A program made the translations under genes and the position numbers. From Butyrivibrio sp. (lineage in GTDB: Bacteria; Bacillota; Clostridia; Lachnospirales; Lachnospiraceae), in NCBI GenBank assembly GCA_017615275.1, contig JAGAAO010000025.1:25025-89024 (forward strand): DNA of 64,000 nt, written 5' to 3'. Within the stretch, counting starts at the first letter, position 1; every line of letters begins with the position of its first letter. Positions 1-64,000 of this stretch are shown here, in pieces. Under the pieces are notes generated by a model, which was given only the letters and a program-made list of their open reading frames with translations, was not told where the DNA came from and did not search any database.

Positions 1-82
1 CGGTTTCTCTTTATATATCGGCTTATTTGGGAAATTTCTTAGAAAAATTTGGTAAAGAAAATATGAGAAGATATTAGGAAAT

Positions 83-164
83 ACAAGCTTCACTAGGCTC
101 GGAAAAACCTCGCCAAGTGAACTTGTATGGTTCGCACTAAACTCGAAAATACCTCGTTAAGTGC
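83..164. repeat. Pair of related hairpins with covarying stems
   Basis: Two inverted repeats lie directly after the stop of the last CobW gene. Hairpin 1 (83-126) has arms ACAAG-TTCACT and AGTGAA-CTTGT. Hairpin 2 (134-164) has arms GCACT and AGTGC. Both share the core CACTA-(GG or AA)-CTCG...CCTCG-(CC or TT)-AAGTG. The inner stem pair changes from GG/CC to AA/TT while the loop stays nearly the same, which is the compensatory pattern expected of a structured RNA or cruciform. No T-run follows on the cobW strand, so these do not look like ordinary terminators. Function unknown. Confidence 0.6.
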
Positions 165-165
165 T

Positions 166-1101
166 CTACACAACTGAGATGACTTCGCGTGCAGGTTTTT
201 CACAAGGGCGGATAGACTCGACGAGACAGGTTGGGAATTCCACATCGTACTTGGCGACATAGTCCTTGTCGACCGTACCTGTTATCTCAACCCAATCGTC
301 ATTCTCGACAGGGTCACTCCCGCTGTAGTGACAGATTATTCCAAAAAGAGAAATATCCTCTTCACAGCATGTCATTGCAAGCCTTCCCGCAAGGAATATA
401 TCTTTACCTTCCTCTTTTGCTTTCATGATACGTGCCGTAAAGACTATCTTCTTCCCAAGATATCTGTCGAGATTATCAAGGCTGTCAAGGTAAAAGACCG
501 AGAACCTGTCGTCTCTTACATCAATTACCTCATCGTCCAAAGAATACGGAAGATCATCTTCAAATTTCTGAAGTATGTCTTCTCCGTGCTTATCCTTGCA
601 GACTATATTAAGGCTGGGATTTACAGCCTTAACACTTCGTCTGTATGAAGCCATCTTATCCATGACATCGTCGCAGTTATTGAAAATTGTAAGATATGCT
701 TTTCGCACATGTTCGGACATAATAGATTTCATATTCGCCGCAAACATCTCAAATGTGGCTGAATCTATTATTACGATTTCCATGATATCGTCCCAGAACC
801 TTGAAAGATCAAGATTCCTTCTATCCCACATTCCGTTGTATTCAACAACAATCCTTTCGGGGCAAACTTCTTTTTCAAGCTCCGCGATATGTTCGGGAGT
901 GAAATCTTCTTCGTTTTCGATATTTTTGATAACGACTTTCAGATGCTGCATAAGAAAGTCATCATACTCTACTTCTCCCTCCTCACAGAGTATAAGGAGT
1001 GTCTTTCCGTCTATCTCGAAATAGTCCTCCTCGAGAAGATCCTGTATAAAACTGGTCTTACCGGCATCCAAAAAGCCGTTTACAAAATATACCTTATTCA
1101 A
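166..1101 (-). CDS. CobW-type GTPase fused to a YcgQ/DUF1980-like C-terminal domain
   Basis: A 311-aa G3E-family (CobW/HypB/UreG) P-loop protein. Walker A is GFLDAGKT at residues 9-16, a Walker-B-like segment VEYNGMW lies near 86-92, and the base-recognition motif is degenerate (FNNCD, about 140-144). It lacks the CxCC metal motif of its neighbour. Residues about 214-300 (AGRLAMTCCEEDIS, DDWVEITGTV) resemble the C-terminal domain of YcgQ/TIGR03943 proteins, which accompany metal-related permeases. I chose the TTG start at 1101 because AAGGTGG lies 6-7 nt upstream and it gives an 8-nt overlap with the preceding cobW gene; the longer ATG at 1134 has no such site. It is the last gene of the glp operon. 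Metal chaperone or insertion GTPase is inferred; the metal is unknown. Confidence 0.75.
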   Translation of the reverse strand: MNKVYFVNGFLDAGKTSFIQDLLEEDYFEIDGKTLLILCEEGEVEYDDFLMQHLKVVIKNIENEEDFTPEHIAELEKEVCPERIVVEYNGMWDRRNLDLSRFWDDIMEIVIIDSATFEMFAANMKSIMSEHVRKAYLTIFNNCDDVMDKMASYRRSVKAVNPSLNIVCKDKHGEDILQKFEDDLPYSLDDEVIDVRDDRFSVFYLDSLDNLDRYLGKKIVFTARIMKAKEEGKDIFLAGRLAMTCCEEDISLFGIICHYSGSDPVENDDWVEITGTVDKDYVAKYDVEFPTCLVESIRPCEKPAREVISVV

Positions 1102-2245
1102 CTTCTTCCACCTTTTCAGCCAAACAATCATCAAGTCTATCGGTGATGGCGTCTTTATCTATTTCTTTTCCTATAAAAACAATCTGGTTCATTCGGTCTC
1201 CGTAGACCTCATCCCACTCATCCATAATATCGGGATAAGCTTCAATTACTTTCTGCCTTTCCTCTTCTTCAAACGCTGCAACCCAGTTGGAAACTTCAGA
1301 AACCGAAGCGTTTCTTCCTGCCTGCTCAAAGAGCTGAACATGAATATCGTCGTCGGCAAACCATATATAACCCTTGGCTCTTACGATATCCTCAGGATAT
1401 TCGTTTTCTATAAAATTGCTGAAAAGCTCTCTGTCAAAAGGTCTTATATTCTCATATACAAAAGAATTGAGACCATACTCATCGACACAGGACTCCTCCA
1501 TCTTGCTTTCTCTTGCAAGAGCCTGCTGCATAGCAGATGAATTCATTACTTCGTCGTAGTCGAACTTATCTCCGCTGAATATCTTGTCGGAATCAACCTT
1601 TCCGCTTACGCACTCGATGATTTCCGCTTCTCTTTGGAAGTTTCTTATAGTGTTTTTTACTTCCTCGATCTTATCGGGAGGAAGAAGGTCACACTTATTT
1701 AAAACAACGATATTGCAGAACTCGATCTGATCCATAACAAGATTCAGGATATCAGGATCTTCGTCCTCTATCTCACTTATTTCCTGCTCACTCTTTTCAT
1801 TCAAGCCGTCAAGAAATTCTGTGTAGATTCTGTCCGCATCAACGACTGTCACTATTGAATCAAGATAAACGTTACTCTTTTGGTGAGTATCCTTGTACAT
1901 TAAAAAGCCGTCTGCTATGGATGCGGGATTGCTGATACCGGAAGCTTCAACGATTATCTTTTTTACATTCTTGTCTTTGGACAATTCCTCAATCTGATTC
2001 ATGAACGCTTCCTGAAGCGTACAGCATATACATCCGTTTGTAAGTTCAATCATCTTGGAATCGGCTTCTGTCACGTTGTTGTTCTTAATGAGAGAAGCAT
2101 CGATGTTTATGCTTCCCATATCGTTTACAATAAGTGCGATCCCACTGTTGTCTTCATTCTTTAAAAGCTCATTCAAAAGAGTTGTCTTTCCTGAGCCAAG
2201 GTATCCCGTGATTATGGTTACGGGTTTTTTGTTATTCCCAAACAT
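1094..2245 (-). CDS. CobW/COG0523 GTPase with CxCC metal-binding motif
   Basis: A 383-aa G3E GTPase of the COG0523 metallochaperone type. Walker A GYLGSGKT is at residues 14-21, the family metal motif GCICC at 71-75, the EASG segment follows at about 103-106, and the guanine-specificity motif is NKCD. The C-terminal part carries the CobW_C-like segment (RAKGYIWFADDD). These proteins hydrolyse GTP to deliver zinc or cobalt to client proteins. Start at 2245 is supported by GAGG 7 nt upstream; a longer reading frame to 2305 overlaps the nicotinamidase gene and lacks a site. It follows pncA by 16 nt and overlaps the downstream GTPase by 8 nt, so the two GTPases are translationally coupled. Confidence 0.85.
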   Translation of the reverse strand: MFGNNKKPVTIITGYLGSGKTTLLNELLKNEDNSGIALIVNDMGSINIDASLIKNNNVTEADSKMIELTNGCICCTLQEAFMNQIEELSKDKNVKKIIVEASGISNPASIADGFLMYKDTHQKSNVYLDSIVTVVDADRIYTEFLDGLNEKSEQEISEIEDEDPDILNLVMDQIEFCNIVVLNKCDLLPPDKIEEVKNTIRNFQREAEIIECVSGKVDSDKIFSGDKFDYDEVMNSSAMQQALARESKMEESCVDEYGLNSFVYENIRPFDRELFSNFIENEYPEDIVRAKGYIWFADDDIHVQLFEQAGRNASVSEVSNWVAAFEEEERQKVIEAYPDIMDEWDEVYGDRMNQIVFIGKEIDKDAITDRLDDCLAEKVEEVE

Positions 2246-2261
2246 AAGTATCCTCTCTAGT

Positions 2262-2780
2262 CTAGCAAGTAATCTGGCATGAACGCATGGTCTCAAGGGC
2301 AGCAAGGTGCTTTTCTACGGTAACTCCCGCACAACACTTGGGATCCACACTAATCTTTATTTCAGGCATGTAAGCCTTAAGCATGAGCGCATTCGAAACA
2401 ACACAGATATCTGTGCAAAGACCGATGAGCTCTACTTCTATCTCTTCTTTATCAGCGATAGCCTTTATAGTCTCTGCGAGCTTAACAGATCCGAATGTGG
2501 GCTTATTGATAAATGTAGCACCCTCAACCTCTGCTGCCACAGTCTTATCAAGCTCCCAGCCTTCTGTATTCTCTACGCAGTGAACAACTGGAAGATTTTT
2601 TCCCTCCTGAGTGTCCATATAGTTTTCCTGATGTGTGTCCCTTGTCACAAACACATCCTTTATGTCGTAGCTTCTTATCTTCTCTACAACAGCAGGAACG
2701 ATCGCAACGGCCTCCTTTGTTCCAAGTGCTCCGTCAACGAAATCCTTCTGCATATCTACAACAACAAGTAATTTTCTCAT
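2262..2780 (-). CDS. pncA: Nicotinamidase / cysteine hydrolase (isochorismatase family)
   Basis: A 172-aa cysteine hydrolase predicted to convert nicotinamide to nicotinate in cytoplasmic NAD salvage. The family catalytic triad is visible: D9 (VVDMQKDF), K93 (INKPTFGS) and C126 (CTDICVVSN). The metal ligands D48, H50 (TRDTHQ) and H67 (PVVHC) are in place, which favours nicotinamidase over other isochorismatase-like enzymes. Its ATG overlaps the stop of the DUF1667 gene by 4 nt (ATGA), with GGAG 8 nt upstream. Its place behind NAD-linked glycerol oxidation genes fits NAD recycling, but that link is inferred. Confidence 0.85.
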   Translation of the reverse strand: MRKLLVVVDMQKDFVDGALGTKEAVAIVPAVVEKIRSYDIKDVFVTRDTHQENYMDTQEGKNLPVVHCVENTEGWELDKTVAAEVEGATFINKPTFGSVKLAETIKAIADKEEIEVELIGLCTDICVVSNALMLKAYMPEIKISVDPKCCAGVTVEKHLAALETMRSCQITC

Positions 2781-3142
2781 ATTAAATCTCCATTTCCTGT
2801 AGCTATTATGTCACTTCCCGTGCCCGCTACGTTTTTAATTATAACATCCCCTATCGAAACAGGCGCCTTGGCGATTGCCTCATTTATCTCTTTCATGACA
2901 TCAAAGATCTTGCTCTTGGGAATATCGGTGCTTGTTTTTACAGAAACTCTGCTTCTGTCGCTACCTTCAAGCTTCACGGTACTTGTAACTATTCTGGTCG
3001 GGTTCACTACTTCTTTTCTTGCGTAGATGTCCCCTTTCTGACAAGTATTGCCCTCAACGGACACAGCTTCTCCGTTCTCAAGCATAACAGTAAGAAAGCA
3101 TCCCATGGGACAACCTATGCATGTAAGTTCTCTTTTATCCAT
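2777..3142 (-). CDS. DUF1667 domain protein (conserved CxxC pairs)
   Basis: A 121-aa protein of the DUF1667/COG3862 family. It begins with the cysteine cluster CIGCPMGC (residues 8-15) and has a further cysteine at 34 (GNTCQKG). This family is usually encoded beside glpK and FAD-dependent glycerol-3-phosphate dehydrogenases in Firmicutes, as here. The cysteines suggest metal or Fe-S binding, perhaps as an electron-transfer subunit of the dehydrogenase, but its biochemical role is not established. AAGGAG lies 7 nt before the ATG. It is followed with a 4-nt overlap by pncA. Confidence 0.8.
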   Translation of the reverse strand: MDKRELTCIGCPMGCFLTVMLENGEAVSVEGNTCQKGDIYARKEVVNPTRIVTSTVKLEGSDRSRVSVKTSTDIPKSKIFDVMKEINEAIAKAPVSIGDVIIKNVAGTGSDIIATGNGDLI

Positions 3143-3165
3143 AGCGTTACTCCTTAACTATTTTT

Positions 3166-3447
3166 TTATCCTTCAAGTCTCATCATAAAAATCGAATATT
3201 CATCGTTCTGAAAGTCAAGATCGGGTGAATTCTCTCCGCCGCCGTTGGTACTTCTCTTTATCTCCGCATAGAACTCTTCTCCCTGATTTATAATATCCAT
3301 AACAGTGAGTTCAATTCCGTTCTTCGTAGCAATATCGCAGAAATCAGAAACAGGATTTGCCGATTTTCTCGTTGAAAGAAGCTCCTCTTTAAGAGCCGGA
3401 TTTTCTTTTGCCATCTCAAGTAACTTATCAAGCTTTTCAGTAATCAT
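3166..3447 (-). CDS. Small Nif11-like protein of unknown function
   Basis: A 93-aa acidic protein. The N-terminal half is helical with spacing typical of Nif11-like leader domains (NPALKEELLSTR, then FCDIATKNGIELTVMDI). The C-terminal tail contains STNGGGENS followed by an acidic/aromatic end, resembling Lachnospiraceae Nif11-like peptides as I remember them. No modification enzyme or exporter gene lies nearby, so a natural-product precursor role is not supported. Start 3447 has AAGGTG 7-8 nt upstream; the in-frame ATG at 3453 is too close to that site. It sits between the FAD oxidoreductase and DUF1667 genes in the glp operon. The gene is clear; the family call is tentative. Confidence 0.6.
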   Translation of the reverse strand: MITEKLDKLLEMAKENPALKEELLSTRKSANPVSDFCDIATKNGIELTVMDIINQGEEFYAEIKRSTNGGGENSPDLDFQNDEYSIFMMRLEG

Positions 3448-3449
3448 GA

Positions 3450-4718
3450 TCATTCACCTTCAATCCTTACAACTATCTTCTTAAGACCGCTTCTCTTTAC
3501 AAGTTCATCCTTCTTAAGAACAATCTGCTCCATTTCACCCGGAGACATGATTCTCTTTTTGTTATGCATGACTCTCTCATCATCAAAGTACACACTGACA
3601 AAAGAATCCTTGTAAACATCGCCAACTCTGAACCTCACGGTCAAGAGATCTTCCATCCTACCTGTATCAATCGTCTTTGGAACAGTATACCTTGCTCCGC
3701 TCTCAGCGACAACCTCTATATTTCCCGAAGTGTTTCCTGCCCTGCATCCGCTCTCGATATATTTTGCCGCATTATAACCCGCTCTTTTAGCTTCTTCTGA
3801 GACATAGTCCACAAGATCGTGAACATGCAGAACATTGCCGCAGGCAAAGATTCCGGGAATATTGGTCTCAAGAGATTCGTTGACCGTAGGGCCGCCCGTT
3901 ACTGCATTCATCTCTATTCCCGCAGAAAGAGACAGCTCATTTTCGGGTATTAAACCGCATGATAAAAGAAGTGTATCACAAGTATAGCGCTCTTCCGTCC
4001 CCGGAATCGGCTTTCTGTCAGGTCCAACCTCTGCTATTGTGACCGCCTCTATATGCTCTTTTCCCTCAATGTCTACGACTGTATGCGACAATTTAAGCGG
4101 AATATCATAATCATCAAGACACTGAACAATATTTCGCTTAAGCCCTCCAGAATACGGCATAAGTTCTGCGACAAGCTTAACTTTTGCACCTTCAAGAGTC
4201 ATTCTCCTCGCCATGATAAGTCCGATATCTCCCGAGCCAAGGATAACTACTTCTTTGCCCGGCATGTAACCTTCGATATTTACAAGTCTCTGAGCCGTTC
4301 CCGCAGAAAAAATCCCCGCAGGGCGATAGCCCGGAATATTGAGAGCTCCTCTTGACCTCTCCCTACAGCCCATGGCAAGGATCACTGCTTTAGCCGGTAT
4401 CGTGAACATGCCATCCTCTCTGTTCATGGCTGTGACCGTTCTGTCGCCTTCAATGTTCATCACCATAGTGCCAAGCTTATAATCTATTCCGAGTTCAAAA
4501 ACCTTTTGCTTAAATCTGTCGGCATACTCTGGACCTGTGAGTTCCTCCTTGAATGTATGAAGTCCAAAGCCGTTGTGAATGCACTGATTCAAAATGCCGC
4601 CAAGCTCTTTGTCCCTCTCAAGGATCAGTATGCTGTCATTTCCCGCTTCCTTTGCCGCGATTGCAGCTGCAAGTCCCGCAGGTCCGCCTCCGACAATAAC
4701 TATATCGTATGACTTCAT
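3450..4718 (-). CDS. NAD(P)/FAD-dependent oxidoreductase (glp operon)
   Basis: A 422-aa pyridine-nucleotide-disulfide-type flavoprotein. The FAD dinucleotide-binding motif is at the N terminus (VIVGGGPAGLAAA), the NAD-binding motif is VILGSGDIGLIMARR near residue 170, and the second FAD motif is PGIFACGNVLHVHDLVD near 290-300. A possible redox pair is absent; CIHNGFG carries one cysteine near residue 46. It most likely passes electrons between the GlpA-like dehydrogenase and NAD(P), as in GlpB- or NoxA-like partners. The ATG at 4718 lies 8 nt after GAGGTG; the ATG at 4724 overlaps the upstream stop (ATGA) but is too close to the site. Confidence 0.85.
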   Translation of the reverse strand: MKSYDIVIVGGGPAGLAAAIAAKEAGNDSILILERDKELGGILNQCIHNGFGLHTFKEELTGPEYADRFKQKVFELGIDYKLGTMVMNIEGDRTVTAMNREDGMFTIPAKAVILAMGCRERSRGALNIPGYRPAGIFSAGTAQRLVNIEGYMPGKEVVILGSGDIGLIMARRMTLEGAKVKLVAELMPYSGGLKRNIVQCLDDYDIPLKLSHTVVDIEGKEHIEAVTIAEVGPDRKPIPGTEERYTCDTLLLSCGLIPENELSLSAGIEMNAVTGGPTVNESLETNIPGIFACGNVLHVHDLVDYVSEEAKRAGYNAAKYIESGCRAGNTSGNIEVVAESGARYTVPKTIDTGRMEDLLTVRFRVGDVYKDSFVSVYFDDERVMHNKKRIMSPGEMEQIVLKKDELVKRSGLKKIVVRIEGE

Positions 4719-4720
4719 GC

Positions 4721-6163
4721 TCATCTCACCTCCCCTTTGGTTCTCTCAAGGACTATGTTGGACTTTCCGCCCGACTTTGTAATGTCTTCATAATCTATAC
4801 CAAGTTCTCTGCTTAATATCTCCATTGTCCTTGGCATGCAAAAGCCCGCCTGACATCTTCCCATTCCCGCTCTCGTCCTTCTCTTTACACCATCAAGACT
4901 CTTTGCCCCAAGCGGTCTGTGAATTGAGTCGATTATCTCGCCTTCTGTTATTGATTCACATCTGCAGATTATATTTCCGTATGCGGGATTCTCTTTTATA
5001 AGAGCGTTCATCTCCTCTGCAGAAAGCCCTTCCGTTCTTCTTACAGCCTTTCTCGTTGTGATGATCTCATCTTTCTTTTTCATGGGCAAAAGAGATTTCG
5101 CTATATCGCAGACCATCTCGCCGATTGCAGGACTACTTGTAAGTCCGGGAGACTCTATTCCCGCACAATCAATAAATCCCGGTGCATCCTCGATCTCTTT
5201 AATAATAAATTCGTGTCCATCCTCGTGTGCACGAAGTCCCGCAAATGAAGTAATCACCTTATTCATGGGAAGCTTCTTAATATGGTTTCCGGCTTTTTCT
5301 ATAAGCTCGTTTATTCCTTCCGCCTTCGTGTTCGTAGCCTCTTTATCCTCGGTATCTATTGCCGTCGGGCCGACTATCATATTGCCGTGTACCGTAGGTG
5401 CCACAAGAACACCCTTTCCAAGAGCCGTAGGCTGCGGGAAGATAATGTGATTCACATATCCCCCGACCTGCTTATCAAGAAGGCAGTAGTCACCTCTTCT
5501 TTCTGTTATATGTATCTTGTTTGCACTAACCATGTTGTGAATGACGTCGGCATACACACCCGCCGCATTGACAACGAGCTTTGTAACATACTCTCCGTTA
5601 TTTGTACTTATGTGCCAGTTCCCGTCATCACTCTTTTTGATGTCTTTTACCTCGGTGTTAAACTTAAACTCTGTTCCGTTAACAGCAGCAACTTCCGCCA
5701 TTCCCATGTTGAGCTCAAACGGGCAAACAATTCCCGCACTCGGGGCAAAAAGAGCTCCTTCTGTATCGTCCGAAAGATTTGGCTCCATGGAAAGTGCTTC
5801 TTCCTTAGAAAGAATCTTAAGCCCTTTAACACCGTTTTTTATACCTCTGTCATAGAGAGTCTTAAGCCCCGGTAGCTCCTCCTTGTGGATGCAAACGACA
5901 AGTGATCCTATCCTCTTAAAAGGAATATCCAGATCTTCGCAGAGCTTGTCCATCATCTCGTTTCCTCTGACATTGAGCTTTGCCATAAGAGAACCTTCGG
6001 CGGCGTCATAGCCTGCATGAATTATCGCCGAATTAGCCTTGGACGTTCCTTCGCACACGTCATCGCATTTTTCCAATACGCAGGTCTTGATGTCATACTG
6101 CGAAAGCTGCCACGCGACAGCCGCACCCGACACGCCCGCTCCGATAATTATCACATCATACAT
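4721..6163 (-). CDS. glpA: GlpA-like FAD-dependent glycerol-3-phosphate dehydrogenase with BFD [2Fe-2S] domain
   Basis: A 480-aa DAO-family flavoprotein. The FAD motif is VIIIGAGVSGAAVAWQLS at residues 4-21, with the DAO body to about 370. A C-terminal BFD-like Fe-S domain (about 390-460) carries CRC and C-x4-C cysteines (IICRCES, GRCQAGFC). This architecture matches anaerobic glycerol-3-phosphate dehydrogenase, which oxidises sn-glycerol-3-phosphate to dihydroxyacetone phosphate. It follows glpK by 6 nt, so kinase and dehydrogenase are made together. AGGAGG is about 11 nt before the ATG. The exact substrate is inferred from context. Confidence 0.85.
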   Translation of the reverse strand: MYDVIIIGAGVSGAAVAWQLSQYDIKTCVLEKCDDVCEGTSKANSAIIHAGYDAAEGSLMAKLNVRGNEMMDKLCEDLDIPFKRIGSLVVCIHKEELPGLKTLYDRGIKNGVKGLKILSKEEALSMEPNLSDDTEGALFAPSAGIVCPFELNMGMAEVAAVNGTEFKFNTEVKDIKKSDDGNWHISTNNGEYVTKLVVNAAGVYADVIHNMVSANKIHITERRGDYCLLDKQVGGYVNHIIFPQPTALGKGVLVAPTVHGNMIVGPTAIDTEDKEATNTKAEGINELIEKAGNHIKKLPMNKVITSFAGLRAHEDGHEFIIKEIEDAPGFIDCAGIESPGLTSSPAIGEMVCDIAKSLLPMKKKDEIITTRKAVRRTEGLSAEEMNALIKENPAYGNIICRCESITEGEIIDSIHRPLGAKSLDGVKRRTRAGMGRCQAGFCMPRTMEILSRELGIDYEDITKSGGKSNIVLERTKGEVR

Positions 6164-6169
6164 AAACTT

Positions 6170-7714
<1,545 letters not shown>

Positions 7715-7722
7715 TTAATTCT

Positions 7723-7728
7723 ATTATA
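7723..7728 (-). promoter_or_regulatory. Candidate -10 element of the glpK operon
   Basis: A perfect TATAAT on the minus strand, about 50 nt before the glpK start. No good -35 hexamer is visible 16-18 nt upstream (closest is AATACA), so activation by a regulator is possible. No catabolite-responsive cre-like palindrome was found around it. Confidence 0.45.
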
Positions 7729-7744
7729 CTTGAAAAGCCGCGTA

Positions 7745-7774
7745 TTGTATTCAGGGCAAATAATAAGCTATAAT
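7745..7774 (+). promoter_or_regulatory. Promoter of the 97-aa protein gene
   Basis: TTGTAT (7745-7750), an 18-nt spacer and TATAAT (7769-7774). The predicted transcript start near 7781 leaves a short leader ending in GGAGGG (7797-7802), which argues for translation from 7811 rather than from the ATG at 7787. Confidence 0.65.
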
Positions 7775-7810
7775 TAGAAAGGAAAGATGAATATGTGGAG
7801 GGCTAGTGTC

Positions 7811-8104
7811 ATGGCAAACGAAAGAGAAGATCTTATTCACTCACTTGCTAAATCCATGGGCGTAGGCGACGCACAAAAAGCGCGCGGCATATCGGGTAAG
7901 TACAATGCTGAGACCGGTACCATGTACTGTAACGGCCACATTATTTCCCGCACTACCATTGAACAGGCAAGCTCCTACTTTGGTTCACAGTATAAACGTC
8001 TTGCCGAAATCGATGACGAGAACGCCAAGGAGATGGCTTCGCTTTACGAAGTTGCAATGGAAGCGATAAACATGATAGTAACACCTACAGAGGCAGCCGA
8101 ATAA
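7811..8104 (+). CDS. Small hypothetical protein (97 aa)
   Basis: A 97-aa soluble protein with no motif I recognise. It is mostly helical, with a central turn (GKYNAETGTMYCNGHIISRTT) and an acidic helix near the C terminus. GGAGGG 8 nt before the ATG at 7811, a sigma-A-type promoter upstream and a strong terminator overlapping the stop show a real single-gene transcription unit. It is divergent from glpK. The upstream in-frame ATG at 7787 lies only a few nt after the expected transcript start and is less likely. Function unknown. Confidence 0.75.
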   Translation: MANEREDLIHSLAKSMGVGDAQKARGISGKYNAETGTMYCNGHIISRTTIEQASSYFGSQYKRLAEIDDENAKEMASLYEVAMEAINMIVTPTEAAE

Positions 8105-8121
8105 CGGCTACCTCTTTTTTT
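8090..8121 (+). terminator. Rho-independent terminator
   Basis: A stem of GAGGCAGCCG (8090-8099) and CGGCTACCTC (8105-8114) with a 5-nt loop is followed by seven or more T. It overlaps the end of the 97-aa gene. Confidence 0.9.
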
Positions 8122-8185
8122 GCTTCGCAATACCACTCGCTCTTCGAATCATTAAAAAATTCTCCGCTATGGATGCACTCAGCTA

Positions 8186-9307
8186 TCACTCTTCTTCTGC
8201 TTCGTCCACTGCTTCATAGGCGGTGTAGTACGTCTCCACTCTATCAAACCTGTAGTACGCATCTCCCTTTACTGTTCCCACTCCGTTTGGCTCCACATAC
8301 ACATTGCTGTTACTCGCGGGAATGAGCCAGATACAATCAACCAGCTCCGCCCCGTCAAAAAATAAAACAAATGCGTCCACTTTCACTTTCTTATCACATA
8401 AATTCTTAGCCTCAACCACCACAGAATTTCCTTCAGCTTTGGAATGAATAGCAATGTCGTTAAGCCTGTCCTTCTCATAGGGATTTCTTTTGGTGACAGA
8501 AAACTCATACATGGTGGGAAGTTTCCCATTAAGCTCCCTCTTATCAAACCTTCCCTCAAATACAAATTTGGCTCCGTCTTGAACAACTTCAACTGTCTTC
8601 TCGGATACCGAAAGCTCATCGCCATCATCATTTCTAGCAATAAATCTGCACTCATACCGAAGTTCTTTTCCCGAGTTATTCTGGAGAACCAGCACCGGAT
8701 TGCAGTTGTGATCATCTTCCCTGAAATACTGCGCGATCAGACTCGTTCCCCTGGGAATACCGCCGTAAGATGGCATGTTATCGTCAGAAGCACCTATCTG
8801 TATGCTTGCTGGCTTAAAATCACCATCGCCCTCTATCTTTCCTTTATCTCCCGTACCTTCTGTTGTTTTACCGGAAAGGCTTCCGTCCTTGTCGGTACTT
8901 TCGCCGACAACTTCAAAAACTACGGTTTTATCTTTTGCGGCGGTCGAAGTAATTTTTTGGTCGTCTGTATTAATATAAAATATCTGCTCTTTTTCAAGCT
9001 CGCTCTCCACCAACCATTGCATATCAAGCCCCATGTTTGTGTAGTTGTCGTAAATAATCTGAGATAAAATTGAAAGCTCCTCGCTCTTTTCATATGGCAG
9101 AGCAAATCCGAAGCTGTTTAGATACATGATAACAGGAACAAGTGCTCCGACCACAGACATAGCAAGAGCCCGCACCGCACTAATTGTTTTTTCCCGCAAA
9201 AGACACATCACACTGATAACGGCACCGGCAAGAGACGGAATGATCCCAACCACAGTAAATGAGGTTATCAAGCCAATAACCGACAGAACTATCGCAGCAA
9301 TCGTCAT
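8186..9307 (-). CDS. DUF4190-like membrane protein with extracellular domain
   Basis: A 373-aa protein with two N-terminal membrane helices (residues 1-37 and about 43-65) in the arrangement of DUF4190 proteins, followed by about 300 residues predicted outside the cytoplasm. The outer part has a low-complexity Gly/Asp/Lys stretch near 150-165, then beta-rich segments containing paired FLVLQNNSGKEL-like and VVEAKNLCDKKV-like strands, as in Lachnospiraceae surface proteins. No catalytic motif is evident. GGGGG lies about 12 nt before the ATG. Function unknown; a surface-anchored sensor or binding protein is a guess. Confidence 0.65.
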   Translation of the reverse strand: MTIAAIVLSVIGLITSFTVVGIIPSLAGAVISVMCLLREKTISAVRALAMSVVGALVPVIMYLNSFGFALPYEKSEELSILSQIIYDNYTNMGLDMQWLVESELEKEQIFYINTDDQKITSTAAKDKTVVFEVVGESTDKDGSLSGKTTEGTGDKGKIEGDGDFKPASIQIGASDDNMPSYGGIPRGTSLIAQYFREDDHNCNPVLVLQNNSGKELRYECRFIARNDDGDELSVSEKTVEVVQDGAKFVFEGRFDKRELNGKLPTMYEFSVTKRNPYEKDRLNDIAIHSKAEGNSVVVEAKNLCDKKVKVDAFVLFFDGAELVDCIWLIPASNSNVYVEPNGVGTVKGDAYYRFDRVETYYTAYEAVDEAEEE

Positions 9308-9381
9308 TTAATTCAAAGTCCCCCGATTTTTAGAAAAAAGACAAAATATTGCAAAATGTCAATACTTGTATCTGATTTTTT

Positions 9382-9410
9382 TTGAGCTACAATATGTTGT
9401 AGAATATATA
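9382..9410 (+). promoter_or_regulatory. Promoter with embedded dyad for the 56-aa gene
   Basis: TTGAGC (9382-9387), a 17-nt spacer and TATATA (9405-9410). The spacer is almost filled by the perfect dyad CTACAA-TATG-TTGTAG (9387-9402), a likely repressor operator because binding there would block RNA polymerase. Confidence 0.5.
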
Positions 9411-9488
9411 TTAATATTATAACAAAATGTGTGACCGTATATTTATATTATTTTATTTCGGAACATTTTTTGTGAGGAGGGTATGATT

Positions 9489-9659
9489 ATGAATAACGTT
9501 GAAACATTGGAGGCTTCCGATTCTCGCGTCATCCGCAGCATTCTTCGTTCAATGGCAAACGAACATTGGTCCGTAGCCGAAGCTTTGGATGAATACGATA
9601 TTCCCGAAGATCTTCGCGATTCATACGAAGCGCAGATTTCAGAATTTTTCATAGACTAA
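9489..9659 (+). CDS. Small hypothetical protein (56 aa)
   Basis: A 56-aa acidic, helical protein (SILRSMANEHWSVAEALDEY, then DIPEDLRDSYEAQISEF). GAGGAGG (9474-9480) is 8 nt before the ATG at 9489; an in-frame ATG at 9483 is too close to it. A promoter with a dyad lies upstream and a strong terminator 25 nt downstream, so this short frame is very likely a real, separately controlled gene. No family recognised; its size and acidity would suit a small regulator or protein-binding adaptor, which is only a guess. Confidence 0.65.
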   Translation: MNNVETLEASDSRVIRSILRSMANEHWSVAEALDEYDIPEDLRDSYEAQISEFFID

Positions 9660-9684
9660 AATACTTCTCACTCTTATATATGGT

Positions 9685-9722
9685 AAAAGGACAGTGAAAT
9701 TTCCATCTTTCACTGTCCTTTT
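9685..9722. terminator. Bidirectional Rho-independent terminator
   Basis: A perfect 15-bp stem, AAAAGGACAGTGAAA (9685-9699) with TTTCACTGTCCTTTT (9708-9722), with an 8-nt loop. It serves both the 56-aa gene on the plus strand and the converging GNAT gene on the minus strand. Confidence 0.9.
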
Positions 9723-9747
9723 ATTTTGATTTATTCAAAGTTCCCTA

Positions 9748-10188
9748 TTAAGTCAGCTTCTTTTCCATGCGGATGCAGTCGAATGTATCGCCGTGAACAA
9801 TATGCCTGTCGGTTACTGTATACCCTAAAGTCTGATAAAACCCGACAGCAACATCGCGGCTCTCAATCAGCGCATGCGTATAGCCAAGATCCAAAAGCCA
9901 GTTTTCTGCCTCTTGCATAACGCGCTTTCCAAGCCCCTTTCCGCGATACTCAGGAAGTACAACAACTCGGCCTATCATAGCTGACGTCGCGTCAATACTA
10001 TAAAAACGACAGGTTGCAACAGGAAAATCATCATCTGTAAGGACGATATATTTCGTATCCGGTCCGTCATGTTCGTCAAATTCGCGTCGAAGCGTAATAT
10101 TGTATTGTTTTGCCATTCCTTGAATCCGGACGTAATACGCTCCCGCCTGCTGCCACGTTTCCGTCGCCCTGATAACCTGTATGTTCAT
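9748..10188 (-). CDS. GNAT-family N-acetyltransferase
   Basis: A 146-aa single GNAT domain. The acetyl-CoA pyrophosphate loop is VVLPEYRGKGLGKRVM (about residues 75-90), and motif B follows (ALIESRDVAVGFYQTLGYTV), the usual end of the fold. The substrate cannot be told from sequence. GAGGGGG lies 7 nt upstream of the ATG. It is the last of a run of minus-strand accessory genes and ends at the bidirectional hairpin at 9685-9722. Confidence 0.85.
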   Translation of the reverse strand: MNIQVIRATETWQQAGAYYVRIQGMAKQYNITLRREFDEHDGPDTKYIVLTDDDFPVATCRFYSIDATSAMIGRVVVLPEYRGKGLGKRVMQEAENWLLDLGYTHALIESRDVAVGFYQTLGYTVTDRHIVHGDTFDCIRMEKKLT

Positions 10189-10254
10189 AAGTACCCCCTC
10201 TTAAGTCAAAAAACTGTCAGCTTACATTAGCTTGCAACTTCTTATCCATTGCAA

Positions 10255-11013
10255 TCACTTTCTGACAGTGTAGATATATCTTGCCATTTTCTCCGCAAAC
10301 AAACCAAAAGATTCAGTAACGCAGTCGGTCTGTGCCATCAGCATATCGAACCACTCGCTGCTACCTTCATTTTCAAATTCCTTTTGATGCAAAATAGCAG
10401 CTTCTCTCTTCTTTTTCAGAAGTTCATAAGTCTCTTTGGTTATATCTTCCACTTCATAAGGGATGCTGTTTTTCTGTAATGCTCCGGCAAAGACAGTTGT
10501 ATCCTTGTTATCAGTCTTAGGCATCACATCACCTTCCTGATAACACACAAAAAGTACGCCGTCTTTCTTAAGCCATCCAATAGCCTGTAATATAAACTTT
10601 TCCATATCCGGAGCAAAATACATCGTGTCCATAGAGGTTATTACATCAAACTGTTCTGTAGGATAATCAATCTCGCCAATAAGCCCCTGTCGAAACTCTG
10701 CATTTGTCCGGAATAATTTCTCTGCAGTATTTATAGCGTTCTCGGAATAATCAAATCCGTGGATAAAAGCATTTGTTCTTTTTTGCAGGTATCCCAGCAT
10801 CTTTCCGTTTCCGCATCCCACATCAAGTATATGACTTTCCCGACCTGTCGGAATATAATCGATAATTCTGTCTATCTGCTTAATATCACTAAATCCATCC
10901 TGCGAAAAATCATCTCCGAATGCATCCTTACAGAAATTCCTGAATGCATCGGAGCGTTCTGCCATTTCATAGAAATTCTCATACTCATTGTAAAATAACT
11001 TTTTGTCGCTCAT
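10255..11013 (-). CDS. Class I SAM-dependent methyltransferase
   Basis: A 252-aa Rossmann-fold methyltransferase. Motif I is LDVGCGNGKMLGYL near residues 59-72, the acidic end of strand 2 is HGFDYSENAI, and FDVITSMDTMYFAPD follows as motif post-I/II. The substrate is unknown; it resembles small-molecule methyltransferases of the Methyltransf_25 group. GAGAG is 4 nt before the ATG. It lies 27 nt after the Asp/Glu racemase-like gene on the same strand and may be co-transcribed. Confidence 0.85.
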   Translation of the reverse strand: MSDKKLFYNEYENFYEMAERSDAFRNFCKDAFGDDFSQDGFSDIKQIDRIIDYIPTGRESHILDVGCGNGKMLGYLQKRTNAFIHGFDYSENAINTAEKLFRTNAEFRQGLIGEIDYPTEQFDVITSMDTMYFAPDMEKFILQAIGWLKKDGVLFVCYQEGDVMPKTDNKDTTVFAGALQKNSIPYEVEDITKETYELLKKKREAAILHQKEFENEGSSEWFDMLMAQTDCVTESFGLFAEKMARYIYTVRK

Positions 11014-11040
11014 GTCACTCTCTTATATAATTTTTGCCTT

Positions 11041-11736
11041 CTATTCTTGCATCGCAAGTTCAATCAATTTGTTCAAATGTATCTCAACCGAATCCAGACA
11101 AAGAATAGGACAATTCTTTTCGTTTAATAAAAGCGGTAACTCCGTGCAACCGAGAATAACTGCTTCTATACCGTCTTCAACATGCATTCTCTCAATGATT
11201 CCTCTGAACTCTTCAAGTGTACTTTCTTTTACAATACCTTGTTCAAGCTCTTCCAATATCCTCTTTGCAATCAATTCACGCTCATTTTTCTGTGGTATGA
11301 CTACATCTATTCCGGCTTCAATAAGATCTTTTTTCATGTAGTCTTGTTCCATTGTAAAAATGGTTCCAAGAAGACCTACTTTTTTGATCCCTTTGGAAAC
11401 CGCTTCATCACTTACAACCTTAGGAATACTTATCAGTGATACATTTGTTTTCTGAACAATCTGCTCATATACGATATGCATTGTCCCTGCTGTAAGCGAA
11501 ATAATCTCTGCACCGCCCGCTTTTATGCTCTCCACCTTTTCAGACAGATAGTCCGCCAGTTCCTGATACTTCCCATCAGAAACGAATTTCCACGCCTTAC
11601 GAAAGTTTACACTTTCTATTGCTACATCAGGCATAGAAGCTCCATTCGTCAACTTATCAATTCTGCTATTCAATTCTTTATAGTACATTACTGTTGATTC
11701 AGGTCCTGTTCCGCCTACCAGCCCAATTTTTTTCAT
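11041..11736 (-). CDS. Aspartate/glutamate racemase family protein, first catalytic Cys replaced
   Basis: A 231-aa protein of the Asp/Glu racemase superfamily. The N-terminal motif GLVGGTGPESTVMYY (5-19) and the second active-site segment ILGCTELPLLL (C197) are intact. The first active-site segment reads SLTAGTMH (80-87), with Ala83 where two-cysteine racemases have Cys in ACNTAH. L-Asp/Glu-specific racemases with one cysteine are known, so activity or specificity may be altered rather than lost. Start 11736 follows AGGAGG by 6 nt; the frame extending to 11910 overlaps the upstream gene and is not used. Confidence 0.8.
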   Translation of the reverse strand: MKKIGLVGGTGPESTVMYYKELNSRIDKLTNGASMPDVAIESVNFRKAWKFVSDGKYQELADYLSEKVESIKAGGAEIISLTAGTMHIVYEQIVQKTNVSLISIPKVVSDEAVSKGIKKVGLLGTIFTMEQDYMKKDLIEAGIDVVIPQKNERELIAKRILEELEQGIVKESTLEEFRGIIERMHVEDGIEAVILGCTELPLLLNEKNCPILCLDSVEIHLNKLIELAMQE

Positions 11737-11779
11737 CTGCATCCTCCTATATTTGACGTTATTACGTACAGGATTGAAT

Positions 11780-12391
11780 TTACAGATTCTCCCAGTCAAT
11801 ACGTTCGTTCTTATAAAAGTATTCACGATCTCTATCTGATACTTCACGTAAGACACGGCATGGATTTCCGACCGCAACCACGCCATCTGGAATGTCATGT
11901 GTAACAACACTACCGGCGCCTATCACAGTGTTCTTTCCTATGCTGATCCCCGGAAGAAGCATGGCTCCTGCGCCTATCCACGCATTTTCTCCAATCCTAA
12001 CATCTTTGTTATACTGTAGGCCACGGGCACGAAGTTCCGAATCCACAGGGTGACTCGCTGTGCTGATAACCACATTGGGGCCGAACATAACCTTATCACC
12101 CACGTAGATATGACCGTCATCAACAAGCGTCAGATTTGAATTGGCATAAACATCCGATCCGAAGTGGAGATGATGGCCGCCCCAATTGGCGCGAAGCGGC
12201 AGTTCAATATAGCAGTTATCGCCACACTCTGCGAAAACCTCATGCATATATTGCTGCTTTTTTTCAATATCGGAGGGCTTAAGCTGATTGAATTCCCACT
12301 GTCTGTCCAGAAAAGGAACCTGCTCATTCATAATTTCAGGATCACCCGGATCATAAATCAAACCTTTTTCCATTCTCTCATATTGAGTCAT
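11780..12391 (-). CDS. Sugar O-acetyltransferase (maltose/galactoside acetyltransferase family)
   Basis: A 203-aa LacA/Maa-like enzyme of the left-handed beta-helix class. An N-terminal Mac domain (TQYERMEKGLIYDPGDPE) is followed by hexapeptide repeats from about residue 65 (IGENAWIGAGAMLLPGISIG, then KNTVIGAGSVVTHDIPDG). The catalytic histidine sits in ISTASHPVD, about residue 113. It transfers acetyl from acetyl-CoA to a sugar hydroxyl. AAGGAGG lies 7 nt before the ATG. Surroundings are unrelated single-enzyme genes, so the natural acceptor is unknown. Confidence 0.88.
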   Translation of the reverse strand: MTQYERMEKGLIYDPGDPEIMNEQVPFLDRQWEFNQLKPSDIEKKQQYMHEVFAECGDNCYIELPLRANWGGHHLHFGSDVYANSNLTLVDDGHIYVGDKVMFGPNVVISTASHPVDSELRARGLQYNKDVRIGENAWIGAGAMLLPGISIGKNTVIGAGSVVTHDIPDGVVAVGNPCRVLREVSDRDREYFYKNERIDWENL

Positions 12392-12450
12392 AGTTAACCT
12401 CCTTACATTCTTCCTTTCCCCAATATGGCCTCTCCCCTTTTTTATATTTC

Positions 12451-12795
12451 TTACACCGAATATCCCAAATTTATATCAAATGGTGCAATCAATAGCTTCT
12501 GCAAATCTTTATTATAGTTATCAAAGAAGAATTTAATAGCCTCGCCATAGTTTTCTTTGGTATCAAACTCCCAAATCGAATAGTATTTAACGCACTTTAT
12601 AATCTTGGTTAGCTCTCTTGGCGGTTCGCCAAGTTCAATTCCATCTATAGTATAAAAGCGTTTAAAGTACTTAAGGGATATACAGCCTTCGCATTTAGAC
12701 TGATTCGCAGACATCTCATCAATCTTTGCTTCGAATTGCTCGAGTCTATCGGGCTTTACTTGAAATAGTTTCATTTCGATAAAGTTTTTTTCCAT
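12451..12795 (-). CDS. Antibiotic-biosynthesis-monooxygenase-like (dimeric alpha/beta barrel) protein
   Basis: A 114-aa protein beginning NFIEMKLFQVKPDRLEQFEA, the pattern of ABM/dimeric alpha-beta barrel proteins, with a central SLKYFKRFY strand and a C-terminal helix. No cofactor residues can be assigned. GGGGG is about 8 nt upstream of the ATG at 12795; the longer frame to 12855 overlaps the end of the MBL hydrolase gene and lacks a site. Probably a small oxygenase- or stress-related protein; family call moderate. Confidence 0.65.
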   Translation of the reverse strand: MEKNFIEMKLFQVKPDRLEQFEAKIDEMSANQSKCEGCISLKYFKRFYTIDGIELGEPPRELTKIIKCVKYYSIWEFDTKENYGEAIKFFFDNYNKDLQKLLIAPFDINLGYSV

Positions 12796-12847
12796 TATAT
12801 ATCCCCCATAGTTCTTACATATATATGTATGTTTAAATCTTCCATGC

Positions 12848-13528
12848 TTACTCACTCATCAGATCATTCAAAGTATCCTGCATATCCACCGGCGTCCAAT
12901 GACCCTCCACACATATTTCCGGATTGATTTTTTTGATTGTATCCGAGAGTTTCTCGCAAAGGTCAGCTCTTTTGATTCCTGCGAAGAAATCGTCACAGGT
13001 AGAATCACCGAGAAATAACGTTTTATCTTTCTCAATATAGACAAGCGTAGAATCGTCCGTATGCGGAGCCTCTGTCTGAAGAATCTTTACACTACAACCG
13101 CCAAGGTCAAGCGTACTTTCTCCGGAAAAAATTATATCTGCCTGTTTTACAATTACTTCGGCGCCACCGCTGTATTCTCTTCCTATGCTTTCATGAATAG
13201 CGAAAAAAACTTCAGCCCCATTCTTTTCTATTTTTTCTTTCCATTCCAAAAGATATTCATTTGTTTTTGCATTAGCCATGCAAAGTCCGTTTACGGCATG
13301 CATTCCGAAAGTATGATCCCAATGCCAATGGGTAAGGACAGTCAGCGCAGGCAAAGGCAGGTTTTCTTTTTCAAGAAGTGCATAGAATTCCTTTGTATGA
13401 GCCTCAGAATGACCGGCATCGATCGCCAGACTCCAGTTGTCTCCCTTCACATAGCCAAGATTAGGACGATCCCTCTCCGTTTCATAAGGCATGTACCATA
13501 TATGTTCAGTAAGTCGTTTCAGCTCCAT
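12848..13528 (-). CDS. MBL-fold metallo-hydrolase
   Basis: A 226-aa metallo-beta-lactamase-fold hydrolase. The metal motif is THWHWDH (HxHxDH, about residues 63-69), a further metal Asp lies in FLGDSTCDD, and a C-terminal histidine in EGHWTPVD. It opens with LTEHIWYMPYETERDRPN, as in the glyoxalase II-like/uncharacterised hydrolase group. GGAG lies 12 nt before the ATG. The substrate is unknown. It lies just upstream of the ABM-like gene on the same strand. Confidence 0.83.
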   Translation of the reverse strand: MELKRLTEHIWYMPYETERDRPNLGYVKGDNWSLAIDAGHSEAHTKEFYALLEKENLPLPALTVLTHWHWDHTFGMHAVNGLCMANAKTNEYLLEWKEKIEKNGAEVFFAIHESIGREYSGGAEVIVKQADIIFSGESTLDLGGCSVKILQTEAPHTDDSTLVYIEKDKTLFLGDSTCDDFFAGIKRADLCEKLSDTIKKINPEICVEGHWTPVDMQDTLNDLMSE

Positions 13529-13628
13529 CTTATATCTATCTCCAATTTAAACCTGTTTTGAAAAAGCAACGTTATATTCCGATCTATTACAGCACCAATA
13601 TCACCATCGATGCAGATAGCCTGCTCAC

Positions 13629-14246
13629 TTAGAATATTTCCCAGTGAATCTGGACATTATAATCCACATCTATCTGCTTTGTATAAACAGCCGTTTCAGC
13701 AGGTCGTCCGATTCCTATAAAACAAGGAATCATATACTCTTCGGGAATATTTAAAGCATCTTTAGCTATTGACTCCTCATTTCCCAGTGCAATTCTGACA
13801 TTGCATCCATATCCTTCTGCCACAGCTGCAAGCCACACATTTTCTATACTGCACCAAATGGACGCATAACAGTTAAGATCCGACAGGCAGGAAGGATTTA
13901 GAATATCCACTTTCTTCTTCATCAGCGGAATTATTATAGCAGCAGCATCAATTAGCATTCTGTATTGCTTTGGTACAGCAATCTGATAGCTCTCCTTCTG
14001 AACAGGATCAGAGATAAATGTCATAGAATCCACATCCTTAACAGTCAGATTCTTGGGAACTCCTTCTATAACATTTTTCATAATCTCTTTATCTGTTACC
14101 ACTACATAATGCCAATCTCTGAAATGGTCATTTGCAGGTGCACTATATGCCGCCCTGACTATTCTCTCCATCATATCCTTAGGAATACTCTCATCTGCAA
14201 AATCTCTTATACTATGTCTTGAATTTAAAACTTCATAGAAATCCAT
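13629..14246 (-). CDS. Nitroreductase family protein
   Basis: A 205-aa FMN-dependent nitroreductase-fold protein. The N-terminal FMN phosphate motif is NSRHSIRDF (RxSxR), followed by VRAAYSAPANDHFRDWHYVVV and the later SIENVWLAAVAEGYGCNVRIA segment typical of the family. Expected to reduce nitro, quinone or flavin substrates with NAD(P)H. Start 14246 is preceded by GAGAGG; the ATG at 14300 has no such site. Divergent from the LysR regulator at 14442, which probably controls it. Confidence 0.85.
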   Translation of the reverse strand: MDFYEVLNSRHSIRDFADESIPKDMMERIVRAAYSAPANDHFRDWHYVVVTDKEIMKNVIEGVPKNLTVKDVDSMTFISDPVQKESYQIAVPKQYRMLIDAAAIIIPLMKKKVDILNPSCLSDLNCYASIWCSIENVWLAAVAEGYGCNVRIALGNEESIAKDALNIPEEYMIPCFIGIGRPAETAVYTKQIDVDYNVQIHWEIF

Positions 14247-14359
14247 ATTAATATCCTCTCCGATTTTAAATATATAATCCAAACATAAACTCAATTGCAT
14301 TTTTCATTTACAGTTTTATCTTATCATCAAACTTATATACAGTGAAATGAATATATGTT

Positions 14360-14375
14360 ATTATTTATAAATAAT
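14360..14375. promoter_or_regulatory. 16-bp palindrome, candidate LysR operator
   Basis: ATTATTTA-TAAATAAT is a perfect palindrome containing a T-N11-A arrangement. It lies in the 195-nt gap between the divergent nitroreductase and LysR genes, about 67 nt before the LysR start. LysR proteins usually bind such sites next to their own divergent target. Confidence 0.45.
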
Positions 14376-14441
14376 TGGAATAAATGATATTTCATCTCTA
14401 ACCCCTGAATTCCATGAATAGCAAAAACCAAGGAGAACACT

Positions 14442-15344
14442 ATGACAACATCTCAGCTTGAATGCTTTATCAGCCTGGCAGGTACCCTGAATTATATGAA
14501 AACCGCAGAACAGCTCGGTCTCACACAACCAGCCGTATCAAAACAAATTCAGTCTCTTGAAACAGAACTAAACTGCAAGCTTTTAAGCAGAACCACCAGA
14601 TCCGTTACACTGACAAAGGCCGGCACAGCATTTCTCGCGGATGCAAATACAATAATTGATACCTTCTATCACTCCAAAGAACGTATATCAAATTACCAGG
14701 AACGAGATATCCACAATCTTAAAATCGGCTATATGGATCCTCACACAATATATCTTATAAGCCGAATTCTTAAACCTCTGTTAATATCAAAACCAAATGT
14801 GATACCGGAGTTCACTCAGGATCAAACAGACGCCAACTTAAGTCGTCTTGCAAACAGCCAACTGGATTTGATCGTAGGTATGAAGGATGCCAAATTCAAA
14901 GATTCCAATATTCATTTCACCAAGTTATATGACGAAGAATTATATTGCGTGCTAAATAAAAATCACATTTTAGCAAAAGAATTAAAAGCACATAAAAAAA
15001 AGACGGTAACCACCAAAGATTTATGGGAGTACCGTCAAATTATTTCTGTCCCTCCATATCTAATAAGGAACCTTTTTTCAAGAAGGCGATATATCGTACC
15101 TGTAAATGAAGAAGTAGATAATGCAATATGTGCAAATGCCACTGAAGCATACGGCCTGCTTCTTGCAAACTATGGCTACGCTCTCCTCGCAGGTTACGAA
15201 ATACTACAGCATAAGGATCTTGTCACATTTAAATGGGAAGAATCTCCTCACGCCCCTTTTGGAATATACAGTAAATCAACTGTTCTTAAAGATAAAAACT
15301 CTATGGAATATGAATTTATACAGATTGCGGCAACGCTGGTGTAG
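14442..15344 (+). CDS. LysR family transcriptional regulator
   Basis: A 300-aa LysR regulator of standard length. The N-terminal winged helix-turn-helix spans residues 1-60 (FISLAGTLNYMKTAEQLGLT, then QPAVSKQIQSLE), followed by a periplasmic-binding-protein-like effector domain from about residue 90. GGAG is 7 nt before the ATG. It is transcribed away from the nitroreductase gene, with a palindrome between the two. The inducer is unknown. Confidence 0.92.
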   Translation: MTTSQLECFISLAGTLNYMKTAEQLGLTQPAVSKQIQSLETELNCKLLSRTTRSVTLTKAGTAFLADANTIIDTFYHSKERISNYQERDIHNLKIGYMDPHTIYLISRILKPLLISKPNVIPEFTQDQTDANLSRLANSQLDLIVGMKDAKFKDSNIHFTKLYDEELYCVLNKNHILAKELKAHKKKTVTTKDLWEYRQIISVPPYLIRNLFSRRRYIVPVNEEVDNAICANATEAYGLLLANYGYALLAGYEILQHKDLVTFKWEESPHAPFGIYSKSTVLKDKNSMEYEFIQIAATLV

Positions 15345-15441
15345 CAAAACACCATTTATTATTTAATGCCTTGGTAGGGTTTCTTATACTTTTCTATACC
15401 CCCCATACACTTCACCCTCCATAGCGAGTTTTACTGCAATA

Positions 15442-16122
15442 TTATTTGTATCCCGATGTTCTTTTCAAAACATCTTTACACCAATCCAATAATAAATCTA
15501 TTTTCAGATCTATGTTCTCATAAGTAACATTTTCTGAGAAACATTCCCAAACCTGAAGATCAATACCTTTAACTATAGAAGTCACCTCGTTTTTTTTCTC
15601 GATAAAAGTATTATATTCGAGATAATAAAGATTCTGAAGAATAAAGAAAATATCTCTTTTAGCTAAAGGCAGTTTATTAACGTTCTTTTCCATTTCAAAA
15701 TGAATACGTCTATGACAAAGCATATGATATAAATTTCCGACACTCATCTTGATATAGTTCGCCACATCCTTTTTACTGTAATTCGGCACTATATCATTCA
15801 GTTTACCATATATATCCGAAGTGGTATGAAGTACATGGCTGATTTCTTCAGGGAACCAATTCAACAATTCATTCCTTCCGCAGACGAATCCACATGCACG
15901 ATTATATTCACCAAGTTCTTCCAGTATCTGACGATAAACATTCAAATCTTTTGAATGTATCTCATCCAATACCAACATAATATCAATGTCGCTCTCAGGC
16001 GTAGCTTCACCTCTAAGATAACTTCCTTGAAGTCCAACATATAAAAGCCTTTTGCCAAACTTCATTTTCAATTCTTCTGTCAATCTTTTCGTATAATCTT
16101 CTATATCCACTAGATTATTCAT
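15442..16122 (-). CDS. Nucleotidyltransferase-domain protein
   Basis: A 226-aa protein with an N-terminal minimal nucleotidyltransferase fold: VGLQGSYLRGEATPESDIDIML (about residues 29-50) gives the GS...DxD signature with D46 and D48. The rest is helical (CHRRIHFEMEKNVNKLP) and resembles the domain that follows in aminoglycoside-nucleotidyltransferase-like and MNT/HEPN-related proteins. It lacks a clear resistance-enzyme match. Start 16122 has AGGTGA 8 nt upstream. It converges with the LysR gene. Confidence 0.75.
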   Translation of the reverse strand: MNNLVDIEDYTKRLTEELKMKFGKRLLYVGLQGSYLRGEATPESDIDIMLVLDEIHSKDLNVYRQILEELGEYNRACGFVCGRNELLNWFPEEISHVLHTTSDIYGKLNDIVPNYSKKDVANYIKMSVGNLYHMLCHRRIHFEMEKNVNKLPLAKRDIFFILQNLYYLEYNTFIEKKNEVTSIVKGIDLQVWECFSENVTYENIDLKIDLLLDWCKDVLKRTSGYK

Positions 16123-16192
16123 TTTTATATCACCTATTATTTGGAAAAACTGCATTTGCCACTTTTAACTGAAATATAAATCTGCCAGCCAC

Positions 16193-17065
16193 TCATATTG
16201 TCCATTCAGTCCACTCTATGTGGTTGTATTTCATTACATCGTCAGCCCTTTTCATACCGATTTTCTCATAAAAACCTACAGCATCTTCATTGGCAATCAG
16301 ATATATGGCTATATCCTTTTCTCCACCGGCAATTTCATGTGCAGTCTTCATGAGCTTGCTTGCGATACCTTGTCTCTCATAATTCCTGTCCACCCCAAGG
16401 TCTGTCACGTACAACCAATAGCAGAAATCTGTAAGCCCAAACAAAGCCCCAACAATTAGACCTTTATCATTACGCGCAATCAGGCTAATGGAAACATTCT
16501 TGACAAGCTTCCTGATTCGTTCTTCAAAACGCTCTTTTGGATATTGTGACCCCAAACCCGTCCTCTTTAAAAAATCAACATATTCCTCAGCAGTAATGCG
16601 TTCTTCCGCAATATGAATCCGATCTTTTTTCATCATATATCTGTTGCCGTCATCACGGAAAATCTTATAGCCAAGCCTTTCATATAATCGGAATGCTTCA
16701 GTATTGGATTTTTCAACGTGAAAAAGAATGTGCTGTATACCAATTTCTTGTGCATAGACCTCTGCTTCATGAATCAAATCACTTCCGATTCCACGATTGC
16801 GATATTTTTCTGTGACAGACAAATCATCAAGATATATATAATCTGCTTCCGGCTCATGATGAACTTCAATTGATAAATACGCCACAACAGCTTCATCCTC
16901 TGCAACCAGAATACGTTCTTCACCATTTGTCCAATATCGATCCAAACAGCCGGATTCGTAGCCCTCCACATCTTCTGTATGATAAATAGTCTTAAGCATC
17001 TCAATAAACAATTCGCGAATTCTCTGTTCATCTTCCGGAATTGCTATTCTAACCCTGTACTCCAT
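16193..17065 (-). CDS. Tandem-GNAT acetyltransferase
   Basis: A 290-aa protein made of two GNAT domains. Domain 1 (about 1-150) has the acetyl-CoA loop YRNRGIGSDLIHEAE and ends NTEAFRLYERLGYKIF. Domain 2 (about 155-290) has YERQGIASKLMKTAHE and ends NEDAVGFYEKIGMKRAD. Both loops look competent, unlike many tandem GNATs with one inactive copy. The substrate is unknown. ATG 17065 follows GGGGG by 5 nt; a GTG at 17071 is the only alternative. Confidence 0.85.
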   Translation of the reverse strand: MEYRVRIAIPEDEQRIRELFIEMLKTIYHTEDVEGYESGCLDRYWTNGEERILVAEDEAVVAYLSIEVHHEPEADYIYLDDLSVTEKYRNRGIGSDLIHEAEVYAQEIGIQHILFHVEKSNTEAFRLYERLGYKIFRDDGNRYMMKKDRIHIAEERITAEEYVDFLKRTGLGSQYPKERFEERIRKLVKNVSISLIARNDKGLIVGALFGLTDFCYWLYVTDLGVDRNYERQGIASKLMKTAHEIAGGEKDIAIYLIANEDAVGFYEKIGMKRADDVMKYNHIEWTEWTI

Positions 17066-17131
17066 TTCCACCCCCTAGTCAGTAATTATTTATCCTTTCT
17101 TTTGCAAAACGTATCTCCATCCATTTGCCAA

Positions 17132-17160
17132 AAAGATGTAGCCAATACGACTACATCTTT
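17132..17160 (-). terminator. Rho-independent terminator
   Basis: The stem AAAGATGTAG (17132-17141) / CTACATCTTT (17151-17160) has a 9-nt loop. Read on the minus strand it is followed by further T, so it ends the unit containing the 17208-17666 gene. Confidence 0.85.
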
Positions 17161-17207
17161 CATCATCAATTGTATTCTATCTTTAGGATGCATCCTTCAT
17201 CCCACTG

Positions 17208-17666
17208 TCAGCGGATGATTTCCGCTTCCTTGCAATTTCTTCGCAAATACTTTGCGGCCATCGAAAAATTAGTAACTTCCGATTCTTTGAAACTCACGAC
17301 TTTATTGTTGAACTTAATAAAAATAGCCCCTTGGTGATAACCGTTCTGCGCCCTGAATTCCCCGATATCATAACAGACATCTCCGTAAGAAAAAGAAGCT
17401 TTTTTAAACATCCTCTGAATGTCTATCCCATCTTCTCTAAAATATATGATCTGCGTAACTTTCAAGGAAACATACCAAAAAACGCCGATTGCCATTAAAA
17501 TATAAATTCCAACCAGTACGCATACAAGTAAGAAATCGCCTTCATTCTCACTAAGGAACGCGATCATAGCTTTGAAAAATACTCCCGCCATAACCGCTAC
17601 TCCAAAAGCTAACCCCAATAAAGTTGTCAAAAATACTCTGTTTATCTTTACAATAAATTCTTCCAT
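17208..17666 (-). CDS. Membrane protein of unknown function (152 aa)
   Basis: A 152-aa protein with two predicted membrane helices (about 10-35 and 45-70). A cytoplasmic beta-rich C-terminal half follows (IIYFREDGIDIQRMFKKASF, then VVSFKESEVTNF), like the PH-like folds of YcxB-type proteins. AAGGT precedes the ATG. It is the last gene before a terminator, 22 nt after the pectin-acetylesterase-like gene. No specific function can be assigned. Confidence 0.65.
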   Translation of the reverse strand: MEEFIVKINRVFLTTLLGLAFGVAVMAGVFFKAMIAFLSENEGDFLLVCVLVGIYILMAIGVFWYVSLKVTQIIYFREDGIDIQRMFKKASFSYGDVCYDIGEFRAQNGYHQGAIFIKFNNKVVSFKESEVTNFSMAAKYLRRNCKEAEIIR

Positions 17667-17688
17667 ACCTTAATACCCGAGCAATAAA

Positions 17689-18888
17689 TCACTCTTCCCT
17701 CAAAAGCTCCGTGCCGACATCATAGACTTTACCGTCAACTGCATCGCTAAGCCAGCGCGCCATTGTGATACCGTCCTGAGTAAAGGTCGCAAATTGCATA
17801 TCCCTTACGCTTGTGTGAACCGTGCCACCCATAGTGATAAGCGGGAGCTTCCAATTGTTTATAAAAAATCCGAACTTAGGGTTGAGCTCCCTAAGTGCCT
17901 GTACCATCTCTATCAGCTGTCTGTGGTACTCTTCCTGAACCTGCTGATCCGTCTTATATTGCTTATTTATTATGTCATTGTAGTAGGCGCTCAAAAGGTA
18001 GTCCCTGTCGGAACTTGAGTACAAATACCTGAATCGGTCACCATATTTCCCGTAAAGAGCTCTGTACCAGTCAAGAGTTATATTGTCTGTCGTTATGCTC
18101 TTCCAGATTTCCTCTTTCGTATTCCAGATGTTCTTGGCGGTCTTTCTCCACTTATCGTAAAGAAGCTGTCCGCTGTCCGAAAAAAGAGTTATATCCTTAG
18201 CCTCGGGATAATAATCATCCACGATTTCACCCGAAAGTGCAGGAATCGCAAAGGCTCCTGCAGAATTACCCGCAATAAGGATATTTTCCGGCGAAGGAAA
18301 AAGTCGCTTTGCCACCTTCATGCTCTCAAGGAAATTTGTATATCCGTGAAAATGAAGAATCTCATCCTTGCCTTCCTCAGAAACGTAAGAATACTCGTTG
18401 TTTCCTACATGGAAATCCCCCGTTGCATAAGTCACAACGACAAAACTCCAGTCTCTGAAAGGATTTTTCTCAGAAGAAACATCGGTGATACCAAAGTTGA
18501 TATTCATAATCTGAGTGACAGGTCTTAGATTGTTCCAATAAAAATTTGGAAGTCCCGCTGCAAGTTTGCCTATTGTGACAGGCCTTGCCGCCGTATATTC
18601 ATTCCAGGCAACTCCGCCGCCGGAAAAAAATATACACAGCTTCTTGGGATCTCCTATTTTCACATAGATATAGTACTCGGATCCGTCTCCCGAAAGTCCC
18701 TTGGGCAATGATACTCTGTACCATTTAAGTTTCTCGGGATTTTCCGGAAGTTCCTCTGCCAAATGATTGCGCTGAACAATAGCCTTTTCGATCGAGTTCT
18801 CTACAAAATCACCAAACTTGGTAGCAAATACTACTCCATGCTTTATGTTCTTTTTTGTAACTCTGTCTCTTAAGCTCATATTTTTCAT
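17689..18888 (-). CDS. Pectinacetylesterase-family alpha/beta hydrolase
   Basis: A 399-aa serine hydrolase of the pectinacetylesterase (PF03283) type. The oxyanion segment FFSGGGVAWN is near residue 88, the nucleophile elbow GNSAGAFA near 208, and the late histidine motif GGTVHTS near 358, giving the family Ser-Asp-His arrangement. There is no signal peptide, so it acts in the cytoplasm, unlike secreted pectin esterases; the substrate may be an acylated metabolite rather than polymer. The ATG overlaps the DUF6320 stop (TGATG). It is the third gene in a coupled set with DUF6320 and a condensation-like acyltransferase. Confidence 0.75.
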   Translation of the reverse strand: MKNMSLRDRVTKKNIKHGVVFATKFGDFVENSIEKAIVQRNHLAEELPENPEKLKWYRVSLPKGLSGDGSEYYIYVKIGDPKKLCIFFSGGGVAWNEYTAARPVTIGKLAAGLPNFYWNNLRPVTQIMNINFGITDVSSEKNPFRDWSFVVVTYATGDFHVGNNEYSYVSEEGKDEILHFHGYTNFLESMKVAKRLFPSPENILIAGNSAGAFAIPALSGEIVDDYYPEAKDITLFSDSGQLLYDKWRKTAKNIWNTKEEIWKSITTDNITLDWYRALYGKYGDRFRYLYSSSDRDYLLSAYYNDIINKQYKTDQQVQEEYHRQLIEMVQALRELNPKFGFFINNWKLPLITMGGTVHTSVRDMQFATFTQDGITMARWLSDAVDGKVYDVGTELLREE

Positions 18889-19559
18889 CACATATTAAAC
18901 ATTTTCTCAGAAGCCTTTTTAAGGTCACGGAATCTGAAGATCAGTACTCCCGCCAAAAGAATCATGTACAGCATAATACTGATTCCTGTAGGCCACAGAT
19001 TCTTGGTATATCCCTTTGTAACAAAAATAATCTGCATAACAGCCATAATAAGGTCAAACAACAGATAAAAGATATACTCATCCAGTCTAAGCTTTGTAGC
19101 AAGGGCGATTATGAATGTTATAACGCCAAGCAACATAAGTGTAAGCGGAACAAAAAAATCTATACTCCATCCGTAGAAGCCCGTCACTTTATCAATGTAA
19201 ATTTCCGCAAATATCAGGACTATGGCTTCCCATGTAATAACCTTCAAAATATTGTTTCTTAGATAAATCGTAGCAAGAACCGCTATCCACGCTCCCAATA
19301 TTCCCAAACCAAGCGGTCCCAGGAAAGGTAACGGCTTATCTGAAATTATTCGTATCGTGATAAAGATTATCTCAAGCACAGCACAGATAAATGTTGTCAT
19401 CTTCATTATCGTGATGTGACTCATCTTTTTCTTTTTAAGAGTGGGAAAAGAAGCTGTTACTTCCTCAGCGCTCTCGACCTCCTTCAAAGATCCCTGACAC
19501 ATCGGACAGCACATCTTGTTCCCTCTTATCTTTATCTTACATTTTGGACAATACTGCAT
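18888..19559 (-). CDS. DUF6320-like zinc-ribbon membrane protein
   Basis: A 223-aa protein. Residues 1-25 form a zinc ribbon (CPKCKIKIRG...CCPMC). A short linker and about six or seven membrane helices follow (for example MTTFICAVLEIIFITIRII and FFVPLTLMLLGVITFIIALA). The layout and the gene order with a hydrolase and an acyltransferase-like gene match DUF6320 proteins of Lachnospiraceae. GAGGAG is 9 nt before the ATG at 19559, and the gene overlaps its neighbours' coding ends. Function unknown; perhaps the membrane anchor of an acyl-transfer system. Confidence 0.65.
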   Translation of the reverse strand: MQYCPKCKIKIRGNKMCCPMCQGSLKEVESAEEVTASFPTLKKKKMSHITIMKMTTFICAVLEIIFITIRIISDKPLPFLGPLGLGILGAWIAVLATIYLRNNILKVITWEAIVLIFAEIYIDKVTGFYGWSIDFFVPLTLMLLGVITFIIALATKLRLDEYIFYLLFDLIMAVMQIIFVTKGYTKNLWPTGISIMLYMILLAGVLIFRFRDLKKASEKMFNM

Positions 19560-19564
19560 ATATA

Positions 19565-20833
19565 TCACTGCTCCTCGTCGTAATCGTTGGTTCCAAGCTC
19601 CACTTCCATTCCCATTTCCGTAAGCAATCTGAAGAAATTAAGCATAACCTTGTGTGTCTTAAAAGGTGATACTTCTCCGAATACCATCTTGTCCATATAT
19701 GAGCAGACCGTGATCTGCTGCGATTGTGCGGTCATAAAGGCGCTGAATCTGTCTATATAGTCCTTGACGGCATCAGGCATCTTGATCTGGCCAAGATTCG
19801 ACATTGAGCTTGTAACTCCGCGCTTCGCGTTTTTGTCAAAAAAGCCGATTCCGATGTTCTTGATTGGAAGAGGAATAACCTTGATTCCTATGTTGTGCTC
19901 AAGTGCCGAATAGGAATTCATGGTCTTTTCTATATTTTCTATCGAGAGCTTTTCCTTGAAACTCTTATCAACGAATTCAATTATTGTCTTAAGCTCTCCG
20001 TCATATTCGCTTGGATTATAATCGATGCTTATTACACCGAAAAAGTTTCTCGCTGTTCCGCTCTTAAAAAAGTTTCTTAAGTTAACGGGAACACTTACAA
20101 CTATATGCCTTCTTCTCTGACTTCTGTTCATTCCCATGAGAACAGCCTTGATATATACGGCAACACACATAACTCCTACTGTTGTGTTGTTGCTCTTTGC
20201 AGCCTCGTAAAACTTTGAAGCCGAAACTGTTCCCTCAACCAGATGAGGAAGAAGGTCATCATCTATCTCACCGCTTAGCTGATAAGCTTTCACGGAAGAC
20301 ATCTCTTTTAACTGCTTGAGACCTTTCTGCTTGCTGTAGAAATCTCCGAATGCATCCACATTCTTTTCCTCAAGAGAAAACTCATCAATAGGCTTAATAT
20401 CGGGATCTACTCCGTGCTTAAGCTGAATGTACTTAATGATAAGTCCCTTAAAGAACATGAATGCTCCCGTTCCGTCCGCAAGAACATGGAACATCTCAAG
20501 GTTAATTCTCTTTTTATAATAATTTACTCTGTATAAAAGATTCTTTCTTCCTGGAATATAAAGTGGCATGCATGCGGGAGTTTTCTCCTCCTCCACAACA
20601 GCCTTTAGATCACTGTCTTCCAGATAGTACCAAAAAAGTCCTCTGTGAAGGACACAGTTAAAAAACGGGAACTCTTCAATCGTCTCATCCAGAGCCTTCT
20701 GAAGAATATCACCGTTTATATTCTCTTTTAATTCACATGTTATTCTGAATACTCTTGTGTTTGCTCCCCTTGCGGTCGAAGGAACAATCTTCGCCGCATT
20801 GTCGAGCTTATACCAGTTACTGCTTTTATTCAT
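19565..20833 (-). CDS. Condensation-domain-like / alcohol acetyltransferase-like protein
   Basis: A 422-aa protein of the CoA-dependent acyltransferase/NRPS-condensation superfamily. The N-terminal half has LQKALDETIEEFPFFNCVLH and the active-site-like motif MFHVLADGTGAFMFFKGL (about residues 134-151), where HxxxDG replaces HHxxxDG. The C-terminal half has VVSVPVNLRNFF. The fold transfers acyl groups; the acceptor is unknown. It opens the coupled three-gene set with DUF6320 and the hydrolase, suggesting one acylation/deacylation pathway. Confidence 0.65.
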   Translation of the reverse strand: MNKSSNWYKLDNAAKIVPSTARGANTRVFRITCELKENINGDILQKALDETIEEFPFFNCVLHRGLFWYYLEDSDLKAVVEEEKTPACMPLYIPGRKNLLYRVNYYKKRINLEMFHVLADGTGAFMFFKGLIIKYIQLKHGVDPDIKPIDEFSLEEKNVDAFGDFYSKQKGLKQLKEMSSVKAYQLSGEIDDDLLPHLVEGTVSASKFYEAAKSNNTTVGVMCVAVYIKAVLMGMNRSQRRRHIVVSVPVNLRNFFKSGTARNFFGVISIDYNPSEYDGELKTIIEFVDKSFKEKLSIENIEKTMNSYSALEHNIGIKVIPLPIKNIGIGFFDKNAKRGVTSSMSNLGQIKMPDAVKDYIDRFSAFMTAQSQQITVCSYMDKMVFGEVSPFKTHKVMLNFFRLLTEMGMEVELGTNDYDEEQ

Positions 20834-20860
20834 TAAAAATCTTTTCCTCGATAAAAAATA

Positions 20861-23470
20861 TTACAGGTGCTCTATACGCTCAGTAACTACTTCCATGGTG
20901 CCTCTGCTGATCCTATACAATACATCTTCAAGAGAAATAAATTTTTTTCCTCTTATAAATTTCAGGTATTTGGGCGTAAATCTCATGCTGATTCCTTTGA
21001 CATCAAGCCCTGCATTTACCTTATCCTGAATGGTGTCACAAGTATCTGCCGCATCATGTGCAAGACTCTTATTGAGTATGCATAGCAGCGTCCCTACTGT
21101 CCTTACTAGTCCTTCGGCGTTCACATCTTCGTTAACATCCAAAGATTGTAAAGCACCGATACTCCACTTCTTGATATTATGATAAATTCCGTACTCACAG
21201 TCAAGTTCTACGAGTTTTTCTGTTGAACTATCATATAACCAAACTTCATTTCCCTTAACAAACATATCGCTTACCTTAAAGAGATTTCCGTCAAAAGGAA
21301 AGCTTATTCCGGCGTTCATCGCTCCCGTAAGAACGATGTTCGCATTTATAGAGGCAACTTCAGATTCGGATGTAAGTTCCTCTGCCACTTTTTCTTTTGC
21401 CTTATCCTCTATCCTTGCGCTCTCTTCGTGACTTATTCTCGTGGATGCATCATCCGGAGTCTGCACGGTGAACCTGTCTGTTCCGCACTCCTCAAAAGGT
21501 CCCGAAACAGGGAATCTTCCTCTCTTTCTTCCAAAGTAATCGCGGTCAAAAGAAATACTGCTTCCGTCGGGATTTTCAAACCTCTGCTCAGGCTCAAAAG
21601 CAAAGCCGAGCATATCTGTGTTCACAGGCACGGTAAATCCCCTTGGAAGGAACTCATAGAGATTCGTGTGAATCGTGTACCTTCCGTCACTCTCATCGAC
21701 ATAAAGGCTTATCTTGTGATCCTTGTCGACATGTGCCGAAGACTCATGTTCACAAGCTCGTGCGCCGTTAAAATACGCATTGCCTCCGAAGTAAACAGGA
21801 AGATGATCGTAGTAAGGATCGTTTGATCCGTACTCCTTATATATATCTTTTGTAAAGCGCGAAAAATATTCCGAAGCGAGTGGATATTCGTTGTACGGAA
21901 TTGTTCCGCAGATAAAATTATTTTTATCAAGCGTATCCGCGTTCTTCTTAACGCAGTAATCCACGAGGTCTCTTCTTACATCTTTCTGTACGAATATGTT
22001 GTTGTAAAATCTCGCATCACCGTGAAGGATCGTCATAAAGCCCGCAATCTTGGTAGAATGCGGAACATGATACGGCGTATATCTGGGTGAAGGAAACTTC
22101 TTGCCCAGATTATCGGTACCCTCTCCTACGTATGTAAAAGAGCCTGCTATCAGATTATGAACAAACGCTATACCCTGAGTTGAGATCCTGCCTGCGATAT
22201 CTGACAAAAAGAGATTGTGATCGAGCAGAGTCGGACCGTGAGAAACCTCTACAAATATATCTTCACCAAGAGCCAGATCATCTTCAATGATTGTTCCCTT
22301 AGGTGGAACATTATCATGGAAGAAGTTCTGGGATACTCTTGTTCCCTGCGCTTCCCAATCAAGCCAGATTCCTCTTGTGCAGTGATCTATATGGTTCCTT
22401 CTAATACAGGTATCGATCGCGGCGTGAAGCTTGATGCCTCCGATCTCGGCACCTGCAAGATTGTGTCTTGTATTGATGTGATGAATATGGTTGTCTTCTA
22501 TAATACAGAAAGCACCGCCCATATGACCAACGATTCCGGTCTGTCCGCAGTCATGAATATCACATCTTCGCACAATATGCGAACCCACAGTCTCTTTGTC
22601 CCATCCCTCGTTTACCGCCTGACACACGGCATCTCTCTGAGTCTGGGTACCATCCTTGAGTCTGTAAGTCGTCCACTTGTTATCACTGCCCTTTTGGAAA
22701 TACTTGCCAAGACTTATTCCGCTACACTTAGACTCCGATATCTCGCAGTCCTCTATTATCCAACCCTTTGACCAGTTGGGACCTACCATTCCCTCCTGAA
22801 AAGCTGTCGGCGGTGCCCACTGAGTGGCTGCCCTTGTAATGCAGAATCCTCGCAAGGTTATATAATTTATCCCACTTGTCTCAGGGAAAAAGCAAGCCTT
22901 TCTCACTGAGATCTCAACATTTTCAAAATTGGGGTCTTTGCCCATAAAGTTAGCGTAGATCACGGTACAATCATCTTCCTGTGCCGTAAACCACACGTAC
23001 TCCGAATACTCGGGTTCCCATGACCTGTTATCTTTTTGCGGATGCAGACAAAAAGAAAGGTCAAATACCTCAAGCATTGCCCTTTTATTAAGATATATCT
23101 CTCCTGTATGTGATGGAATCTTGGGATCGCCGAAAAACCAATCCCCGTGAACTTGCGTATTGAACGGATTGTAATCTCCGAAATAGCTGTTGGGAATGCG
23201 AACGCGCCAAACGTTATCAAACGCCTCCCAACCTTTTATCTCTTCGGAACCTGTGATAACGGCTCCGCCTTGTTCTGTACTAAGATAGGTTATTCGTTTA
23301 TCTTCCGTTCCTGAATTATGCGGTCTTACCCACTCTCTGTATATTCCGGGTGCAACCATTACGGTATCTCCCGGACAGGCAATCTCAGCCGCTTCAGAAA
23401 TCGTCATAAACGGATGGCCTATCGATCCATCCCCACTTCTGGACACATTACCGGCAACATAAATCTTCAT
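20861..23470 (-). CDS. Right-handed parallel beta-helix protein, GH141-like
   Basis: An 869-aa protein. The N-terminal segment (SIGHPFMTISEAAEIACPGD, then a GIYREWV strand) and the long series of helix coils (HIVRRCDIHDCGQTGIVGHM, then WRIR-type and TRGIWLDWEAQG strands) match GH141/DUF1565-type beta-helix glycosidases. Those include alpha-fucosidases and xylanases acting on plant cell wall. No signal peptide is visible, so it would act on imported oligosaccharides. The last 250 residues form a separate, less typical region. GGAGGG is 4 nt before the ATG at 23470. It shares its strand with the downstream acyltransferase set (27-nt gap). Confidence 0.7.
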   Translation of the reverse strand: MKIYVAGNVSRSGDGSIGHPFMTISEAAEIACPGDTVMVAPGIYREWVRPHNSGTEDKRITYLSTEQGGAVITGSEEIKGWEAFDNVWRVRIPNSYFGDYNPFNTQVHGDWFFGDPKIPSHTGEIYLNKRAMLEVFDLSFCLHPQKDNRSWEPEYSEYVWFTAQEDDCTVIYANFMGKDPNFENVEISVRKACFFPETSGINYITLRGFCITRAATQWAPPTAFQEGMVGPNWSKGWIIEDCEISESKCSGISLGKYFQKGSDNKWTTYRLKDGTQTQRDAVCQAVNEGWDKETVGSHIVRRCDIHDCGQTGIVGHMGGAFCIIEDNHIHHINTRHNLAGAEIGGIKLHAAIDTCIRRNHIDHCTRGIWLDWEAQGTRVSQNFFHDNVPPKGTIIEDDLALGEDIFVEVSHGPTLLDHNLFLSDIAGRISTQGIAFVHNLIAGSFTYVGEGTDNLGKKFPSPRYTPYHVPHSTKIAGFMTILHGDARFYNNIFVQKDVRRDLVDYCVKKNADTLDKNNFICGTIPYNEYPLASEYFSRFTKDIYKEYGSNDPYYDHLPVYFGGNAYFNGARACEHESSAHVDKDHKISLYVDESDGRYTIHTNLYEFLPRGFTVPVNTDMLGFAFEPEQRFENPDGSSISFDRDYFGRKRGRFPVSGPFEECGTDRFTVQTPDDASTRISHEESARIEDKAKEKVAEELTSESEVASINANIVLTGAMNAGISFPFDGNLFKVSDMFVKGNEVWLYDSSTEKLVELDCEYGIYHNIKKWSIGALQSLDVNEDVNAEGLVRTVGTLLCILNKSLAHDAADTCDTIQDKVNAGLDVKGISMRFTPKYLKFIRGKKFISLEDVLYRISRGTMEVVTERIEHL

Positions 23471-23517
23471 ACTCCCTCCAATCCTGAATTCATATTCAGA
23501 CATACATGCTAAATCGG

Positions 23518-23546
23518 TTGTATCCCAAAAAAAGATACAATATAAT
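23518..23546 (+). promoter_or_regulatory. Promoter of the 30-aa membrane peptide gene
   Basis: TTGTAT (23518-23523), a 17-nt spacer and a perfect TATAAT (23541-23546). The spacer is flanked by the inverted repeat TGTATC / GATACA (23519-23539). Confidence 0.7.
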
Positions 23547-23576
23547 TATAGCATGATTAATCCAAAGGAGTACGCC

Positions 23577-23669
23577 ATGGCAAGAATGAAATTCCTTTAT
23601 GCAATCGCCATATTGGCAGGATTTATCCTCGCCGGTCTTGCAATAAATTTTATCAGCTCTCTGTTTTAA
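23577..23669 (+). CDS. Small single-helix membrane peptide (30 aa)
   Basis: A 30-codon frame beginning MARMKFLYAIAILAG: a short basic N terminus followed by one hydrophobic helix to the end. AAAGGAG lies 6 nt before the ATG and a near-consensus promoter is 30 nt upstream, so it is very likely expressed despite its length. Its stop overlaps by 4 nt the stop of the converging GGDEF gene, and there is no room for a separate terminator. Function unknown; such peptides often modulate membrane proteins or act as toxins. Confidence 0.6.
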   Translation: MARMKFLYAIAILAGFILAGLAINFISSLF

Positions 23670-24817
23670 ATATTATTCATCTTCCTCTGCTTGTACAGAT
23701 CTGAATCTGCTCTTGCAATGAGTGACTGAATGGATATTGGAGCTTCATAATCATACTGAGCAATTCCCACGCTTACGGTAAGGTCATACGCACATCCCGT
23801 AAGTTCGGGTATTCTCTTCACATTATTCTTTATCTGGTCGGCAAGCCAGCTGGCTTCCGCTCTGTAAGACATCTCAGCGACCACAACGAACTCATCCCCG
23901 CCGTATCTTGAAATAAAGAATCTGCTTCTGGGGCCCTGACAGGCATCCTTGATCGCATTCGCAACTCTTACCAGGATCTTATCGCCTTCGCTGTAGCCGT
24001 AAGTATCGTTGATAGCCTTGAATCTGTCTATATCAATGATCAGCATAAAGAGAGAAAGACCGGGATTCTGGTTTCTCATCTTCTGCACCAGATACTTGTA
24101 CATCTGGTTCTTGTTGTTGATCTGAGTCAAAGGATCGATAGAAACAAGGTTGTCCATATATGTTATGTATACGTACAGAACCGCAGCAAGACTGCCATAG
24201 CAGACAAGCGGCACTCTCCAATACATAGCCTGCAAGATTCCAAGTAATATAGGTGTAACCGGGAATATACCGATCATAAAATAGATATATCTGTCCGCAT
24301 ATCTGTCCTTACTGAACGCACGCGACAACGCCTTGACCGATGCGGCAAGAAGATACCCAAAGGGTATGATTATAAGTATCAGGTAGAGCTTTCCACCTGT
24401 CAGCTTACCATTCTCATCAAGATAATATACCAGTCCCGTCCTATATGCAGTCACGCACAACAGTGCAGATATCCAAACCGGAACGCTGATTATAACTCTG
24501 GTCAGGTCACTCTCGATATATTTCTCCTTCTGCATAACCTCAGACAAGATATACCAGATATATGCTGCAACACTTATCAAGAGGTATGTAAATACATTGG
24601 ATAAATACAAAAGAGTCTTCGACGAGCCCAAACATCCGCCATCAACCAGTGCCCAAAATATTTCTGCAGCGCAATATGCGATGAGTACAATTATAAGATT
24701 ACCGAGATAAATTTGTGAAAGTTGCTTGTTTACGCCTTTTCTGATTTTGAACAAAAGGAATGCCATCAGAAATATACAAGCAAGCTGAGCTTCAATGAAA
24801 TAAAAGACGTATGTCAA
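23666..24817 (-). CDS. Membrane-bound diguanylate cyclase (GGDEF)
   Basis: A 383-aa protein. About seven membrane helices fill residues 1-210, followed by a GGDEF domain (about 225-383) with an intact active site RYGGDEFVVV and the upstream IDIDRFKAINDTYGYSEGD motif. It should make c-di-GMP from two GTP. I see no RxxD inhibitory site at the usual spacing. The start is taken as TTG at 24817, 7 nt after GGGAGG; the ATG at 24862 has no such site. It lies beside an EAL phosphodiesterase and a PilZ protein. The 7-TM input domain suggests a membrane or small-ligand signal. Confidence 0.85.
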   Translation of the reverse strand: MTYVFYFIEAQLACIFLMAFLLFKIRKGVNKQLSQIYLGNLIIVLIAYCAAEIFWALVDGGCLGSSKTLLYLSNVFTYLLISVAAYIWYILSEVMQKEKYIESDLTRVIISVPVWISALLCVTAYRTGLVYYLDENGKLTGGKLYLILIIIPFGYLLAASVKALSRAFSKDRYADRYIYFMIGIFPVTPILLGILQAMYWRVPLVCYGSLAAVLYVYITYMDNLVSIDPLTQINNKNQMYKYLVQKMRNQNPGLSLFMLIIDIDRFKAINDTYGYSEGDKILVRVANAIKDACQGPRSRFFISRYGGDEFVVVAEMSYRAEASWLADQIKNNVKRIPELTGCAYDLTVSVGIAQYDYEAPISIQSLIARADSDLYKQRKMNNI

Positions 24818-24922
24818 AATCAGACCTCCCATCAACCTCGTACACAAAAGTAATTTTATCACGAATCCCCAAAAAATTCCTACGTTATTGCACTTTTTTA
24901 TACAATGTTTATAAATAACAAA

Positions 24923-24948
24923 CGGAAGTCTTTCAAAAAAGACTTCCG
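24923..24948 (-). terminator. Rho-independent terminator
   Basis: The stem CGGAAGTCTTT (24923-24933) / AAAGACTTCCG (24938-24948) lies just after the 101-aa gene; TTTGTTATTT follows on the minus strand. Confidence 0.8.
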
Positions 24949-24952
24949 CTAT

Positions 24953-25258
24953 TTATCCGCCGCCTGCGATGGCCTTCAGCGCATCAAATTCCGATTCGTA
25001 CACTCCCCCGAGCCTTTCAATGTCTTCCCAAGTGTACCAAGCACCGCTAAGTTGAATCCCCCTTAGGGAAATGTCCGTGACGACAACCATAAAGGGCTGG
25101 TGCTTGACCACTATATACGCAGTCCTGTTTAGAGCGAAAGGTGTAACAAAAACATGCCCTGTATCAATGAGATGATTTAATTGATCCAACGATAAACTCT
25201 TGGATAAAGGTACTGTTTTCATCATAGGCTTTACCCACTTTTCGTTTTTAAAACTCAT
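24953..25258 (-). CDS. Hypothetical protein (101 aa) beside the EAL gene
   Basis: A 101-aa soluble protein directly after the EAL phosphodiesterase gene (7-nt gap) and before a terminator, so the two form one unit. A central beta segment reads VVVTDISLRGIQLSG. Its DxSxRGI pattern resembles the second PilZ motif seen in the PilZ protein at 27102, but the arginine motif RxxxR is missing. I cannot assign a family; a PilZ-derived or unrelated small domain are both possible. Confidence 0.6.
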   Translation of the reverse strand: MSFKNEKWVKPMMKTVPLSKSLSLDQLNHLIDTGHVFVTPFALNRTAYIVVKHQPFMVVVTDISLRGIQLSGAWYTWEDIERLGGVYESEFDALKAIAGGG

Positions 25259-25265
25259 TCCGACA

Positions 25266-26912
25266 TCATTTCCTTATAAGTTCCATAAACTCATCAATTT
25301 CAACCGGTTTTGAATAAAGATAACCTTGGAAAGATGTGGCGCCGTAGTTTTTCATAATTTCTTTCATTGTTGGTGTTTCTATTCCTTCAATGGTAGAGCT
25401 TATCTTCATATTTCTGGCACATGCCAAAATAGCATCAACTACATACTGCTTCTCTTTGATGTTCTCAATATCCATAACAAACGATCTGTCTATCTTGATG
25501 GCATCGATAGGTAATGTAATAAGAAGTTCAAGTGCAGAGAATCCGGTACCAAAATCATCAAGCGCGACCCTGATTCCCTTTGACTTCAAGAAGATCATCT
25601 CGTTTCTGAGAAACGATTCGTCTAAGAGTTTACATCTCTCTGTAAGCTCCAGACAAAGATTCTTTGGCGGATAGCCGGTTTGCTCAAGCAATCGCATCAG
25701 GTCTTTTCTAAAGTTCTGCCTCTCAAGCTGCATATATGAGAGATTTATGTTGAGAACGAAATCCGGAAATACCGGAAGAATCTTCTCTTTTACCGCAGTC
25801 ATCGATGTCCTCATGATCCAATTACTGAGATCGTAGAAAAGAGGATCGTTCTCAAGCCACGCGACGAATTCTCCGGGAGGAACATTACCGATAGGATCCA
25901 TGTTCCATCTCACAAGAGTTTCCGCTCCCACAAGCTTCTCGGTAACTGCATTGACTATGGGCTGATAACACATGTAAAAGCCCTTGCAGCCGTCGTTTAT
26001 ACAGTTCCTGAGGGTATTGATTATAAGTATCCTGTCATGATTGTTAATATAGTTGGCATCACTGAAAATAACAAGTTCTCCGTGTTTCTCATGCATGGAC
26101 TCGTCAAGTCCCAGAAGTTCTCCCGTCAAAACAGTGTGCTCATCAATATCGTGATTTCTTATTTCAGCAAGGCTTCCTCCGAGGTTAATGGCAACCATGC
26201 TGTTGTCAATCTCTATGGAATGTCTCGCATAATCGGAAAGTTCTTTGTAAACTTTCGCCATTTCTTCTTTGGTGTAATTACTCGAAACTATTGCGAACTT
26301 AGTTCCGCCCGCGTGGAAAACAAATGCTCTGTCGAGATAATCAAGGAGCTTCTCCGCAAAGACCTTAAGCACCTTGTTTCCTATCTCATAGCCGTAGATA
26401 TTGTTGATCTCGTGAAAGTTACACAGACCAACCATAAGAATTATATAATCTTCTCTTTTGTCTTTAAAATCTCTTAAATCTGTAAGAAGTTTGTATCTTG
26501 TATAAAGATTGGTCACAGGATCGTATTCGGTAGCGATTCCGTGATTATCGATAGTACCCGCAAAATAGATCGGCTTGCCTTCATCATCATCTATAATAAA
26601 GCCCTTGCACGAACAAACGACGTATTCTCCTGATTTATCAAGCGCTCTGTAACTCATATCGTGAACTTTGCTGTTTCCTGCGATAAGATCCTGCAATGAT
26701 TTCTGAAATCTCATTCTGTCCGCCGGATTCACAATAGATGCCCAAACCTCTCCGGCGTTCTCAACATACTCACCGGGAAGCTTAAACCTATCAGCACAAC
26801 TCTTCGAAAACCTGCACACGTTTCTTTGAACATCGAATAAAAAAACATATCTGCTGTCGGAAGAATTTGCAAACGCTTCAAATACCTTACTCAAAAGCTC
26901 AGTCTTTTCCAA
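25266..26912 (-). CDS. c-di-GMP phosphodiesterase: PAS-like, degenerate GGDEF, EAL
   Basis: A 548-aa cytoplasmic protein. A PAS-like sensor spans about 1-125, a GGDEF domain 130-290 and an EAL domain 300-548. The GGDEF site reads AGGTKF, so cyclase activity is probably lost. The EAL domain keeps its catalytic set: GAETLVRW (EAL motif as ETL), NINLSYMQ, LELTER, ALDDFGTG, IKIDRSF, TIEGIE and FQGYLYSKP. It should hydrolyse c-di-GMP. The start is TTG at 26912 with GAGGG 7 nt upstream. Promoter TTTACA-17-TATAAT at 26952-26980. Confidence 0.88.
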   Translation of the reverse strand: MEKTELLSKVFEAFANSSDSRYVFLFDVQRNVCRFSKSCADRFKLPGEYVENAGEVWASIVNPADRMRFQKSLQDLIAGNSKVHDMSYRALDKSGEYVVCSCKGFIIDDDEGKPIYFAGTIDNHGIATEYDPVTNLYTRYKLLTDLRDFKDKREDYIILMVGLCNFHEINNIYGYEIGNKVLKVFAEKLLDYLDRAFVFHAGGTKFAIVSSNYTKEEMAKVYKELSDYARHSIEIDNSMVAINLGGSLAEIRNHDIDEHTVLTGELLGLDESMHEKHGELVIFSDANYINNHDRILIINTLRNCINDGCKGFYMCYQPIVNAVTEKLVGAETLVRWNMDPIGNVPPGEFVAWLENDPLFYDLSNWIMRTSMTAVKEKILPVFPDFVLNINLSYMQLERQNFRKDLMRLLEQTGYPPKNLCLELTERCKLLDESFLRNEMIFLKSKGIRVALDDFGTGFSALELLITLPIDAIKIDRSFVMDIENIKEKQYVVDAILACARNMKISSTIEGIETPTMKEIMKNYGATSFQGYLYSKPVEIDEFMELIRK

Positions 26913-26951
26913 AATAATACCCTCATAAAAAAAGAAAAATTATGTAATTTT

Positions 26952-26980
26952 ATTATACTATCCGCCTATATCTGTGTAAA
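26952..26980 (-). promoter_or_regulatory. Promoter of the EAL phosphodiesterase operon
   Basis: On the minus strand TTTACA (26975-26980), a 17-nt spacer and perfect TATAAT (26952-26957), about 40 nt before the TTG start. Confidence 0.7.
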
Positions 26981-27052
26981 TTCGTTTATATATATTTAAT
27001 ATTTCCATGAAAAACTGCCGGTAGAAATACTGTAGAACTATTGAATAAAAGA

Positions 27053-27088
27053 ACAGAGCAAATCATCCCTATATGATGACTGCTCTGT
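27053..27088 (-). terminator. Rho-independent terminator after the PilZ gene
   Basis: The stem ACAGAGCA...TGCTCTGT has additional inner pairs (ATCAT/ATGAT). On the minus strand it is followed by TCTTTTATT. Confidence 0.8.
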
Positions 27089-27101
27089 ATAATTATACTT
27101 A

Positions 27102-27998
27102 TTATAGATTGCGAAGGTCAAGCAGATTCTCGATTCTGCGTGCCTGTTCAGCAAATTTCTTTTCTTTATTGCGTTGACGGAACGTTCTGTTATCTCTTAC
27201 GTCCCTAAGCGGATGCTCAAGATTCTTAGGTATCAAAGGCTCTCCCGACCTGATAGTAATGGTTCTAAGCCTCTGCGAATCCTTCTTGTTCGCCACATCC
27301 TCTTCCAGCTCTCGAAGCTGCTGCTCCTTAGGAATCTGAGGATTGAGAGTTTCCTCCTTGGCATTGTTGTTCTCCATCTCAGAGCGCATCTCTTCTTTCT
27401 TGGCTGTAAGAAGCCCTATAAGATCTACGTTGAGGTTCTCGATACTGCAACCTACGGCATTCTTCCTGCCAACCTTGAAGTTTCGTACAACCACAGTCTT
27501 AAGCTCGTAGTTGTGAAGAGTTGCTCCGTACCTGAACATAACATCGATCTTGTCTCCCGGAATGCAAGTAGTGCCGTCTTCCATTACCAGAGATATACCT
27601 CTCATCGAGATATCATGCACTATGCAGTTCCTCAGATCCATCTTGTTTCCGTTTACAGAAATAAGACCGAGCTTTTCAATATTGAAACGCTCTGCTCTTC
27701 TTGAATTCTCCGGCTCGAGTGTAGAAGAACATCTGATCAGGTGGTAGTTACCATACCTGGTCTTAACGGGAGTAATTGTTGTAGACATGAACTTATACAC
27801 TCTGCCGTCACGCTTATTCCTGATCTGAACGATCGACGGTTCCAAGAATTGTATGTACTTGCCAAAATACTCCATTGGATTTACCAGAAGTCCTGCAGCT
27901 ACTCCAAAGACAGCCTCTGTCATCAATACGATCGAGTGTCCTTTAACGGCTGCGTAAATTTTTACCTCTGATCCATTTCCGATTTCACTTACTTTCAT
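27102..27998 (-). CDS. PilZ-domain c-di-GMP receptor
   Basis: A 298-aa protein. The N-terminal about 110 residues form a YcgR_2/PilZN-like barrel. The PilZ domain follows (about 112-215) with both c-di-GMP motifs: RRAER (RxxxR) and HDISMRGISL (DxSxxG). A charged helical tail of about 80 residues (QLRELEEDVANKKDSQRLR) may contact a partner. It is the expected effector for the nearby cyclase and phosphodiesterase, perhaps on motility or exopolysaccharide, though no such target genes lie in the window. GGGG precedes the ATG. Confidence 0.85.
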   Translation of the reverse strand: MKVSEIGNGSEVKIYAAVKGHSIVLMTEAVFGVAAGLLVNPMEYFGKYIQFLEPSIVQIRNKRDGRVYKFMSTTITPVKTRYGNYHLIRCSSTLEPENSRRAERFNIEKLGLISVNGNKMDLRNCIVHDISMRGISLVMEDGTTCIPGDKIDVMFRYGATLHNYELKTVVVRNFKVGRKNAVGCSIENLNVDLIGLLTAKKEEMRSEMENNNAKEETLNPQIPKEQQLRELEEDVANKKDSQRLRTITIRSGEPLIPKNLEHPLRDVRDNRTFRQRNKEKKFAEQARRIENLLDLRNL

Positions 27999-28021
27999 AT
28001 ATGAATCCCCATATAAGATTT

Positions 28022-28050
28022 TTGTGCCCTATAATATGATATACTATAAC
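28022..28050 (+). promoter_or_regulatory. Promoter of yggS
   Basis: TTGTGC (28022-28027), a 17-nt spacer and TATAAC (28045-28050). It overlaps the divergent PilZ promoter almost completely. Confidence 0.6.
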
Positions 28051-28056
28051 GGACAA
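28028..28056 (-). promoter_or_regulatory. Promoter of the PilZ gene
   Basis: On the minus strand TTGTCC (28051-28056), a 17-nt spacer and TATAGG (28028-28033). It shares the same DNA with the yggS promoter, so the two should exclude each other. Confidence 0.5.
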
Positions 28057-28090
28057 AAATGAAAGACAAATAGAGACAAAGGAGTGTCAC

Positions 28091-28789
28091 ATGATTAGGG
28101 AAAACCTTGAATTTGTGGAAAATAACATAAAAAAAGCATGCGAAAAATCAGGAAGAAGCAGAGATGAAGTCACCCTCATCGCAGTCAGCAAAACCAAGCC
28201 GGTAAGCGACATTCGCGAGGCTATGGCATGCGGAATCACAGTGTTTGGCGAGAACAAAGTTCAGGAGATCAGAGAAAAAACAGAAATTATTAAAGAACCT
28301 CTCTCCTGGCACATGATCGGACACCTTCAAGCCAATAAAGTCAAATATCTTCCCGGCGTTGCCTGCATGATACACTCTGTAGATAACAAAAAGCTCGCAG
28401 ATGAGATAGAAAAACAGTGCGCCAAGCACGATATCAAGATGGATGTACTCATAGAAGTAAACATGGCAAAAGAAGACACCAAATTCGGACTTTCTCCCGA
28501 AGAAGTAACTGATTTTGTCCGTGAAATCAGCACTCTTCCCCACTTAAACATAAGAGGTCTTATGACAATAGCTCCTTACACCGAAAATGCGGAGTCAAAC
28601 AGAGTATATTTCAAAGGACTTAGAGAACTCAAAGATTCTATAAACAGCTTAAATATTCCCGGTGTAAACATGGACACACTCTCCATGGGCATGACCGGCG
28701 ATTACGAAGTAGCCATCGAAGAAGGTGCAACCTTCGTACGTGTGGGCACCGGTATCTTCGGAGAGCGCGACTACAGCAAAAAGGCATAA
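28091..28789 (+). CDS. yggS: YggS/PLPBP pyridoxal-phosphate homeostasis protein
   Basis: A 232-aa fold-type III PLP-binding protein without known catalytic activity, which keeps cellular vitamin B6 and amino-acid pools balanced. The PLP lysine is Lys34 in IAVSKTKP. GENKVQEIREK, SWHMIGHLQANKVK, LIEVNMAKEDTKFG, and the C-terminal SMGMTGDYEVAIEEGATFVR with VGTGIFG are all classic. GGAG lies 7 nt before the ATG. Confidence 0.95.
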   Translation: MIRENLEFVENNIKKACEKSGRSRDEVTLIAVSKTKPVSDIREAMACGITVFGENKVQEIREKTEIIKEPLSWHMIGHLQANKVKYLPGVACMIHSVDNKKLADEIEKQCAKHDIKMDVLIEVNMAKEDTKFGLSPEEVTDFVREISTLPHLNIRGLMTIAPYTENAESNRVYFKGLRELKDSINSLNIPGVNMDTLSMGMTGDYEVAIEEGATFVRVGTGIFGERDYSKKA

Positions 28790-28804
28790 AAGAAGGACAA
28801 AAGC

Positions 28805-30676
28805 TTGAATCATAAATATTTAAAAACAGCGCTGTTGCTCGCAATTATATGCTGCGGAATTTATGGCTGCGCAAACATCGCTGACAAAGACACCTCTGCT
28901 ACAGCCGCTGTAGAAGCAACCTCAACAGGAAGTACAGACTCTGCCGCATCAGAAACTATAGAATCAATTCCTTCCAGATACAACATCAAACATAATGAGT
29001 ATTTTTTGTATTATGGATACGGAAATCCGTCGGATTCAATGTATCTGATAGACGAAACCGGAGAGAAAAAAATCAATATATCCGAGACTGTACAGAATAT
29101 TCTTAAAGAAAACGGTTTAGACTCTGCCTGGAAGTATATGTGGGATGTCACATATTACTATATAAACGGAATACTATATGCAGATTATTGCGGTAGTTCG
29201 ACCGAAAAAGAAACCGGCATATACGCCATTGATGTTAATAATAGCAAATTTGTAAAAATAACAGATAACAACGGTATCGATTACATTGATTATTACAATA
29301 ATAAGCTGTATATAGGTTTTTATGAAACGGATGACGAAATAGATACCGAGAATGTCTATACTATTTCTGATGATTTTTCTTTTAAACCGGAAGAAACCGA
29401 ATATTCCAAAGTATTAAACCACACAGGCAAATACGAAGAAATTGTAAAAACACCCTATTGCCTGTATTCGGAAGACAGAAATTCTTTAAGCAAAAAAGAT
29501 TTTTCTTTAAAAAGAGTATTCGATGAAGTCGGATATGTAATAGTTCATGAAAGCAACTATGGTGTAGATGAATATATCAAAATTTTTCCGGATGGAACTA
29601 CTGAAGAAATTAAAGGTTTACATGACAAAGATGGCGGCATTCTTTACTATGATAAAGATAAAATCTATTTTGCCATGGGTGAATTTGACGATATTGAATT
29701 TGCTACCGATGTTTATTCTTTAGATATGAAGGTCGGCGAACCGGTGCATATTTTAGACCTTAAAGACGGAGAGATAATACAAGTTGTAAACGACAAACTA
29801 TTCCATACTATAGACAAAGATCTTTATGTATTTGACCTTAAAGAAGGAAAAGATGAACCTGTTTATCATTATGAAGAGAAACCGGGCGTCGCTATATATG
29901 ACAGATATCAATACCAGATCATGAACGGTATGGTATTTACATGTGATCTTAAGGATGCAGAGCTTAAGTGGCTTAGAGTAGATAAATACGGAGATGAATC
30001 GGCAGCTATTGATATTGGTTGCCCTATCTTTCCTGTCAATGCGTATAAATACGGCTCGGTAACAACTTATGAATCCGATGCCAAATGTCCTGTTTGCGGT
30101 AGCCAAATATTAGTCCATACCTACGAACTGTTTCAATTAAATGATGAATATTCAACTCATGCATCGGCAATCAATAAAAGTCTAAAAGAAAAAAAAGATG
30201 ACTTTATAAATAATTTTTCGGAAGAAGAATTAAATTTGGGAAGCGAATGTGAATACCATAAAGATTCCCCTTACTATACATTTTACGGAGATGAATCATT
30301 ATGTAATGCCAATATAATCAATTCACGGTTTCTTGTAATTGAAATGGCTTACTGCTGGTATGGCGGAATCGCACGCCCCCTTTCTGATAATGATACTTAT
30401 GTTTTTGACCTTTCAACAGGTGAATCTTTAAGTGTTAATAACTTTTATCCGGGTACAAAATCAGAATTAAATGCTTTGATTAACGAAAAAATTAAAGAAG
30501 CTTATCCCCAAAATAGTTATTTGTCATTTGAGGGAATTTGTGTAGATTCTTCAAATATCTCTTACTATGACGATCATATAACATATCACTTTGGCGAATA
30601 TAATATCGGCACATACGAAGTGGATGTTTCTTATGAAGAATTAAACGGACATGCAAAACTTACAAGAATGCAATAA
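28805..30676 (+). CDS. Lipoprotein with C-terminal DUF3298-like domain
   Basis: A 623-aa exported protein. The N terminus has a basic start, a hydrophobic stretch and a lipobox ending GIYGC (Cys about residue 22), then a Ser/Thr-rich linker. The middle is beta-rich and repetitive (ENVYTISDDFSF, GILYYDKDKIYFAM), suggesting a propeller-like fold. A CPVCGS motif lies near 436. The last 110 residues resemble the DUF3298/RsiV-type domain (YDDHITYHFGEYNIGTYEV). The start is TTG with GAAGGA 7 nt upstream; it follows yggS by 15 nt. Probably a surface ligand-binding or signalling protein. Confidence 0.7.
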   Translation: MNHKYLKTALLLAIICCGIYGCANIADKDTSATAAVEATSTGSTDSAASETIESIPSRYNIKHNEYFLYYGYGNPSDSMYLIDETGEKKINISETVQNILKENGLDSAWKYMWDVTYYYINGILYADYCGSSTEKETGIYAIDVNNSKFVKITDNNGIDYIDYYNNKLYIGFYETDDEIDTENVYTISDDFSFKPEETEYSKVLNHTGKYEEIVKTPYCLYSEDRNSLSKKDFSLKRVFDEVGYVIVHESNYGVDEYIKIFPDGTTEEIKGLHDKDGGILYYDKDKIYFAMGEFDDIEFATDVYSLDMKVGEPVHILDLKDGEIIQVVNDKLFHTIDKDLYVFDLKEGKDEPVYHYEEKPGVAIYDRYQYQIMNGMVFTCDLKDAELKWLRVDKYGDESAAIDIGCPIFPVNAYKYGSVTTYESDAKCPVCGSQILVHTYELFQLNDEYSTHASAINKSLKEKKDDFINNFSEEELNLGSECEYHKDSPYYTFYGDESLCNANIINSRFLVIEMAYCWYGGIARPLSDNDTYVFDLSTGESLSVNNFYPGTKSELNALINEKIKEAYPQNSYLSFEGICVDSSNISYYDDHITYHFGEYNIGTYEVDVSYEELNGHAKLTRMQ

Positions 30677-30704
30677 ACGTAAATCCTTTCCTATGATATA
30701 AAAC

Positions 30705-30728
30705 GGGCTGACTATCGCTAGTCAGCCC
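30705..30728. terminator. Bidirectional Rho-independent terminator
   Basis: The perfect 10-bp stem GGGCTGACTA / TAGTCAGCCC has a 4-nt loop and lies between the converging lipoprotein and rho genes; short T-rich tracts lie on both sides. Confidence 0.85.
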
Positions 30729-30747
30729 AATTTATTGGAAATCATAT

Positions 30748-32178
30748 TTAGAATCGAACCTGTTTCTCAACCATTCTTACAAACTCAGTGTTGTTTCTTG
30801 TCTTCGAGAAGAGGTTAATGCACTGATCTACAGCGTCATCAGCCTTCATGCTGTTAAAGCCTTTTCTGAGGTTGTTGATAGCTGCAAGCTCCTCACTGTC
30901 AAGAAGCAAGTCTTCTCTTCTGGTACTTGACTTCGGAATATTGATCGCAGGGAAAATTCTCTTTTCCTGAAGTTTTCTGTCAAGAACCATTTCCATGTTT
31001 CCTGTTCCCTTGAATTCCTCGTAGATAACATCGTCCATCTTGGATCCTGTCTCTATAAGAGCCGTTGCAAGAATTGTAAGGCTTCCGCCCTCTCTCATGT
31101 TTCTCGCTGCACCGAAGAATCTCTTAGGCATATGAAGAGCCGCGGGATCAAGACCACCGGAAAGTGTTCTTCCTGAAGGAGGAACAACGATATTGTACGC
31201 CCTTGTAAGTCTTGTTATTGAATCAAGGAGGATAACAACATCCTTACCGTGCTCAACAAGTCTCTTTGCCCTCTCCATAACCATCTCGGCAACTCTCTTG
31301 TGGTGCTCGGGAAGCTCATCGAAAGTTGAATAGATAACCTCTGCGTTAGGTCCCTCAATTGACTCCTTGATATCCGTTACTTCCTCAGGTCTCTCATCAA
31401 TAAGAAGGATGATAAGGTGTATCTCAGGGCTGTTCTTAAGAACTGACTTTGCAACTTCCTTAAGGAGGGTTGTCTTACCTGCCTTAGGAGGAGATACGAT
31501 CATTCCTCTCTGTCCCTTACCGATAGGGCTTATAAGATCCATAATCCTCATGGCCACGCTCGCGCCGGGCTGTTCAAGTCTTATTCTTGAATTAGGGAAA
31601 ATAGGTGTCATATTCTCAAAGTTCCATCTTCCCATAGCAACTTCGGGCTTATATCCGTTTACCGTATCAAGGCGAAGAAGAGCCGCAAACTTATCTGTCT
31701 CTTTCTTTGCTCTGCATGTTCCGGCAAGGATATCACCCGTCTTAAGATTAAACTTCCTGATAAGACTGGGTGCAACATAAACATCATTCTCACCCGGAAG
31801 ATAATTCTCACATCTGATGAATCCGTAACCATCCTGCATTATCTCAAGGATTCCGTTTGCTGTATCGCCGTCTGCGATCTCATTCTCAGCATCCTCTTTT
31901 GCAGCTGTATCATTTTTCTTTTCAAGTTTTGTTTCGTTATTGTCACTTTTGTGACCTGACTCCTCTTTTGAAGTCTTTACCACAATATTTCTACGACGGG
32001 ATTTTGAAGGAGCTTCTGTTGCTTCCTCAACCTTCTCCGACTTTTTTTCCTTTTCATCAAGTTCACACATAAGATCGATAATCTCAGACTTTTTTAAAGC
32101 AGCAACGCCCTTGATTCCTCTCTTCTTTGCAATGTCTCTAAGATCATTAAGTTTAAGTGTCTCGTACTTTTCTCTCAA
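30748..32178 (-). CDS. rho: Transcription termination factor Rho
   Basis: A 476-aa hexameric RNA-dependent ATPase that ends transcription. Rho_N is at the start ([20 protein letters not shown]). A charged insertion of about 65 residues follows ([15 protein letters not shown]), as in many Firmicutes and Actinobacteria. Next come the cold-shock RNA-binding domain ([17 protein letters not shown]) and the ATPase core with Walker [12 protein letters not shown] and Q-loop [10 protein letters not shown]. The start is taken as TTG 32178, 5 nt after AGGAG; the upstream ATG at 32253 lacks a site. Confidence 0.95.
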
Positions 32179-32363
32179 ATTTACTCCTATTCTCTGCGCC
32201 CCTGTCGCAAATTTAAAACTATAACGGTTAAAATAATTGAGTGGGATAAACAAATGAATGCGTAAAACACGCGTTTGCTTACGGAAATATTACTTTTTTA
32301 GCACATTAGTACAATACAACATATTTTTTGCAATTGCAAGAAAAAATTTCACATAGTAACGGA

Positions 32364-32395
32364 AAAGCGATTGTCCCAAACCGGAACAACCGCTT
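32364..32395 (-). terminator. Probable terminator after hflC
   Basis: Imperfect hairpin AAGCG-TTGT-CC / GG-ACAA-CGCTT with a short loop. Only a weak T-rich tail follows. It lies 30 nt beyond the hflC stop and before the rho leader. The remaining leader (about 32180-32360) shows only A/T-rich promoter-like sequence. Confidence 0.5.
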
Positions 32396-32424
32396 AACCA
32401 TGCACCTTAACGTTAATTTTTTAA

Positions 32425-33306
32425 TTAATTAAAATCTCCATAAAGTATTTTTGCAAGCTCTGAGTTCTTATCAAGCACAAGCGTCTTGTCTCCCTTAAGA
32501 GATCCCTTGAGCGCATCGAGCCCTCTTATATAATTGTAAAACTCAGCCTTCTCAACAGTATCGTAAGCCTTTGAAAGTGTAGCCATGTATGCTGATTCAC
32601 CCTCTGCTTCAAGAACTGCCGCATCTTTCTGTGCGTTTGCCTTTACAATGGCAACCTCTTTGTCGGTCTCGTTATGAATCTTCTGAGCCTCAGCTTCACC
32701 CTGAGCAGTAAAGGATGCCGCTATATTATTTCTCTCGGAGATCATTCTCTCATATACAGCCTGCTTATTGTCATCAGGAAGATCAAGAGCCTTGATCTGT
32801 GCCTGTACAATCTCAATGCCGTATCCGTTCATATCAGAATTGGATTCTTCAGAGATGAGCTTTGTGAGCTGCTCTCCTCTCGCCTCGATGACTTCATCCT
32901 GAGTCATTGAAGAGATTGCATTCTTAGTGGAATTATAAACAGATGCCTCAATTCTCTCCTCTGCCCTTGCATCGATCGCGTTAAGAGTCTGAATGTATTT
33001 GATCGGATCAACAACCTTCCATATAACATATGTATCTGTGATCATTGACTTCTTGTCTTTTGTAATAACGTCAGACTTAGGAATATCAAAAAGTACGATC
33101 TGAGCGCTTATTGTCTGTGTATCATCAATGAAAGGTGCCTTGAAATAAAGTCCGGGATTCTTGGCAATGCTGATGATCTTTCCGAATCTTCTTACCGCAA
33201 CATACTCTTTCTGATGAACAACATAAGTTGCAGATCCTGCAAGGAATGCAAGGATCAGGATCAATATTACTATTATGGTTCTTGTAATCTTCTTAGTTTT
33301 CTCCAT
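32425..33306 (-). CDS. hflC: HflC-like SPFH membrane protein
   Basis: A 293-aa SPFH/Band 7 protein. One N-terminal membrane helix (TIIVILILILAFLAGSATYVV), the HflC-type start of the Band 7 domain (VHQKEYVAVRRFGKII), and a long Ala/Glu-rich coiled coil (about 190-260) containing ARAEERIEASVY and EAEGESAYM. It assembles with HflK around the FtsH protease and modulates membrane protein turnover. AAGGAGG lies 6 nt before ATG 33306. It overlaps hflK by 14 nt. Confidence 0.88.
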   Translation of the reverse strand: MEKTKKITRTIIVILILILAFLAGSATYVVHQKEYVAVRRFGKIISIAKNPGLYFKAPFIDDTQTISAQIVLFDIPKSDVITKDKKSMITDTYVIWKVVDPIKYIQTLNAIDARAEERIEASVYNSTKNAISSMTQDEVIEARGEQLTKLISEESNSDMNGYGIEIVQAQIKALDLPDDNKQAVYERMISERNNIAASFTAQGEAEAQKIHNETDKEVAIVKANAQKDAAVLEAEGESAYMATLSKAYDTVEKAEFYNYIRGLDALKGSLKGDKTLVLDKNSELAKILYGDFN

Positions 33307-34237
33307 TGCCGCCTCCTTCAACACTGCTGAAACTCTCCAGAGGAAGCATCTTCTGTGTGTTTCCGTCCGAAATTATAACCTTAAGATCGGGAAGAATATC
33401 CTCCATTGTCTCATAGAACAATCTCTTCTTGGTTATGTGCGGCTGGAGCTTGTACTGTTCGTACATCTCGTTAAATCTTGCAACCTGACCTTCAGCCTCT
33501 GCGATTCTGGACTCTTTTTTAGCCTGCGCATCCTGAATGATCTTGTCGGCTGCTGCCTCTGCCTTGGGAAGCTCTTCGCTCTGATACTTCTTGGCATTGT
33601 TTATTGCAGTTTCTTTGCCCTGCTTTGCAGTCTCAACAGACTTGAATGCCTGAACAATCTCCTCTGTGGGAGGCTCTGCATCCTGAACAGAAAGATTTAC
33701 GACCATAAGTCCTATATCTTTTTCGGTTAGTTCGTTCTGAAGCTTCTCTTTTACCTCTGACTGGATCTGTCCCTTCGCTGTTGTGATGACATCATCAACA
33801 GGATAATTTACAACCGTGTTCCTGATGCATGAAAGAGCCATATTCTTCATAACAAGCTCAGGATTCTCGCAATTGTAATATGCAGCTACAGGATCGCTCA
33901 CCTTGTATTCAAGGTAGAAATCGATGTCAACAAAGTTGAAATCCGAAGTGATCATTATTCCCTCATCATCGACGGTTATGTTCTGACCGTCCTGAACGGT
34001 ATATCCTATGCCTATACCGTGCGTGGTCATATCAATAAGATGAGCACGCTGAATGAAAGGAACTTTGAAATAAAGTCCTGCGGTATCAACTCTTACAACC
34101 TTACCGAACATGGTAAGGATCGCCTGCTCCTGCTCCTTTACGGAATAGAAGCTCCCTGATACTACCATAAGCACTACAATGACTATAATGCTTATAACTA
34201 TGTACCTGGGATCAAATTTTTTCCTGGTCTTTTTCAT
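33293..34237 (-). CDS. hflK: HflK-like SPFH membrane protein
   Basis: A 314-aa Band 7 protein paired with HflC. The N-terminal helix is YIVISIIVIVVLMVVSGSFY, the Band 7 opening is VKEQEQAILTMFGKVV, and a coiled coil (about 220-270) contains ETAINNAKKYQSEELPKAEA. It lacks the Gly-rich N-terminal extension of proteobacterial HflK. ATG 34237 lies 6 nt after GGAG (an adjacent ATG at 34240 is 3 nt away). A terminator-like hairpin sits directly before its ribosome binding site. Confidence 0.85.
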   Translation of the reverse strand: MKKTRKKFDPRYIVISIIVIVVLMVVSGSFYSVKEQEQAILTMFGKVVRVDTAGLYFKVPFIQRAHLIDMTTHGIGIGYTVQDGQNITVDDEGIMITSDFNFVDIDFYLEYKVSDPVAAYYNCENPELVMKNMALSCIRNTVVNYPVDDVITTAKGQIQSEVKEKLQNELTEKDIGLMVVNLSVQDAEPPTEEIVQAFKSVETAKQGKETAINNAKKYQSEELPKAEAAADKIIQDAQAKKESRIAEAEGQVARFNEMYEQYKLQPHITKKRLFYETMEDILPDLKVIISDGNTQKMLPLESFSSVEGGGNGEN

Positions 34238-34255
34238 CATTATCTCCATTCTCAT

Positions 34256-34313
34256 AAAAACGGGCACCGCCACCAAAGAGATCAGTCAATATCTCTTAAG
34301 ACAACAGTGCCCG
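34256..34313 (-). terminator. Long terminator/attenuator hairpin between the NCS2 permease and hflK
   Basis: On the minus strand, outer arms CGGGCAC (34307-34313) / GTGCCCG (34261-34267) and inner arms AAGAGAT (34291-34297) / ATCTCTT (34276-34282) form one nested stem. It is followed at once by TTTTT (34256-34260). It ends about 20 nt before the hflK start, with no visible promoter in between. Confidence 0.75.
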
Positions 34314-34336
34314 TAGTTATACATAATCAAGCAGTC

Positions 34337-35686
34337 TTATTGGAAATTCGTTATTAGGGCAATTATCCTAAGCGCAAAGAGAACAAATACCACCCACATA
34401 ATAGGGCTTACATCCTTTGACTTCTTGGCAATAACCTTAAGAATAACCCAAGCGAGGACTGCAAACATGATACCTGTAGCGATTGAATATGCAAGAGGCA
34501 TCATAACTACCGCAAGATATGCTCCTACAGAATCAGCAATATCCCCGTCAAATTTTACTTTTGTGATACTCATGAGCATCAGCATGCCGACATAGATAAG
34601 AGCCGGAGCTGTTGCGAATGAAGGAATCGCAAGAAACAGGGGGCTGAGTACAAGTGAAACAAGGAACATAACACCTGTTGTAAGTGCTGTAAGACCTGTT
34701 CTTCCGCCTGCAGCAACACCTGCGCTTGATTCCACGAAACTAGTGATCGTTGATGTTCCGAGAACAGCACCGGCTGTTGTTCCTACAGCGTCTGCAAGGA
34801 ATACCTCACCAACTCTGGGAAGATTGCCGTCTTTATCCAGAAGCCCTGCCTTGTCGGCAACGCCTACCACTGTTCCAACTGTGTCAAACAGATCCACATA
34901 CAGGAAACTGAATGTGATCGCAAGGAACTGAATAAGGTGAGATCCCGCCCAGCCAAAATTAAGCTTGAACGCAGTCTCAGATATTGCTCCGAGCTGAAGT
35001 CCGTTTGAGAAATCAGGGAAAAGATTACCTGCTGTATAAACACCTGCTGCCTGAAGGATCATACCAATGATCCAAGTTCCGATGATTCCTATGAGAACAC
35101 CACCTGTCACATTGTAGTGAACAAGTGCTGCGATAAGTATAAGTCCGATAAGTGCAAGGACCATGTCAAGGTCGCTAAAGCTTCCAAGTCCTACAACTGT
35201 AGCTTCATTAGCTACTATAATATGTGCATTCTGCATTCCGATGAAAGCAATGAACAGACCGATACCTGCAGAAATACCGAATTTAAGGTTCTGCGGAATG
35301 CTGTTTATTATCTGCTCACGGAATTTAAAGAATGAAAGCAAGATAAATATCAAACCTTCTACAAAAACTGCTGTGAGAGCGATAGTAAAAGGATTCTCTT
35401 CTCCGGCAAGCTCCGAAAGACAAACAGTATATGCAAAATATGCATTAAGTCCGAGTCCTGCGGAAAGTCCGATAGGATAATTGGCAAGAAATGCCATAAT
35501 AAAGGTTGCGATTGCCGAAGCAATGGCAGTTGCAACAAATACACCGTTGGCATTCATTACAGTACCCAGAATATTAGGGTTTACCGCAAGAATATACGCC
35601 ATTGTAAGGAATGTCGTGACACCCGCCAAAATCTCCCGTTTCACCGTAGTGTCATGTTCCTTGAGCTTAAATAACTTCTCCAACAT
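34337..35686 (-). CDS. NCS2-family purine permease (guanine/hypoxanthine type)
   Basis: A 449-aa AzgA/PbuG-like permease with about 12-13 membrane helices. Family motifs include MAYILAVNPNILG near residue 31, SAGLGLNAYFAYTV, VDLFDTVGTVVGVADKAGLL and SSAGVAAGGRTGLTALTTG. It imports guanine, hypoxanthine or adenine by proton symport. GGAGAGG precedes the ATG. Only 46 nt separate it from the CPBP gene upstream, too short for a purine riboswitch, so it is probably read from the CPBP promoter. Confidence 0.9.
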   Translation of the reverse strand: MLEKLFKLKEHDTTVKREILAGVTTFLTMAYILAVNPNILGTVMNANGVFVATAIASAIATFIMAFLANYPIGLSAGLGLNAYFAYTVCLSELAGEENPFTIALTAVFVEGLIFILLSFFKFREQIINSIPQNLKFGISAGIGLFIAFIGMQNAHIIVANEATVVGLGSFSDLDMVLALIGLILIAALVHYNVTGGVLIGIIGTWIIGMILQAAGVYTAGNLFPDFSNGLQLGAISETAFKLNFGWAGSHLIQFLAITFSFLYVDLFDTVGTVVGVADKAGLLDKDGNLPRVGEVFLADAVGTTAGAVLGTSTITSFVESSAGVAAGGRTGLTALTTGVMFLVSLVLSPLFLAIPSFATAPALIYVGMLMLMSITKVKFDGDIADSVGAYLAVVMMPLAYSIATGIMFAVLAWVILKVIAKKSKDVSPIMWVVFVLFALRIIALITNFQ

Positions 35687-35732
35687 ACTTTTCCTCTCCT
35701 TTGCATTTACCTTTTTTTACTTCATAATCGGA

Positions 35733-36362
35733 TCATCTGAAAAAGATTCTTCCGAGTGAGTAAACAATCTCATAGGTATTGTCCCAGAATTCGAATATGA
35801 CATGCGCCATTATAGGAATATATATATTCTTAGTAGCTATGTAAGCAATCGTAACAGGGAGAGACATCAGTATCCATTGCATTATCGCAACAGGTCCGTG
35901 TGCCCTGCTGAGTGCACAGATAAGGAGACTTGCAACGGTCAAAAGAATCATCTTTTTCTTATCACCGAATCTGATGATCGCCTTTCTGTAAAAAAGTTCC
36001 TCAGCAACAGGTTTCATTATAATCATCATGCACGCATAGATTATCGTCGGTATCAGATTATTAGGAACAATTATCCATACATTCTCTTTATAACTGTTTG
36101 GGTACAGCTGAGAAATATAATCTTTCAATTTGGATGCCGCAAACAAACCTGCAAACGTCACAAGGACGGGTAACCAAAACGTTTTTACTTCGCAAAAATA
36201 ACTGTTAAGCTTTCTGAACGAAAACTGTTTATTTATAAAATAAAAGTATATAAGCAGTCCGAGATAAAAAGCGAGAAATAAAACGAATGCCTGTTTAGGA
36301 AAAAATATTGTCAATATTATTAAAGCCAATTCCCATACGAACGGTATATATAAGTGTTTCAA
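35733..36362 (-). CDS. CPBP-family intramembrane glutamic protease
   Basis: A 209-aa membrane protein with about six helices and the CPBP/Abi (Rce1-like) motifs: AEELFYR (EExxxR), the following SRAHG histidine and the C-terminal AHVIFEFWDN. These proteases cleave within membranes and often concern bacteriocin immunity or signalling. The start is TTG at 36362, preceded by AGGAG; the ATG at 36386 falls inside the operator. A near-perfect promoter with a dyad over the transcript start is directly upstream. Confidence 0.8.
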   Translation of the reverse strand: MKHLYIPFVWELALIILTIFFPKQAFVLFLAFYLGLLIYFYFINKQFSFRKLNSYFCEVKTFWLPVLVTFAGLFAASKLKDYISQLYPNSYKENVWIIVPNNLIPTIIYACMMIIMKPVAEELFYRKAIIRFGDKKKMILLTVASLLICALSRAHGPVAIMQWILMSLPVTIAYIATKNIYIPIMAHVIFEFWDNTYEIVYSLGRIFFR

Positions 36363-36374
36363 GGTACACTCCTT

Positions 36375-36398
36375 TTTAAAGTACAATTACACTTTAAA
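36375..36398. promoter_or_regulatory. Dyad operator at the CPBP transcript start
   Basis: Perfect 8-bp arms TTTAAAGT / ACTTTAAA are separated by 8 nt. The dyad lies just downstream of the -10 box and covers the expected start point, the position of a repressor operator. Confidence 0.55.
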
Positions 36399-36399
36399 T

Positions 36400-36428
36400 A
36401 TTATAAATACTCTAATTATCGAGGTCAA
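36400..36428 (-). promoter_or_regulatory. Promoter of the CPBP-NCS2 unit
   Basis: On the minus strand TTGACC (36423-36428), a 17-nt spacer and perfect TATAAT (36400-36405). Confidence 0.8.
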
Positions 36429-36557
36429 TTCATTTTTATTCCGTTTCGTGGAGTTCCGGTGGGTTTGGATGGGTTTGGACTTCGGCTTTCGGGGAAGCTT
36501 CTCCGGGCGCTCTTCAGGGGCTTTCTCAGAGCTTGCTATTGGCTTTTTCAGCCTCAT

Positions 36558-36789
36558 CTACGTGAATGATCCGCTTTTTCTTACGCTTTTCACGTAGTTT
36601 CCTGCTTATTTTCCGCTCACCTACGTGAGCTCCTGCCCAATATTGGTTTGCTTTCACGTAAATATTTCCGAATTTTGGCGAAATCTACGTGAGAGAGAAA
36701 GGATTTTGAGGTTTGCTTCACGTAGACACGCCCGGGTTTCAGTCCTAATCTACGGGAAAAAAGAACGATTATTAGTCACATACCCGTAA
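36558..36789. repeat. Array of eight alternating inverted 8-mers at 32-bp spacing
   Basis: CTACGTGA and its reverse complement TCACGTAG alternate at 36558, 36590, 36621, 36654 (TCACGTAA), 36685, 36718, 36750 (CTACGGGA) and 36782 (ACCCGTAA). Start-to-start distances are 32, 31, 33, 31, 33, 32 and 32. The sequences between are unrelated. In the last pair the T-to-G change in one arm is matched by A-to-C in the other, keeping TACGGG/CCCGTA pairing. They could form four hairpins with 24-25 nt loops, or be binding sites on one DNA face. Lies in gene-free DNA; the stretch 36430-36557 before it is G/C-rich with no gene. Confidence 0.75.
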
Positions 36790-36871
36790 CCCAAGAAAGT
36801 ACTAATTATATTCTGTGCCCCTTCAGAACCATCCCAAAAGTCTACTCTTAGATCCACCAGAATCAACCTGC

Positions 36872-37034
36872 GACACTCGTATAGAACCCCAACTGCAATA
36901 CAAGTGTCTATTTCGAAGAAAACTCCCTTGATTTAAGCAAATCCGACACTTGCCAAGAAGCTCAATCGATTTACAAGTGTTCACACCACCTGTTTCAGAC
37001 ACTCCTCCCGCAATCCACTGCCATATCAAGTGTC
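36872..37034. repeat. Array of three hairpins GACACT-N-AGTGTC with constant loops
   Basis: Three units of GACACT(T/C)(G/C), exactly 21 nt of unrelated sequence, then CAAGTGT(C/T): 36872-36908, 36945-36981 and 36998-37034. Gaps between units are 36 and 16 nt. The stem differs from the array 80 nt upstream but the design is the same: a constant 6-8 bp stem and a variable loop of constant length. No gene overlaps. Function unknown. Confidence 0.7.
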
Positions 37035-37092
37035 GCTCCTCAATCTTTCGCCGTTGTGCTCCTCATTTCCTGCTCAACTCAGTAACCGGAAC

Positions 37093-37370
37093 TCATAATA
37101 AGTCCTTAATACTTTCAAGATACTTTGCGTCATCATATTTAAATATATTTTCCCCATCGAGCATGTACGCTCTCAGAAGATAGAACGTCATAAGCCTCTG
37201 CATATTTGTCTTGCATGAAATATGCATCACCGATAGAAGTCTGAAACCACACCGATTCTTCACGTGTATTCTTAGGCTCTGGAACAGAGTCCAAGCCCTG
37301 CTTTCATATCTCTATTGCATCATCATATTTCTCTAAATCAAGTACTTGTTCCGCTTACGAATTTTTTATC
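37093..37370 (-). pseudogene. Decayed TPR-protein gene remnant
   Basis: Minus-strand translation gives EQVLDLEKYDDAIEI, an in-frame stop (37304-37306), then LDSVPEPKNTREESVWFQTS, IGDAYFMQDKYAEAYDVL, a frameshift near 37165, and finally AYMLDGENIFKYDDAKYLES to a stop at 37093. This is the C-terminal TPR pattern of a Lachnospiraceae tetratricopeptide family (helical A/Y/W positions and GDAYF). No start region is intact, so the gene is dead. The DNA from 37371 to 37470 shows nothing further that I can assign. Confidence 0.65.
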
Positions 37371-37482
37371 ACCATTAAGAACGCTTTCCCTCGATATTTC
37401 CATCGTTGCGCTTTAGTCTGCTAGATTGTAAAATTATTGAAGTTGCCCTTACATCATTTGAACATTTTACAAGGAGAAAATA

Positions 37483-37890
37483 ATGGACATAAATAACGCT
37501 TTAGAAATCCAGTCATTAAAGAGACGAGTTGGGGTTATCGCCTTAAAACTCATACTAGCATTTATGATGGTTAATTTGCTGGCAAAAGGTGGTGAATTCG
37601 TCGGAAAGTTACTTATATTCTTAATATCATATGGCTTCATCTCAATTTTCGGTTTCTTTGTTAAAGTAACCAAAAGCTATATTGTCGGCATCATTGTAGG
37701 ATTAATTACGTTTTTATTTTTCATTAATTTCTTTGAAAAAACTAACACTAACATTCAGGGAATAGCATCAATAGCTTTTTGTGTCGGCGGAGCCCTTTAC
37801 GACGTTATGAGCATGTTGAAATTATACAAGCTCACCAAAGGTTCAACAGGCAAAACAGAAACACCTGATGACAATCAGAAAGCATCTTGA
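37483..37890 (+). CDS. Hypothetical membrane protein (135 aa)
   Basis: A 135-aa protein with about four hydrophobic helices (residues 17-35, 38-60, 65-85 and 95-115) and a hydrophilic Thr/Lys-rich tail. AAGGAG lies 7 nt before the ATG. It stands alone between the gene-free repeat region and a converging methyltransferase gene. No family recognised. Confidence 0.6.
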   Translation: MDINNALEIQSLKRRVGVIALKLILAFMMVNLLAKGGEFVGKLLIFLISYGFISIFGFFVKVTKSYIVGIIVGLITFLFFINFFEKTNTNIQGIASIAFCVGGALYDVMSMLKLYKLTKGSTGKTETPDDNQKAS

Positions 37891-37954
37891 TCAACAACAA
37901 TATTATTAAAACAAAAGAATCGATTGCGATTTTTATTGAATAAGGAGCTTCATT

Positions 37955-39946
37955 TCACGCCTTCTCCGCAACTATAATACAATTCGAGCTCGGATACTCG
38001 GTTGGAGTGCCGGAGGGGTCAAGAAGCTCGAGGTGTTTGCTCAGGTTATCGGGATAGCCGGGTTCGAGAAGCTCTTTTGCCTCGATGATCTTGGCGCCGA
38101 GTTCTTCAAAAAACTCCCTGTACTCTTTCAATGTAAAATACCCAAACTGCTCCTGAACTTCGTGTGCATAGCTCTCACTTCCCCATGTGTAGGTAAAAAG
38201 AAACTCCCTTATGTAGTTTATATCACCGGTCACAGTGAGGTTTTTGTCATCTATGGAAAGAACTTTTCTTTCCTCGGGAATATCTTTAAGTCCCTTGAAA
38301 TCCTTGACGTAGTTTTTGAAGAAATCAAGTCCCGCCGAAGTCTTAAAACGTATCATCCTAACGGCATTTCCTTCAGTCTTAACTCCGTCGCGTATCACAA
38401 TCCTGCCGCCCGGTTTCAGACTGTCAAAGGCATTTCGAAGAGCTTTCTTGACACTCGCGATATCAAACCTTCCGTTCTCGGTTTCCGTATAAGAATAGAT
38501 TTCATGAAGTATCGAGGAAAAGATAATGCTACCTACTTCTTTTTCCAAAGTACCGGACACAAAATTGTGAACCTTAACTTCCCAGTTATGTCCCTCGCGG
38601 TGCTTCTTCTGTTCGAGAGTCTCGATGACATTGGTTGAAATATCTGTTCCGATAACTTTCTTGTCAGGGAAACGACTCTCAAGCTTATCAAGAAGAATTC
38701 CTCCGCCTGAGCCGACATCGACAACACAGTCTCCCGTAACAAAATCAACAATACCGTCCTTGGTGCTTGCAGCGACGTTGTTCATTGTCTCAAGATACTT
38801 ATCTTCGTTGTTTAACCTGTCAAAAGCATCTCTCCTAAATCCGAACATATCATAAAGAACAATTATGCTCTTCTCAAAAGTAAGAAGCCCGCTTCTTTCC
38901 GCCTCCACGCAGAACTCAATAAGCTTCTCGCACACACGCGAAAACTTGAAATCAACAAAAGCGCTCTTATTTTCTATCTTTACCGCTATATCCACATTGC
39001 TGACAGAGGCATCGAGAAGGTACTTCTCAATAATCCTCTTCTTATAGACATTGATATGCTTCTTTCCTTCGTAATCGTAAAAAAGATTGTCCGACAAAGG
39101 TTTGAAATTAAGATGATCAACCTCTTTTCCCGACTCATTTACAGCCTTTACGGTATTGGTGAGTATCGTCCTTATCTGTCCCATGTCAAAACTTGAAAGC
39201 GCTGCCTCGAAATACCACAACTGGAATTTTGGAAAGATCTCTTTATCAAAAAACTCCACATCGTTTTCAAAGAACTCAAGCTCCCCGGGACAAAGCCGCT
39301 GCAATCTGTACTGAGGCGAAAACTCCTTGAGATTTCCCGACACGATATCACTTATCAGCGACTCAACACTCACTTTGTTGGCTTCCCATATCTTCTCGGA
39401 TGCAGCTCTTATAATGCACTCATTTAGCACAAGCAGAATCTTCTTAAGATCATATTTCTCGTCATCACAAAAAGCCTGCAACTCACTGTTTGCAGAAACA
39501 GAAATCTCTCCGCGAATGCACTGCCCAACGATTCCGTGAGTTTTGATAAGAGTAAAAACAAATCCTTCATCACCTGTCTCATCTCTGTAGATATAGGCAG
39601 ATGCTATGTTGTGTATATCAACAGGATATCCTTTCTTTATCCATTCGCTTCGCTCCCTGGCAAGTCCGCCTTTGGCAACTTCAGACCACTTGAGTGTCGT
39701 AGCGATCAGCTCCTTATCTTCGTCGGAAAGCCCTTCGCGCACAGAAACTTCATCAAGAATATCCAATGTCTTCATCACATACATCAGCGTTTCTTTGCCC
39801 GACAAACTGCCGATGCTCTCAAGTCTCTCAGCATTAACATAAACATTGTCGGTTTCCGTAAGGAACTTAAGCCAGCGGTTGCCTTCAATCACGCCGTCCT
39901 TCACATTTCCGTCTTTATCAAAATATTTATCAAAACTGTTACCCAT
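37955..39946 (-). CDS. Large protein with C-terminal SAM-dependent methyltransferase domain
   Basis: A 663-aa cytoplasmic protein. The first about 400 residues, starting with FDKYFDKDGNVKDG, match nothing I know. A class I methyltransferase domain follows from about 420: motif I DFVTGDCVVDVGSGGGILLD, VIGTDIS for strand 2, IIFSSILHEIYSY and LKPGGRIVIRDGV. The substrate is unknown; the N-terminal part may recognise a macromolecule. ATG 39946 (MGNSFD) lies 6 nt after GGAG and is preferred over in-frame ATGs at 39979 and 39988. Divergent from the ABC-F gene. Confidence 0.72.
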   Translation of the reverse strand: MGNSFDKYFDKDGNVKDGVIEGNRWLKFLTETDNVYVNAERLESIGSLSGKETLMYVMKTLDILDEVSVREGLSDEDKELIATTLKWSEVAKGGLARERSEWIKKGYPVDIHNIASAYIYRDETGDEGFVFTLIKTHGIVGQCIRGEISVSANSELQAFCDDEKYDLKKILLVLNECIIRAASEKIWEANKVSVESLISDIVSGNLKEFSPQYRLQRLCPGELEFFENDVEFFDKEIFPKFQLWYFEAALSSFDMGQIRTILTNTVKAVNESGKEVDHLNFKPLSDNLFYDYEGKKHINVYKKRIIEKYLLDASVSNVDIAVKIENKSAFVDFKFSRVCEKLIEFCVEAERSGLLTFEKSIIVLYDMFGFRRDAFDRLNNEDKYLETMNNVAASTKDGIVDFVTGDCVVDVGSGGGILLDKLESRFPDKKVIGTDISTNVIETLEQKKHREGHNWEVKVHNFVSGTLEKEVGSIIFSSILHEIYSYTETENGRFDIASVKKALRNAFDSLKPGGRIVIRDGVKTEGNAVRMIRFKTSAGLDFFKNYVKDFKGLKDIPEERKVLSIDDKNLTVTGDINYIREFLFTYTWGSESYAHEVQEQFGYFTLKEYREFFEELGAKIIEAKELLEPGYPDNLSKHLELLDPSGTPTEYPSSNCIIVAEKA

Positions 39947-40007
39947 ATTTTTCTCCAATCCAAAAAAAGCTTCAGTCATTTTTTCCATAAATACAATTTT
40001 ACCATCT

Positions 40008-40036
40008 TTTACATATCGACGCTCGCATGCTAAAAT
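40008..40036 (+). promoter_or_regulatory. Promoter of the ABC-F gene
   Basis: TTTACA (40008-40013), a 17-nt spacer and TAAAAT (40031-40036), about 36 nt before the start codon. Confidence 0.6.
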
Positions 40037-40071
40037 GTGGTGTTGCAATATATTTTTACGGAGTAGGAATA

Positions 40072-42012
40072 ATGATACTTTCAGTACATAACATATGTAA
40101 ATCATTCGATGGAAAAGACATTTTAAAAAATGCTTCTTTCCATATTGAAAATAACGAAAAAGCCGCAATCGTAGGTATAAACGGCGCCGGCAAGACAACA
40201 CTCTTAAAGATCATCATCGGTGAGCTGTCTTCCGACGACGGCGAAGTAACTTTCTCCAAAGGAACAACATGGGGATACCTTGCCCAGCACCAGAACGTCG
40301 ATACAAACAACACAATCTATGAAGAACTCATGGAGATAAAAAAAGACGTCATCGAGCTCGAAGCTTCCATTCGCTCCGCAGAGGACGAAATGAAGCACCT
40401 TGAAGGCGACGAACTTACAAAGCTCATGGACAGATACACTCTTATGAACGAGCAGTTCCAGAGAATGTCGGGGTATGCCTGGAAAAGCGAAGTTACAGGC
40501 GTTGCGAAAGGTCTTGGATTCACAGAGGATGAATTTGATAAAAAAATAAGCACCTTATCGGGAGGTCAGAAAACACGAGTTGCCCTGGGTAAACTCCTTC
40601 TTCAGAGTCCCGATCTCATCATCCTCGACGAGCCTACGAACCACCTTGATATGACTTCCATAAAGTGGCTTGAAAACTATCTTCTCAACTATAAGGGCGC
40701 CGTTCTTATCGTATCTCACGACAGATACTTCCTTGATAAGATCGTCGGCAAAGTCATAGAAGTTGAGAACACCAAAGTCTCCTCTTTTACAGGAAACTAC
40801 TCTGCTTATTCGGAAAAGAAAAAGCAGAAAAGAGCAATAGAATGGGCTGCCTATGTGAAGCAGCAACAAGAGATCAAGCATCAGGAAGAAGTTATCGCAA
40901 AGCTCAAAAGCTTCAACCGTGAGAAATCAATTAAGCGCGCAGAGAGCAGGGAAAAGATGCTCGACAAGATCGAAGTCATCGATAAGCCCATGACCATAGA
41001 CGATAAGATGAAGATCACTCTAAAGCCATTCTGCGAAAGCGGAAACGACGTACTCACAGTTGACAATATCGCAAAGTCCTTTGGCGACAACAAGCTGTTT
41101 GAAAACGTGAGCTTTGAGATCAAAAAAGGCGAGCATGTTGCGATCATCGGTGACAACGGAACGGGAAAGACAACTCTTCTTAAGATGATAAACGGTATCG
41201 AGAGCTTGGACAAAGGTTCTATCGAGCTTGGCGTAAAAGTCTGCATCGGCTACTACGATCAGGAACACCATGTTCTGAACGACTCAAAGACTTTGTTTGG
41301 AGAGATTTCGGATGCTTATCCCACGCTCAACAATACCGAGATACGAAACACTCTTGCGGCATTTCTTTTTACAGGTGATGACGTATTTAAGAGGATCGGT
41401 GATCTCTCGGGTGGTGAAAAAGGTCGCGTAAGTCTTGCTAAGCTTATGCTCTCAGACGCAAACTTCCTCATCCTCGATGAGCCTACAAACCACCTTGATA
41501 TCACGAGTAAAGAAATCCTTGAGTCCGCAATTTCAGGCTACGAAGGAACAGTCCTCTACGTAAGCCACGACAGATACTTTATAAACAAGACTGCAACCAG
41601 AATCCTGGATCTCACTCACGAGAACATGGTTAACTATATCGGAAACTACGACTACTACGAAGAGCACTCCGCTCAGCAGAACGAGATTCACTTCGGCTCT
41701 GCCGCTGACAACGCTCCCGCTGCAACAAATTCCGAAAAGCCCGCAGCTCCTTCCTCAGGAAACATCGATTGGAAGGCACAAAAAGAAGCTCAGGCAAAAA
41801 AGAGAAAAATCGAAGCCGCGCTGAAAAAATGTGAGGAAGAAATCGCAAAGCTGGAAGAAAGAGACAACGAGATCACAGAAGCTCTCTCCGATCCTTCCAT
41901 CGGAACAGATCTCGCCAAATTGCGAAAACTCTCCGATGAGCAAAATGAGATAAAAGAAAAGCTCTCCGAACTGTATGATACATGGGAAGAGCTGTCGTCC
42001 GAAGAAATTTAA
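40072..42012 (+). CDS. ABC-F family ATPase
   Basis: A 646-aa protein with two ATP-binding cassettes and no membrane part. Cassette 1 has Walker A GINGAGKTTLL and signature LSGGQKTRVAL; cassette 2 has GDNGTGKTTLL and LSGGEKGRVSL; both have LDEPTNHLD. The inter-domain linker (about 235-310) is charged and helical (SIKRAESREKMLDKIE), and the C terminus carries a coiled coil (KKRKIEAALKKCEEEI). It fits YdiF/Uup-like translation factors that act at the ribosomal E site; an antibiotic-resistance role cannot be told from sequence. ATG 40072 has GGAG 9 nt upstream. Confidence 0.9.
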   Translation: MILSVHNICKSFDGKDILKNASFHIENNEKAAIVGINGAGKTTLLKIIIGELSSDDGEVTFSKGTTWGYLAQHQNVDTNNTIYEELMEIKKDVIELEASIRSAEDEMKHLEGDELTKLMDRYTLMNEQFQRMSGYAWKSEVTGVAKGLGFTEDEFDKKISTLSGGQKTRVALGKLLLQSPDLIILDEPTNHLDMTSIKWLENYLLNYKGAVLIVSHDRYFLDKIVGKVIEVENTKVSSFTGNYSAYSEKKKQKRAIEWAAYVKQQQEIKHQEEVIAKLKSFNREKSIKRAESREKMLDKIEVIDKPMTIDDKMKITLKPFCESGNDVLTVDNIAKSFGDNKLFENVSFEIKKGEHVAIIGDNGTGKTTLLKMINGIESLDKGSIELGVKVCIGYYDQEHHVLNDSKTLFGEISDAYPTLNNTEIRNTLAAFLFTGDDVFKRIGDLSGGEKGRVSLAKLMLSDANFLILDEPTNHLDITSKEILESAISGYEGTVLYVSHDRYFINKTATRILDLTHENMVNYIGNYDYYEEHSAQQNEIHFGSAADNAPAATNSEKPAAPSSGNIDWKAQKEAQAKKRKIEAALKKCEEEIAKLEERDNEITEALSDPSIGTDLAKLRKLSDEQNEIKEKLSELYDTWEELSSEEI

Positions 42013-42029
42013 GGAAATACGAAAACGCA

Positions 42030-42065
42030 AAATCCGCGGCTGAATTCACTTCATGCCGCGGATTT
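42030..42065. terminator. Bidirectional terminator hairpin
   Basis: The perfect 11-bp stem AAATCCGCGGC (42030-42040) / GCCGCGGATTT (42055-42065) lies between the converging ABC-F and glycosyltransferase genes. T-tracts are short on the plus side; TTTTGCGTTTT follows on the minus side. Confidence 0.8.
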
Positions 42066-42083
42066 CATATTATAGCGCTTACA

Positions 42084-43805
42084 TCACCTATACACAACCG
42101 AGTAAGCACCGAAGTTTTCTATTGTACAGCCGGAGCTTTGATCAATCTTTTCAAGTTCCGAACTGCCAAGAATAAGCACCGAATCCCGATACTCCTCACT
42201 CTCATAGTTTTCGGGAAGTTCAAATTTGAAGTTTCCGAAACTCTCAGCCACTCTGAATTCTGCCTGTTCATCCTTATACACGACAGTATCCGCGAACTTC
42301 ACGGGATCGTAATCCGTGTAGTAAAGAGCAATCACAAACGGTGCAGACAATCCTTCGTAGGTTGAATAGATCTGCTTCTCATCTCCCGCCACCTCGTAGG
42401 CTCTCTTAGTGGCTTCGCCGTATCCCGGCATGAATATTCCGACTGTCTCTTTGTTAAAGTTAAGGAAGTAATCTTTCATAAAGAGCGCCGAGGCAAGTGC
42501 AACCACAATCATCACGACATATGCACCCTTTGCGTTTCTGTCCCAGATAAACGAAACGCCCTTAACAAAGAAATAAATAAGCGGAATAAATATCATTACC
42601 ATCCTGCTTATATCCGCCTTTATTCCAATCGCAAGGAAAACGCATGCAATGAGAAGTGTTGTAATAACAGCTCCCATCGCAGATCTCTTATTCTCATCAA
42701 GAGCCTCTCCATCACTCTTTTCTTTTGCGAAAGCTCTTTTTCCAAGGAACATACCAAGGAAAGTAATCGGGAAAGTAAACTCAAAAAGAGTTGCATATCC
42801 CGGATAAAAATGGCATCTCATCTCGTTATCATCACCTATCGTGAGAGTCACAAGAAGCTGCTTTATATTCTCAAAAAGAGCTGCAGGCAAAGTCGAATCA
42901 AGCGGAAGGAACACTTCTCCCGATCTCGACGCCGTAAATTTATTGAGCGAAAAATTTTCCGTTATAACCTCGGGAAGTCCCAGATAATTGACCGCATAAA
43001 AAGCAAGTAGCGGCGCAAATACAACAACAAACGTAACCGCAGCCAGTATAAGTTGCTTAACACTTATAACTTTTTTCCTGAGACAAATAATACTTATCAG
43101 CAAAATATGCAGCGGAACCACTATCGTAGCGGAACCGTAGCTGTACATGCAGAGCGCGTAGCACACTGCACTCAGACAGTAAATAAGAGTCTTTCCCGTC
43201 TTTATTCCCAGAATAAAAAGATATACCGAGATTCCAAGCGTAAACGGCATTATGTTGCTGTCAAGGCTCCACCTCGAAAGAATTACATGCCACGGGCAGA
43301 CGGTAAGGAACGCAGCTCCAAACAGCGACTTTTTGTAAGAGCCCGTCAGCTCTTTTAATATAAGATAAAAAACGTATACCGTTGCAACGCCGAGCACTGC
43401 GGGAAGAAGACGAAGTTTGACAACTCCTGTTCCAAAAAGCCTGATGATAAGTATATTGATATAGATCATAAGCGGACTTCCGCCGCCGCATCCCCAGGTT
43501 ATCGGATATACCGGATAAGGAAATCCGTTTCTGTCGACGCCAAACTTAGCGATCGCATATGCGTCATACCCCATCGAAGCTTCATCCTGCTGTAGCCCCG
43601 CAGGCACACTGTCAAGTCCAAAGAGCCTTACTAAAGCCGCTACGAGAATTATCGCAAACAGGACTATGCGCGCGGTCTTGGCTGAAATATCCGGTATCGC
43701 TACACTCTCTTTATCCTTATTCTTTTTAAAAATAATTACGGCTGCTGTGCCTAAAATGACACAGACAGCCGTAGCTATATAATTGTAACAGTCAATTACT
43801 CTCAT
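42084..43805 (-). CDS. GT39/ArnT-like membrane glycosyltransferase
   Basis: A 573-aa polytopic protein of the GT-C fold. After one N-terminal helix and a hydrophilic linker, the second helix leads to the active-site loop LFGLDSVPAGLQQDEASMGY, whose DE pair matches the polyprenyl-phosphate-sugar transferases (ArnT/PMT). About 12 helices follow and a soluble C-terminal domain (about 470-573) ends the protein. It would transfer a sugar from a lipid carrier outside the membrane; acceptor unknown. GGAG precedes the ATG. It is 24 nt after the DUF5722 gene and likely co-transcribed. Confidence 0.78.
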   Translation of the reverse strand: MRVIDCYNYIATAVCVILGTAAVIIFKKNKDKESVAIPDISAKTARIVLFAIILVAALVRLFGLDSVPAGLQQDEASMGYDAYAIAKFGVDRNGFPYPVYPITWGCGGGSPLMIYINILIIRLFGTGVVKLRLLPAVLGVATVYVFYLILKELTGSYKKSLFGAAFLTVCPWHVILSRWSLDSNIMPFTLGISVYLFILGIKTGKTLIYCLSAVCYALCMYSYGSATIVVPLHILLISIICLRKKVISVKQLILAAVTFVVVFAPLLAFYAVNYLGLPEVITENFSLNKFTASRSGEVFLPLDSTLPAALFENIKQLLVTLTIGDDNEMRCHFYPGYATLFEFTFPITFLGMFLGKRAFAKEKSDGEALDENKRSAMGAVITTLLIACVFLAIGIKADISRMVMIFIPLIYFFVKGVSFIWDRNAKGAYVVMIVVALASALFMKDYFLNFNKETVGIFMPGYGEATKRAYEVAGDEKQIYSTYEGLSAPFVIALYYTDYDPVKFADTVVYKDEQAEFRVAESFGNFKFELPENYESEEYRDSVLILGSSELEKIDQSSGCTIENFGAYSVVYR

Positions 43806-43829
43806 TTACAATTCTCCAACGAAACTTTC

Positions 43830-45443
43830 TCATCTCGCATACATGGCAGCATTCCAATCTTCGATTCCGGCATAAGCGGCAGCTCTTTGGATATATGATC
43901 CGGCATTTGCGCCGTTCATCTGCTGATAGAATTCAAAAGCAAGCTTCGGTGCTCCGTCCTGTCCCGTGAGTCCAACGGAGAGTCCGTCCGCAACTTCCAA
44001 ATGGAAGTCTGTCTGCCTGTTGAAGACGATCATGTTGATGTAGCGGTTGGTCATGGCTCTCTGATAAGCATAGACAATCGCTGCAGCCTGAGCTTCCTGC
44101 CCCTGAGTTGATGAGTAGCCAATCTCCGTAAGAAGGATCGGTCTGACCGCTCCCTTTGTATTACGCATTCCGGGCTGACACATGAAGTCCGTAAGCTGTT
44201 CTATGTTCTGCATGGAAAGATACGGTGTGTCAATATCGTGCCTGATCATCGCAGCTGCAGTCTCATTCTTGGGTGTCCAGAACGGAGTCCATATCATGGG
44301 ATAATTGTATGGGTGCTCCGCAAGAGCCCAGTCAATATTACCCTGCGCAATAATGCAGGCATTCATAGCCTCTATCAAACTTCTTGCCGAAAAGTAAGAA
44401 GGATCGTTTCTATGTGTCCAGTTATGGTCAAAACTTGAGCATACAAATGCATTTGCATTTCTGCTCTTTATGGCATTGTAACACACTCTGAGCTCATCAG
44501 CATAGAGCTGTGCGTAAGCCATCTCATCGGATACATTGGTGTAATTCCACTCATTCTTGGCATTTACCTCATTTCCGATGACCCAGTTATCAACCTGCCC
44601 AAAGCCGTTCTGGCCGTTATATCTGTAAGCAAGATATGATACAACCGCTTCAAGCATCTCAAGTCCTGCGTCCTCAGAGGTATTCATCATATAATACCTT
44701 CCGCGTCCGCCTCTTGAATAAGGCGATATCATAAATTCTTCACCGGGCGCAAGCTGATTCAAAAGAACAATGGTCATTCCCATGCCCTGGCTTGTGCTCG
44801 TTCTTATACAGTGATCGTACTGACTAAGGTATGACGAATCAAATTGATATGTCTTTCCGTTGTACTCATACAGAACTCCGCAGTCTCCCCCGATAACATC
44901 TTCGAGGTTGATATTGTAGGCTGCCTGCTGTACTCCCAAAGTCATTACTTCGGTATTTCCGTTACCGATCTTGGCTCCGTCAAGTATAAGGCCCTTTTTT
45001 CCGTTGTTTTTTCTTTTCTGAGATGATGTTGCGAGCGCTTCAGGATTGGTTATGTAGTGTGCTCCCGAAACAGGTACAAACGTGCCGCCCGAAAGGACAG
45101 CTACTTGGAACTTATCATAGAGTTTGCACTCTGTAGTTTTGTAATCAAGCGGAACAGAGAATTTAACCGAATTATTCATCGGTGCTGATGCTACAGGTGC
45201 TCCTGCGGGTCCGGGCTGGTAAACCTTCTCCGCAAAAAGATAAAACTTGCCATCGTCACTCTGTGGCATCTCTGCTACAGATACATTAACGACAACTTTC
45301 TCGCCGGCAATGGTTGCCGACGCAATCGATACCGAGCCGGTTCCTTCCGCCCTTACGGTGATCGATCCTTGAGAAAAGACACTCAGTGCCACAGACGCTG
45401 AAAGCGCAATGCCGGATAGTGCTGAAAAGATCTTCTTTGTCAT
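43830..45443 (-). CDS. Secreted DUF5722 protein, glycoside-hydrolase-like
   Basis: A 537-aa exported protein with a Sec signal peptide (basic MTKK, hydrophobic stretch, cleavage probably after VRA near 32). A beta-sandwich-like domain spans about 35-145. A TIM-barrel-like DUF5722 domain follows with the pair of acidic residues expected of retaining glycosidases: WVIGNEVN (acid/base) and ILLTEIGYSS (nucleophile). No polysaccharide can be assigned. GAGGGG lies 7 nt before the ATG. It heads an operon with the GT39-like gene, suggesting cell-surface glycan work. Confidence 0.75.
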   Translation of the reverse strand: MTKKIFSALSGIALSASVALSVFSQGSITVRAEGTGSVSIASATIAGEKVVVNVSVAEMPQSDDGKFYLFAEKVYQPGPAGAPVASAPMNNSVKFSVPLDYKTTECKLYDKFQVAVLSGGTFVPVSGAHYITNPEALATSSQKRKNNGKKGLILDGAKIGNGNTEVMTLGVQQAAYNINLEDVIGGDCGVLYEYNGKTYQFDSSYLSQYDHCIRTSTSQGMGMTIVLLNQLAPGEEFMISPYSRGGRGRYYMMNTSEDAGLEMLEAVVSYLAYRYNGQNGFGQVDNWVIGNEVNAKNEWNYTNVSDEMAYAQLYADELRVCYNAIKSRNANAFVCSSFDHNWTHRNDPSYFSARSLIEAMNACIIAQGNIDWALAEHPYNYPMIWTPFWTPKNETAAAMIRHDIDTPYLSMQNIEQLTDFMCQPGMRNTKGAVRPILLTEIGYSSTQGQEAQAAAIVYAYQRAMTNRYINMIVFNRQTDFHLEVADGLSVGLTGQDGAPKLAFEFYQQMNGANAGSYIQRAAAYAGIEDWNAAMYAR

Positions 45444-45485
45444 TAGTTTCCCCTCATTCGTTATTCTATTTTTGCAATAATAATA

Positions 45486-45514
45486 TATTAAGCTAAAAAC
45501 TCGCTTCTTATCAA
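45486..45514 (-). promoter_or_regulatory. Candidate promoter of the DUF5722-GT39 operon
   Basis: On the minus strand TTGATA (45509-45514), a 17-nt spacer and TTAATA (45486-45491), about 43 nt before the start. Confidence 0.5.
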
Positions 45515-45542
45515 CGTATATTTGTAAAAAAATTAAAATGCA

Positions 45543-46292
45543 TCAATAGTCAACTTTCATGAGACAAAGCCCCATCGGCGGAGCTGTCGGGCCGGCTTTC
45601 TGCCTGTCGCAGGCTTCAAGGATCTCTTTTACCTCATCGGGAGATATATTCCCGTAGCCCACTTCAAGAAGAGTTCCGGTCAGGATCCTTACCATATTCT
45701 GCAAAAATCCGTTTCCGTGAAAATAGAATCTTATATAATTGCCGCTCTCCTCTATATTTATGGTGTCAACGCATCTCACTGTCGATTTCTTCATGCGACT
45801 GTTTCCGCAAAAACTCTTAAAATCATGCGTTCCGACAAGATACTCCGCAGCTTTTCTCATCTTATCCGCGTCAGGCTTATTATCCAGAACAGTCACATAT
45901 TTCCTATCAAAAACAGGTTTGCAGTCGCCGCACCAGCACGTATATCTGTATGTCTTGCCAAGTGCGTTGTACCTTGAATGAAATCTGTCCGAACAAACCT
46001 TCACATCAATTATGCTTATGTCTTCGGGAAGATATTTGTTCATGTAATCTCTGATCTCATCTTCCGACATATCGGTATCTAGCACGGTATTGGCAGTCAT
46101 AGCCCTTGCATGCACTCCCGCGTCGGTTCTTCCCGCACCTATAAGATTTATCGTTCCTTCCGGAAGGCCTGCCATCCTGTTAAGAACAGCCTCGAGCTTG
46201 CCCTGTATGGTCATTTCATTACCGGGCTGCCTCTCCCATCCGTGGAATCTGGTTCCGTCATAGCTTATTAAAAACTTATAATTTCTGCTCAT
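45543..46292 (-). CDS. truA: tRNA pseudouridine(38-40) synthase TruA
   Basis: A 249-aa TruA. The catalytic Asp57 lies in GAGRTDAGVHA, and the family segments YDGTRFHGWERQPG, RYTCW, FLQNMVRILTG and PMGLCLMKVDY are present. It modifies uridines 38-40 of tRNA anticodon stem-loops. GGGGG is 4 nt before the ATG. Divergent from queT, another tRNA-modification-related gene. Confidence 0.95.
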   Translation of the reverse strand: MSRNYKFLISYDGTRFHGWERQPGNEMTIQGKLEAVLNRMAGLPEGTINLIGAGRTDAGVHARAMTANTVLDTDMSEDEIRDYMNKYLPEDISIIDVKVCSDRFHSRYNALGKTYRYTCWCGDCKPVFDRKYVTVLDNKPDADKMRKAAEYLVGTHDFKSFCGNSRMKKSTVRCVDTINIEESGNYIRFYFHGNGFLQNMVRILTGTLLEVGYGNISPDEVKEILEACDRQKAGPTAPPMGLCLMKVDY

Positions 46293-46423
46293 ATTTCCCC
46301 CATTTCGTGTACAAATGTATATTACAGTGTATTCGGAATGATATCAATAAAAATGTCGTAGACAAAACATCCTTTTAATGTTAAACTTTCAGTCGCTGCG
46401 GAATAATTGCTCGCGGCACAAAT

Positions 46424-46466
46424 TGTCAGTTCGAGACCTTCCTGACATAAAACAAAACTAAAGGAG
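46424..46466 (+). ncRNA. preQ1-I-like riboswitch upstream of queT
   Basis: The P1 stem TGTCAG (46424-46429) / CTGACA (46442-46447) encloses a 12-nt loop TTCGAGACCTTC. An A-rich tail with CAAAACTAA follows and merges into the ribosome binding site AAGGAG (46461-46466). The loop CCTT can pair with AAGG of that site, giving the H-type pseudoknot that hides it, as in translational preQ1-I riboswitches. Size and arrangement match the class, and the downstream gene is the expected target (queT). Confidence 0.75.
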
Positions 46467-46474
46467 ATTTGAAT

Positions 46475-47011
46475 ATGCGTAACACAAAAACATTCTTTAT
46501 CGTGGAAGCTGCGATAATCGCCGCTCTCTACATAGTTCTGACCTACTTGGCAGATACTCTTGGTCTTGCAAGCCATGCCATACAGGTTCGTTTCTCGGAA
46601 GCACTTACCATCCTTCCGTTCTTCACACCGGCAGCTATACCCGGCTTATACGTCGGATGCTTATTAAGTAATATAATTTTTGGTTGTGCTCTTCCCGACA
46701 TTATATTTGGCTCGCTCGCAACACTTGTGGGCGCAATCGGAACATATTATATTGCTCACGGCACCAAGAAACCTACTGATCCGAGATTCATCACAGCAAA
46801 TAAAATCAAACAGTTTCTGTGCACTCTTCCTCCCGTTATTGCCAACGTAATTGTTGTTCCTCCGATCCTCTTATACGTATATCAGTTGGAAGGAACTCTT
46901 CCGTTCTTCATGCTGACGGTAGGAATAGGCGAGATCATTTCCTGTATATTACTCGGACTTATTCTTTTAAATTGTCTGTTCCCTTACAAAAACAAAATCT
47001 TCATAAAATAA
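46475..47011 (+). CDS. queT: QueT-family queuosine precursor transporter
   Basis: A 178-aa ECF S-component-like membrane protein with about five or six helices. The QueT pattern is clear: VEAAIIAALYIVLTYLA at the start, IQVRFSEALTILPFFTPAAI, then GLYVGCLLSNIIFG. It imports a queuosine precursor such as preQ1. ATG 46475 lies 8 nt after AAGGAG; a TTG at 46469 is too near. A preQ1-I-like riboswitch overlaps the ribosome binding site, so the ligand should shut off translation. Confidence 0.9.
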   Translation: MRNTKTFFIVEAAIIAALYIVLTYLADTLGLASHAIQVRFSEALTILPFFTPAAIPGLYVGCLLSNIIFGCALPDIIFGSLATLVGAIGTYYIAHGTKKPTDPRFITANKIKQFLCTLPPVIANVIVVPPILLYVYQLEGTLPFFMLTVGIGEIISCILLGLILLNCLFPYKNKIFIK

Positions 47012-47019
47012 GAAAAGAC

Positions 47020-47065
47020 AAAAGCGCAATATCTTCTTTAATGCTACAAGAAGAAATTGCGCTTT
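47020..47065 (+). terminator. Rho-independent terminator
   Basis: The stem AAAAGCGCAAT / ATTGCGCTTT with a nested inner stem ATCTTCTT / AAGAAGA ends in a T-rich tail (CGCTTTTATTTTT). It follows the queT stop by 9 nt. Confidence 0.85.
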
Positions 47066-47106
47066 CGCTTTTATTTTTCAGTTTTACACTATCCAAGCTT
47101 GTTAAA

Positions 47107-47892
47107 TCAACCGAGTGCTACGTCAAATATCATCATAATGACGAAACCAAATGCAAATGCAACAGTTCCCGAATTAAGATGAAGGCCCTCGGACATTTCC
47201 GGTATGAGTTCTTCAATTACAACATACATCATAGCTCCTGCGGCAAATGCTAACATGTAGGGAAGAATAACTGTGATGACGCTTGCAGCCACAATAGTGA
47301 GTGCGGATGCCAAAGGTTCTACAACCCCCGATAAAACTCCGTACCAAAATGTTTTAGCCTTGGGTACGCCTTCAGCCCTAAGCGGCATTGATACTATCGC
47401 CCCTTCTGGGAAGTTCTGAAGCGCGATACCTATAGCAAGAGCAAGTGCTGCAGCCTTCGGCACTCCGGTGCCTCCTGATATCCATCCGGCATAAACGACA
47501 CCAACTGCCATTCCCTCAGGTATGTTGTGAAGAGTAACTGCCAGAAAAAGTTTCGTGGTTCTCTTAAGTCTGCTATTCTTCGGTCCCTCAACCATATTAT
47601 CCATGTGCATGTGAGGCGTGACCATATCAAGTACCAATAGAAAACCTATACCTACCATAAACCCGACTGCGGCAGGGACAAAAGAAAACTTTCCCATCCA
47701 ACTGCAGCTTTCTATAGAAGGGTTTAACAAACTCCAAAATGATGCCGCAACCATAACTCCGGCTGCGAATCCCGTGAGGATCTTCTTGATCCTCTCCGAT
47801 ATATCTCCCTTAAGGAGAAATACCATAGATGCACCGCAAGCGGTACCAAGTAAAGGAATCAAGATTCCAAGTATTATTTCACCAGTAAACAT
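47107..47892 (-). CDS. ZIP-family divalent metal transporter
   Basis: A 261-aa transporter with eight predicted helices. The metal-site helices read HNIPEGMAVGVVYAG (about 117-131) and QNFPEGAIVSM, with HMHMDN in the cytoplasmic loop before them. It fits the ZupT-like group that imports zinc, iron or manganese. The 200-nt gap upstream (47893-48091) is A/T-rich and holds a TTAACA-GT-TGTTTAA repeat near 48021 that loosely resembles metal-regulator sites, which I do not consider strong. Confidence 0.88.
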   Translation of the reverse strand: MFTGEIILGILIPLLGTACGASMVFLLKGDISERIKKILTGFAAGVMVAASFWSLLNPSIESCSWMGKFSFVPAAVGFMVGIGFLLVLDMVTPHMHMDNMVEGPKNSRLKRTTKLFLAVTLHNIPEGMAVGVVYAGWISGGTGVPKAAALALAIGIALQNFPEGAIVSMPLRAEGVPKAKTFWYGVLSGVVEPLASALTIVAASVITVILPYMLAFAAGAMMYVVIEELIPEMSEGLHLNSGTVAFAFGFVIMMIFDVALG

Positions 47893-48091
47893 ATCGTCTC
47901 GCTCTCTGTTAATTGATTGCGTAAAAAACAGGCCTTAATACTAATTGCAAAAGAAATCTCCAATTACTGCTTAACGGAAACTGTGATATGGCCCTGCATA
48001 TACATTAGTTTTCAACAATCTTAACAGTTGTTTAACAATTAATATTCTAAAGCATTGCTAATTACAAATCAATGATTTTTGTTAAGTTTTA

Positions 48092-50503
48092 TCAATCAAA
48101 TTTAAGTATGGTCTTAAGTATTCTCTTAGCGCTGATACGAATATTTTCTTCATCAACTGCACCGAGTTCAATAGCCTTTTTCACCCTCTCAGGGAAGCCT
48201 GTAGCCATCTTGAGGTCATTGCCGGCGTTGATCTCTTTGTAATGTTCGCCTCTTGTCCACCAATCGGATGTAACAATTCCCTCAAATCCCCACTCATCGC
48301 GGAGGATTCCTGTGATAAGATCTCTGCACTCAGATGTCCTCTCTCCGTTAACAACATTGTATGAGGACATGATCGTGTAAGGCTGTTCCTCTTTTACTAT
48401 CATCTCGAAAGCCTTTAAATAAATCTCTCTCAAAGCTCTCTCAGACACTCTCGAGTCACTGTGCTTTCTGTTGGTCTCCTTATTGTTGCAGGCAAAGTGC
48501 TTGACGCTTGCGCCGACGTGGTTCTTCTGAATACCTCTTACCATCGCGCCCGCCATCTTTCCTGTAAGATAAGGATCTTCCGAATAATACTCGAAATTTC
48601 TTCCGCACATGGGACTTCTGTGTATATTGATCGCAGGTGTGAGCCATACACAGAGATTATTCTCTTTTAATTCTTCTCCGCCTGCCTTTCCGACTGCTTC
48701 TGCAATCTCTTTATTCCAGGTACATGCGATCGATGTAGAACAAGGGAAAGCTGTGGTTCTTATTCCCGTCTCAGGCATGATGCGAACACCTGCGGGGCCG
48801 TCTGCCGTCATAGCATTCGGAACACCGTACTCATAGAGATTACCGAATCCGAATACATTGGCAACACCTGTATTGGGCTGACCTCCGAGAAGTTCTATCA
48901 TATCGTCGAGAGAAAGCTGATCCATAAATTCATCAAGGCTTATCTTGCCTTCCGCAACTTCTGAGAACTGCTTAACGCCCTCTCTTATAGGCTTTGTATA
49001 ATAATGTCTCTTTAGCTCTTTTACAGTAGGCGCAAGCGCTTCCTCTGTTCCGGGCTCCATCTTCTCTATTACACTGAAATCTTTATCCTGCTTTGTTCCA
49101 AGAGGAAGTTCTTCGTATGTTCCATCTCCCAGAAGTCTCTTCTTAAGAGCAACGGGAGCTGCCTTGTGACTTAGTTTGCTTACAACCTTATCCTCTGTAT
49201 TGTCCCAGGTAAATGAAACCTTGATTGCATCCCTTACGTTTTCTCCGATATAGAACTCATATATTCCTTTCTCAAGAACGTAGGACGCATCGCTAACCTT
49301 GCCGAGGTCGTCATATGATGAAATCTCATATTCCGTAGTCTTTAATGTTAAGATCTGCGACTCTGACGGATTAAGTTCTCTCGTCTTTTCAAAATCCGCA
49401 AGACTCTTTTTTGCTTTAAAAAGTTTTCCTGAAGGAGCAGACGCATAGAGCTGTACTACTTCTTTTCCGGAAACTTCACCGGTATTTGTAACCTTTACAT
49501 TAAATATAAATGCGTCGTCTTTCTTTACGGCTCCCATGAATTCTATGTCAAAGCCTGTGTATGAAAGGCCGTAGCCAAAAGGATATACCACCTTGTCTGC
49601 CGCACCCTTTATGGTCTCAAAGTATCTGTAGCCCACATAGATATCTTCCGTGTAATCGACGTAATCAAAAGAGTCGTGATATCCTTCGGTTGAAGGATAG
49701 TCCGCAAGCTTTCCCGCAAAGGTATCTGCAAGTCTTCCCGAAGGGCATACGTTTCCGAGAAGGATATCTGCTGCCGCAAGACCGCCTTCCATTCCGCCCT
49801 GTCCCATATAAAGAGCCGCGTCAATATCAGAGTTATCCTCTATCCATCTGCAATCGATAACTCCGCCAACATTAAGAACCGCGACAACTTTTTTGAAGTT
49901 GTCGCAGGCATTTTTAATTACAACTTTTTCTTCTTTTGTGAGATAGAAATCTCCGTCGGGGAAGATCTCACCCGAAAGAGTTGTCATCTTAACTCCCGAA
50001 GGCCAGGGATTGAAAGCTTCAAGATCACCGTCTATATCGCTTCTGTCCCATCCTTCACCTGAAAATCTGTTAATAACAACAATAGCTGTATCCGAAAAAT
50101 CTGCTGCACCTTTGAGAATATCCGAAGGAATTTCAGGCTCCCTTGTCATACCGGGAACGCATCCTTTTTCGTACTGTTTCTCCAGTTCATCCTTGTAGTA
50201 TTCAATGATCGGCTCGTAGACCTTTACTCCGCGAAGTTTAAGTCCGTCATACAAAGACCTTATGTACTCACAATAAACATCGCCCGATCCACCGCCACCT
50301 TTAACGTACTCATAAGAAGCCTTTCCGAGCATGGAAACCTTCTTTGTGTTTTTAAGAGGCAAAACTCCGTTGTTCTTTAAAAGAACTCCGCTCTCATCCG
50401 CGGCTTTTTTGGACACGTCAATATGTCCCCCGCTCCCCGTAACAGGCACTTTTCCGTTAAGAGAAAGCGCCGGCTGATATAACAGTCTAGCCCATTTCTG
50501 CAT
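48092..50503 (-). CDS. Glycoside hydrolase family 3 with swapped domain order
   Basis: An 803-aa GH3 enzyme whose beta/alpha-sandwich C domain comes first (residues about 25-320), then a fibronectin-III-like domain (about 330-440). The catalytic TIM barrel is at the C terminus (about 510-803). The nucleophile Asp is in GIVTSDWW; the substrate motif KHFACNNKETNRKHSDS and GRNFEYYSEDPYLTG are typical. The same reversed order is known from Butyrivibrio and Ruminococcus beta-glucosidases. No signal peptide, so it acts on imported oligosaccharides. AAGGAG is 10 nt before the ATG; the MBL-CinA gene ends 25 nt upstream. Confidence 0.9.
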   Translation of the reverse strand: MQKWARLLYQPALSLNGKVPVTGSGGHIDVSKKAADESGVLLKNNGVLPLKNTKKVSMLGKASYEYVKGGGGSGDVYCEYIRSLYDGLKLRGVKVYEPIIEYYKDELEKQYEKGCVPGMTREPEIPSDILKGAADFSDTAIVVINRFSGEGWDRSDIDGDLEAFNPWPSGVKMTTLSGEIFPDGDFYLTKEEKVVIKNACDNFKKVVAVLNVGGVIDCRWIEDNSDIDAALYMGQGGMEGGLAAADILLGNVCPSGRLADTFAGKLADYPSTEGYHDSFDYVDYTEDIYVGYRYFETIKGAADKVVYPFGYGLSYTGFDIEFMGAVKKDDAFIFNVKVTNTGEVSGKEVVQLYASAPSGKLFKAKKSLADFEKTRELNPSESQILTLKTTEYEISSYDDLGKVSDASYVLEKGIYEFYIGENVRDAIKVSFTWDNTEDKVVSKLSHKAAPVALKKRLLGDGTYEELPLGTKQDKDFSVIEKMEPGTEEALAPTVKELKRHYYTKPIREGVKQFSEVAEGKISLDEFMDQLSLDDMIELLGGQPNTGVANVFGFGNLYEYGVPNAMTADGPAGVRIMPETGIRTTAFPCSTSIACTWNKEIAEAVGKAGGEELKENNLCVWLTPAINIHRSPMCGRNFEYYSEDPYLTGKMAGAMVRGIQKNHVGASVKHFACNNKETNRKHSDSRVSERALREIYLKAFEMIVKEEQPYTIMSSYNVVNGERTSECRDLITGILRDEWGFEGIVTSDWWTRGEHYKEINAGNDLKMATGFPERVKKAIELGAVDEENIRISAKRILKTILKFD

Positions 50504-50528
50504 CTTACAAAAACTCCTTCGTATTTAA

Positions 50529-52967
50529 TTATTCTCCAAGTATTTCAAGCAGCTTATCTGCCACCAGTTCAGCAACTGCAAGCTTATACTCGTATCTTGA
50601 GCTCTTCTCCGGTAAGTTTGCGTGATAACTCTTATTTCCAAATGTGGAAGCTATCGCAAAAAATACTTCGCCCGGAACACTTTCGGGATTGGCATAATCT
50701 ACATTTCCCAGTGTTCCCGTAACTCCGATTGCAACGTCAGCTTCGTAGATCGCACCTGCTGCGAATGCCATATCTTCTGCGGTCTCATAAGAGTAAGCAC
50801 CATAGTGCTCTATAGTATCTTCCGGAACTCCGTGAAGAGTCTTAGCCTCATTACTGTATGTAATATAGGCACCCTTCATTATAGCAGATGCTCCCTCTGT
50901 ATCGGAAATAAGTGAAGCAATTAATCCGGAAGTGCAACTTTCCATTGATGTAAATGTAAGTTTTCTTTCTATTAATATAGAAGTTATTTTCTGATATTTT
51001 GCTCTTACCGCATCTTCATATACGGACTGAGCCGGTCCCATGCCCGGCTTTCCAAGTGCAAGCTTATCCTGCTTAGGCTTAACAGTCCTTGGCTTCTCTG
51101 CCACAGGCTTCTCAGGCTTAGGCATTTGAACCGCAGGCTTTTCTGCGATCGTTTTCTCAGGTCTTGATCTCTCTGCCTTTACTTTAACCTGCCTTGCCTT
51201 CTCTACTACAGGCTTCTCAGCTCTTACTCTCTCTCCTGCAGACTTCTCGGATCTTGTTCTTTCCGCAACGGGCTTTTCAGGTCTTGGTCTCTCTGCCGCT
51301 GGTTTCTCCGGTCTTTGCCTCTCAGGTCTTGGTCTGTCTGCCCTTGGCTTATCAAGTGCAGGTTTATCGATCGACGGTCTCTTCACCGGAACTTTCGCAG
51401 CAGGAACATTTGCTATCGGAGGAGTAAGTGGTGCTGACTTAACAGGTGCCTTGCCCGGTCCGGAAACAGCCTTTCTGCCCGGCTTTGGTGCAGGTCTCTT
51501 TCCTATTCTGGGAGCCAGCCTTCCGACATCTTCGTCATCATCATCGTCCTCGTAATCTTCATCCTCACGATAATCTCTGATGTCGTCATCTTCATCGTCG
51601 TCTTCATCATCGCGATAATCTCTGATATCATCATCCTCATCATCGTCTTCGTCATCACGATAATCTCTGATGTCATCATCTTCATCGTCGTCATCTTCAA
51701 TATCATCATCTTCTTCGATGACTTCATTGCGGCGGCGTCTTATCATCTTGCTGCCGCGACGTCTTCTGATATCTTCTTCCTCATCGTCGATATCATCTTC
51801 GTCGTCCTCGCGATAATCTCTGATGCCATCATCTTCATCATCATCGTCTTCATCTTGGAAGTCAGCTATCTTTTTGCTCTTCCTATTTTTGCCGACATCG
51901 TCAAAGCTCTCGAAATCATCATAATTATCGAAACTCTCAAAATCGTCGTTGTCGTACTTCTCGAAATTATCGAAGTCGTCATCATCCTCCTCATGAACAG
52001 GCTTCCTCTGCGGCTTGGGTGCCGGCTTCGGAGCAGGCTTTGCAGCTGCTCTTGAAGGTGTTCTGGAAGGTCCCTTTGAGGGCGCTTTCGCAGGTGCCTT
52101 AACAGCTTCCTTTGATGCAGTTCTTCCCTCGGATCTTCTTCCGACTTTGATCTCATCTCCGCAGTGAACATAGCGGATCTTGTCCTCTAAGATCTTCTTC
52201 ATTTCTCTGTAGGGCTTAACTCCCGTACAGTGACAGGTATAGAATATCGTATTGTACTTATCAAGGTCTTTTGCCATATCCCTGATAAAATCGATATCAT
52301 CCTTTGAAAAGCCCTTATGCTTTGTCGTGTGAAATCCACTTATCACAGCATACGGCTCGTCATCAAACAACTCCTCGTATCTGTCCAATATGTTCTGAAT
52401 GCCTGTGTGTGCACATCCCGAAAACAGATATCTTCTTTTGTTTTCTGTGACAACAAGGCATTGCTCGTGTGTAAATGAATCCTCTCTGAGTTCAAAGCCT
52501 CTCTTTACAAAAAGATCTTTATTGGTTGCGGGTGCTTCATGAGCATCCCCGATGTCTGAAAAGATTGTGAGTTCATCATCAATCTCGGTGACTCCTTCTT
52601 CAAGCATAACGATCTGAGGAAGTCTTTTTGCCTTGTCCTCAAGTCCGACGTACTGTGGATCTTCGCCCCTTGAAGTGGAGTAATGTTTTCCGAATGCACT
52701 TTTCCTAACATAAATCGTTGCGCTATCATTTATCTTTGAAAAAGGTATGATCCCGCCACCGTGGTCGTAATGCCCGTGACTGATCACAACAGTGTCTACC
52801 TCTTCTAAATCTATTCCGAGTTTATCGGCGTTCTCCGCAAACAGATCTGATGCTCCCGTATCGACCAGAATTTTGTGATTTTTGGTCTCTACGTAGAAGC
52901 ACAGCCCATGCTCCGGTGTACATTCATTCTTTCCTAATGTGTCTTCTACTAAATTAATAATACGCAT
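50529..52967 (-). CDS. MBL-fold hydrolase fused to CinA-type amidohydrolase by a long disordered linker
   Basis: An 812-aa protein of unusual build. Residues 1-280: metallo-beta-lactamase fold of the COG1237 type with HGHYDH (H64, H66, D68, H69) and a late FYTCHCTGVKPY histidine. Residues about 285-645: low complexity, first Ala/Pro/Lys-rich, then a very acidic part with 15-residue repeats (RDDEDDDEDDDIRDY), then Arg/Pro/Glu/Lys decamers (RPEKPxAER). Residues 649-812: a complete CinA C-terminal (PncC) domain with MESCTSG, GAYITYSNEAK and VAIGVTGTLG, which deamidates nicotinamide mononucleotide. ATG 52967 follows AAGGAG by 8 nt; a TTG at 52973 is too close. Confidence 0.85.
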   Translation of the reverse strand: MRIINLVEDTLGKNECTPEHGLCFYVETKNHKILVDTGASDLFAENADKLGIDLEEVDTVVISHGHYDHGGGIIPFSKINDSATIYVRKSAFGKHYSTSRGEDPQYVGLEDKAKRLPQIVMLEEGVTEIDDELTIFSDIGDAHEAPATNKDLFVKRGFELREDSFTHEQCLVVTENKRRYLFSGCAHTGIQNILDRYEELFDDEPYAVISGFHTTKHKGFSKDDIDFIRDMAKDLDKYNTIFYTCHCTGVKPYREMKKILEDKIRYVHCGDEIKVGRRSEGRTASKEAVKAPAKAPSKGPSRTPSRAAAKPAPKPAPKPQRKPVHEEDDDDFDNFEKYDNDDFESFDNYDDFESFDDVGKNRKSKKIADFQDEDDDDEDDGIRDYREDDEDDIDDEEEDIRRRRGSKMIRRRRNEVIEEDDDIEDDDDEDDDIRDYRDDEDDDEDDDIRDYRDDEDDDEDDDIRDYREDEDYEDDDDDEDVGRLAPRIGKRPAPKPGRKAVSGPGKAPVKSAPLTPPIANVPAAKVPVKRPSIDKPALDKPRADRPRPERQRPEKPAAERPRPEKPVAERTRSEKSAGERVRAEKPVVEKARQVKVKAERSRPEKTIAEKPAVQMPKPEKPVAEKPRTVKPKQDKLALGKPGMGPAQSVYEDAVRAKYQKITSILIERKLTFTSMESCTSGLIASLISDTEGASAIMKGAYITYSNEAKTLHGVPEDTIEHYGAYSYETAEDMAFAAGAIYEADVAIGVTGTLGNVDYANPESVPGEVFFAIASTFGNKSYHANLPEKSSRYEYKLAVAELVADKLLEILGE

Positions 52968-52997
52968 ATGCAAGTCTCCTTACTGCATATTATTGTA

Positions 52998-55010
52998 TCA
53001 TAAAGAATGATTTAATGCCCTTTTTCCGTACACATTTTCATAATATTGAGAAGATGTTATCTTATAAACTAGCGCATATAACGCAAAGAATGCGATACAG
53101 GAAATGACAAACGCAGCATTGAAGATACTTTCGTCCACAAATATTATTACCTTAAAAAAATACATTAAAAGCGTCCTTGCAACGATCATATGAACAATTG
53201 CAGTTCCTATGGGCAAAAAGAACATTAAGAGCACCTGGCTTTTGATTGATGCCTTTGCTTCTTTCTCGGTGAGCCCTGCGTTGTACAGGATCTCATACCT
53301 CTTCATATCCTCACGTCCCTCTGACATCTGCTTGTAATATACGATCATTACAACGCCTACAAGAAACATCGCAGCAAGGAAAACTCCCACAAAGAATATT
53401 CCGACATGCAGTGAAACAAAAACTTCTTTTTGTTCATGTCCGTTTCTTACCGTGCAATCACTTGCAGCTCTCATTTTCTCGCAGAGATCATCACACTGTT
53501 CATCAGTTAAAGAATCACCGTTTACTATAACCTTAGCAATTTTATCGCAATCTTCCTCTCCTACAGCTGATGATATTTCTTTTATCACATCTTCATCCCT
53601 TACAACATATACAATGTTGGCAGCAAGAATTTCTTCCGAAGGATCGGCTATGTATTTGATTAGCCGATCGTCCAAGGGCTTTTCCACAGTAAACTCTTTA
53701 CCATACATTACGATCTTCTCGCCGCCTTCATAGTTGTTTTTTCTCGCGCTTACAAGAACCTGACCGGGCTCAAGATCAACACTGTCTCCGAAGTTTTTGT
53801 TGTAATCATCCTGAGTAATGAAATATGCCAATACAAGGTCATCCCAATTTGTCATCACTTCGTCGGTAGAGCAAAAAACAATGTTTCCGTCTTCATTTCT
53901 GGAAACAACATAAGTGCACATAAAGGAATTGACCTCTGCGTCTTTAATCCCCGATTCATCAAGAACCTTATTTGTCATTCCAAATATCTCATCAAAGTTT
54001 TCAGCTGTCGCAGGATCTTTATACACAACAATTTTATTACAGAAAAGATTGTTTAATGTATATTCTCCAAGAAGTCCAAGCGCTGAAGTGCAGGTAACCA
54101 GCATGATAACCGCCGTAGAAAGAATACATATTGAAGCCAGACCCACAGCATTGTGTTTCATTCTGAACATAAGATTTGAAACACTCACAAAGTTCTTGGG
54201 CTTGTAATAGAACTTCTTATTATTCTTAAGAAGCTTCAATATCAGGATGGTTCCCGAAATAAACAGACAGTACGTTCCAATCGCAACCAGAAATACACTC
54301 GGGAAAAAGAAACTCAGACTGTCGCTTGCATTCTTTGCATTAAGCGCAATGCAATAACCAAATCCCATAGTAATAAGTCCCAGTATCAAAAGAACCATCT
54401 TAGTCTTCGGCTCTTTTTCTCCAAGGTTCTCACTCTTTAAAAGTTCTGTTGTCTTACCGAAACGCAAAGTGCACACATTGCTAATAAAGCAGATCATGAA
54501 TACGATCACAAAAAATATTACCGTTCCCAAAAGTGAACCGCTCGAAAAAATAAATCCTCTCGGAACAGGTAGCTTCATAAGTCTGCACAAAAATGCGACG
54601 GCAAGCTTATTTAATACAGCGCCCGTGATCACACCAAGAACGATTGAAGCCGACGATGTAACAAAACTCTCTATACCGAGTATTACGGAAATATTTCTCT
54701 TACTTAAGCCAAGCACTTCGTAAAGAGCCATTTCTTTTTTTCTTTTTCTCATGACAAATTTGTTCGCGTACAAAACAAAGATCACGGAAAAAAGCGCTAC
54801 TATAACTTCACCGAATATTATAAGCAGAGCCACTATATCGGCGTTTCTTACATTGATCTGCTCCAAAACACCACCGAAAGAAAGTGTTATCAAAATGTAA
54901 TTCATAAGAACCGAAAATGCACCGACAAAGATATAGGAAAAAAAATCTTTGTGATTCTTTTTTATTGCTGTAAATGCCATCTGAGGAAGAAGCTTATGAC
55001 TCACTTTCAT
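52998..55010 (-). CDS. FtsX-like ABC transporter permease, BceB type
   Basis: A 670-aa permease with ten predicted helices: one at the N terminus, groups of helices with FtsX domains, a large extracellular domain of about 200 residues (about 320-520) and a final trio. This is the BceB/MacB-like plan for sensing and removing cell-wall-active peptides such as bacitracin. It overlaps its ATPase gene by 17 nt. A GTG at 55004 has better spacing to AGGAGG than the ATG at 55010 and is a possible start. Confidence 0.88.
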   Translation of the reverse strand: MKVSHKLLPQMAFTAIKKNHKDFFSYIFVGAFSVLMNYILITLSFGGVLEQINVRNADIVALLIIFGEVIVALFSVIFVLYANKFVMRKRKKEMALYEVLGLSKRNISVILGIESFVTSSASIVLGVITGAVLNKLAVAFLCRLMKLPVPRGFIFSSGSLLGTVIFFVIVFMICFISNVCTLRFGKTTELLKSENLGEKEPKTKMVLLILGLITMGFGYCIALNAKNASDSLSFFFPSVFLVAIGTYCLFISGTILILKLLKNNKKFYYKPKNFVSVSNLMFRMKHNAVGLASICILSTAVIMLVTCTSALGLLGEYTLNNLFCNKIVVYKDPATAENFDEIFGMTNKVLDESGIKDAEVNSFMCTYVVSRNEDGNIVFCSTDEVMTNWDDLVLAYFITQDDYNKNFGDSVDLEPGQVLVSARKNNYEGGEKIVMYGKEFTVEKPLDDRLIKYIADPSEEILAANIVYVVRDEDVIKEISSAVGEEDCDKIAKVIVNGDSLTDEQCDDLCEKMRAASDCTVRNGHEQKEVFVSLHVGIFFVGVFLAAMFLVGVVMIVYYKQMSEGREDMKRYEILYNAGLTEKEAKASIKSQVLLMFFLPIGTAIVHMIVARTLLMYFFKVIIFVDESIFNAAFVISCIAFFALYALVYKITSSQYYENVYGKRALNHSL

Positions 55011-55764
55011 CGCCTCCTCTCATGAGGACTGTAACTGAATTGCATATGTCATCGAGCATTTCGTTTCTGGTTCTCTCACCCTTATATATCTGATGGAACA
55101 CTTCTCCGTCTCTTATAAACATAACTCTGTTTGCATAGCTTGCAGCGACGTTACTGTGAGTTACCATAAGGATTGTCTGTCCCGTTTTATTTATCTCGCG
55201 AAGCTGCCTCATAAGATTTGTAGCAGCCTTTGAATCAAGAGCTCCCGTCGGCTCATCTGCAAGAAGTATGCGGGGATTTGTTATTACAGCTCTTGCCACA
55301 GCAGTTCGCTGCTTCTGTCCGCCCGATACCTCATAGGGATACTTATTTAAAAGATCTTCGATTCCAAGTTTTGCGGCGACGTCTTTAGTTTTCTTTTCCA
55401 TGACATCAATCTTCTCTCCCGCGAGCACAAGCGGAAGTTTTATGTTGTCAGCGATCGTAAAATTATCGAGAAGATTGAAATCCTGAAAAATAAAACCAAG
55501 GTTCTGTCTTCTTTGAAGCGCCCTTTCATTATCGGGAAGTGAAGCAAATTCTCTTCCGTTTACAAGCACCTGTCCCGCTGTCGGAACATCAAGGCTTGCA
55601 AGAATATTTAAAAGGGTCGTCTTACCGCTTCCCGACTCTCCCATTATCGCAACAAACTCGCCCTCTTCAACCGTAAAGTGAACGTCCTTAAGAGCTGTAA
55701 CCTGTTCAAGTCCCATACGACTTTTATATATCTTTTTTACATGATTAACTTCCAATATCGACAT
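54994..55764 (-). CDS. ABC transporter ATP-binding protein, BceA type
   Basis: A 256-aa ATPase. Walker A is GESGSGKTTLLN, the Q-loop FIFQDFNLLDNFT, the signature YEVSGGQKQRTAVARA and Walker B ILLADEPTGALD, as in MacB/BceA proteins. AAGGAG is 7 nt before the ATG. It pairs with the permease gene; a terminator and a dyad separate it from the upstream two-component genes, so it has its own control. Confidence 0.93.
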   Translation of the reverse strand: MSILEVNHVKKIYKSRMGLEQVTALKDVHFTVEEGEFVAIMGESGSGKTTLLNILASLDVPTAGQVLVNGREFASLPDNERALQRRQNLGFIFQDFNLLDNFTIADNIKLPLVLAGEKIDVMEKKTKDVAAKLGIEDLLNKYPYEVSGGQKQRTAVARAVITNPRILLADEPTGALDSKAATNLMRQLREINKTGQTILMVTHSNVAASYANRVMFIRDGEVFHQIYKGERTRNEMLDDICNSVTVLMRGGDESES

Positions 55765-55782
55765 TTCTTCATCTCCTTATAC

Positions 55783-55803
55783 TTGATGATTCGATGATAT
55801 CAA
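55783..55803. promoter_or_regulatory. Inverted repeat before the BceAB-like genes
   Basis: TTGAT and ATCAA arms, with further partly matching bases between (GAT...ATGAT), lie 19 nt before the ATPase start, right after the terminator T-run. A candidate binding site for the response regulator encoded next door; weak on its own. Confidence 0.35.
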
Positions 55804-55843
55804 AAAGGGAAATGCGCTGCCCTTTCATTGGCTTACATTTCCC
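55802..55843 (-). terminator. Rho-independent terminator of the two-component operon
   Basis: On the minus strand GGGAAATG (55836-55843) pairs with CATTTCCC (55807-55814), followed at once by TTTTT (55802-55806). It ends the response regulator-kinase transcript before the ABC genes. Confidence 0.85.
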
Positions 55844-55853
55844 GCTTATATTC

Positions 55854-56771
55854 TTACATTTTCGTAAGGTCTCTGCCTGATACATTTTCGCCGTAGACAA
55901 TAACGGATACTTCGGTTCCTTTTCCGTACTCGGAGCTTATCTCAATTCCATGGCCCAGATTGTCACATATTTTTTTGCACAGATAGAGCCCCAGTCCGCT
56001 GGCTTTCTTATCAAGTCGTCCGTTGTATCCCGTAAAGCCCTTTTGAAAAAGTCTGGGAATATCTTCGCTCTTAACGCCTATTCCGGTATCTTTTACAACA
56101 ACTATCTTTCTCGTTTCTTCGGTCACGCACTTGATGGTAACGCTCCCCTCTTTCGTATATTTAAGGGCGTTTGAAAGAATCTGCTCAAGAACAAAACAGA
56201 ACCACTTATCGTCCGTAAGTATCTTAAAATCTATATTTTCAAGCTTTAGCTCGATGTGATTGTATATAAAGATCGACGAGTATTTTTTTACAACCTGCTT
56301 CACCATGGAATCCAGGCTGTGCTCTTTTAACACAAGATCCGATGACATGTTGTCGCTCCTTAAGTAGTTAAGCGACATTTCAACATAGCTTTCAATCTTG
56401 AAAAGTTCCTGCTTGCACAGAACCTTGTTGTCTTCCTTATCTTCGAGAAGGAGTCTTAAGGCTGATATCGGCGTCTTTATCTGATGTGCCCACAAAGCAA
56501 AGAAGTCCTCTTTATCCTTGCTCTTATTCCATAGCTCGCTGTACTCTTTGGAATAATCATTTACTTCCACAGCTGTCTCATCTTTTTTTTCCAAGGTCTT
56601 ATAAATTGAAAAAAGAACCGCCAACAGGCACAAAACATAAAAAAGCATAAAGTATAGGATCACTTCGAGATACAAGTCGTACAAATATCCGAGTACAATC
56701 GAAAATATAATGAATACAGCGCTGCTGCCTATGCTCGCTTTTATAAGTTTAAAAAATTTCCTTTTCTCCAA
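55854..56771 (-). CDS. Intramembrane-sensing histidine kinase, BceS type
   Basis: A 305-aa kinase. Two N-terminal helices (about 10-30 and 34-55) are joined by almost no external loop, so it cannot sense ligand itself and relies on the BceAB-type transporter. The phospho-acceptor box is FALWAHQIKTPISALRLL (His near residue 94), and the HATPase domain has FVLEQILSNALKYTKEG, VVKDTGIGVKSEDI and GLGLYLCKKICDNLGHG. The start is a TTG overlapping the regulator gene by 23 nt. Confidence 0.9.
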   Translation of the reverse strand: MEKRKFFKLIKASIGSSAVFIIFSIVLGYLYDLYLEVILYFMLFYVLCLLAVLFSIYKTLEKKDETAVEVNDYSKEYSELWNKSKDKEDFFALWAHQIKTPISALRLLLEDKEDNKVLCKQELFKIESYVEMSLNYLRSDNMSSDLVLKEHSLDSMVKQVVKKYSSIFIYNHIELKLENIDFKILTDDKWFCFVLEQILSNALKYTKEGSVTIKCVTEETRKIVVVKDTGIGVKSEDIPRLFQKGFTGYNGRLDKKASGLGLYLCKKICDNLGHGIEISSEYGKGTEVSVIVYGENVSGRDLTKM

Positions 56772-57435
56772 CTATATATCCCAGCCCTCTCTTGGTTCCG
56801 ATAAAGTCCTTAACTCCGGCGCCCTCTATCTTCTTGCGTATTCTTGTAACGTTCACGGTAAGCGTATTGTCATCGACAAACTCTTCGTTTCCCCAAAGCC
56901 TTTCCATTATCTTCTCTCTTGCCACGACTTTGCCGGGATTTTCCATGAGTGTCTTTAAGATCAGAAACTCGTTTTTGGTAAGGTCTATCCTTTGATCATT
57001 TGCGGTTACTGAGGTGTCATCAAGATTGAGCTCAACGCTGCCGCAGGAAAGTGTGTGCTTTTGCATCTCACCTCCGGAAGTTCTTCTGAGCACTGCCTGA
57101 ATCTTTGCCGTAAGAACCTGAAGGTCAAAGGGCTTTGAAATAAAGTCGTCCGCTCCCAAATTCATAGCGGTTATTATATTCATATTGTCATCAGCCGACG
57201 AAATAAAGACGATCGGGGCTTTGGATTCTTTTCTGATCTCGCTGCACCAGTAAAGCCCGTTGTAGCTTGGAAGTTTCAAATCCATAAGTATAATGTCGGG
57301 ATCAAAAGAAAGCGCCTCTTTGGCAACATTGTCAAAATCTTCCGCGATCTTTGTCTCCATCTTCCATGATTCAAGATGTTTGGAAACCATCATTGCTATT
57401 ACGCCATCATCCTTAACAATAAAAACTTTCTTCAT
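56749..57435 (-). CDS. OmpR-family response regulator, BceR type
   Basis: A 228-aa regulator. The receiver domain (1-118) carries an acidic pocket (VKDDG), the phosphorylated Asp in IILMDLKLP and Lys in FISKPFD. A winged-helix DNA-binding domain (about 130-228) ends in LTVNVTRIRKKIEGAGVKDF. It probably turns on the adjacent ABC transporter genes. An A/T-rich promoter-like region with TATAAA lies upstream. First gene of the two-component operon. Confidence 0.92.
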   Translation of the reverse strand: MKKVFIVKDDGVIAMMVSKHLESWKMETKIAEDFDNVAKEALSFDPDIILMDLKLPSYNGLYWCSEIRKESKAPIVFISSADDNMNIITAMNLGADDFISKPFDLQVLTAKIQAVLRRTSGGEMQKHTLSCGSVELNLDDTSVTANDQRIDLTKNEFLILKTLMENPGKVVAREKIMERLWGNEEFVDDNTLTVNVTRIRKKIEGAGVKDFIGTKRGLGYIVGEKEIF

Positions 57436-57533
57436 ACTGTGCGCCCTTTCGCCTGTTGATATCTTTTATATCATATCATAAAAGGCAGCATAAAAATCTT
57501 CTTCAAAAATACATTATACAAACTACACATAGA

Positions 57534-57573
57534 AAAAGAGGCTTTTCAGAATTCACTCCAAAAAGTCTCTTTT
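57534..57573 (-). terminator. Rho-independent terminator
   Basis: The stem AAAAGAGGCTTTT (57534-57546) / AAAAGTCTCTTTT (57561-57573) lies just beyond the Rpn-family stop; TTTTTC continues on the minus strand. Confidence 0.8.
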
Positions 57574-57579
57574 ATACAA

Positions 57580-58557
57580 TCAATCTTTCTTTTTATTTGC
57601 TAATGCAAACTCTTTATATAACTTTTTTCTGTATTCACTGTCTTCGGTGGCTTTTTGGACATCAGAGATCCTATCGTGCTTGAATAACCAAGCATAAAGC
57701 TCTGTTATATCTTTCTCTCCCTTGTCATATCCGTTGTCATATCCGTTATCATAGCCTTTATTATAACCGGCTTTAACGCCATCCTCATAACTCTCTTCCT
57801 GTATAACCTGAAGATGCCTCTCTGCACTATATCCTAAAACACCCATCTCAACGACCTCCTCTTTGTTCTCAAGTAAGAAATCTTTAAGAATGCCCTCAGA
57901 AATACACTCATCTATTGCTCTTGATATCGCTGAGCTAATGACCTCTTTCTGAGTAATGTCATTCATGTCGATAATATCGTTCATTTCTTTGTTTCTTTCC
58001 TTAGCTTCTTTAATACATTTTCGCACTTTTGAGACAAAAATGGAATACTCTTTGAGGGTTTTGCAGTCCTCCATAAGCTCTTTGTTATGGCCCTCGTTGA
58101 TGTTTATAACTTTGACTATGAGCTCAAGTTCCGGAGTATCGGTATCTTTGGCAAACAAATCCGATAATCTATATATCTTTTCGTCATCCAGCTTTATGGA
58201 ACCATTATAAAACGTTATAAATCTTGGTGTTGGAATGCTTATGGCATGAGACTTATATGTATCTTCAGTTGGAACTATTCTTTTATAGATACTTGCCACA
58301 TATTCAAGATCTCGTAGTGGAATGTTAGGACATGGACTGGACTGATGTTCATAGAGACTTAACTCATAGTCAAAGATAAATGACAGATCGTTTTTCATAT
58401 TAAGAAAAGTATTACCCTCAAGTGTGGTGATTTCCAGATCATCCGGATTGTCATAATTACTGTGATTGACACCGTTATATAATTCAAGAAGCCGCCGTTT
58501 ATCATGAAACAGCTTTCTGAACACAGTGTCCTTATACTTTTGGTTGTCAATTTTCAT
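57580..58557 (-). CDS. Rpn-family recombination-promoting nuclease / putative transposase
   Basis: A 325-aa PD-(D/E)XK-type protein. It opens with KYKDTVFRKLFHDKRRLLEL, as Rpn/PDDEXK_2 proteins do, and has the nuclease core DLSFIFDYELSLYEHQSS (about 57-74). The C-terminal part has four tandem four-residue repeats (GYNKGYDNGYDNGYDK) before the end. Rpn proteins nick DNA and favour recombination; copies are numerous in Lachnospiraceae. ATG 58557 lies 7 nt after GAAGG. No terminal inverted repeats flank it. Confidence 0.85.
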   Translation of the reverse strand: MKIDNQKYKDTVFRKLFHDKRRLLELYNGVNHSNYDNPDDLEITTLEGNTFLNMKNDLSFIFDYELSLYEHQSSPCPNIPLRDLEYVASIYKRIVPTEDTYKSHAISIPTPRFITFYNGSIKLDDEKIYRLSDLFAKDTDTPELELIVKVININEGHNKELMEDCKTLKEYSIFVSKVRKCIKEAKERNKEMNDIIDMNDITQKEVISSAISRAIDECISEGILKDFLLENKEEVVEMGVLGYSAERHLQVIQEESYEDGVKAGYNKGYDNGYDNGYDKGEKDITELYAWLFKHDRISDVQKATEDSEYRKKLYKEFALANKKKD

Positions 58558-58740
58558 AAACTTACCTTCTTTCATTGCTTTTAGTTACTTCTTTGGAATC
58601 TGATGGCGAAAGCCGTGAAAAAATAGAATGTAACTTAGAATATACATCTCAGATTTGAGCACAAACATGATTCTAGCACAGAAGGTAATCGAAATAAAGA
58701 TAAAAATTCTTAAGATTTTACAAATGTAGGCAAAGTCTGA

Positions 58741-58783
58741 TGGGGATGTCGCTTTAGATGATTAATCATCTAAGCGAAGCCCC
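58741..58783. repeat. Long palindrome between the Rpn gene and a membrane-protein gene
   Basis: TGGGG...CCCCA outer arms, TCGCTT/AAGCGA middle arms and a perfect central 16-bp palindrome AGATGATT-AATCATCT. No T-run follows on either strand, so a classical terminator is doubtful, although it sits 23 nt after the stop of the minus-strand gene. The rest of the 58558-58805 gap is A/T-rich and shows nothing else. Confidence 0.6.
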
Positions 58784-58805
58784 ATGATCAGCTGCCATAA
58801 CCTAT

Positions 58806-60845
58806 TCAAAGTGAAAACAATCCAAAGAACGTTTTCATTCTGCAAAACAATACAGGATTGATCGCATAATATAAATAATCAGGATTCTCATACTGACAAA
58901 AAACAGTCAACAGACACATTGCAAGTGTTGCTATGCACAAAAGAGAAATCTTCCTCGCCCTCCTGTTATAGTTTTCCTTATCACAACTATTCTTATTAAG
59001 CAATTCCATCGCGATTATAGCTGCCGGAATAACAAGATACAATCTGAAATCCGCCTGGTATCTAACAAGGACTCCGCACATTATGGTATCCACCGCAACA
59101 ACAATAAGCACTATCAGATAACAAAAAATCCTCATATATAACATTTGGCTGTTTCGTGTTTTTTTCTTTAAATCCAACGCGCAGATCAATACAAGCGGAA
59201 TCAACCAAACCACTCCGCCAATTTGATCTTCGCTGACAATAAAGCCCTGATATCCGCTATCAACCGATGTCGGATACATATAGGGAAACTCGAAATTGAA
59301 TTTTGGCATATTGAAAAGATAATACCATAATCCTATCGGTATTCTTGCAATATGTATGCCCATATGTACCATGTCGTACCCGGTCATATTATAATTTGCG
59401 CCAAAATCGAATACTGACCCGAATCTAATATAATTGTAATACATAAGACCTGCGGCAACAGGCACATAAGGAAGTAGCAACATCAATAATCTCGGGATTC
59501 CGATATATCTGTTCTTACTGTCTTTTTTTATCAAATTCCTAAAAATAATAATTCCAAGAAAACTTGCTATTGCAAATTGTGGTCTGCATCCGACTGCACA
59601 TGCCATGCAAAATGATCCAAGCATACCACGCCACAGACATATATTATGAGACTCCTCCAAATCGAGCGAACTCATCCAAAGAGCCAGCCCAAAGCATACA
59701 AAAACAAGTCCTGTTCCTATGGCAACATAATAAATAGATGCTGTCTTGATCAATAAGATCATTCCTGCAGAAAAGGTACATGTCAAAGACAACAACAGAA
59801 ACAACCTTAACGGCATCTTTTTATTAATTCTTTTTCTGAGCTCATTCATCAAAGCAAAGCATGATATCAATAGGAGCACATCGATAATGCAAGTCTCCTG
59901 CATGTATGTCATATCCTCACAGGTCAACAGATAATACGGCAAATTCAAAAACAGCGCGGGAACAACTCCGAAATATACATAATATTTACCTTGATAAAAA
60001 GCTGTATCCCATTCCGCATGCGCACCAAGTGCTGCCCTGTTTGCGGTGTCATATGGATTCTCCATAGATGAAAGAATATCGTCAGCTTCATCACTAACAT
60101 AGGCTTTTCCTTCAGATATGGCTCTGGCAAGTTCTCCATACCCCATACTGCTCCCCCAGTCCCTCGTTTGCCTCTGGACTGACAAAACAATTACAGACAA
60201 TCCAATTATAAAAAGCAGACAGACAATCTCCGCTCTGCGTTTTCCTTTCTCCATATCTGCCATATCATAGTAATCTCCACGCAAAATAGTACGCAATCCG
60301 ACAAGAACTATAAAAAGAAGTAAAGCTCGCACAATATTGAATCTAAATGGCATTCTGTCATTTACCACGATAGAATCAAATACTATTTCATCAATATCAT
60401 CTACAATATTTATTTTTATTTTATCTACCTTACCAAACGCTTCCACCGGCAGATACATTGAATCCGAAACCAATGGGCTTACAACATTTTGAACAAAATT
60501 ATAGAACCCGGCATGCCCCTCATCCGTAACAGAAGTCAGGACATGAAGCACACATTGTCTGTCTTTCCTCACCCAGCTTTCTTCATTACAGTCCAAAACA
60601 CCTATATGAATATTCTTTACATCGACGCCAATACTCTCCGATTCCAATTCCATATTTCCGGAAATGGTATAACTTTGACCACTTACAACAGGAGTGCCAT
60701 CTTCAAAATAAAAAGTTGGCGTTATCGGTTGTCCCATATTTCCATAGAGCCAGAACTTAAAATTAAATCCAAAAATCTCAATAAATAAAACAGCAATGAC
60801 AGCTACAAGCAAAAACTTATTTTTCTTTATAATAACCGATATCAT
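58806..60845 (-). CDS. Polytopic membrane protein, GT-C-like
   Basis: A 679-aa protein. One N-terminal helix (8-25), an extracellular domain of about 140 residues, a helix pair (about 170-225), then HAEWDTAFYQGKYYVYFGVV and some ten more helices to the end. The WDTAFYQGKYYVYFG segment is seen in uncharacterised Lachnospiraceae membrane proteins probably related to GT-C glycosyltransferases; a catalytic acidic pair cannot be assigned. It starts inside the 3' end of the upstream hydrolase gene (29-nt overlap), so the two are coupled. Confidence 0.65.
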   Translation of the reverse strand: MISVIIKKNKFLLVAVIAVLFIEIFGFNFKFWLYGNMGQPITPTFYFEDGTPVVSGQSYTISGNMELESESIGVDVKNIHIGVLDCNEESWVRKDRQCVLHVLTSVTDEGHAGFYNFVQNVVSPLVSDSMYLPVEAFGKVDKIKINIVDDIDEIVFDSIVVNDRMPFRFNIVRALLLFIVLVGLRTILRGDYYDMADMEKGKRRAEIVCLLFIIGLSVIVLSVQRQTRDWGSSMGYGELARAISEGKAYVSDEADDILSSMENPYDTANRAALGAHAEWDTAFYQGKYYVYFGVVPALFLNLPYYLLTCEDMTYMQETCIIDVLLLISCFALMNELRKRINKKMPLRLFLLLSLTCTFSAGMILLIKTASIYYVAIGTGLVFVCFGLALWMSSLDLEESHNICLWRGMLGSFCMACAVGCRPQFAIASFLGIIIFRNLIKKDSKNRYIGIPRLLMLLLPYVPVAAGLMYYNYIRFGSVFDFGANYNMTGYDMVHMGIHIARIPIGLWYYLFNMPKFNFEFPYMYPTSVDSGYQGFIVSEDQIGGVVWLIPLVLICALDLKKKTRNSQMLYMRIFCYLIVLIVVAVDTIMCGVLVRYQADFRLYLVIPAAIIAMELLNKNSCDKENYNRRARKISLLCIATLAMCLLTVFCQYENPDYLYYAINPVLFCRMKTFFGLFSL

Positions 60846-63075
60846 CTATATATAGTTCACCTTCCTTGCTGCCGTCAGTAGTTATTGTTATTGAGGTTAT
60901 ATTGCTGAAATCAAAGCCACTTTCGCCGAACATTTCAGGTGTCAATCTTACAGTCTGGAACTGATGCTTATATTCATAGCTTTTAAAGAATATATCCTGC
61001 TTATAGAGCTGCACTGCAAGAGCCGGATATACAAGCTGAGGATTATGAACAACGGCGGTTTTTCCGGAAGCATCGGTGAGCTGAACTGTGTAGTCATATT
61101 CTGATGTGATATCTTCAGTATGTTCCCTCATATCCGCAATGGCAAAATTCAAATATCCTTTTGAAATATCGATCCCGGGCACACTTACCTTGATAGAAGG
61201 CTCTGCATTCTCAGACCATTTACAGGAAAGAACATAGTCTTCAGATTCGTTGCCATTTCCTCTTTCGTAAGGCTTTAATGTCCAGGTGTCAGTGCCTGTC
61301 ACTTCAAGCTTGGCGTTATCATTACCATTACTTATATCAGTAGTGTCATCAAAAGAGAAAAGACTTATAAAATCAGAATCTTCATAATTTGTTATATATG
61401 TTGTGTCGGGAAGATATGCCTTATAACCGGATATATCCTCAAGTAACGAAGCATAGGTATCCTCACCAAGAATAGTAGTATCAAGGAAAACTCTCATATA
61501 TGCTTTTAATATGGTTTTCTGGTCGGCTTCACTAATAAAATTATTAGTATTCAGATAACCATTCAGGGCACCGGCCATATCATATTGTCCCCAGAGTGTA
61601 TTAAACTGGCCATGATTAGCGCCAAGTATATAAACAGAGGACTTAACGAAGAACTTATCTGTATCATGACTGAAGGTAACATTATTGTATTGCTTCTCAC
61701 CCATCATGTTAGAGACATCCTGATCATTTGAACCATGTATAAGAAAATAGTTTACATCTGATATCTCTACTGAATGATTTAGAGGCGTATATTGATCCAC
61801 AACCGGCGCTATGGCTATTATCGATGTAATATTAAAATGATAATCAAACTTTAAATTTCCATCTTCAGGATATGCATCGAGATTGTTAAAGAGATAAGCT
61901 GTTGCCACCATTTCACCACCTCTTGAATGTCCGCCGATGGCAATTCTATCAGGATCTATCAGTCCATATATCAGACTTCCATTCGTCTCATTTTCTGATA
62001 AAATCGCTTTCATATTATCAAGAAGAAGTATGGCGCGCTTGTCATTTCCTTCTCCAAGTTTATTTATAATATTCTCATCAACAGATACTACTACATAACC
62101 ATTTGATGCGAGGTAAGATCCCAGATATTCATAGCCAAGATAAGAGGGAACATCTCCATCATGAGCACCGTGAACAATGAAGAGCGTTGGGCAGTTTGAG
62201 GCTCCTTCCGGATACCAGATCTTTCCTTTAACAGGAGTCTTTGCATAATCATAATCAGTGAATGCGCTTTTAAGCTTATCCAAAAGACTTCTATTCTCCA
62301 TGGAATCAAAACCGGAATAATCCAGTGTTTCTGTTACAATATCAGCGTCTGCTTCAAGTCCATAGGAAAGACTCTTTACCGTATAACTGCCATTTTCCAG
62401 ATAGGCATCAAAGCCTGAAGCAGTACCAACAGCTGAATCAGCTTTACCGGAATTGGTACTTATTTTGTTGTAGAAATCTACACGACTCTCGCCAAAATTA
62501 TCATTACGGTACATAAAACCATAGAGCAAAAGGTATACCAACGAAAGAGTTGTCATAACATAACCGAAAACCTGTTTGAATTTACGGCTTTTTATGAATG
62601 CCCATATGCAGCTTCCAACGGTATGTACAGATAAGGTCAATAAAAATGACATGATAACAGCAACAAGAACTATTTTTTCTTGTGTACCTACATTATTACA
62701 GAAAGCAACACAGATAAATGTAGTAATGAAGTAAGCTTTACGACGGTTTCCTCCACCAAAGATAAATTTAACTACCAGATTTAACAGTTCTGAGACTGCA
62801 GCAACGATTATGACTGATAACAAAAAGGCCCATATCACCGGCAATCCTTCCAGTGTACTCTTGCAGAAGAACTGAGCACCTAATATAGTGTCGGCTATCA
62901 TGCCACCGGCACGCCCTGCTCTTATAAACTCTCTTTGTTTATCAGTTTTCTTCCAGACAAAAGAAAATGGTTTCTTGATTCCACCACAAATCCGCTTGAA
63001 GATATTTTCCTTTTTGGGCTTCTCAGTAATAACTGTTTCTTTTTCTAATATTTCTTCTTTATTTTCCTCTGACAA
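60817..63075 (-). CDS. Membrane-anchored alpha/beta hydrolase
   Basis: A 752-aa protein. An acidic/basic cytoplasmic start (1-55), four or five membrane helices (about 55-195), then an extracellular alpha/beta hydrolase with oxyanion segment TLFIVHGAHDG, nucleophile elbow IGGHSRGGEM and late NHGQFN histidine region. The last 200 residues form a beta-rich domain (YLNFAIADMREHT, LYIDDIGYYKEK) resembling carbohydrate-binding folds. A surface esterase on polymer or glycan is plausible. The start is TTG 63075, 8 nt after CGGAG. Confidence 0.75.
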   Translation of the reverse strand: MSEENKEEILEKETVITEKPKKENIFKRICGGIKKPFSFVWKKTDKQREFIRAGRAGGMIADTILGAQFFCKSTLEGLPVIWAFLLSVIIVAAVSELLNLVVKFIFGGGNRRKAYFITTFICVAFCNNVGTQEKIVLVAVIMSFLLTLSVHTVGSCIWAFIKSRKFKQVFGYVMTTLSLVYLLLYGFMYRNDNFGESRVDFYNKISTNSGKADSAVGTASGFDAYLENGSYTVKSLSYGLEADADIVTETLDYSGFDSMENRSLLDKLKSAFTDYDYAKTPVKGKIWYPEGASNCPTLFIVHGAHDGDVPSYLGYEYLGSYLASNGYVVVSVDENIINKLGEGNDKRAILLLDNMKAILSENETNGSLIYGLIDPDRIAIGGHSRGGEMVATAYLFNNLDAYPEDGNLKFDYHFNITSIIAIAPVVDQYTPLNHSVEISDVNYFLIHGSNDQDVSNMMGEKQYNNVTFSHDTDKFFVKSSVYILGANHGQFNTLWGQYDMAGALNGYLNTNNFISEADQKTILKAYMRVFLDTTILGEDTYASLLEDISGYKAYLPDTTYITNYEDSDFISLFSFDDTTDISNGNDNAKLEVTGTDTWTLKPYERGNGNESEDYVLSCKWSENAEPSIKVSVPGIDISKGYLNFAIADMREHTEDITSEYDYTVQLTDASGKTAVVHNPQLVYPALAVQLYKQDIFFKSYEYKHQFQTVRLTPEMFGESGFDFSNITSITITTDGSKEGELYIDDIGYYKEK

Positions 63076-63115
63076 TTTTTCTTCTCCGTTTTCTTATCGT
63101 TTTAGTTATTAACTT

Positions 63116-63184
63116 TTACCATTTATGTCCGTTTACTGTTACATCACCGTCGTCGGTGTGAACGGATATGTTGTCTAACCTCAT
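63116..63184 (-). pseudogene. Possible remnant of a DUF4097-like protein C terminus
   Basis: A 22-codon frame beginning MRLDNISVHTDD and ending VTVNGHKW reads like the last strands of a DUF4097-type adhesin repeat. There is no ribosome binding site and nothing matching upstream, so it is more likely a leftover 3' end than a gene. The rest of the 63076-63257 gap shows nothing else. Confidence 0.3.
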
Positions 63185-63257
63185 AATAGCGATCAATAAC
63201 ATTGAATATTTTTTTTAACTTTTTAAGCCTCTAAATATGTCCTTATCTTCTGCTTCA

Positions 63258-64000
63258 TCAGAGAGTCTTTAAAAACTCTCTGATGCCGTTTATTATTGTG
63301 TCAGGCTCTTCCTTATAGACATAATGTCCGCAGTCAAGCTTTATAAGCTTGCCGTTCTCCGATGCATCAACCAAAACCTGATGGCCAGGTTCCCATTCGG
63401 CAGACAGATCACAATTCTGCTTAGCTACATACTGAACTGTTGGCACCGTAGGATACGGCATGCTCTCTACCTCATCCAAAGCTTCAATGATATGCTCATG
63501 CTCACTTAACACATTTTTATTAATTTCCTGCCTGCAGGAAATGGCATTCTTCATCCTATCTGTTTCATCCTCAGGTTTATCAAGCATAAACCTCCAAAGT
63601 CCTGTAGCCCTCAAAAATCTAACTACTGTTACTGTAGTTTTAGGAACTCCTTTGGCGTATTCTTCTCTCGCAGAAGGCACGGAAATGTCCAATCCCACGA
63701 TTCCTTCAACTTCGGAAGAGTACTTCTGTCCCCAGAGAATTGCTTCCAGTCCTCCAAGTGAATGTGGGACAAGAACATAAGGTCCTTCAATACCCGCTTT
63801 TTCAAGTCCTTCTCTGTCCTCTTCTAGGATCTTATCAAAAGTTCTCTCTTCGTCTACGATATCACTGAGGCCATATCCGAATCTCTCAAGGATAACAACT
63901 TTGGCATCAGAGCTAAGCTCCTTACAAAGAGGAAGGAAATTATTATACGGGCTTGTATCACCCCAAGCGGACAGGAAAACGATTGTATGGTCTCCTTCGC
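63258..64000 (-). CDS. Alpha/beta hydrolase, N terminus beyond the window
   Basis: About 247 codons stay open to the window edge. Translation gives TIVFLSAWGDTSPYNNF (oxyanion region), ERFGYGLSD, the nucleophile elbow VPHSLGGLEAILWGQKYSSE and a late DCGHYVYKEEP histidine, all typical of small alpha/beta hydrolases. A start downstream at the GTG at 63698 would cut off the catalytic serine and is wrong. The last codons form one arm of a perfect inverted repeat (ATCAGAGAGT/ACTCTCTGAT). Substrate unknown. Confidence 0.8.
   Translation of the reverse strand, partial: EGDHTIVFLSAWGDTSPYNNFLPLCKELSSDAKVVILERFGYGLSDIVDEERTFDKILEEDREGLEKAGIEGPYVLVPHSLGGLEAILWGQKYSSEVEGIVGLDISVPSAREEYAKGVPKTTVTVVRFLRATGLWRFMLDKPEDETDRMKNAISCRQEINKNVLSEHEHIIEALDEVESMPYPTVPTVQYVAKQNCDLSAEWEPGHQVLVDASENGKLIKLDCGHYVYKEEPDTIINGIREFLKTL

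Follow-up and report, generated by a model that had tools for sequence, protein, structure and literature searches.

An array of eight short half-sites in alternating orientation, at 36558..36789 of the window (the whole stretch of Butyrivibrio sp. DNA that we analysed, 64,000 nucleotides), is probably, at a rough probability of 0.6, the solo (orphan) non-coding half of a two-part module whose other half is a nuclease gene, the module being a selfish element that resembles the RAYT/REP-BIME systems. On our best reading the same genome has the nuclease-bearing copy of this module on C1, the window array being a dispersed solo one in which two half-sites have decayed.

The window array and its surroundings

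The features in and around the array are as follows (window positions).

36558..36789, no strand: whole array, eight alternating half-sites, word YTACGTGA, C1 nuclease class, solo
36558..36565, + strand: half-site 1, CTACGTGA
36590..36597, - strand: half-site 2, TCACGTAG
36621..36628, + strand: half-site 3, CTACGTGA
36654..36661, - strand: half-site 4, TCACGTAA
36685..36692, + strand: half-site 5, CTACGTGA
36718..36725, - strand: half-site 6, TCACGTAG
36750..36757, + strand: half-site 7, CTACGGGA, diverged
36782..36789, - strand: half-site 8, ACCCGTAA, diverged
36872-37034, no strand: second array, diverged, solo, other word GACACTYG / CAAGTGTC
35736..36386, - strand: neighbour gene for an Rce1-like (CPBP) membrane protease, outside the element
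36428-36400, - strand: promoter-like site of the Rce1-like gene, between that gene and the window array

Rechecking of the positions confirmed eight motifs of alternating orientation at every start that an earlier sequence-only reading had proposed, in DNA that is gene-free as that reading held. The steps between them are, in order, 32, 31, 33, 31, 33, 32 and 32 bp, so that the spacing of 31–33 bp stands and the strict 32-bp rhythm claimed for it does not; the step of a '> <' pair is 32–33 and that of a '< >' pair 31–32. The array is far above chance level: a word-blind scan of 461 kb of the window's genome recovered it, and a single dinucleotide shuffle of that sequence yielded 0 arrays of at least five motifs. 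The nuclease itself is absent from the window (no match by tblastn), and the array was present within 1.5 kb of the orthologous Rce1-like gene in 0 of 29 relatives, which are too distant to reveal an insertion junction. One of these relatives (L237) has an unrelated 4-motif chain at the orthologous locus.

The second array that had been said to adjoin the first does exist and is of similar design, but it is weaker and its steps are less regular (29, 44, 29, 24 and 29; the regular chain detected comprises 4 motifs). Its 29+44 step belongs to the seven-turn class (73–76 bp) that is also seen upstream of other nucleases, its word class recurs in the same genome at C82:131836 (L230), and the exact GACACTTG pair is found in 2 of 79 genomes of the genus. 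No cognate nuclease for it was identified in the window's genome (3.18 Mb, 85% complete). The word upstream of one nuclease remnant, L112, is related to that of the second array (GGAGTGTC).

The pair TACGKGA-N21..26-TCMCGTA has 36 matches on 10 contigs of the window's genome (reversed control, 0). Ten arrays there carry the CTACGTGA word, the window array being one among them, and the array of this word on C1 lies directly upstream of the nuclease gene C1:24658. Most arrays of the word have 8 or 10 half-sites, with '>' first and '<' last. The spacers of the genome's own arrays share a diluted common sequence, and positional homology among those of nine arrays was not significant in most comparisons. 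The matched change seen in the last pair of the window array does not amount to a general rule, as among those pairs of the own arrays that include a GGG-type motif the partner matches in two (C36 and C90) and does not match in three (C26, C36 and C89). Outside the arrays TACGTGA is not avoided (observed/expected 1.09, 602 kb); single sites of the word therefore appear to be tolerated. Restriction-like behaviour was rejected on this lack of avoidance, and across nuclease clusters, compared with neighbour families unannotated, no neighbour other than site-specific ones recurs.

As for other genomes, several of those searched carry the phased array, the sequence-only reading having proposed such a search. 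Within Butyrivibrio the window's word pair is present in 32 of 79 genomes (21 with at least two pairs and 11 with exactly one), and in a family-wide sample it is present in 9 of 299, with several pairs each in G004 and G290, which belong to other genera; since the reversed control gives one match each in 12 of the 79 genus genomes, lone pattern matches in such surveys are near chance and carry little weight. Among 66 genus genomes that lack the cognate nuclease, 11 still have at least two pairs, i.e., solo arrays.

A predicted nuclease encoded beside the arrays

The partner of the arrays was found by comparing 16-kb neighbourhoods, in which an array often lies immediately upstream of one gene; in the window's genome this is C1:24658, encoding a 266-aa protein. 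Proteins of the family are 260–300 aa long, with a C-terminal PD-(D/E)XK-like nuclease domain and a distinct N-terminal region. The C1 protein had no match in Pfam, NCBIfam or PDB, and for the family no informative match was found in Pfam, NCBIfam, PHROGs or PDB; the C-terminal half of the C1 protein matches the end of PADLOC PDC-S68 (E 3.6e-27), over ~112 C-terminal residues at profile positions 1103–1218 of 1221. Across 67 homologs the residues E163, D194, E205, W208, E209 and H210 are invariant, and these we take to be a PD-(D/E)XK-type catalytic motif (E ... D ... E-x-K-like). From the PADLOC similarity and this motif we read the C1 family as a predicted PD-(D/E)XK-type nuclease. A Y1_Tnp-type (HUH tyrosine transposase) Pfam match was found in none of the 67 members.

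Searches by protein sequence returned 157 relatives from the genome collection, of which 80 were kept. The nuclease has relatives in 69 of the 79 genomes of the genus (9 matches in one genome at most; 7 in the window's genome, 5 of them near full length and 2 fragments), and in 33 of 391 genomes of a class-wide sample. In phage records it is found in 3 of 50,697 (distant; one near full length, 35% identity), in plasmid records in 4 of 72,556 (distant, domain only) and in viral contigs at 8 loci in 2.9 million, all distant; given that these matches are rare and distant, a phage origin of the nuclease was rejected. Across 76 loci, compared by nuclease cluster with families left unannotated, there was no recurrent partner gene beyond site-specific neighbours. 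The downstream side of guaA is a hot spot (e.g., L090:7598-8932), holding 16 of the 76 loci and four nuclease clusters, each <60% identical to the others; guaA (GMP synthase) was Pfam-confirmed at two loci. At L131:2113-6967 there are two nucleases 3.4 kb apart whose upstream arrays have different words, TACGGGTG and CTACGCGC, and at L296 the nuclease is flanked by arrays on both sides, with 10 motifs upstream and 18 downstream.

Nuclease genes and arrays go together. We ran a word-blind search for alternating chains with regular steps at 92 non-redundant homologs, which remained of 126 nuclease matches once 5 with a missing N-terminus and 29 duplicates had been dropped. An upstream array of at least five motifs is present at 53 of the 92, and of at least six motifs at 42, against 0 of 920 dinucleotide shuffles at either threshold; in downstream regions the counts are 2/88 and 0/88, respectively. 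Ten of the 92 loci had been fetched because of their arrays, and with these removed 47 of the 82 loci found by protein alone have an upstream array. By group, upstream arrays are found at 41/61 loci in Lachnospiraceae (same-genus genomes included), 6/8 in Treponema, 5/21 in Fibrobacter and 1/2 in other Clostridia. In a held-out set from the class-wide sample (32 loci, of which 25 offered sufficient upstream sequence for scoring), 10 of 16 full-length homologs have at least five motifs (shuffles, 0/250); arrays were found with 0/7 proteins consisting of the nuclease domain only and with 0/2 weak full-length homologs (L311 and L312).

The words upstream of the nucleases are diverse, and include CTACGTGA, TACTTGCC (14 sites), ACTTCGCC (18), AGGCATAT (13), TACCGGCA, TACGTCCC, CCCTGTTG and TACATACT; in the window's genome each of the four nucleases C1, C80, C82 and C72 has a word of its own. 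Mean word similarity is 0.89 at nuclease identities of at least 65% (76 pairs; 53 arrays), 0.59 at 50–65% (256 pairs), 0.50 at 40–50% (398 pairs) and 0.50 below 40% (648 pairs), with scrambled words at 0.46; this set, like those used for covariation and column conservation below, includes many related arrays, which makes p-values optimistic. At the level of sequence, then, the word changes with the nuclease: close nucleases share it and distant ones mostly do not.

Helical phasing of the half-sites

The pair periods of 22 word classes cluster near 53, 63.5, 74 and 84 bp, i.e., at multiples of ~10.6 bp, which is one helical turn of DNA (51.6–54 bp, n = 3; 62–65, n = 9; 73–76, n = 5; 84–85.5, n = 2; 95.7, n = 1; 105–106, n = 2; those longer than 86 bp are based on chains of 5 motifs). 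The best common pitch is 10.6 bp (R = 0.88, vs. 0.76 at 10.0, 0.84 at 11.0 and 0.57 at 12), with a Rayleigh p of ~4e-8 for phasing before correction for the choice of pitch, and a held-out set of ten periods gave R = 0.86 at 10.5. When half-sites are registered on their shared TAC (21 arrays without TAC being left out), the outer distance of the '> <' pair is 37–39 bp in 28 of 32 arrays, the exceptions being L128 and L133 (42 bp), one L131 array (36) and L146 (33), and the linker between pairs is 25–27, 35–38 or 46–47 bp. Because the outer distance is constant while the linkers step, the '> <' pair looks like one rigid unit, with linkers that vary by whole turns. Of the interpretations that the sequence-only reading had offered, a phased DNA-binding platform, 32 bp being about three helical turns, fits best with pair periods that come in steps of the helical repeat.

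Across 49 distinct arrays with the window's word (343 half-sites; the calling allowed one mismatch at most, a bias towards conservation) TACGTG is an almost fixed core, mismatches fall almost only at positions 1, 6 and 8, the middle of the spacers is rich in A/T, and the pair period is 63–64 bp in 226 of 245 cases. At the variable position 1 there is no covariation within '> <' pairs (p = 0.62, n = 156; 49 arrays), and '< >' neighbours agree (p = 0.0006, n = 116; related arrays counted separately), an agreement that we attribute to recent unit duplication. Thirteen related arrays in front of guaA-type nucleases have 53 of 64 half-site columns invariant vs. 75 of 167 spacer columns; by this column count half-sites are evidently conserved while spacers drift.

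In CRISPR arrays, direct repeats of ~23–50 bp all point the same way, and the spacers between them are unique and acquired. We rejected a CRISPR on the design of the repeats (8 bp and alternating) and on the spacers, which appear to be related through unit duplication; the sequence-only reading had likewise set the window array apart from CRISPRs and simple tandem repeats, and the alternating 8-bp half-sites bear it out.

Dispersal of the arrays

Butyrivibrio hungatei NK4A153 (G301) has one such nuclease, with half-sites TACGGG/TACACGTA, and five solo arrays of that nuclease's class, on its C1, C2 (two) and C6 (two). In the close relatives G302 and G366, with flanks that are 81–96% identical, the NK4A153-type nuclease is absent at the locus and there is no such array among the candidates scored (40 of 73–93 first-look candidates per genome). 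The slot of the nuclease is taken in G302 by a different 6-motif array, and in G366 by a transposase-like gene (Pfam HTH_38; IS30-like by eye) together with array-like debris. A solo array on C2 of NK4A153 sits in a 559-bp insertion that corresponds to 5 bp in G366 and 24 bp in G302, between flanks 87–98% identical to those genomes; such an insertion with an empty site is how a transposable element is recognised, and no clear target duplication was seen at this empty site. The 64-bp units of this array are nearly identical, and thus arrays seem to grow by unit duplication. By eye, one end has the same sequence in several of the NK4A153 solo arrays. Taken together, the genome comparisons indicate clearly that the arrays are dispersed copies and that at least one of them was inserted, the site being empty in close relatives.

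One class of copies resembles a MITE:

L074:7849-8154; also L076, L078, L084, L104 and L105: MITE-like element

This 308-bp element has 22-bp inverted ends (CAATGTCATTTAGATAAGAAAA) around an array of the CTACGTGA class, and is found at six loci in five genomes of two genera, with one copy shortened and small differences in two. Because an apparent MITE carries this solo family, the spread of these MITE-borne arrays needs no nuclease. The other arrays examined, the window's included, differ in lacking such ends, the exact 18-bp MITE end being found only in MITE-type loci.

Interpretation and comparison with known systems

At other loci the nuclease gene is immediately preceded by an array of the word that goes with it, and in the reading that we favour, i.e., a selfish module of which the window array is the orphan half, the protein would recognise the half-sites, probably via its N-terminal region. 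A dimer would occupy each '> <' pair, with a constant geometry of ~three turns, and whole-turn linkers would line the dimers up along the same face of the DNA; the resulting filament or wrap, lying over the gene's own promoter or 5' region, may both restrain and autoregulate a toxic nuclease. Cutting or nicking by the nuclease at arrays would drive their growth by 63–64 bp units and their copying to new sites, which would make the module a selfish element of the RAYT/REP-BIME kind; some arrays would also travel as cargo of an unrelated miniature transposon. Binding, cutting and the mode of spread by the nuclease are the steps that we infer. Several observations count against this explanation: the '< >' agreement at the variable base is not predicted by independent sites, the similarity of spacers in the own arrays does not clearly follow array position, and there are homologs for which the search gave no array of at least five motifs (39/92, with few arrays in Fibrobacter, 5/21, and none at L311 and L312), nuclease-less genomes with solo arrays and MITE-borne arrays, as well as the lack of a clear target duplication.

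According to the published account (Nunvar 2010, PMC2817692), RAYT/REP-BIME systems have alternating, regularly spaced intergenic repeats with an adjoining enzyme gene, enzyme and repeat co-vary, and there are dispersed non-autonomous arrays whose copy number is linked to the presence of the enzyme. The likeness is that the nuclease arrays alternate, are regularly spaced, lie beside a cognate enzyme gene that co-varies with them, and have dispersed copies. The enzyme differs, being PD-(D/E)XK-like, whereas RAYT is an HUH tyrosine transposase (Y1_Tnp). REP sequences are 20–40 bp palindromes with GTAG/GGAG tags, while the units here are single ~8-bp half-sites, not tagged REP palindromes; moreover, their spacing is in whole helical turns, and the array of 6–18 sites lies mostly on the 5' side, whereas RAYT has two flanking REPs. 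The module is best read as working like RAYT/REP-BIME with an unrelated enzyme and repeat. Tn7-type ends, with TnsA and TnsB, also combine a PD-(D/E)XK nuclease with multiple phased binding sites in a mobile element, and the present system shares the multiple phased sites and, as predicted, the type of nuclease; it differs in having no TnsB-like transposase beside the nuclease and one symmetric array instead of two distinct ends. PADLOC PDC-S68 has a homologous C-terminal nuclease domain, but in proteins of 1200+ aa, of which the array family lacks the remainder and has its own N-terminal region instead; arrays accompany only the small nuclease family, with 0 of 4 large viral proteins tested having one.

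The nuclease could, alternatively, bind the upstream array for autoregulation only, as some homing endonucleases and restriction controllers do by binding near their own gene, with solo arrays as relics or as passengers captured by other mobile elements and not moved by the nuclease. The arrays that end 30–60 bp ahead of the start codon at the C1 and guaA-type loci would suit an operator, as would the nuclease remnants next to retained arrays (L087, L106 and L112) and the one solo family inside a MITE; we nonetheless judge this unlikely, as operators need neither 6–18 sites nor dispersal, some nucleases also have arrays downstream (L092, L131, L147, L152 and L296), and the NK4A153 solo arrays occupy five places, are absent in relatives and include one clean insertion. 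A role in defence or competition, with the nuclease attacking incoming DNA and chromosomal arrays serving as decoys or stores that keep it from acting, or as marks of self, we consider less probable still. The PDC-S68 domain comes from a candidate phage-defence protein, and the many divergent copies per genome and patchy distribution would be in keeping with defence; yet the match covers the nuclease domain only, no defence-type neighbour recurs among the 76 loci (families unannotated), and array-free homologs are common.

The window array had also been thought a possible hairpin-RNA array, with constant stems and variable loops, and such arrays might yield small RNAs, perhaps guides for the nuclease. 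Their inverted repeats can fold, they lie 5' of the nuclease, and the agreement of '< >' neighbours at position 1 could be taken the same way, but the fold z of ~ -2.5 on both strands is of a size that inverted repeats alone can produce, Rfam has no match to the window array, '> <' pairs do not covary, and the spacers, which have a diluted sequence in common and stem from duplication of units, are unlike acquired guides. The periods, moreover, follow the DNA helix, a quantisation with no obvious meaning for RNA, and we rejected RNA hairpins; the idea keeps only a very small share of our belief. Equally improbable to us is that a host protein binds the arrays as regulatory or chromosome-organising sites, the nuclease association being hitch-hiking: some solo arrays do lie close upstream of genes (that at C42 ~45 bp before an ATG, and the window array upstream of the Rce1-like gene), but within a single genome each of the different words goes with its own nuclease (C1, C80, C82 and C72), word similarity follows nuclease identity, and the array is not conserved at the orthologous site.

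Beyond the window array, we put forward tentatively, at somewhat less than even odds, a new class of selfish element made up of a stand-alone PD-(D/E)XK-type nuclease and a whole-turn array, in which a dimer filament would coat the array and the nuclease would copy arrays to new sites, with dozens of orthogonal word/nuclease pairs among rumen Lachnospiraceae, Treponema and Fibrobacter, several of them to a genome. A literature search of open-licence PMC papers found no paper on nuclease-linked alternating arrays. If the proposal is true, the RAYT/REP lifestyle would have been invented a second time, independently and with another class of enzyme, and nature would provide a collection of orthogonal nucleases that bind DNA and whose words are legible from the sequence beside their genes; an entire category of repeats between the genes of rumen bacteria would be explained as well. 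The helix-quantised spacing predicts directly how the protein would assemble on DNA.

Further arrays and repeats

The 461-kb sample of the window's genome contains solo arrays with further words, and a solo array of TCAACAGG (L261) in this genome has the same word as the C82 nuclease. Another solo array there, at L268:16219-16477, has the word CCAGATAA, steps of 29/46 and 8 motifs, and at L277:8464-8655 there is an alternating CATCATCA chain (31/20), possibly a coding repeat. In NK4A153, unlike half-sites, TACGGGY and TACGTGTA, alternate at L329:4020-4390, L331, L332 and L336, and a further array (TATGACCC, steps 30/24) lies at L331:5050-5303, not far from a solo array with another word. The solo array of L004 (C26) has a longer dispersed inverted repeat on both sides, at ~1151-1250 and 1727-1990, and L007 and L010 have a common dispersed repeat near their arrays.
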